Shown here piece after piece: positions 1-23,934 of a stretch of 23,934 nucleotides of DNA. The stretch lies in IMG/VR virus record IMGVR_UViG_3300027747_000535, positions 1 to 23,934 of that record; one strand, 5' to 3'. The stretch comes from a virus. The stretch's first letter is position 1. Every line of letters starts with the position of its first letter. The notes under the pieces are model-generated. The model was not told the DNA's origin and searched no databases. It worked only from the letters and a program-made list of their open reading frames with translations. Made by a program: the position numbers and the translations under genes.

Positions 1-750
1 GCTGGTCCTGATGAAATCAAAAAGGCTTATCGCAAGCTGGCCAGCCAACACCACCCGGATAAGGGAGGGGATAAGGCTAAATTCCAATCGATACAATCTG
101 CTTACGACACATTATCAGATCAACAAAAACGTAGTCAATACGATAATCCCATGCCACAAGGAATGCATTTTGAATTTAACAATGGCGGCGGCGGTTTTGA
201 TTTCAATAATATTTTCAGTATGTTTGGCGCTCAATTTCAGCAGCAACATCCAGGACATCAAACTCATACTCGCATGAGTCTGTGGGTTACATTACAAGAT
301 GTAGCACAGGGCGGAAAGCGGCCAGTTAATGTTGGCACACAACAAGGTTCCATGACTATTGAAATTGAAATCCCCCTAGGTCTTAATGACGGAGATAACA
401 TTCAGTATCCAGGCATTGGACCAGGAGGCACTGATTTGATTGTTAACTTTAGAATTCATCAACATCCAAAATGGCAACGCAACGGACTATCTTTAATAAC
501 CGATCACCAAATATCAGTGTGGGATTGTCTAGTTGGCGGCGAAACAACTATAAAAGATATATTGGGCAATCAATTGACATTATCTATTCCACCATTGACC
601 CAGCCCGGCAGTTTGTTACGGTTAAAAGGTAGAGGACTAGCATCACGACAAAATGCTCCAGGAGATTTATTAGTTCGAATCCATGCCAAAATGCCAAATA
701 AACTCAGCGATGATCTAGCCAATCTTATCAAAGAAGAACAAAAGAAGTAA
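1..750 (+). CDS. DnaJ/CbpA-like co-chaperone, 5' partial
   Basis: This is a J-domain co-chaperone that would stimulate host DnaK and pass it substrates. The frame is open from base 1, so the true start lies upstream; 249 residues are visible. The first ~45 residues are the J-domain from helix II on, with the HPD signature at visible residues 18-20 (QHHPDKGG) and a helix-IV-like end (QKRSQYDNP). A short Gly/Phe-rich linker follows ([12 protein letters not shown]), then two C-terminal beta domains (from about residue 95) with family motifs such as RLKGRG and GDLLVRI. There is no CxxCxGxG zinc finger, so it is the type II (CbpA-like) form. The clpA-like gene lies 63 nt downstream, which suggests a shared role in protein folding or turnover during infection. 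The family call is firm; the role in the phage is inferred. Confidence 0.9.
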
Positions 751-759
751 CCGTATCGC

Positions 760-788
760 TTGAATTTTTATTCAAAATACTATATACT
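760..788 (+). promoter_or_regulatory. Sigma70-like promoter for clpA-like gene
   Basis: A -35-like TTGAAT (760-765) and a -10 TATACT (783-788) are separated by exactly 17 bp. They sit in the gap after the dnaJ-like stop and 25 nt before the ATG at 814, with AAGGAA (805-810) as Shine-Dalgarno. The -35 box is also the left arm of a perfect inverted repeat, TTGAAT-TTTT-ATTCAA (760-775), which could serve as an operator. Prediction from sequence only. Confidence 0.6.
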
Positions 789-813
789 AGTACAGTACCA
801 CGCAAAGGAAAAC

Positions 814-3093
814 ATGCAAAACAATAAAGAAATCGAACAAGTTGTAGCCCAAGCTGTTAAATTGGCCAAGGATCGACATCACGAATATGTTTTAACTGAG
901 CACGTTTTATTGGCATTAATACGCCATGCTCCATTTCAAAAAGTACTAGCATCCTTTGGTACTAGTGTAGATTTATTAGACATGGAATTAGATGCCTATC
1001 TACACAGTTTAACCAGTTTAGTTACTAACAAAAAAGATTTTCAACCTAAAAAAACAAATGCCCTTGAGCGTTGTTTTAACAGGGCAATGACACAGGTATT
1101 GTTTACTGGTCGACGTTCGATGAACACCGGCGACTTATATCTTGCCATGATGTCCGAAACTAATTCGCACACTCATTATTTTTTATTAAAGTACGGCGTT
1201 AAGAAAAAAGAATTCATGGAATACTGGCAAGCCCACTATAAACATGATGATATCACCCTTACCAGCAGCCAAGCAGATGAAATTCTAACCGAATACTGTA
1301 TAAATTTAACCAAGCTGGCTGCTGAAGATCGTCTAGAGCCAATGATTGGCCGTAGTGAAGAACTCGACGAAATGATCACAGTACTAGCCCGCAAGTTCAA
1401 GGCCAATGTATTAATGGTAGGCGATCCTGGTGTAGGTAAAACTGCTATCGCAGAAGGCCTTGCCCAAGAAATTATGCACAATCGTGTGCCTACATTTTTA
1501 GCTGGACACGAAGTGTGGTCGTTAGAGGTTGGCTCACTACTTGCTGGCAGTAAGTATCGCGGCGAGTTCGAAGAAAAATTCAAACAAGTTATTGGCGCAT
1601 TAGAAACTAAAAAGAACTGTATTTTGTTTATCGACGAAGCACATACTATGAAAGGCGCTGGAGCAAGTACACAGAGTACGTTGGACTTTGCTAATATGTT
1701 AAAGCCTGCTATCACTAAAGGATATTTAAAAGTAGTAGCAAGTACCACATGGGAAGAATACTACGAATCCTTTGAAAAGGATCGTGCGTTGATGCGTCGA
1801 TTCCATCGTGTGAGCATTGATGAGCCAACACCAGAAGTTACAGAACAAATCTTAATTGGATTAAGCCCACGCTTGGAACAGTTCCACAATGTATTGATTG
1901 ACACCGATGCTATCAAAGCGGCTGTAGAACTCAGCGGCCGTTATATACACGACCGTAAAAATCCAGACAAGTCGATTGATTTATTAGATGGCGCTTGTGC
2001 TAAAGAGCGAGTCAAGGATCGGGGCAACGTTACTGTTAACAAAGAAATGATCATGGCGCAGTTAAGTCGTGTTACAGAAGTTCCTATGGATAGATTGCAA
2101 AATGAGCGTAGTGCTAATATCATGGAACTTGAAGGTAACATTAAACAAAAACTATATGGCCAAGATGAAGCTGTTGATTCAGTACTTGAGCGAGTATATA
2201 TTAACTTCTCGGGCATTGGCAACGACAATCGTCCTATCGCTAGTTTCTTATTCCTTGGGCCTACAGGTACAGGTAAAACTGAACTTGCTAAATTATTAGC
2301 ACAGAGTCTAGACATGCAGCTGTTAAAATACGACATGTCTGAATATCAAGAAAAACATACCGTAAGTAGTTTAATTGGTGCTCCTCCTGGCTATGTTGGC
2401 TTTGAAGATGGCAATGTAGGTGGTGGAAAACTTATTAGTGATATTAGTAAGAATCCTTATTCTATATTATTGTTTGACGAAATTGAAAAAGCACACCCAG
2501 ATGTTATCAACATTATGCTACAAATGTTAGACGAAGCCCGTGTTACTAGTGCTAACGGCAAAACTGTTAATCTTAAGAATACTATTATCATTATGACCAG
2601 TAACTTAGGTGCTCGTGATAATGAAAACAACAACATTGGCTTTGGAAAAACACTAGAGAAAACTGGATCAGAAGACAAAGCAATGAAAGACTTCTTCAAA
2701 CCAGAGCTACGCAATCGTATTGACCAAGTTTGTAAGTTTAAGAAACTTGATACACTTGCTATCAAGAAAGTTGTTCTTAAATTTGTTGATCAATTACAAG
2801 TTAGCCTTGGCAATAAAAATATTAAACTCAATCTAGCTGAATCAGTTATTGACATGCTAGCAGACAAAGGGTACGATCCTAAGATGGGTGCTCGTCCACT
2901 GAATCGTAAGATCGACGAACTTATTCGTGTTCCATTGAGTAAGAAGATATTATTTGAAAGGTTATCTGATTGCACTATTAATGCTGTTATGATTGACGAT
3001 AAGATTGATTTCGCAATCATACCATCAGCGCCCATGGCTCTGCTGGATAATTCTGGTATTATTGTGCTCGATGACGAATCCCCTGCAGTTTAA
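814..3093 (+). CDS. clpA: ClpA-type AAA+ unfoldase (Clp protease ATPase subunit)
   Basis: This is a double-ring ATPase that unfolds proteins and feeds them to ClpP. From the ATG at 814 it has 759 residues, close to E. coli ClpA (758). I chose that ATG over an in-frame TTG at 760 because AAGGAA lies just upstream and the TTG is part of the promoter. Residues 1-150 are a Clp-N domain. AAA+ module 1 has Walker A GDPGVGKT (203-210) and Walker B ILFIDEAH (~270-277); module 2 has Walker A GPTGTGKT (482-489) and Walker B ILLFDE (551-556). The ClpB-type middle coiled coil is absent. An IGF tripeptide at 608-610 sits where ClpA carries its ClpP-docking IGL loop; E. coli ClpX uses IGF. This suggests it docks on a ClpP, which is not encoded in this window. 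Confidence 0.93.
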   Translation: MQNNKEIEQVVAQAVKLAKDRHHEYVLTEHVLLALIRHAPFQKVLASFGTSVDLLDMELDAYLHSLTSLVTNKKDFQPKKTNALERCFNRAMTQVLFTGRRSMNTGDLYLAMMSETNSHTHYFLLKYGVKKKEFMEYWQAHYKHDDITLTSSQADEILTEYCINLTKLAAEDRLEPMIGRSEELDEMITVLARKFKANVLMVGDPGVGKTAIAEGLAQEIMHNRVPTFLAGHEVWSLEVGSLLAGSKYRGEFEEKFKQVIGALETKKNCILFIDEAHTMKGAGASTQSTLDFANMLKPAITKGYLKVVASTTWEEYYESFEKDRALMRRFHRVSIDEPTPEVTEQILIGLSPRLEQFHNVLIDTDAIKAAVELSGRYIHDRKNPDKSIDLLDGACAKERVKDRGNVTVNKEMIMAQLSRVTEVPMDRLQNERSANIMELEGNIKQKLYGQDEAVDSVLERVYINFSGIGNDNRPIASFLFLGPTGTGKTELAKLLAQSLDMQLLKYDMSEYQEKHTVSSLIGAPPGYVGFEDGNVGGGKLISDISKNPYSILLFDEIEKAHPDVINIMLQMLDEARVTSANGKTVNLKNTIIIMTSNLGARDNENNNIGFGKTLEKTGSEDKAMKDFFKPELRNRIDQVCKFKKLDTLAIKKVVLKFVDQLQVSLGNKNIKLNLAESVIDMLADKGYDPKMGARPLNRKIDELIRVPLSKKILFERLSDCTINAVMIDDKIDFAIIPSAPMALLDNSGIIVLDDESPAV

Positions 3094-3778
3094 ACCTGTC
3101 CCTAAAGATAGTTTGTTTTACAGCAAATATCGATATTGTATGGCCTTCACTTTGGATGAAGCAAATGCGTTAAAATCTCTTGATCACGAATATATTGATG
3201 CTATAATCGAACGAAGAATACTATGGCGCGAGGTCGCACAGCAAAGATGGTCTGGCGGCACACAAAATTTTAATCAGACTATTATATCCAAACGCTGGCG
3301 AGATATTACCAACAAAACTTCCGAGGATTTACATAATTTTGCTGAGCTATTAATTTCAACTTCTACAGAATTTAAATTAGTAACCTCAGTTAACCACGGT
3401 TGGGTTTACACAAATGCTATCAGTTTGATTAAAAAATTAAAAAATCTAGATTATCTCAGTGATAAAGATTACACGGAAGCTGTGGTATCTAGACCCAAGG
3501 GTACAGTTAAATTAAAAGTCCCTAAACACACTCATAGAAGTTACTTTAAAAGTATTAAGCTAACCCATCAACAAAAACAAAATCTTATTAATTTTTTTGT
3601 CAATCAACAAGACAATATTAGAGTCGGACCGGCGTTTAACAAATGGTTAACAGAAAGCCCTTATCTGCGTATACACGACTACTTTTTTATAGATCATGTG
3701 GGAGAAAGCTGGTTAATCATGTTAAATTTAATCTATCCTGGAATAATTAGAAAGACTATGGAAATTATACCAGCATAA
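3071..3778 (+). CDS. Unrecognised phage protein overlapping clpA
   Basis: I do not recognise a family. The frame stays open upstream to 2993, but that part lies inside clpA and reads as a shadow. The ATG at 3071 overlaps the last 23 nt of clpA and gives 235 residues, suggesting translational coupling. An alternative ATG begins at MAFTLDEANAL, about 23 residues further in. The protein is soluble, fairly basic and rich in aromatic residues (FYSKYRYCMAF; HDYFFIDHVGESW), with a mostly helical first half. No signal peptide, membrane segment or catalytic motif is visible. Its stop codon lies inside the late-promoter-like CATAAATA at 3774-3781, so this unit ends where the next begins. Confidence 0.75.
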   Translation: MTNPLQFKPVPKDSLFYSKYRYCMAFTLDEANALKSLDHEYIDAIIERRILWREVAQQRWSGGTQNFNQTIISKRWRDITNKTSEDLHNFAELLISTSTEFKLVTSVNHGWVYTNAISLIKKLKNLDYLSDKDYTEAVVSRPKGTVKLKVPKHTHRSYFKSIKLTHQQKQNLINFFVNQQDNIRVGPAFNKWLTESPYLRIHDYFFIDHVGESWLIMLNLIYPGIIRKTMEIIPA

Positions 3779-3781
3779 ATA
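3774..3781 (+). promoter_or_regulatory. T4-late-like promoter element CATAAATA
   Basis: CATAAATA matches 7 of 8 bases of the T4 late promoter TATAAATA. It overlaps the stop codon of the upstream gene and ends 7 nt before the ATG at 3789. There is no Shine-Dalgarno sequence between it and the ATG. It is one of a set of such elements immediately before start codons in this window. Confidence 0.5.
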
Positions 3782-3788
3782 ATATACT

Positions 3789-4157
3789 ATGACGACTTAC
3801 ACTAACGAATCCTTATTACCAACTACAGTCTACGGAACTCCATCGGGTAACTATGACGGTACTAGTTCAGCATTTATAGGCAATGCTATACCAGCCGCAA
3901 ATTACTATGGCGGACAAGGATCAGCCCAAACAGCCTTAATTCAAACTACAGGGTTTACTGGCGTTATCACTATAGAAGCTAGTTTAAATGACTGGACACA
4001 ACAAGCTGAATGGTTTGCAGTGGAAACATACGGCAATGCTACAGTTCCTACTACAAACACGCAGGCTATCAATATGCTGGGCAATTTTGTATGGCTTCGT
4101 GCTCGTGTGACTGAATTTACAGCTGGCACGATCAACTCAGGAAATGTAATATTCTAA
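3789..4157 (+). CDS. Small probable virion structural protein
   Basis: A 122-residue protein rich in Thr, Ala, Gly, Asn and aromatic residues with alternating beta-strand patterns, as in phage decoration or fibre-type beta-sandwich domains. Visible elements are a Gly/Ala/Tyr-rich start (AIPAANYYGGQGSAQTAL), a central strand pair (TGVITIEASLNDWTQQAEWF) and an end of the type NFVWLRARVTEFTAGTIN. It has no Cys, signal peptide or membrane segment. The start is the only sensible ATG, preceded by a late-promoter-like element rather than a Shine-Dalgarno site, which fits a late gene. The structural role is an inference from composition, size and promoter type; I cannot assign a specific position in the particle. 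Confidence 0.6.
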   Translation: MTTYTNESLLPTTVYGTPSGNYDGTSSAFIGNAIPAANYYGGQGSAQTALIQTTGFTGVITIEASLNDWTQQAEWFAVETYGNATVPTTNTQAINMLGNFVWLRARVTEFTAGTINSGNVIF

Positions 4158-4168
4158 TCTAGCTATTT

Positions 4169-4179
4169 TCAGCTAAATA
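4169..4179 (+). promoter_or_regulatory. Late-promoter-like element TCAGCTAAATA
   Basis: GCTAAATA (4172-4179) ends exactly 5 nt before the ATG at 4185. The same octamer with the same 5-nt gap occurs at 6020-6027 and 11434-11441. If it works like the T4 late -10 element, transcription would start at or next to the A of the ATG. No proper Shine-Dalgarno site is present. Confidence 0.55.
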
Positions 4180-4184
4180 TTAGG

Positions 4185-5003
4185 ATGCGTACAGTTGTAA
4201 TATATCCCGGAAGATTTCAACCAGGCCACAAAGGCCATAAATCTAGCTACGATTATCTTACCAAGAAATTTGGTGATCAGAATGTGTTCGTAGCAACATC
4301 CGATGTAACCGCACCAGTAACTAACCCTTTTAGTTTTGCTGATAAAGTAGAAATGCTTACTAAGTTAGGTATCCCTTCTGGTCGTATTGTCCAAGTACGC
4401 AATCCTTATCAAGCACAAGAAATCACTAAAGATATCCCAGATCCTGAAAATACAGCTCTTGTATTTGCTGTGAGCGAAAAAGATATGGGCGAAACACCAC
4501 GCTTTAAATTTGGCATTAAAAAGAACGGCGAACCAAGTTACATGCAACCTTATCCCGAAGGTGGCAAATTACAGCCGTTGACTAAACACGCTTATGTCAT
4601 GGTTACTCCAACTACTACATTTAAAGTTCAAGGTAAGGATGCTAACTCTGCCAGTACAATACGAAAAATGTACTCAGATGGCAATGTAAATGATCGTAAA
4701 CAAATTTTACATGATTTATATGGTGTAGATGATGCTGCTTTACATCAACTATTTGACAAAAAACTAGGTGTAGCTAAAAAAGCTCGCGATATTGTAATAC
4801 AAGAACCCGATATAGACGGTGATGTAATCGACCAGCCCAAGCCAGTGATTCGTAATGAATCTAAACAACACAGGGCAAAAATAGCAAAATTGCTTGAGTC
4901 AACTATTCTGGCAGAACGCACAGCGGCACATTGTTACAGAAGTTTTGAAGAAGATTTAATCCCTAATTACATAGACGAAAAATCAGGCAGAAAATTTTAC
5001 TAG
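4185..5003 (+). CDS. NadR/NMNAT-like nucleotidyltransferase
   Basis: A 272-residue protein of the nucleotidylyltransferase (HxGH) superfamily, whose members transfer a nucleotidyl group, for example ATP plus nicotinamide mononucleotide to NAD+. The N-terminal strand and phosphate-binding loop read YPGRFQPGHKGH (residues 7-18) with the HxGH signature HKGH. The second family motif is ASTIRKM (156-162), corresponding to (I)SSTxIR. The core therefore spans about 1-175. The last ~95 residues are an added region ending in a basic/helical tail (HRAKIAKLLES) with no recognised domain. NAD synthesis or salvage is the most likely role, since T4-like phages often encode NAD metabolism genes, but CMP or pantetheine-phosphate transfer cannot be excluded. 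It is driven by GCTAAATA with no leader. Confidence 0.78.
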   Translation: MRTVVIYPGRFQPGHKGHKSSYDYLTKKFGDQNVFVATSDVTAPVTNPFSFADKVEMLTKLGIPSGRIVQVRNPYQAQEITKDIPDPENTALVFAVSEKDMGETPRFKFGIKKNGEPSYMQPYPEGGKLQPLTKHAYVMVTPTTTFKVQGKDANSASTIRKMYSDGNVNDRKQILHDLYGVDDAALHQLFDKKLGVAKKARDIVIQEPDIDGDVIDQPKPVIRNESKQHRAKIAKLLESTILAERTAAHCYRSFEEDLIPNYIDEKSGRKFY

Positions 5004-5014
5004 GTCTTCCTAAT

Positions 5015-5033
5015 AGTGTAAATATGTTACACT
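5015..5033 (+). promoter_or_regulatory. Inverted repeat and late-like element before the glycosyltransferase
   Basis: AGTGTAA (5015-5021) and TTACACT (5027-5033) form a perfect 7-bp inverted repeat around a 5-nt centre. TGTAAATA (5017-5024) inside it matches 7 of 8 bases of TATAAATA and would give a start near 5030, leaving a leader of about 19 nt with a Shine-Dalgarno AAGAGGAAA (5038-5046) before the ATG at 5049. The repeat may be an operator over the promoter or a weak hairpin ending the upstream gene. No good -35 box is seen 17 bp upstream of TACACT. Confidence 0.4.
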
Positions 5034-5048
5034 TTACAAGAGGAAACC

Positions 5049-5957
5049 ATGGCAACAGAACAACAAGCAGAAGCCGCAGTACCAACAACAGAAACTCCAG
5101 CACAAACAGCTCCAGGCGCTGGCCAAGTTCAAGTTAACATTGATTATTTAAAAACTACCCGTGTACATATCTGTATGCCATGTTATGGCGGTATGCTTAC
5201 AGAATCAACATTCATGTCCTATATTAAATGGGCTAATACTGCCCGTCAATTAGGCATTGATTGGACCATGGAAACAATGACTAACGAGTCGTTGATCAGT
5301 CGTGCTCGTAACACACTTACAGCTAAATTCCTCTCTAACCCAGATTCAACACATTTAATGTTTATCGATGCTGATATCGGCTGGGAACCATGGCATTTGT
5401 TAGTCATGCTAAACCGTGATGTAGACGTTATTGGTGGATTATACCCAATGAAATCTCTTCCAGTTAAATGGTGTGTTAACGGCTTTGATGGCGCTGAAGA
5501 AGGCCCAGATGGTCTACAAGAAGTTACTAAAACAGGGACAGGTTTCTTGTTAATGAAGCGTCATATTTTTGAAAAGCTCAATGCTCATCCAGCAGTTAAA
5601 CCGTTTAACAGTGACATTGGCTTGCCAGCAGAGTTGAATGTTTACATGAAAACTTACTTTGATACAGCGGTTCGTGAGAATCGTTACTATTCAGAAGACT
5701 GGACATTCTGTGAAAACTGGCGTGATCTAGGTGGTAAGATTTGGGTTGATAAACGAGTACTGTTAAAGCATACAGGTACCTATGTATTTGATTATGCCGC
5801 ACAAGATCAACTATACAAAGATCTACATGCTCTAGCAATGAATAATCAGCAACCAGCACAAGCAATAGCACAAGCAGCAGCCGCAGGGCCATTAGCTAAA
5901 CCAGAAGCTCCTAAAGCAGCAGTAGTTGCTACAAGTAAAGGTAAGAAAAAGAAATAA
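5049..5957 (+). CDS. GT-A-type glycosyltransferase-like protein
   Basis: A 302-residue protein with the features of a GT-A glycosyltransferase, which transfers a sugar from a nucleotide-sugar using a divalent metal. The first ~33 residues are a low-complexity Ala/Thr/Gln/Pro stretch. The core begins at VHICMPCYGGML (39-50), continues to the metal-binding DxD in LMFIDADIGWEP (103-114, DAD at 107-109), and includes an acceptor-side motif GTGFLLMKRHIF (163-174) and an SEDWTFCENW segment near 215. The C-terminal ~40 residues are Ala/Pro-rich and end in a Lys run (GKKKK). The substrate is unknown: phage DNA, a virion protein or host envelope sugars are all possible. It has a strong Shine-Dalgarno site and is followed by a terminator, so it closes its transcription unit. 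Confidence 0.75.
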   Translation: MATEQQAEAAVPTTETPAQTAPGAGQVQVNIDYLKTTRVHICMPCYGGMLTESTFMSYIKWANTARQLGIDWTMETMTNESLISRARNTLTAKFLSNPDSTHLMFIDADIGWEPWHLLVMLNRDVDVIGGLYPMKSLPVKWCVNGFDGAEEGPDGLQEVTKTGTGFLLMKRHIFEKLNAHPAVKPFNSDIGLPAELNVYMKTYFDTAVRENRYYSEDWTFCENWRDLGGKIWVDKRVLLKHTGTYVFDYAAQDQLYKDLHALAMNNQQPAQAIAQAAAAGPLAKPEAPKAAVVATSKGKKKK

Positions 5958-5980
5958 ACTCGGTAGTTTATAAACGGGCA

Positions 5981-6017
5981 AAGCCGTCATAGTTAACTCT
6001 ATGGCGGTTTTGTTTTT
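5981..6017 (+). terminator. Rho-independent terminator
   Basis: CCGTCATAG (5984-5992) pairs with CTATGGCGG (5999-6007) over 9 bp with one G-U pair and a TTAACT loop, followed by TTTTGTTTTT (6008-6017). It lies 27 nt after the glycosyltransferase stop and directly before the late-type element of the next operon, so it separates the two units. Confidence 0.85.
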
Positions 6018-6027
6018 CCGCTAAATA
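6017..6027 (+). promoter_or_regulatory. Late-promoter-like element TCCGCTAAATA
   Basis: TCCGCTAAATA is identical over 11 bp to the element at 11431-11441 and ends exactly 5 nt before the ATG at 6033. The first T is also the last T of the terminator tail. No Shine-Dalgarno site precedes the ATG. It is the likely promoter of the long operon 6033-16019. Confidence 0.6.
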
Positions 6028-6032
6028 TATTA

Positions 6033-8174
6033 ATGAACATTGAACAATTAGAATCCTTCAATCTAGCAGATGCTGTAAAGTTTCACAATAAACTTAACCC
6101 CCTGATTTGGGATAAAAGCGAACATTTACATCCTGAAATCAGAGATCAATTATTAGAAATAGCCGCAGATTTTGGCGAGTTTCTTGGAGTGGATAATTTA
6201 AATTTAAAAGACATAACAATCTCGGGCAGTAATGCTGCTTTTTCATATACTCCACATTCTGACATAGATTTACATTTAATTGTAGACCTAGGCGATGAAG
6301 CACATAAGGACATATACCGTGAGTTGTTTGATGCTAAAAAGTTTATCTATAACACAGAACACAAGATTACTATTAAAGGTATTCCAGTTGAGTTATATGT
6401 ACAGGATGCCAACGAAAAACATCATAGTCAAGGAATTTATAGTATAGCGAACAACGATTGGATTCAAATTCCTCGCCGTAAGCAATCAGACATCGACGAT
6501 GTGAGTGTTCGTAGTAAGTATAAAGATTTAAGTAAGCGTATCAAAGAAGCTATCAAATCTAAATCACTAGAACAAATGACTAGTGTAATGGATAAAATAA
6601 AAGAAATGCGTGGAGCAGGGCTAGCTAGTCATGGCGAGTTTGGTCCAGAGAATTTAGCATTTAAATTGTTACGCAACAAAGGCGATTTAAAGAAACTACA
6701 TAATGCTCGCAAACAAGCAAAGAGTGTTGAGTTGAGTTTGAAAGAACGCAAACCACAACAGCCAACTACATATGGATTTGGGCCTGACTATATTGAAGAA
6801 GTTGGCATTACACCAGATGGTACTAATCCTACTACTTCTGAATTTACCAACGAAGCACAATTAGATGAAGTAGGCGTTACACCAGACGGCACTAATCCTA
6901 GTACTTGTATGTTTGCTAAAGAATCTAAAGATGACAAAAACATTATTCAAGATTTTGTTAATTTTTGTATCAATGAATTAGAATTAAAAAAAGAAATCAA
7001 TTTACGATTACGCCGTGATCCAGAATGGTGTGTTCGCAACAAAACATTTGGCCGATACAACGATACTACTAATGAATTAGAAGTAGGATTAGGCGGGCGT
7101 CATATCATGGATGTACTTAGAACCATAGCACACGAACTAGTACATCAAAAACAAAATGAAATGGCACCAGTACCAGATGATGCCGGTGAAGATGGCAGTC
7201 CCTACGAGAATGAAGCTAACGCTCGCGCAGGTGTGTTGATGCGTAAGTATGGTTCCGAACATCCTGAGCTGTTTATGGGTAGTGAATCACCTGAATCTTT
7301 TAAATCATTAAAAGAATATATTTCCATGGGTTCGGATAAAAATTTCCAAGAAGCAGAACCTTATAAAAATTATAAGATATATGTACGCAAAAAACCTTTT
7401 GGTAATACTGGAATATATACTGCTCATACAGAAATAGATCGTAAAGAATTCAAAGGCCAAGGCCAAACACAAGAAGAAGCAATTCAAGCTGCTCGTGACA
7501 AAATTGATTTTGTATTAAATGCCCAAAAGAAAGTTACTGGCTCTAGTACGATTGATTTTAATGTTAAATTTGCTACAGATTTATTAGCAGATCCTCGACA
7601 AACATTTTATGCTAAGTTAGAAAACATTGACGGCGGGCCTAAATTAATAATTGCTGGTCCAGATATTGTAGCAGATCCAGAATTATTGGCTGCCGGCGAC
7701 TTTAAGAAAAGTACGTTAAGACATCAAGTTGACGATACTGGCAACACTACTCCTTTACCAGGCATTCCGTTATCTGCTAAAAGTCTTAGGGCTGGTGAGT
7801 GGATAGCCAATGGTAGATATACTATTGGTAATGAGACTACAGATCGCGATGGTAACCGGGTGTTTGATTTAACTTATCATAGTACAGCACATACTAAAAG
7901 CGATAAACTACGATTAACTCAACCAGCATTTACTTTAGGCACTAATCGTGAAATCAGTGAAGCTAGTGGCTATATACCTACAGCCGCACAAGCTCACGAT
8001 CCACGCTTTGAAATGGCACTTACTGTAGACATTCGCCCAGGAGCATTAGGCAAGAATGCCAACAAGTTATTGCTAAACACAGATAGTCAAGGGCATCCAC
8101 AAGAACTGCGCCCAGACGGCATTGTAAAAAGAATGATGGAAGAATTAGAATTATTTAAAAGGAATTATCAATGA
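6033..8174 (+). CDS. Nucleotidyltransferase-metallopeptidase fusion protein
   Basis: A 713-residue multidomain protein. Residues ~1-235 hold a pol-beta/MNT-type nucleotidyltransferase: GS at 65-66, SDIDLHLIVD at 76-85 (Asp77 and Asp79 as metal ligands) and a plausible third acidic residue in IPVELYVQD (118-126). Residues 256-293 are a linker with two copies of a VG(I/V)TPDGTNP motif. Residues ~300-430 hold a zinc metallopeptidase-like domain with HELVH (367-371) and a downstream acidic cluster YENEANARAG (391-400) that may supply the third ligand, gluzincin style. The remaining ~280 residues contain unrecognised domains, with prohead-protease-like sites FQE440|A and ISE643|A between them. Targets are unknown; a toxin-like or head-cargo role is an inference. 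The start is set by GCTAAATA 5 nt upstream, and the gp88-like gene overlaps its end by 4 nt. Confidence 0.8.
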   Translation: MNIEQLESFNLADAVKFHNKLNPLIWDKSEHLHPEIRDQLLEIAADFGEFLGVDNLNLKDITISGSNAAFSYTPHSDIDLHLIVDLGDEAHKDIYRELFDAKKFIYNTEHKITIKGIPVELYVQDANEKHHSQGIYSIANNDWIQIPRRKQSDIDDVSVRSKYKDLSKRIKEAIKSKSLEQMTSVMDKIKEMRGAGLASHGEFGPENLAFKLLRNKGDLKKLHNARKQAKSVELSLKERKPQQPTTYGFGPDYIEEVGITPDGTNPTTSEFTNEAQLDEVGVTPDGTNPSTCMFAKESKDDKNIIQDFVNFCINELELKKEINLRLRRDPEWCVRNKTFGRYNDTTNELEVGLGGRHIMDVLRTIAHELVHQKQNEMAPVPDDAGEDGSPYENEANARAGVLMRKYGSEHPELFMGSESPESFKSLKEYISMGSDKNFQEAEPYKNYKIYVRKKPFGNTGIYTAHTEIDRKEFKGQGQTQEEAIQAARDKIDFVLNAQKKVTGSSTIDFNVKFATDLLADPRQTFYAKLENIDGGPKLIIAGPDIVADPELLAAGDFKKSTLRHQVDDTGNTTPLPGIPLSAKSLRAGEWIANGRYTIGNETTDRDGNRVFDLTYHSTAHTKSDKLRLTQPAFTLGTNREISEASGYIPTAAQAHDPRFEMALTVDIRPGALGKNANKLLLNTDSQGHPQELRPDGIVKRMMEELELFKRNYQ
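6801..6911 (+). repeat. Tandem linker repeat in the fusion protein
   Basis: Two coding repeats, 6801-6842 and 6870-6911, encode VGITPDGTNPTTSE and VGVTPDGTNPSTCM. Both are preceded by an acidic (I/L)-x-E-V step (YIEEV, QLDEV). The nucleotide copies differ at several third positions, so the duplication is old or maintained at protein level. They form the linker between the nucleotidyltransferase and peptidase domains. Confidence 0.75.
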
Positions 8175-9328
8175 AAGCCCTTGAATTTATTTTTGAATCT
8201 GCACAAACAACCTTAGGCGGATTCAAAGTTAAACCGTTACACATCGAAGATCAAGATGTAGATGAAGCTATTGGATTAAATGCTCCACATCGCCGCATGA
8301 GTCGCGATGAATTACAGGGCTATGCTAATCGTATCAAGACTGGCACAAAAACTAAAAAAGATAGATTTGCTCCTATTATACATGGTAGCAATATCAAGGC
8401 AATTACCAAAGATGACAACGGTACAGAATGGGATTTAGATGATTTAGCCCGGCAAATTACCACCCGCCCTCGTTCATTGTTAGGCACTAATGCTAAGATG
8501 AGTAAGAGTGCTACTGAGGGTGAAATTGTTTATGACTTAACATTGCCAGCATTAAGTGGAGTTGTAGTCGATGAGGAAACAAGCGACTTTGTAGAAATTA
8601 CTACTTGTCCAGGCGCAGGCGGTTGTCAGCTATTCTGTTATGCTCGTAAAGGTGGCTATGTGATGTTCCCAGCTAGTAGTATGTCAGCTGCACAAGCATT
8701 AAACTTTTTAGTTAACGATCCTCCTGGCTACATGGCTATGGTCAATAAAGAGATACAAGGTCTTAAAGGTAAAACAGACAAACATGGAATCAGATTAGTT
8801 GTGCGTTGGCATGACGCGGGCGATTTCTTTAGTAAAGAATATCTAGATTTAGCGTTTAATGTCGCTCGTCAAAATCCAGATGTGAAATTTTATGCTTATA
8901 CCAAAATGGCCGATGTTGCTACTGCCAATAAACCGGCTAATTTTATTGTTAATTTTAGTTCTGGTAGTAAGCGCGGCGAGGAAAAGAAAATTGAACTACA
9001 CAAGGCACAAGGTAATGCAGTTAAAGATGCGGTAACATTGCCTAAAGATATGTTCCGTACATTATTTGTTACAGATCCTAAAGGCAAATATGTTAAAGAT
9101 GAAAAAGGTCGCACACAAGTTAAAAGTCCTGAAGCATGGGACGAATTTAAAAAGACGCTGGCTGCTAAGTACAAAATTGATCCTAATTCAATTATCACAT
9201 ACGATCAGATGTTGACCGTTCCTGAAGGTCCACAACCTAAGTGGAATGTAGTTATATTCCCAGCAGGACACGGAGACCGTGCTGCTAACAGATTAGATGT
9301 AATTAATAGTTTCTTAATGTTCCACTAA
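8171..9328 (+). CDS. Gene product 88-like family protein
   Basis: A 385-residue protein resembling the uncharacterised phage gene product 88 family. The central signature is TTCPGAGGCQLFCYARKG (144-161), three cysteines spaced C-x5-C-x3-C, followed by RWHDAGDFFSKEYLD (212-226) and KFYAYTK (239-245). The Cys triplet followed by a barrel-like order of strands suggests a metal or Fe-S site, but no reaction is known and I infer none. The N-terminus MKALEFIFES fits the capsid-targeting pattern seen in this operon, with a possible cut IFE9|S10. Its ATG overlaps the upstream stop (ATGA), and the deaminase gene starts 1 nt after its stop. A role inside the virion is inferred from this N-terminus and context only. 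Confidence 0.72.
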   Translation: MKALEFIFESAQTTLGGFKVKPLHIEDQDVDEAIGLNAPHRRMSRDELQGYANRIKTGTKTKKDRFAPIIHGSNIKAITKDDNGTEWDLDDLARQITTRPRSLLGTNAKMSKSATEGEIVYDLTLPALSGVVVDEETSDFVEITTCPGAGGCQLFCYARKGGYVMFPASSMSAAQALNFLVNDPPGYMAMVNKEIQGLKGKTDKHGIRLVVRWHDAGDFFSKEYLDLAFNVARQNPDVKFYAYTKMADVATANKPANFIVNFSSGSKRGEEKKIELHKAQGNAVKDAVTLPKDMFRTLFVTDPKGKYVKDEKGRTQVKSPEAWDEFKKTLAAKYKIDPNSIITYDQMLTVPEGPQPKWNVVIFPAGHGDRAANRLDVINSFLMFH

Positions 9329-9329
9329 C

Positions 9330-9998
9330 ATGATTCTAAACGACTTTGCTCAGCCCAAATCAAAATTTAGCAATGACAAGCTGGACGCAGTCTTGGCTGA
9401 ACTATGTGGGTTAGTATTACAGGGTCAAAAAGAAGATCCTGAACTCAATGGTCGTGTTGGTGCCGCTGTACTAGATCCACGGGGTAGATTAGTTACAGGT
9501 GTGGGATATAAACACGATGGCAAGTCAGTACACGGTGAATACTCGGCTATAGAAAATTATGAAAACGAATATGGCGAACTGCCAAAAGGTTGTATAATCA
9601 TAACAACTCTTAGTCCATGTAACGAATCGCATGATAAAACAGCCGCTGAGCGATATGGCCAAAGTTGTACTGACTTATTAAACTCAAAACATATCAAAAT
9701 GGCCTATTGTGGTTATGGAGACTATACTCAAGATGGCGATCAACATAAATTCACTGTGGTTATAACAAGCAATGACAAAATTAAAGAATTATGTAAAAAA
9801 ATAGCTGATACATTTTTGAAAAGATTAAGTGAAAATTTTGCAGATGGTAAAGGGCCTGGCCGCCCAGGCGATAGTCAACGCCACGGTATTTCTAAAGGTG
9901 CTAGTATGGCCGAATTAGAAAAAGCCAGTCATAGTAAAGGGCGTAAAGGCCAGCTAGCTCGTTGGCAAATAAATATGCGTAGAGGAAAAAAGAAATGA
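9330..9998 (+). CDS. CDA/RibD-fold zinc deaminase with basic tail
   Basis: A 222-residue cytidine-deaminase-fold protein. The zinc and proton-transfer residues are visible as HGE (68-70, where HAE is usual), SPC (Cys97) and a second Cys at 113 in YGQSC, giving C-x15-C instead of the common C-x2-C or C-x8-C; RibD-like and some phage deaminases also have long gaps. The core covers about 15-150. From ~170 a separate basic module follows (NFADGKGPGRPGDSQRHG, then ARWQINMRRGKKK), which looks like a short modular tail of the kind attached to unrelated phage late proteins. The substrate (free nucleotide, pterin/flavin precursor or nucleic acid) cannot be told. The next gene overlaps its stop by 4 nt. 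Confidence 0.75.
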   Translation: MILNDFAQPKSKFSNDKLDAVLAELCGLVLQGQKEDPELNGRVGAAVLDPRGRLVTGVGYKHDGKSVHGEYSAIENYENEYGELPKGCIIITTLSPCNESHDKTAAERYGQSCTDLLNSKHIKMAYCGYGDYTQDGDQHKFTVVITSNDKIKELCKKIADTFLKRLSENFADGKGPGRPGDSQRHGISKGASMAELEKASHSKGRKGQLARWQINMRRGKKK

Positions 9999-10837
9999 AA
10001 ATCAATGAAATATTAACAGAGGCTACCAAACAGCGATTAGATCCTAAGTGCTGGAAAGGCAAGCACAAGGAAGGCACCAAGATCAAAGGTGGCGTCCGTG
10101 TTAACAACTGTGTACCTAACGAATCAGTTGAAGAAGACTGGAGTAAAAAATATAAATCCAGTATAAACTGTAGCCATCCCAAAGGTTTTAGTCAAAAGGC
10201 TCATTGTGCTGGCAAGAAAAAACACAATGAAGATATCACTATGGAAATGACTTGCCCGGACTGCGGTATGTGTCAAACTCATGGTACACTAACCGAAATT
10301 AAGAAGGGCCAAAAAGATAGCAACGGCTACACTAAATGCTGGCCTGGCAAACATGCCGAAGGCACTAAGAAAGGCAAAAATGGTGGTCAAGTCCGTAATT
10401 GTGTGCCAAATGAGAGTGAAGAACTAGATGAAGAGTTTGATTTAATAGAGTCTATTATTAATAATCTTGCTAATCGTAATCAAGTAGATCCAGAAGTAAT
10501 TTGGGAAGATTTAGAATCACTCACCGACGACGAACTATATGTATTTGCTGCTACAATGCCAATTATGGAAGATTGGCAAAAGGCTAATAAGAAGGACAAG
10601 ACAGATGGCATGAGTCAAAAGGCTGTTAACTCGTATCGCCGTGAACATCCTGGCTCAAAATTAAAAACTGCCGTGACTACTAAGCCTAGTAAGTTAAAGA
10701 AAGGGAGCAAAGCCAGTAAGCGTCGCAAGAGCTATTGTAGTCGTAGCAAGGGTCAGATGAAGATGCACAGTATTAGTTGTGCCAAGACTCCAGACAAAGC
10801 TATCTGTAAAGCACGGCGCCGTTGGAACTGTGAATGA
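9995..10837 (+). CDS. Cys-rich modular protein with duplicated CW..NCVPNES motif
   Basis: A 280-residue, strongly basic protein built from small cysteine modules. The N-terminus MKINEILTE|A matches the T4 capsid-targeting peptide and cleavage rule, cutting after Glu9. Two related modules run from a CW to NCVPNES (19-44 and 115-141). Between them are a C-x11-C segment (59-71) and CPDCGMC (87-93), which could bind zinc. An acidic helical segment (142-190) leads to a C-terminal domain from about 205 (GMSQKAVNSYRREHPGSKL) with four cysteines (248, 262, 271, 279), ending in ARRRWNCE. Similar small basic C-terminal modules occur in many phage proteins of unknown function (DUF6321-like, from memory). 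A DNA-condensing or internal-head role fits its charge but is not proven. Confidence 0.7.
   Translation: MKINEILTEATKQRLDPKCWKGKHKEGTKIKGGVRVNNCVPNESVEEDWSKKYKSSINCSHPKGFSQKAHCAGKKKHNEDITMEMTCPDCGMCQTHGTLTEIKKGQKDSNGYTKCWPGKHAEGTKKGKNGGQVRNCVPNESEELDEEFDLIESIINNLANRNQVDPEVIWEDLESLTDDELYVFAATMPIMEDWQKANKKDKTDGMSQKAVNSYRREHPGSKLKTAVTTKPSKLKKGSKASKRRKSYCSRSKGQMKMHSISCAKTPDKAICKARRRWNCE
10046..10417 (+). repeat. Duplicated Cys module (two copies)
   Basis: Copy 1 at 10046-10126 and copy 2 at 10334-10417 encode K-C-W-x-G-K-H-x-E-G-T-K ... NCVPNES. The spacing between the two cysteines is nearly conserved (19 and 20 intervening residues), and the copies are separated by a different Cys-containing segment. 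Confidence 0.75.
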
Positions 10838-11427
10838 GATTTTTTGAAATAGCCCGTATTCCTGCTGGCGATTTCGGTGACGCAGATACTATAACACCAC
10901 AAGAAGAACCCAAGGGATCTAAGCCCTTGCCAGGCGGTAGCGGATACAAATATCATGTGGATCGCAAAGGCAATGATCGTTTAGAAATTACTTTATATGA
11001 CCAGGGTCGAATTATTGCCGAATTAGATTTAGAAGAACTAGGGGCTCCTGTCCCACTTTGGCAAGTTGATACCGTTGCTGCTATTCCTGAATATCAGGGT
11101 AAGGGCTTGGGCATGGCATTGTATGGAATAGCCCTAAGTGTTTTGAAGTTGACTTTAGTAGCAGGAGCTACACAAACTGTACACGGCGCTCGCCAATGGC
11201 TCAAACTCAGTCAAATACCCGGCGTAGAAGCCATGGGCATGAAAACTGCTCCTAAACAAGATTTTAAACAGGGGCCGGATAACATAGTATTATGGTCGGG
11301 TCCTGAAATGATTACTTACACATTTCCTATAACACAGGGATCTAAATCAATGAAAAGTGCCCAACGCGGCACGGGAATATATAATTCAGCTGGCGCAACA
11401 ATGATTGCTAAATGGACCGGCAAGTAA
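10834..11427 (+). CDS. GNAT-family N-acetyltransferase
   Basis: A 197-residue protein with the acetyl-CoA-binding motif A of the GNAT fold: strand VDTVAAIPEYQGKGLGMALY (78-97), in which QGKGLG (88-93) is the R/Q-x-x-G-x-G/A loop. An N-terminal beta-rich part (38-70) precedes it. The C-terminal third does not resemble common GNAT endings. The N-terminus MRFFEIARIPAG has the hydrophobic/acidic pattern of the neighbouring genes but lacks a clean (I/L)-x-E cleavage site. GNAT enzymes acetylate amines on proteins, sugars or antibiotics; the target here is unknown. Its ATG overlaps the upstream TGA. Confidence 0.8.
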   Translation: MRFFEIARIPAGDFGDADTITPQEEPKGSKPLPGGSGYKYHVDRKGNDRLEITLYDQGRIIAELDLEELGAPVPLWQVDTVAAIPEYQGKGLGMALYGIALSVLKLTLVAGATQTVHGARQWLKLSQIPGVEAMGMKTAPKQDFKQGPDNIVLWSGPEMITYTFPITQGSKSMKSAQRGTGIYNSAGATMIAKWTGK

Positions 11428-11430
11428 AAA

Positions 11431-11441
11431 TCCGCTAAATA
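11431..11441 (+). promoter_or_regulatory. Late-promoter-like element TCCGCTAAATA
   Basis: The same 11 bases as at 6017-6027, again exactly 5 nt before an ATG (11447) with no Shine-Dalgarno site. It lies in the only gap longer than a few bases inside the late operon, so it probably gives an internal start for the 63-aa protein, Dps and downstream genes. Confidence 0.55.
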
Positions 11442-11446
11442 CTTTA

Positions 11447-11638
11447 ATGCGATTATATGAAATTGTAGGTTTACAAGAAACAACCGTGAGTGGTAGCATT
11501 GCTACTGTAGCCATGCCCTTGGGCCCAGTACAGCGTAGAATACCGCCAGATAGCCTATTTCAAGGTAAATATACTACCGACTCAAATCTGACGCCAAACA
11601 CGCCGGATTGGATGAAAAAATTTAAAGGGAAGAAGTGA
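11447..11638 (+). CDS. Small 63-aa protein with capsid-targeting-like N-terminus
   Basis: A 63-residue protein not recognised as any family. The frame opens at 11405, but the ATG at 11447 is preferred because GCTAAATA ends 5 nt before it and because it gives MRLYEIVGLQE|T, which fits the N-terminal pattern of the neighbours. The rest is Pro/Thr/Ser-rich and apparently disordered, ending in a basic tail (WMKKFKGKK). It may be a small internal head protein. Its TGA overlaps the ATG of the dps gene by one base (TGATG), so the two are translationally coupled. Confidence 0.65.
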   Translation: MRLYEIVGLQETTVSGSIATVAMPLGPVQRRIPPDSLFQGKYTTDSNLTPNTPDWMKKFKGKK

Positions 11639-12078
11639 TGTTAGCTAACTTAATGAAAATCCTATTAGCCAGTGACTTTAGTTACTATCTAAAGGCGCAC
11701 TTTTTCCACTGGAATATAGAAGGTAAAGATTTTTATCAATATCATAAATTCTTACAAAAAGTCTACGAAGATGCTTATGAAGCTGTAGACACTATTGCTG
11801 AATTTATCCGTACTCTTGACGAATATGCTCCAGGTAGCCTAGTTCGTTATCACGAATTAACTCGTATTCAAGACCAAACCAAAGTGCCAAGAGCACAGCT
11901 CATGATGGAAGAATTACTAGCTGATTCCCATACTATGGTCGCACTCCTTAATGAATGTTTTGCCGCTGCTGAGGCAGAGAACAAGCAAGATATCGCAAAT
12001 TTTATCGCTGAAAGATTAACTGCTACTAATAAGTTTATATGGATGTATCAAAGTTTTTTAAGAGAGTCTAGAGCATAA
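11638..12078 (+). CDS. dps: Dps-like ferritin with intact ferroxidase site
   Basis: A 146-residue Dps-family protein (four-helix ferritin-like fold). Dps proteins assemble as dodecamers that oxidise and store iron and protect DNA from Fenton damage. The ligands of the inter-subunit ferroxidase centre are all present with the spacing known for the family: His24 (in FFHWNIEG), His36 (YQYHKF), Asp51 and Glu55 (AVDTIAEF), i.e. H-x11-H-x14-D-x3-E. The length is slightly below typical Dps (about 150-170), with no Lys-rich DNA-binding tail at the N-terminus. I chose the ATG that overlaps the upstream TGA over a GTG 3 nt earlier. It ends TAATG into the next gene. A host-derived origin followed by use as phage cargo is an inference. 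Confidence 0.85.
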   Translation: MLANLMKILLASDFSYYLKAHFFHWNIEGKDFYQYHKFLQKVYEDAYEAVDTIAEFIRTLDEYAPGSLVRYHELTRIQDQTKVPRAQLMMEELLADSHTMVALLNECFAAAEAENKQDIANFIAERLTATNKFIWMYQSFLRESRA

Positions 12079-13046
12079 TGGATCATGAGTTTTTAAGCAT
12101 CGTAGAAAAATTAGCTATCCTCGAAGGGCGCATTGCTCCAAAGGAAAGTAAAGCTATTGTTGAAACTTCAACCAAGCAAAAGAAACCAGCCCTTTTTAAT
12201 AATCTTAAAAAAGATGAATCTGCTATGCCCATGGTAGGCGGAGTAGAGTTTGCTGAAGATAAAATGGAAGAAGATGTATTGGGTCGAGTAAAAGCTAGTC
12301 TTGCTGACTATCTTAAGTCTGCTGAAGAAAATTTAAAGCACGATACTGATCTTATTGCTAAGAAAAAACAAGATTTAGATTTAAAGAAAAAAGAATTAAA
12401 AGATTTAACATTACAAGCCAAACAAGGTGTTAAAGAAGCCATTCCAATGACATTAGAAGAAGCTCCACAACTTGAAATAGGTGACCCTGTTTGCGTTGTA
12501 GGGCCTAATCATTATGAAGGCGAATTTGGCGAAGTTGTAGAATTCTCCCCATCGGGTAAATTTGTTGTAATTAAATTTAGAGACGGCGATGAAGCCAGCA
12601 TGCACATTTCAGATGTTGAACTTACTAGTGATGAATCAGACTGGGATGATGAAGACGATGGCGTTATGTTTGAGCCACCAAAAAATAAAAATCATAGTAT
12701 ATACAAAAACGAAGATGAGATAGACGAAGATCCAAATCAAACTCCAGCACAAGGTGAAGCCCCTGCTGGATTAACAGATCCTACATACGCAGAAAGTATA
12801 ACAGCTCCAGTTAAAACTGTTAATGTTCCTACAGAAGAAGTAGGACTTAGTGGCGGTGGTGGAAGTGTGTTAGTTGAAATACACGGCGACGAGCGCGATG
12901 GGTTTTGTATTAAGAGAGCCGGTAAAGAACTACCAACTCGTTTTAAGAGTTTAGAAGAATGTGAAATAGCACTAGAAATGTACATGGCTCGCGCTAAAGC
13001 TAAACAAGCTGCTGAACAGTCTGCCGATTATATAGAAGAAAAATAA
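12078..13046 (+). CDS. Acidic coiled-coil protein with KOW-like domain
   Basis: A 322-residue acidic protein of modular build. The N-terminus MDHEFLSIVEKLAILE|G contains a prohead-protease-like site after Glu16, and VKE120|A and LEE128|A flank the next module. Residues 75-115 are a Lys/Glu-rich coiled coil. Residues 132-181 form an SH3/KOW-like beta barrel (GDPVCVVGPNHYEGEFGEVV) with a distant counterpart in the next gene. A poly-acidic stretch (182-198) and a Pro/Thr linker lead to a C-terminal domain (262-305). A precursor that is cut into pieces, like T4 head core or internal proteins, fits this layout. Function otherwise unknown. It starts at TAATG overlapping dps. Confidence 0.7.
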   Translation: MDHEFLSIVEKLAILEGRIAPKESKAIVETSTKQKKPALFNNLKKDESAMPMVGGVEFAEDKMEEDVLGRVKASLADYLKSAEENLKHDTDLIAKKKQDLDLKKKELKDLTLQAKQGVKEAIPMTLEEAPQLEIGDPVCVVGPNHYEGEFGEVVEFSPSGKFVVIKFRDGDEASMHISDVELTSDESDWDDEDDGVMFEPPKNKNHSIYKNEDEIDEDPNQTPAQGEAPAGLTDPTYAESITAPVKTVNVPTEEVGLSGGGGSVLVEIHGDERDGFCIKRAGKELPTRFKSLEECEIALEMYMARAKAKQAAEQSADYIEEK

Positions 13047-13047
13047 T

Positions 13048-15948
13048 ATGAATTTATTTGATTTGTTTGAAGGAGCCATTGACGACCTTGAAGCTCGTCG
13101 TATTGAGGATCTAGAAATGAAAATGGACGACTTAACCGCTCGTGCCAAAACAACTGATGATCCAAAAGTTAAACTAGCACTTCGTCATGAGTTTGCTAAA
13201 TGTAAAGCTGAGCGTGATAGTTATCACAAACTAAATGTGGAAGAAGAAACAGACACAAACTATACCTACACAGTTTTTATTGATGGCACTAAAGAAGGTA
13301 CCTACGGTAGTAAAGAAGAAGCTAAAGCTGTAGTCAAGCGTAAAAAAGAACAAGCACCAGGTAGAACGTATACTATTAGACCAAAGAGTCGTACTAGTAT
13401 GTCTAGTATTAAAAAGTTTCAGCATAACAGAGATCGTAATATTGACGAAGATGACTTAGTTACAGCTGAAGGGTTTGCGTTAGATGCTAAACCAGATGAG
13501 CGTGATTTAGATCCAGTTAATAAATGGAAATTTATGGTAAGACAGATAATTGCTGATTACATTAAGAATCCACAGGGATTGTATCATATAGCCAAACAAA
13601 AAGGTCCCGATAGTGCCGAAGCAACAGCATATAATCAGATTATGCATCCTGGAAGTAAAATTCCTCTGCCACCCAACGCAGTTACATTTGAAGGTTATGT
13701 GCCTCTTGACAAGTATAGTCCAACCGCTGTTTGTCTATCTGGCAAGCCTGTTAAAAAGTTTGACTACTATAAAGATGCTGAAAACTTTTATAAAAACTGG
13801 AAACAAAAGTTGTATCGTGAAGGCAACAAAGAAAAAGCAGATAAGATTACTTTAATGCCAATGAATCTTAAAGAATTTGCTCCAAGACCAGAGCGTGATG
13901 ATGAGGAAGTACCTAATCAAATTTTAACATTGGCAAATCGTTGGTGGAATGCTGGCGACAAACAACCGCAAATTACTAATGTATTACGTAGTTTAGGATG
14001 GACTATCAGTCAAGTTGATTCAGAAGAAGAAGATGCTGTACAACTGACACACAACGATGGCACAACTTATGTTATTAGTGCCGATGAATTTGATCCCGAA
14101 CTGTTTGAAGCCGCTAATCCAGCACAGCAGGCCGCTATTGCCATTGCTATGAAAAAACATCATGAAAAACCAAAAAATATAGCGGAGGGTGATTATGACG
14201 GAATGTATAGTCCTGAAGCCATTAAGATAGGAAATTATTTCATTAAACAATTTAATTTAACTGATGAACTTGACCAACAATTAGCTATTGAGATAACTAA
14301 CAACGTCATAGAAAGTGGAGAAACTGAACTAGCGGTAATTAAAAAAGAAGTAATTAAATACTTAAGAAAAAGTGGAACCATTGTAAAAAATTCAAAACAA
14401 GGTATGTCCGAGGACGAACAAATTGATGGCATGGCTCGCGGCGAAGTAAAAGAAATTATTCGCAATGCCAGCACCATTCAACAGGCATTGGATCAGGGTA
14501 TCAGTTTAGATGGTTGGATGTATAGCTATGTTACTACTAGCAATGATCATTTAAACAGCGTGGCAGAACAAATTGGTAATCCTGACATCGAAGAAGCAAG
14601 TATGACATGGGCTGCACACAAATCAACAGGGCCAAAGTTTAGTGGCTACTTAAAAGGCACAGATCCAGCTCCTACTGAATTTGGCAACAAGAGTGTTGGT
14701 GGGATGGAAGAAGGTATTGACGGTAACATGACTGCTCGCAGTAATCCGTTAACACAGCCATTAAGAAAACGCCAGCATATGAACAAGAACACACAAGTAT
14801 CCTTGGGCAAACACAATAACAATTTAAAAGCGGCAGCAGCTCGTTCGTTAGACGAAATGACCAACGATGAAATCGCTAAACTTCGTAGTGATGCTGAAGC
14901 GCATATGACAAAACAAATGAATGCTCCTAAAAAACCACAACCTAGTAAATCATTTATGCAACAAGTTGGCGACAAACAAATTGGCATGGTCAAAGGTGCT
15001 TGGAAAGGCTTAACAGGTCAACTTGAAGAAGACGATATGGAAGAAGGTTGGAAAAATACTGTTGCTGGCGCTGCTTTAGCAGGCGCAGCCGCACTAGGTG
15101 CTGGTGGCGCACACGCAGGTGGTGTAAGTACTACAGGACAAGGGTTTTCCATGGACGACCAAATGGCTCTTAATCAACAAATGCAACAACGAGTTCAACA
15201 ACAATATGATCAAGCCCAACAACAAAGGCCACAAGCTCCTACGGCCCAAAAAGATTTAAGTGCGTTTGGTACAGAATATTTACAAAAGGTAGCTGATGGC
15301 CAAGGCGGCCGTGCTATGGTTAGTGTCGCAGATGCTAAAGCAGAATTAGCCGCTAGAGCAAATGGTACCAGTCAACAAGCCCCTGCTCCAGTAAAAGCCC
15401 CTGCTCAAAATGACGGGCAGTATAAATCTTTAGGCGATTATTATAAAGCAAACCCAGGCGTTAGAGAATCTTCAGATAATTTCTTATCATGGGCAGTTCG
15501 TAACGGCTACAATTTTACTAAAGATCCAGCTATTTACGAGTCAGCTAGAATGGAATACAAAGCTCTAATTGAATCTAAAAAAAAGACATTAAAAGAAGCT
15601 AAAGGTTTAGGTAAAAGAGTTCGAGTAGTTAGTGGCCCAGCTAGTGGTCAAACTGGTACCGTTGGCGAAGTTCGCAATGGCGCATATCAAGGTGCTCCAA
15701 AATATTACACAGTAGACTTAGATAACGGCGGCCATGTACAAGTTCGCAAAGAAGCATTAAAATTAATAAAAAGTGAAATAGACGAAAGTTTAAAAGACAA
15801 CGAATATTTTGTTTGGACCGTTTATTTTGATGATGGTACTAGTAAGCGTATCAAAGTTAAATCTGACGAATTTGATCCTTACGCCTATTATGCTAGAAAA
15901 AATCAAGTAGTAGTAAATGTAGATTACGATTGGACAATACATCAATAA
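13048..15948 (+). CDS. 966-aa putative polyprotein of head-internal modules
   Basis: A 966-residue protein of unknown family made of several small modules. It opens MNLFDLFE|G, a T4-like targeting and cleavage signal. Further sites of the (I/L/M)-x-E|A/G/S type occur after residues 354, 380, 516, 555, 666, 850 and 913. Visible modules are a beta domain (71-112), an aromatic helical domain (~155-275), a domain at 288-350, a helical domain (~390-510), an Ala/Gly-rich hydrophobic segment (TVAGAALAGAAALGAGGAHA, 671-690) directly after the 666 site, a Gln-rich linker (708-730), a possible helical domain (790-835), a KOW-like domain (853-905) and a C-terminal beta domain (918-962). The pattern suggests a precursor cut by the prohead protease. 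A membrane-active role for the Ala/Gly segment is speculative. Confidence 0.7.
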   Translation: MNLFDLFEGAIDDLEARRIEDLEMKMDDLTARAKTTDDPKVKLALRHEFAKCKAERDSYHKLNVEEETDTNYTYTVFIDGTKEGTYGSKEEAKAVVKRKKEQAPGRTYTIRPKSRTSMSSIKKFQHNRDRNIDEDDLVTAEGFALDAKPDERDLDPVNKWKFMVRQIIADYIKNPQGLYHIAKQKGPDSAEATAYNQIMHPGSKIPLPPNAVTFEGYVPLDKYSPTAVCLSGKPVKKFDYYKDAENFYKNWKQKLYREGNKEKADKITLMPMNLKEFAPRPERDDEEVPNQILTLANRWWNAGDKQPQITNVLRSLGWTISQVDSEEEDAVQLTHNDGTTYVISADEFDPELFEAANPAQQAAIAIAMKKHHEKPKNIAEGDYDGMYSPEAIKIGNYFIKQFNLTDELDQQLAIEITNNVIESGETELAVIKKEVIKYLRKSGTIVKNSKQGMSEDEQIDGMARGEVKEIIRNASTIQQALDQGISLDGWMYSYVTTSNDHLNSVAEQIGNPDIEEASMTWAAHKSTGPKFSGYLKGTDPAPTEFGNKSVGGMEEGIDGNMTARSNPLTQPLRKRQHMNKNTQVSLGKHNNNLKAAAARSLDEMTNDEIAKLRSDAEAHMTKQMNAPKKPQPSKSFMQQVGDKQIGMVKGAWKGLTGQLEEDDMEEGWKNTVAGAALAGAAALGAGGAHAGGVSTTGQGFSMDDQMALNQQMQQRVQQQYDQAQQQRPQAPTAQKDLSAFGTEYLQKVADGQGGRAMVSVADAKAELAARANGTSQQAPAPVKAPAQNDGQYKSLGDYYKANPGVRESSDNFLSWAVRNGYNFTKDPAIYESARMEYKALIESKKKTLKEAKGLGKRVRVVSGPASGQTGTVGEVRNGAYQGAPKYYTVDLDNGGHVQVRKEALKLIKSEIDESLKDNEYFVWTVYFDDGTSKRIKVKSDEFDPYAYYARKNQVVVNVDYDWTIHQ

Positions 15949-16019
15949 TGGATTATCCAGTTTATCCAGAACAACAAGGTGACGAGGATTATAAACTTAA
16001 TCCGTACGCACCTGTTTAA
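15948..16019 (+). CDS. 23-residue microprotein, last gene of the late operon
   Basis: An ATG overlapping the stop of the 966-aa gene (TAATG) opens a 23-codon frame starting MDYPVYPEQQGDED and ending NPYAPV. Coupling by stop/start overlap is the same device used by the real genes of this operon, which is the main support. The peptide is Pro/Tyr/Asp-rich with no hydrophobic segment. It could instead be a chance frame. Confidence 0.4.
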   Translation: MDYPVYPEQQGDEDYKLNPYAPV

Positions 16020-16025
16020 AAAATA

Positions 16026-16102
16026 GCCTTAGGACCGGTATTAAGTTACCGTAGGCTGGGAGGCTCCTGCCCTAAGTAATCCGATTCGCTACCGGAACCT
16101 TA
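16026..16102 (+). ncRNA. Candidate structured RNA with alternative pairings
   Basis: In the 163-nt gap between the late operon and the replication module, CCGGTA (16035-16040) can pair with TACCGG (16090-16095), supported by AGG (16031-16033) with CCT (16098-16100). Its CGGTA part can instead form a local hairpin with TACCG (16047-16051) over a 6-nt loop. CTTAGG (16028-16033) is also complementary to CCTAAG (16071-16076), and GGG (16058-16060) to CCC (16070-16072). Such mutually exclusive stems are typical of attenuators or riboswitches, but I match no known class. No T-run follows, so it is not a simple terminator. It lies upstream of the promoter at 16128, so it would be the 3' end of the late transcript or a separate RNA. 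Confidence 0.4.
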
Positions 16103-16145
16103 AAAGTGGCACTTTACCAAAATAGCATTGACTTATACCAAAATA
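16103..16145 (+). repeat. Putative operator: dyad plus 10-bp direct repeats
   Basis: A perfect 13-bp dyad AAAGTG-G-CACTTT (16103-16115) is followed by TACCAAAATA at 16115-16124 and again at 16136-16145. The direct repeats are exactly 21 bp apart (two DNA turns) and flank the -35 box TTGACT (16128-16133). This arrangement suggests binding sites for a regulator of the replication-module promoter. Confidence 0.55.
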
Positions 16146-16156
16146 TCCTGTATACT
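16128..16156 (+). promoter_or_regulatory. Strong sigma70-like promoter of the replication module
   Basis: TTGACT (16128-16133) and TATACT (16151-16156) are separated by 17 bp, each differing from consensus by one base. The start would be near 16163, giving a ~20-nt leader with AGGAGA (16172-16177) before the ATG at 16183. It probably transcribes the DsbA-like gene and the polymerase early in infection. Confidence 0.75.
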
Positions 16157-16182
16157 TGTAACATTATTAACAGGAGAATTAA

Positions 16183-16443
16183 ATGTCAGATCGCGTCTTT
16201 TCAGCAGAACAAACTAAAAAACTTGAACAAATTATCAGCGAAGGTATGCAGGTCACTCTTGAAATCGAAACACTCACCGGCGGTCTCAACGACACTATTA
16301 AAGCAGTAGCCGAAGAATTAGAAATCAAACCTGGTATTCTTAAAAAAGCAATTAAATTAGCACATAAGAGTGAATTTGGTCGTGAACAACAAGACCACGA
16401 ATTGCTTGAGCAGATTTTGACACAAGTAGGCAGAACACTATAA
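16183..16443 (+). CDS. dsbA: Small DsbA-like dsDNA-binding protein
   Basis: An 86-residue, mainly helical protein resembling T4 DsbA, a small double-stranded DNA-binding protein that binds near late promoters and enhances late transcription. The length is close to T4 DsbA (89). The conserved part is the second half: GGLNDTIKAVAEELEIKP (29-46), then an ILKKAIKLAHKSEFG helix (48-62) and an acidic C-terminal helix (DHELLEQILTQV). It has nothing in common with the thiol oxidoreductase that shares the name. Placement directly before the polymerase and a strong early-type promoter with a full Shine-Dalgarno site suggest early or constitutive expression. The family match is from memory of sequence character and size, so moderate confidence. 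Confidence 0.6.
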   Translation: MSDRVFSAEQTKKLEQIISEGMQVTLEIETLTGGLNDTIKAVAEELEIKPGILKKAIKLAHKSEFGREQQDHELLEQILTQVGRTL

Positions 16444-16446
16444 ATA
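16439..16446 (+). promoter_or_regulatory. Exact T4 late octamer TATAAATA
   Basis: TATAAATA (16439-16446) is identical to the T4 late promoter consensus. It overlaps the dsbA-like stop and lies 73 nt before the polymerase start. It could give late transcription of gp43, or be a chance match in an AT-rich stop region. Confidence 0.35.
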
Positions 16447-16519
16447 TTATAGTCAGTAGTAAGAATCGTTCACTTAACGAACATGAGATACGGCTTACCG
16501 GCCATAAACGGAGATTAAT

Positions 16520-19177
16520 TTGAGTTATGTAGATGCATTATATGATCGTGAACACGATCGAATTCATGTAGTAGAAAGGATCGACGGCGAAAGAGTTTAT
16601 AAAGAATATCCCGCCGATTATATTTTTTATTATAATGATCCAAGAGGTAAATTTACATCAATCTACGGCACACCGGTAGCTCGTTTCTCCACTCGCAATA
16701 GTAAAGAATTTCGTAAAGAAGTAGCTATACAAAAAGGTAAACAACTTTACGAATCTGACATCAATCCAATCTTCCGTTGCTTAGAAGAAAATTATAAAAA
16801 TAAAGATGCTCCAGAACTCCATGCGGCATTCTTTGACATCGAAGTAGACTTCCACAAAGAGAAAGGTTTTTCTCCCACAACGGATCCGTTTAATGCTATT
16901 ACTGCTATTTCTGTTTACTTACAGTGGTTGGAACAATTAGTCACACTAGTTATTCCACCCAAGCATATGAGCATGGAAACTGTCAAGGATATTGCTCGAG
17001 ATTTTGAAAACTGTATTGTGTTTGATAAAGAAGAGGATATGTGTAAAACATTCCTAGACTTAATCGAAGACGCAGATGTTATTTCTGGTTGGAACTCAGA
17101 AGGCTATGATATACCTTACACAGTAAATCGTATCAAGCGAATACTATCAAAAGATGATACCCGCAGATTTTGCTTGTGGGGACAATTTCCTAAAGAGCGT
17201 GAGTTTGAGCGTTATGGTGCTACTAGCACAACCTATGACATAGTAGGTCGCGTACACATGGATTATATGCAACTGTATCGTAAGTACACTTACGAAGAGC
17301 GTCATAGTTATTCATTAGATGCTATTTCTGAATATGAATTAGGCGAAAGTAAAACACAGTACGAAGGCACCCTGGATCAGTTATATAATCAAGACTTTAA
17401 ACAGTTTATCGTGTATAATAGACAAGATACATTGTTGTTAGACAAGTTAGATAAAAAACTACGCTTCTTGGAATTGGCCAATGAACTGGCCCACGCCAAT
17501 ACTGTATTGTTAGCAACTACCATGGGTGCGGTAGCTGTTACTGAACAAGCTATTATTAACGAAGCACATGAGCGTGGGCTTGTTGTACCTAATCGCAAAC
17601 AAAGATTAACAGACGATGATACTGCGGCCGCTGGTGCGTATGTTGCCTATCCTAAAAAAGGTGTACATGAATGGGTAGGCGCTGTGGATATTAACTCTTT
17701 GTATCCTAGTGCTATCCGTGCGCTTAACATGGGAATGGAAACTGTAGTAGGCCAGCTACGACCTATTATGACCGATCGATATATTAATGATATTGTTAAT
17801 AAAGGCAAGACTTTTGCGGCGGCCTGGGAAGGTGTATTTGCCACATTAGAATATACTGCTGTCATGGAACAACAGCGTGGTACTGAGATCACTATAGACT
17901 GGCAAGATGGTGACAGTACCGTACACAGCGCCAGCGAAATATGGACCATGATCTTTGACAGCAATCAGCCATGGATGTTAACTGCTAATGGTACTATTGT
18001 TACTTACGAGCGCAAAGGTGTAGTCCCAGGATTGTTAGAACGTTGGTATGCCGAGCGTAAAGAATTACAAGCTAACAAAAAATCAGCCAAAGATAAAAAA
18101 GAAGAGGCATTCTGGGATAAGCGACAGTTAGTTAAAAAGATTAATTTGAATAGTTTGTATGGTGCTATTTTGAATCCACATTGTCGTTTCTTTGACAAAC
18201 GCATCGGGCAGTCGACTACACTAACCGGTCGTAGTATTGCTAGACACATGGCAGGCTATATCAATGAATGTGTATTTGGTATTAAAGACCACTTAGGTGA
18301 TGCTATTATCTACGGCGATACTGATTCGTGTTATTTTACTGCTTGGCCTGCTATTAAAGATGAAGTCGCTAACGGTAATATGGCTTGGAGTAAAGAAACT
18401 TGTATCCAACTCTATGATAGTATTGCGGATCAAGTAAATGAATCATTTCCAGCATTTATGGAGCAAGCATTTCATTGTCCAAGAGAAGCTGGCGAACTTA
18501 TTAAAGCAGGCCGCGAATTAGTAGCGTCAAACAGTTTGTTTATTACTAAAAAACGTTATGCTGTATTAATTTATGACTTAGAAAATAAACGCCTTGATGT
18601 TGACGGCAGTCCAGGTAAGATCAAAGCCATGGGACTAGATTTAAAGCGTTCAGATACTCCTAAAGTTATTCAAGACTTCCTAAGTGAAATATTACAAAAA
18701 GTATTAACAGGCACTAGTCGCGAAGACATCATCGAGCGGATTCGTGAATTTAAATATGGATTCGCCGAAAGACCAGCATGGGAAAAAGGTACTCCTAAAC
18801 GGGTTAATAATCTAACCAAATACGGTGCTGCCGAAGAACGCGAAGGCAAAGCCAATATGCCAGGGCATGTTCGTGCGGCACTTAATTGGAATAATATGCG
18901 CCGTATGAATGGCGACAATTATTCTATCGCTATAGTAGATGGTATGAAAACTATTGTGTGTAAATTAAAATCAAATCCGTTGGGTTGGACAAGTATTGGT
19001 TATCCTACTGACGAGCAAAGATTACCCGATTGGTTTAAAGAATTGCCATTTGATGATGCGTTGATGGAATCAACTATCGTAGATCAAAAGATTGATAATC
19101 TATTAAGTGTATTGGATTGGGATTTGGCTGCGGCTACTAATACAGAAAATACCTTCCAGTCATTATTTGAATTCTAA
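16520..19177 (+). CDS. gp43: T4-type family B DNA polymerase (gp43)
   Basis: The replicative DNA polymerase, 885 residues against 898 in T4. The 3'-5' exonuclease site is intact: FFDIEVD (Asp106, Glu108), NSEGYDIPY (Asp197) and YNRQDTLLL (Asp303). Polymerase motif A is VDINSLYPS (Asp390), motif B KKINLNSLYG (539-548) and motif C IIYGDTDS (596-603, Asp600 and Asp602). The C-terminus ends FQSLFEF, matching the clamp-binding tail of T4 gp43 (SLFDMFDF). The start is TTG, placed 6 nt after CGGAG (16509-16513); no ATG lies nearby, and the first residues MSYVDALYDR fit the family N-terminus. A rare start codon and a 76-nt leader with small hairpins suggest translational control, as T4 gp43 represses its own mRNA. 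Confidence 0.96.
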   Translation: MSYVDALYDREHDRIHVVERIDGERVYKEYPADYIFYYNDPRGKFTSIYGTPVARFSTRNSKEFRKEVAIQKGKQLYESDINPIFRCLEENYKNKDAPELHAAFFDIEVDFHKEKGFSPTTDPFNAITAISVYLQWLEQLVTLVIPPKHMSMETVKDIARDFENCIVFDKEEDMCKTFLDLIEDADVISGWNSEGYDIPYTVNRIKRILSKDDTRRFCLWGQFPKEREFERYGATSTTYDIVGRVHMDYMQLYRKYTYEERHSYSLDAISEYELGESKTQYEGTLDQLYNQDFKQFIVYNRQDTLLLDKLDKKLRFLELANELAHANTVLLATTMGAVAVTEQAIINEAHERGLVVPNRKQRLTDDDTAAAGAYVAYPKKGVHEWVGAVDINSLYPSAIRALNMGMETVVGQLRPIMTDRYINDIVNKGKTFAAAWEGVFATLEYTAVMEQQRGTEITIDWQDGDSTVHSASEIWTMIFDSNQPWMLTANGTIVTYERKGVVPGLLERWYAERKELQANKKSAKDKKEEAFWDKRQLVKKINLNSLYGAILNPHCRFFDKRIGQSTTLTGRSIARHMAGYINECVFGIKDHLGDAIIYGDTDSCYFTAWPAIKDEVANGNMAWSKETCIQLYDSIADQVNESFPAFMEQAFHCPREAGELIKAGRELVASNSLFITKKRYAVLIYDLENKRLDVDGSPGKIKAMGLDLKRSDTPKVIQDFLSEILQKVLTGTSREDIIERIREFKYGFAERPAWEKGTPKRVNNLTKYGAAEEREGKANMPGHVRAALNWNNMRRMNGDNYSIAIVDGMKTIVCKLKSNPLGWTSIGYPTDEQRLPDWFKELPFDDALMESTIVDQKIDNLLSVLDWDLAAATNTENTFQSLFEF

Positions 19178-19201
19178 ATGGCAAAAAAAGTTTCAAAATC
19201 G

Positions 19202-19230
19202 TTGTAAAACCTAAATAAACCTGTTATACT
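19202..19230 (+). promoter_or_regulatory. Sigma70-like promoter of the sliding clamp gene
   Basis: TTGTAA (19202-19207) and TATACT (19225-19230) have a 17-bp spacer. An AAAGGAA Shine-Dalgarno (19248-19254) precedes the ATG at 19261. CCTAAATA (19210-19217) lies within the spacer and could act as an overlapping late element, giving both early and late clamp expression. Confidence 0.65.
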
Positions 19231-19260
19231 ATCAACATTACTTAATTAAAGGAAATATAA

Positions 19261-19983
19261 ATGCGTGATCATCTTTTAGACTTAGTTTCACATACTTTTG
19301 ACTTGGGCAGTATTGAACAAGTTCGTGTAGTTGGCACTGATGCCGAAACAAAAATCTTTGGTAAAGCCGAAGATAATTCTATTATTGTAGAAGGCACAAC
19401 AATCAACCCAGTGCCAGAATTTATTGGCACATTTGGTATGCCAAACTTAGCTAAACTTAAAATTCTTTTGAACTTACAAGAGTATAAAGAAGATGCTACT
19501 TTGGCTATTAATCGCAAAGACACTGGAGCTCCGGATCAATTAAACTTCGCGAACAAATCTGGCGACTTTAAAAATTCATATCGCTTCATGGCAGCCGAAG
19601 TTGCCAATGAAAAAATTAAAACTGTCAAATTCAAAGGTGTTAAGTGGAATATCGAATTTGAACCAAGTGCGGCCGCTATTCAGCGTTTAAAAATGCAGGC
19701 TACTGCTAATAGCGAAGAAAACAATTTCCAAGTTAAAGTAGAAAATGGAGATCTAAAGTTCTTCTTCGGTGATCATAGTACACACGCTGGTAACTTTGTA
19801 TTCCAACCAGGTGTAACTGGTACATTAGCAAGAGCTTGGAGTTGGCCAGTTAGAGCTGTCATTGGAATCCTCGATTTGTATGGTGATAAAATCATGCGTA
19901 TTAGTGATGAAGGTGCGGCTCAGATTGTTGTTGATACTGGACTTGCTGTTTATTCTTATATCCTACCAGCACAATCTAAATAA
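19261..19983 (+). CDS. gp45: T4-type sliding clamp (gp45)
   Basis: A 240-residue protein, close to T4 gp45 (228), which forms a trimeric ring that tethers gp43 to DNA and, in T4, also activates late promoters. It shows the two-domain clamp layout: the N-terminal half has alternating strands (IEQVRVVGTDAETKIFG; FGMPNLAKLKILLNL) and the second half has FKGVKWNIEFEPSAAAI and a conserved-looking end (DLYGDKIMRISDEGAAQIV; VYSYILPAQSK). The position right after gp43, whose C-terminal SLFEF tail would bind the clamp, supports the call. It has its own promoter and a good Shine-Dalgarno. If the CTAAATA elements are true late promoters, this clamp should be their mobile activator, as in T4. Confidence 0.88.
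   Translation: MRDHLLDLVSHTFDLGSIEQVRVVGTDAETKIFGKAEDNSIIVEGTTINPVPEFIGTFGMPNLAKLKILLNLQEYKEDATLAINRKDTGAPDQLNFANKSGDFKNSYRFMAAEVANEKIKTVKFKGVKWNIEFEPSAAAIQRLKMQATANSEENNFQVKVENGDLKFFFGDHSTHAGNFVFQPGVTGTLARAWSWPVRAVIGILDLYGDKIMRISDEGAAQIVVDTGLAVYSYILPAQSK
19975..19982 (+). promoter_or_regulatory. Late-promoter-like element TCTAAATA before dpdA
   Basis: TCTAAATA overlaps the gp45 stop and ends 4 nt before the dpdA ATG at 19987, with no Shine-Dalgarno site between. This matches the GCTAAATA-N5-ATG layout at 4185, 6033 and 11447, though here it could be coincidental with the TAA stop. Confidence 0.45.
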
Positions 19984-19986
19984 TAG

Positions 19987-21669
19987 ATGAGCCAAGACAA
20001 TCTCACTAACAAACAATCTGACTATGCTGTGTTCTTGCCAGCATTGTCAGGTTTTTTTGGAACCTACATAGGCAAACAGCGTGGCGGACAGTATGTCGAG
20101 CAAGCTCGCATGCCAAAGAATATCCAAGATATGGAAATGCTCAACTGGCTTAATGCTCAGAAAGGTCTATTCACATATAAATGGAGTTTGTATTCCGCAG
20201 GCCATGCAAACCTAGATCTTAGTAAGCAAGATTGGAACGAAGACATGATTCGTAATCGAGATCGTGCTAATACTTTTGTCTTAGGCGACTCGGGTGGATT
20301 CCAGATTGGTAAAGGTGTGTGGGAAGGTGAGTGGCGTGACCCTAATGGAGCGGAAGTAAAAACTAAAATGGCCGAAGCTATCGCCAAGGGTATCGAACAT
20401 GTTCCATCGTTGAAACCAGATGGTACACCTAAGCATGACAAAAACGGTAATACAAAATATACTAAAATTGATCATGTAAAAGAATATCAAGCTAAGTTAG
20501 ATGCGGCGCAGAAAAAGCGTGAAGCAGTATTAAAGTGGATGGATGGTATCATGGATTATGGCATGGTACTCGATATTCCAGCTTGGGTCGAACGCAGTCC
20601 TGTTGGTCGTAAAGCTACTGGTATCGAAAGCTATCAACAAGCTGTAGAAGCTACAAAATATAATAACGAATACTTTATTGCCAATCGTAATGGTAACTGT
20701 AAGTTCTTAAATGTATTACAAGGCGAGAATCACGCACAAGCGGAAGATTGGTATCAGCAGATGAAACATTTCTGTGATCCAACAAAATATGGTAATAAAG
20801 CATTTAATGGTTGGGCCATGGGCGGTCAGAATATGTGTGATGTAGACTTAGTATTACGCAGACTAGTCGCATTAAAATTTGATAACTTGTTACAAGAAGG
20901 ACAGCATGATTGGATGCACTTCTTAGGTACAAGTAAATTAGAATGGGCACTATTATTAACTGACATCCAACGAGCTGTACGCAAGTATGTCAATCCAAAT
21001 TTTACTATTAGTTTTGATTGTGCTAGTCCATTCTTAGCAACTGCTAATGGACAAGTATATCATCAAGTTGATATACAGGATCGAGGTAAATGGTGTTATC
21101 GTATGAGTGCTATTGTGGACGATAAGAAATATGCCGCCGACACACGCAAATTTAGTACTGCTGTATTACAAGATAAATTAATACATCACTTTGATGATAG
21201 TCCTGTTAGTGATAATTTAGAAATTAAAGACATTTGTTATTATGCGCCTGGTATGCTTAACAAGATTGGCAAGGAAGGTAAAACTAGTTGGGATTCATTT
21301 TCTTACGCATTGCTCATGGCACATAATGTCTGGTTACACTTAGAATCTGTACAAAGAGCTAATCGTGAATACGATGCTGGCAAATGTCCTAATATGTTAG
21401 TACAAGATAATTTTGATGTCATATATTTTAAAGATATAGTAGAAGCTATATTTGCGGCTCCTGATCGCGAAACAGCTATTGCTATCATTGATATGTACGA
21501 TAAATTCTGGCAAGCTATTCCTGGAACTAGAGGCTATACTGGTAAACGAACTGTTAATGCTAGTACTAACTTTAACAATCTGTTCGAAACAGTTGAAGAG
21601 GAAGAAGAACAACATCCTATTGATGACTCTGGATTCGATGAATCTAAACTAGATGCGTTGGAAGCATAA
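19987..21669 (+). CDS. dpdA: DpdA-like DNA-guanine transglycosylase (TGT family)
   Basis: A 560-residue member of the tRNA-guanine transglycosylase superfamily, of the type (DpdA) that exchanges guanine in DNA for a 7-deazaguanine. TGT landmarks appear in order: VLGDSGGFQIG (98-108, general-base Asp101), VLDIPAWVE (194-202, Asp196), NVLQGEN (242-248), WAMGGQNM (276-283), HFLGTSK (311-317) and the nucleophile region ISFDCASPF (341-349, Asp344). Residues ~107-185 carry an insertion absent from tRNA enzymes, and no clear TGT zinc-binding Cys cluster is seen. In phages this modification blocks restriction enzymes. No preQ0 synthesis gene (folE, queD, queE, queC) lies in the window, so precursor comes from elsewhere in the genome or from the host. 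It is coupled (TAATG) to two dehydrogenase-like genes. Confidence 0.85.
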   Translation: MSQDNLTNKQSDYAVFLPALSGFFGTYIGKQRGGQYVEQARMPKNIQDMEMLNWLNAQKGLFTYKWSLYSAGHANLDLSKQDWNEDMIRNRDRANTFVLGDSGGFQIGKGVWEGEWRDPNGAEVKTKMAEAIAKGIEHVPSLKPDGTPKHDKNGNTKYTKIDHVKEYQAKLDAAQKKREAVLKWMDGIMDYGMVLDIPAWVERSPVGRKATGIESYQQAVEATKYNNEYFIANRNGNCKFLNVLQGENHAQAEDWYQQMKHFCDPTKYGNKAFNGWAMGGQNMCDVDLVLRRLVALKFDNLLQEGQHDWMHFLGTSKLEWALLLTDIQRAVRKYVNPNFTISFDCASPFLATANGQVYHQVDIQDRGKWCYRMSAIVDDKKYAADTRKFSTAVLQDKLIHHFDDSPVSDNLEIKDICYYAPGMLNKIGKEGKTSWDSFSYALLMAHNVWLHLESVQRANREYDAGKCPNMLVQDNFDVIYFKDIVEAIFAAPDRETAIAIIDMYDKFWQAIPGTRGYTGKRTVNASTNFNNLFETVEEEEEQHPIDDSGFDESKLDALEA

Positions 21670-22580
21670 TGAAAAGTCTTATAATTGGAATGAGTATTGG
21701 TCAGTTATACAAACAAGTATTAACTGAACTTGAACATCATGTTGTCACTGTGGATTTAGATCCTGATAAACACGCCGATTACATGGATGTTGAAACTGCG
21801 GTAGCAGAACATACTTGTTTTGATACTGTTCATATTTGTACTCCAAATTTTACACACGAAGATATTGCCAGACAAGTAGCAGAACATAGTCGCATTGTGT
21901 TTATTGAAAAGCCAGGATTAGAATCAGCGTTAGCATGGTACAACTTAGTAACTGATTATCCCAGCACTCGTTTTATGATGGTCAAGAATAATCAATACAG
22001 AGAAAATATTGCAGTATTGACACAGTTGGCGCACAAGGCCAAAATTATTAATTTAACTTGGAATAATAATGATCGTGTACCCAATCCAGGAACATGGTTC
22101 ACTAATCGAGAATTAGCATATGGTGGAGTTAGTAGAGATTTACTACCACATTTGTTGAGCTTGTTCCAATCATTATCTGGATTCAGCTATGATCAAGCCA
22201 AACTGACTAATCAAGTAGCAGAAAAATTTTGGTCTTTGCCCGAGTTAACTCAAACGGATTACGGTCGCGTGGATCCCAATGGTGTATACGATGTAGACGA
22301 TCAAGTAGAATTAGATTACACTGATACACATGGTTGTCACTGGGTTATCGAAGCCAATTGGCGTACATTGACTGACGATGATCGTAGCATTTTAATGACA
22401 TTCGAAGATGGTAGTCATTATTATTATGAACTAGGACTTTGTCCAGAAGATGCGTATAAACGCATGATTAGTACAGCAATTGAAATGTATCACACACAGG
22501 CGTTTTGGGATCTACAATTAGAATTAGATGTATGGATTCATAAAACTATCGAAAACATTGACATTTACGAGTTAGTATGA
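21669..22580 (+). CDS. Gfo/Idh/MocA-family oxidoreductase
   Basis: A 303-residue NAD(P)-dependent oxidoreductase-like protein. The N-terminal Rossmann part has a degenerate dinucleotide loop, IIGMSIGQLY (5-14), and an acidic strand end VTVDLD (26-31). The family motif HICTPNFTHEDIA (55-67) is followed by IEKPG (79-83), where Lys of EKP is catalytic in the family. The C-terminal alpha/beta domain is short (usual length 330-380). Family members oxidise or reduce sugars, inositols and nucleotide sugars. Its ATG overlaps the dpdA stop and its own stop overlaps the next gene (ATGA), so it is made together with DpdA and the MDR enzyme. Whether it acts on a sugar or on a modification precursor is unknown. 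Confidence 0.8.
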   Translation: MKSLIIGMSIGQLYKQVLTELEHHVVTVDLDPDKHADYMDVETAVAEHTCFDTVHICTPNFTHEDIARQVAEHSRIVFIEKPGLESALAWYNLVTDYPSTRFMMVKNNQYRENIAVLTQLAHKAKIINLTWNNNDRVPNPGTWFTNRELAYGGVSRDLLPHLLSLFQSLSGFSYDQAKLTNQVAEKFWSLPELTQTDYGRVDPNGVYDVDDQVELDYTDTHGCHWVIEANWRTLTDDDRSILMTFEDGSHYYYELGLCPEDAYKRMISTAIEMYHTQAFWDLQLELDVWIHKTIENIDIYELV

Positions 22581-23467
22581 GAGTAAGATTATTATCCACT
22601 GACGGCCAAGGTTCGTTTAGTGAAAGTATGTGGATTAAACCTGGAATAGCCCAAGACGAAATTGAAGTCAAGGCAGTGATGACTGGAGTATGTCGTTCGG
22701 ACATCGATATGATGTTGGGCAATTTTGGTCCACTGCCAATACATATGAGCGGGCATGAAGGTCTGGGTCAGGTAACCGAGATTGGTTCCGAGATCAAAGA
22801 TGTGGCAGTTGGAGACTATGTTGCTACCCGCGGTGAACCAGCTTATGCAGATTACTATAATGTTAGACATGGCGAATATGTACAAGTTCCAGAAGCTCAT
22901 CCCCGTTATATTTTAGAACCTGTGGCCTGTGGAATCAATTGTGTCAATCAAGCATATAGCGAAATTGATAAACGAGCAGATGGGCGTTGTTTAATTATTG
23001 GTAGCGGATTCCTTGCGTGGGTAGTTTACAACAATCTTCAACATGAATTTGAAGACTTGGAGATTGATGTTCTGGGCCGTAGTAATTCAGAACTATTTGG
23101 TGGCGCACTTACTTACAAGCCCGAAAGCACTTATGACGTTGTAATCGATTTAGGATCAGGCACAGAAGTATTTGACCAGCCAATTCTAAATAATGAAGCC
23201 TTGATTGTGTTTGGAGTGGAGAAAACGGTTACTACAAACTTTGCTAACATACTTTGGAAATCTTGTACAATGACATTCCCAAGTCCACGTAATAGTAAAT
23301 TTATCATGTCGATGATGGAAGCCCGTTATATGATCGAAAACGGCTTACTTGATGTTGACAAATTCTGGACAAAGTGTTATAATCGTAATACAGAGTGGCA
23401 GAAAGCGTTTGCGGATGGTAAGGACCGTCCAAACGGTTACAGTAGAGGTTACATCAAGTGGGACTAA
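22577..23467 (+). CDS. Zinc-type MDR (alcohol dehydrogenase-like) protein
   Basis: A 296-residue medium-chain dehydrogenase/reductase. The GroES-like domain has the catalytic zinc residues: Cys39 in TGVCRSDID (36-44), the GHEGLG motif (59-64, His60/Glu61) and Glu114 in EPVACG. The four-Cys structural zinc lobe usual after GD-x-V is absent (residues 83-110). The Rossmann loop reads IIGSGFLAWV (140-149), lacking the final Gly of GxGxxG. It is shorter than typical MDRs (340-370), so the cofactor domain is reduced. Fusions of an MDR domain with a Gfo/Idh domain exist in polysaccharide gene clusters, so this neighbouring pair may act together on a sugar substrate. Activity is not certain given the altered loop. 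Confidence 0.78.
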   Translation: MRVRLLSTDGQGSFSESMWIKPGIAQDEIEVKAVMTGVCRSDIDMMLGNFGPLPIHMSGHEGLGQVTEIGSEIKDVAVGDYVATRGEPAYADYYNVRHGEYVQVPEAHPRYILEPVACGINCVNQAYSEIDKRADGRCLIIGSGFLAWVVYNNLQHEFEDLEIDVLGRSNSELFGGALTYKPESTYDVVIDLGSGTEVFDQPILNNEALIVFGVEKTVTTNFANILWKSCTMTFPSPRNSKFIMSMMEARYMIENGLLDVDKFWTKCYNRNTEWQKAFADGKDRPNGYSRGYIKWD

Positions 23468-23934
23468 ACACTGAAGAACGACAAGGCGTAGTTTATTTTA
23501 CAGGCTACGAAGTCGAACATACTATTTGTTATGGTATGAAAACTTTGTTTGTAGTAGGCACACCCGACTACAAAGAAATTAAAAAAATGGCAGGATTACA
23601 CAGTTGTAATCATATCTACTTTGGTACTAGTCAAAGTTTTAATCCAAAAGAAATATCACAATCAGAATATAAACCTTGGGACAATGTTATTGTCTCGGCG
23701 CTTAAAGATGATTTTTGGGTCACATTAGATTTTGACGTTAAGCACACAGAGGGTATTCACGAATCTGGTTATTGTGAATATGAAAAATTTGTGCCGATGA
23801 TCAGTGTTAAACTTCCTTACATCAAACAGTTTAACTATAATGCTACACTTAAACTTGATGATTTAACTTGGGGCAAGACTAATCCTGGTGTATGGACTCA
23901 TCAGTTACACGATTTGATGGATATAAAGACTTAT
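23458..23934 (+). CDS. Unrecognised phage protein, 3' partial
   Basis: Open from a GTG at 23458 to the window edge (159 codons). An in-frame TAG at 23443 leaves this GTG as the first possible start; it overlaps the upstream stop by 10 nt. An in-frame ATG at 23536 (MKTLFVVGTPDYKE) is the alternative, but the segment before it (GVVYFTGYEVEHTICYG) looks like real protein. The visible part alternates strands and aromatics (NHIYFGTSQSF, FWVTLDFDVKH, KLPYIKQFNYNATLKLDD). No catalytic motif is recognised. Coupling to dpdA and the two oxidoreductases suggests a shared role, but nothing more can be said. Confidence 0.7.
   Translation, partial: MGLNTEERQGVVYFTGYEVEHTICYGMKTLFVVGTPDYKEIKKMAGLHSCNHIYFGTSQSFNPKEISQSEYKPWDNVIVSALKDDFWVTLDFDVKHTEGIHESGYCEYEKFVPMISVKLPYIKQFNYNATLKLDDLTWGKTNPGVWTHQLHDLMDIKTY

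Follow-up and report, generated by a model that had tools for sequence, protein, structure and literature searches.

The window analysed here (the whole stretch of 23,934 nucleotides, a 24-kb fragment that constitutes a virus record) encodes a Dps-type mini-ferritin with a complete set of ferroxidase ligands. Judged from gene order and protein architecture, three arrangements appear to tie the phage clade of this protein to the phage head: a cluster of genes with a capsid-targeting-like tag, a packaging operon, and protein fusion. Since the ligands are intact throughout these arrangements, the likeliest role of the protein is that of an iron- and peroxide-removing cage in or at the prohead. 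We modestly favour a model in which this ferroxidase cage would be made late, recruited to the prohead and protect the packaged DNA. The virus itself is best explained as a T4-like freshwater phage of bacteria; T4-type gp23 and gp21 are present in three related genomes, and neither gene was seen in the 24-kb fragment. The features of the window are listed in Table 1.

Table 1. Features of the window around the Dps gene. CTS, capsid-targeting sequence.
Feature	Position	Strand	Remarks
GP88-family protein, strict CTS-like start MKALEFIFES	8171..9328	+	Pfam PF17338 2.2e-35
Late-promoter-like octamer AATAAATA, T4 type	9968..9975	+	CTS gene at 9995 begins 27 bp downstream
DUF6321 protein, CTS-like start MKINEILTEA	9995..10837	+	Pfam PF19846 4.4e-9
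197-aa protein, start MRFFEIARI, weak CTS resemblance	10834..11427	+	Fails the motif tests
Basic mini-protein, 63 aa, pI 9.8	11447..11638	+	N-terminus MRLYEIVGLQE, CTS-like
Dps-type mini-ferritin, 146 aa	11638..12078	+	Pfam/PHROG, HP-NAP register, AlphaFold2, structure matches, dN/dS
Dps ligand codons	His24 11707, His36 11743, Asp51 11788, Glu55 11800		
Acidic modular protein, 322 aa, pI 4.6	12078..13046	+	Start overlaps the Dps stop
966-aa protein, start MNLFDLFEGA (CTS-like variant)	13048..15948	+	Similar large protein follows in most relatives

The Dps reading frame opens with an ATG at 11638, with an alternative GTG at 11635, and ends with the stop codon at 12076-12078. Its product matches Pfam PF00210 (Ferritin; E 3.7e-20, 72.7 bits against a curated cut-off of 24.5) and PHROG 3636 (1.3e-29) and, by sequence, the solved Dps proteins PA0962 of P. 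aeruginosa (8ff9), HP-NAP of H. pylori (1ji4) and MrgA of B. subtilis (2chp). In an ungapped alignment, for which the query began one codon upstream, His24, His36, Asp51 and Glu55 correspond to His25, His37, Asp52 and Glu56 of H. pylori NAP, and the protein fits the ligand pattern H-x11-H-x14-D-x3-E. The four ligands are invariant in an alignment of 45 diverse relatives and are kept in 83 of 83 distinct relatives. This bears out the sequence-only reading, which had proposed a complete ligand set with exact Dps spacing and had named ligands out of register as the finding that would speak against it; all four are in register with HP-NAP with no gap. One extra residue is found between His36 and Asp51 in 16 of the 83 distinct relatives, with the ligands retained. 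This insertion (EVYDNSIDRTAE), carried by L100, L105, L110, L112 and 12 other distinct relatives, may form a bulge in the helix next to the ferroxidase site.

The AlphaFold2 monomer, modelled from an input alignment of 45 sequences, has a pLDDT of 96 and predicted helices at residues 2-26, 32-59, 68-74, 86-113 and 117-141, which form a four-helix bundle plus a short BC helix. It shares this subunit architecture and the identical ligand spacing with the three bacterial proteins named above, at Z 22-23 against solved Dps structures and 26-32% identity, and its best structural matches are dodecameric. The protein would assemble as a 12-subunit cage, and its residues suggest a catalytically competent inter-subunit di-iron ferroxidase. 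The gene is under purifying selection, with a median pairwise dN/dS of 0.066 over 64 pairs.

Unlike its bacterial counterparts, the window Dps is tail-less, acidic, encoded by a T4-like phage, placed in a phage clade of its own and coupled to a tagged mini-protein; it also falls below the NCBIfam cut-offs for Dps equivalogs (40.6 bits for NF006975, the E. coli-type equivalog, under a cut-off of 114). The chain begins at helix A, in agreement with the earlier claim that an N-terminal DNA-binding extension is lacking, and it has no lysine-rich tail, the C-terminus being LRESRA. With a pI of 5.3 and a net charge of -6 (median pI of the relatives, 4.95), and with no tails, the protein is therefore unlikely to bind DNA in the manner of E. 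coli Dps.

Relatives are encoded by at least 591 stretches among the 600 matches listed in an alignment search, so the Dps family is common, and they sit on contigs of up to 524 kb. Among isolated phages no close relative was found, the best match reaching 31.5%. The recurrent gene order among the relatives is mini-protein, Dps, acidic protein and a large protein of the MNLFDLFE type. The stop/start coupling of Dps to a 63-aa basic protein and an acidic protein, as read earlier from the window, is real: mini-protein and Dps overlap in TGATG (11636-11640), Dps and acidic protein in TAATG (12076-12080). The acidic protein belongs to a conserved family that immediately follows Dps in 76 relatives and has no Pfam or PHROG family. 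It comprises an N-terminal helix, a long helix, a small beta domain (aa 137-182) and an ordered C-terminal part (aa 246-321), in an AlphaFold2 model that is confident in part only (pLDDT 68). In one relative, the acidic partner (L092:3943-4557) carries a motif like that of gp23 and the mini-protein, AENTTSGGMAPMAMP, near its C-terminus.

Other genes of the neighbourhood vary in how far they are shared. The DUF6321 domain is found next to Dps in further phages, and one protease-Dps fusion also contains it. The 197-aa protein holds YQGKGLGMALYGIAL, which by eye resembles motif A of GNAT acetyltransferases, and it has no Pfam match. A conserved protein of ∼95 aa (MKQFVRVLCDVDCEWEG..YRVYVNDELFAERTW) is encoded ∼0.5 kb before Dps in L002-L032; it precedes the mini-protein in most relatives and is absent from the window and from L023. 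At 151-3093, the phage encodes, in this order, a protein resembling the DnaJ C-terminal region and an AAA+ ATPase of the ClpA/ClpB-like type that has a Clp_N domain; the ATPase matches PHROG 4871 ('ATP-dependent protease') at 5.5e-235. The 560-aa product of 19987-21669 resembles by eye tRNA-guanine transglycosylases of the DpdA type (DSGGFQ motif), with no NCBIfam, Pfam or PHROG match; this likeness hints at 7-deazaguanine DNA modification.

The closest partner of Dps is the mini-protein. A protein with an SGxIA motif (50-75 aa in nearly all cases) is encoded upstream of Dps in 73 of the 83 distinct relatives. In 70 of the 73 the end of its gene overlaps or directly adjoins the beginning of Dps, and another gene intervenes in the remaining three. 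The two genes lie ∼0.5-0.8 kb apart in L009, L013 and L075, and the gap in L009 and L013 holds a reverse-strand ORF that is homing-endonuclease-like by eye. About 10 of the 83 have no detectable mini-protein, and at least one relative, L017, has one that the search pattern missed; in some of the relatives without it, a larger CTS protein directly precedes Dps. The family is basic (median pI 10.05), shares the N-terminus M-R-x-x-E-F/I-I/M-x-E, has no match among isolated phages and belongs to no Pfam or PHROG family. In the window mini-protein a candidate protease site, L9-Q10-E11/T12, is followed by the gp23 N-arm-like segment SGSIATVAMPLGPVQRR, and the prohead protease would be expected to cleave at this LQE/T junction.

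The likeness to gp23 extends through the residues that follow the tag. In the related genome G001, the junction and N-arm of gp23, the major capsid protein (LKENATSGSTASGNIAT), and the post-tag segment of the mini-protein (LKEEASSGSTSSGSIAT) are alike, and none of 1000 shuffles reached the score of this pair or of the window pairs. An HMM of the gp23 N-terminus, searched against the 1,775 proteins of these loci, matched gp23 and 66 of 72 mini-proteins (best 5.6e-5), and the reverse search from the mini-protein matched gp23 at 1e-6 (hhalign 91.7%). The mini-protein of G002 gave no match to that genome's own gp23, which is of a different, more diverged subtype. The common segment consists of the 28 residues adjoining the tag and corresponds to the cleavage junction plus the N-arm. 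That the prohead protease or the capsid handles the mini-protein gains independent support from this likeness. The targeting-like N-terminus ascribed earlier to the 63-aa basic partner is supported, its signal matching the gp23 cleavage junction as well as the capsid-targeting sequence of T4.

In T4 itself, ten N-terminal residues are enough for incorporation into the head, and cleavage by gp21 takes place after L/I-x-E (PMC9026906). A loose N-terminal motif, tried first, showed little enrichment. The strict CTS motif that took its place was built from T4 IPII and IPIII, which begin MKTYQEFIAE and serve as its positive control; the motif definitions were made after inspection of the sequences, and the gene calls were made in this analysis. 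The strict motif is present in 18 of 71 mini-proteins and the looser one, which the window mini-protein carries, in 59 of 71. Strict matches were also found for 49 of 410 other Dps neighbours, compared with 0 of the 602 genes that lie outside these neighbourhoods in three related genomes and ∼0 in shuffled N-termini. The 61 proteins that bear the strict tag have bodies falling into 21 unrelated clusters, which fits the expectation for a tag. Within the window, the tag is clearest on the genes that start at 8171 (strict) and at 9995 and 11447 (looser). Strictly tagged neighbours elsewhere include a PARP-like protein (L130:1994-2965, below cut-off), a protein with a cytidine-deaminase domain (L021:2076-2867) and a LysM protein (L134:2066-2827); like Alt of T4, these might be packaged in the head or injected.

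Searches with other Dps proteins brought up further groups of phage Dps genes, some of which are linked to head genes in other ways. In clade B, Dps stands between terS and terL in three loci and directly after CTS-tagged genes in others (at least 9, by eye), and DUF6321 is present in 20 of 62 loci. Several clade B loci (L243, L246, L248, L257 and others) encode proteins of ∼75-100 aa directly upstream of Dps, at the place of the CTS mini-protein; by eye, each shows a single transmembrane helix and a tail rich in lysine. In clade D, Dps is fused in frame to a head-maturation protease in at least 7 distinct ORFs (L494, L523, L528, L530, L540, L541, L544) and, in L512, to a portal-containing polyprotein, with the ferroxidase ligands intact in both kinds of fusion. 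Three structure-library matches named 'Prohead protease' agree with the Dps-protease fusions. In L520, Dps is fused to a non-head domain. No capsid-targeting sequence was found at the Dps start in any clade A Dps inspected.

The comparison with bacterial Dps proteins by phylogeny, suggested in the sequence-only reading, placed clades A, B and D and the fusions in one phage clade (SH-aLRT 97), in a tree of 146 columns with many open forks. This clade is set apart from the sampled bacterial Dps, except for one MAG contig (L152), and from the cyanophage group. For this tree, L148, a 'bacterial' match with phage neighbours and a CTS gene before Dps, was treated as phage, and L149, a 'bacterial' match with nearly the same protein in viral contigs, was excluded from the bacterial set. 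The clade C Dps of cyanophage S-SRM01 falls outside the A/B/D clade, and its annotated neighbours are non-head genes.

The earlier placement of Dps in a late operon held in part. In related genomes, the T4-type late-promoter octamer TATAAATA is concentrated 10-39 bp upstream of gene starts. In the window, the only late-promoter-like octamers near gene starts are AATAAATA, ahead of the gene of the cluster that begins at 9995, and CATAAATA, at a distance of 15 bp from the start at 3789. The single exact TATAAATA of the window stands before the DNA polymerase gene and none stands before Dps. In the favoured model, the window copy of Dps would be made late.

These observations can be set against two known head systems. 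Like the internal head proteins of T4 (IPI, IPII, IPIII and Alt, with a CTS and gp21 processing), the mini-protein is small and basic with a CTS-like start, and the cluster neighbours likewise carry the tag on unrelated bodies. Unlike them, the mini-protein, a putative head protein, shows no sequence relationship to this group outside the tag; it is similar to the gp23 junction and forms a pair with Dps, and the window Dps itself has no tag. Relatives of Dps occur as domains fused to the HK97-type prohead protease (Peptidase_S78), whereas the window Dps is free-standing and belongs to phages whose protease is of the gp21 type.

We propose that the Dps cage would assemble in the cytoplasm, made late together with a cargo set like the internal head proteins. 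Dps lacks its own tag, so the simplest route would be recruitment through the translationally coupled mini-protein; with its CTS and gp23-like segment, the mini-protein would most likely bring the cage to the prohead core. The prohead protease would then trim the mini-protein, and the cage would be enclosed before DNA packaging. Inside the head, the cage would oxidise Fe(II) with H2O2 or O2 and keep hydroxyl radicals off the genome. Recruitment by the mini-protein, the presence of Dps in the virion and the protection of DNA are each presumed steps of this scheme. A Dps dodecamer is ∼9 nm across. A whole cage could be enclosed while the core assembles but, the portal being ∼3 nm wide (PMC9026906), would then have to stay in the head or dissociate, and action within the particle is therefore likelier than injection. 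The suggestion that Dps might be carried in the head stands in part: the CTS cluster, the terS-terL placement and the fusions to prohead protease and portal speak for it, and the lack of a CTS on Dps speaks against it.

The main rival to packaging is a cytoplasmic Dps, whose active ferroxidase would, up to lysis, shield replicating phage DNA and host metabolism against peroxide and iron; its placement among head genes would then reflect shared late expression only. We regard this as a serious possibility, if not the probable one. It would account for a Dps without a CTS and for the position of the clade C gene away from head genes, and infection by another phage strongly induces host dps and catalase. 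It is also how Dps genes reported from Lactobacillus myophages (PMC6669764) and Gratiaviridae (PMC8008677) are interpreted, namely as protecting the host during infection. These genes and the S-SRM01 record likewise represent phage-encoded members of the Dps family, host-protecting or left uninterpreted, and a head-cargo context is not described in the accessible parts of these sources. What a purely cytoplasmic role leaves unexplained is the near-invariant pairing with one tag-bearing mini-protein and the in-frame joining of Dps to prohead protease or portal.

Other explanations fare less well. The short motif might be some other N-terminal sorting or cleavage signal, in which case the cluster would not be head cargo; the similarity to the T4 CTS spans only 9-10 residues and the cleavage site is a candidate. 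We consider this unlikely, as the mini-protein also shares the 28-residue gp23 segment, T4-type gp23 and gp21 are present in related genomes, and in clades B and D the link between Dps and head genes does not depend on the motif. A cage that coats phage DNA like E. coli Dps, for compaction or as a shield against restriction, is suggested by the fold and by the label 'DNA binding protein' of PHROG 3636, but the missing lysine-rich tails at both ends and the acidic charge of the window protein and its relatives make it very improbable; the basic mini-protein could supply the DNA contact. That the gene is an artefact, or a decaying capture from the host, is refuted by the purifying selection, the ligands kept in all relatives, the phage-specific clade and the hundreds of viral loci, and no point in its favour was found.

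Packaging of the cage remains our preferred reading. A more specific version, a virion ferritin brought in by a capsid-targeted adaptor that copies the gp23 junction and N-arm, while other lineages fuse Dps to the prohead protease or portal, is put forward tentatively and with some doubt. Phage Dps proteins are already known, and in the open-access literature we found no earlier report of Dps in phage virions, of Dps-prohead protease fusions or of an association with the head. To our knowledge, no antioxidant iron enzyme has previously been shown to be packaged along with phage DNA; Dps would, if true, be the first. Sunlit fresh water exposes free phages to peroxide and iron, and if Dps is a head component, the particles would not be chemically passive but would carry a catalyst along with their genome. 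In uncultured T4-like phages, the locus also reveals a large set of putative CTS-tagged cargo, including LysM, PARP-like and deaminase-like proteins, and the short N-terminal motif that these proteins share makes the internal-protein repertoire of such phages searchable.
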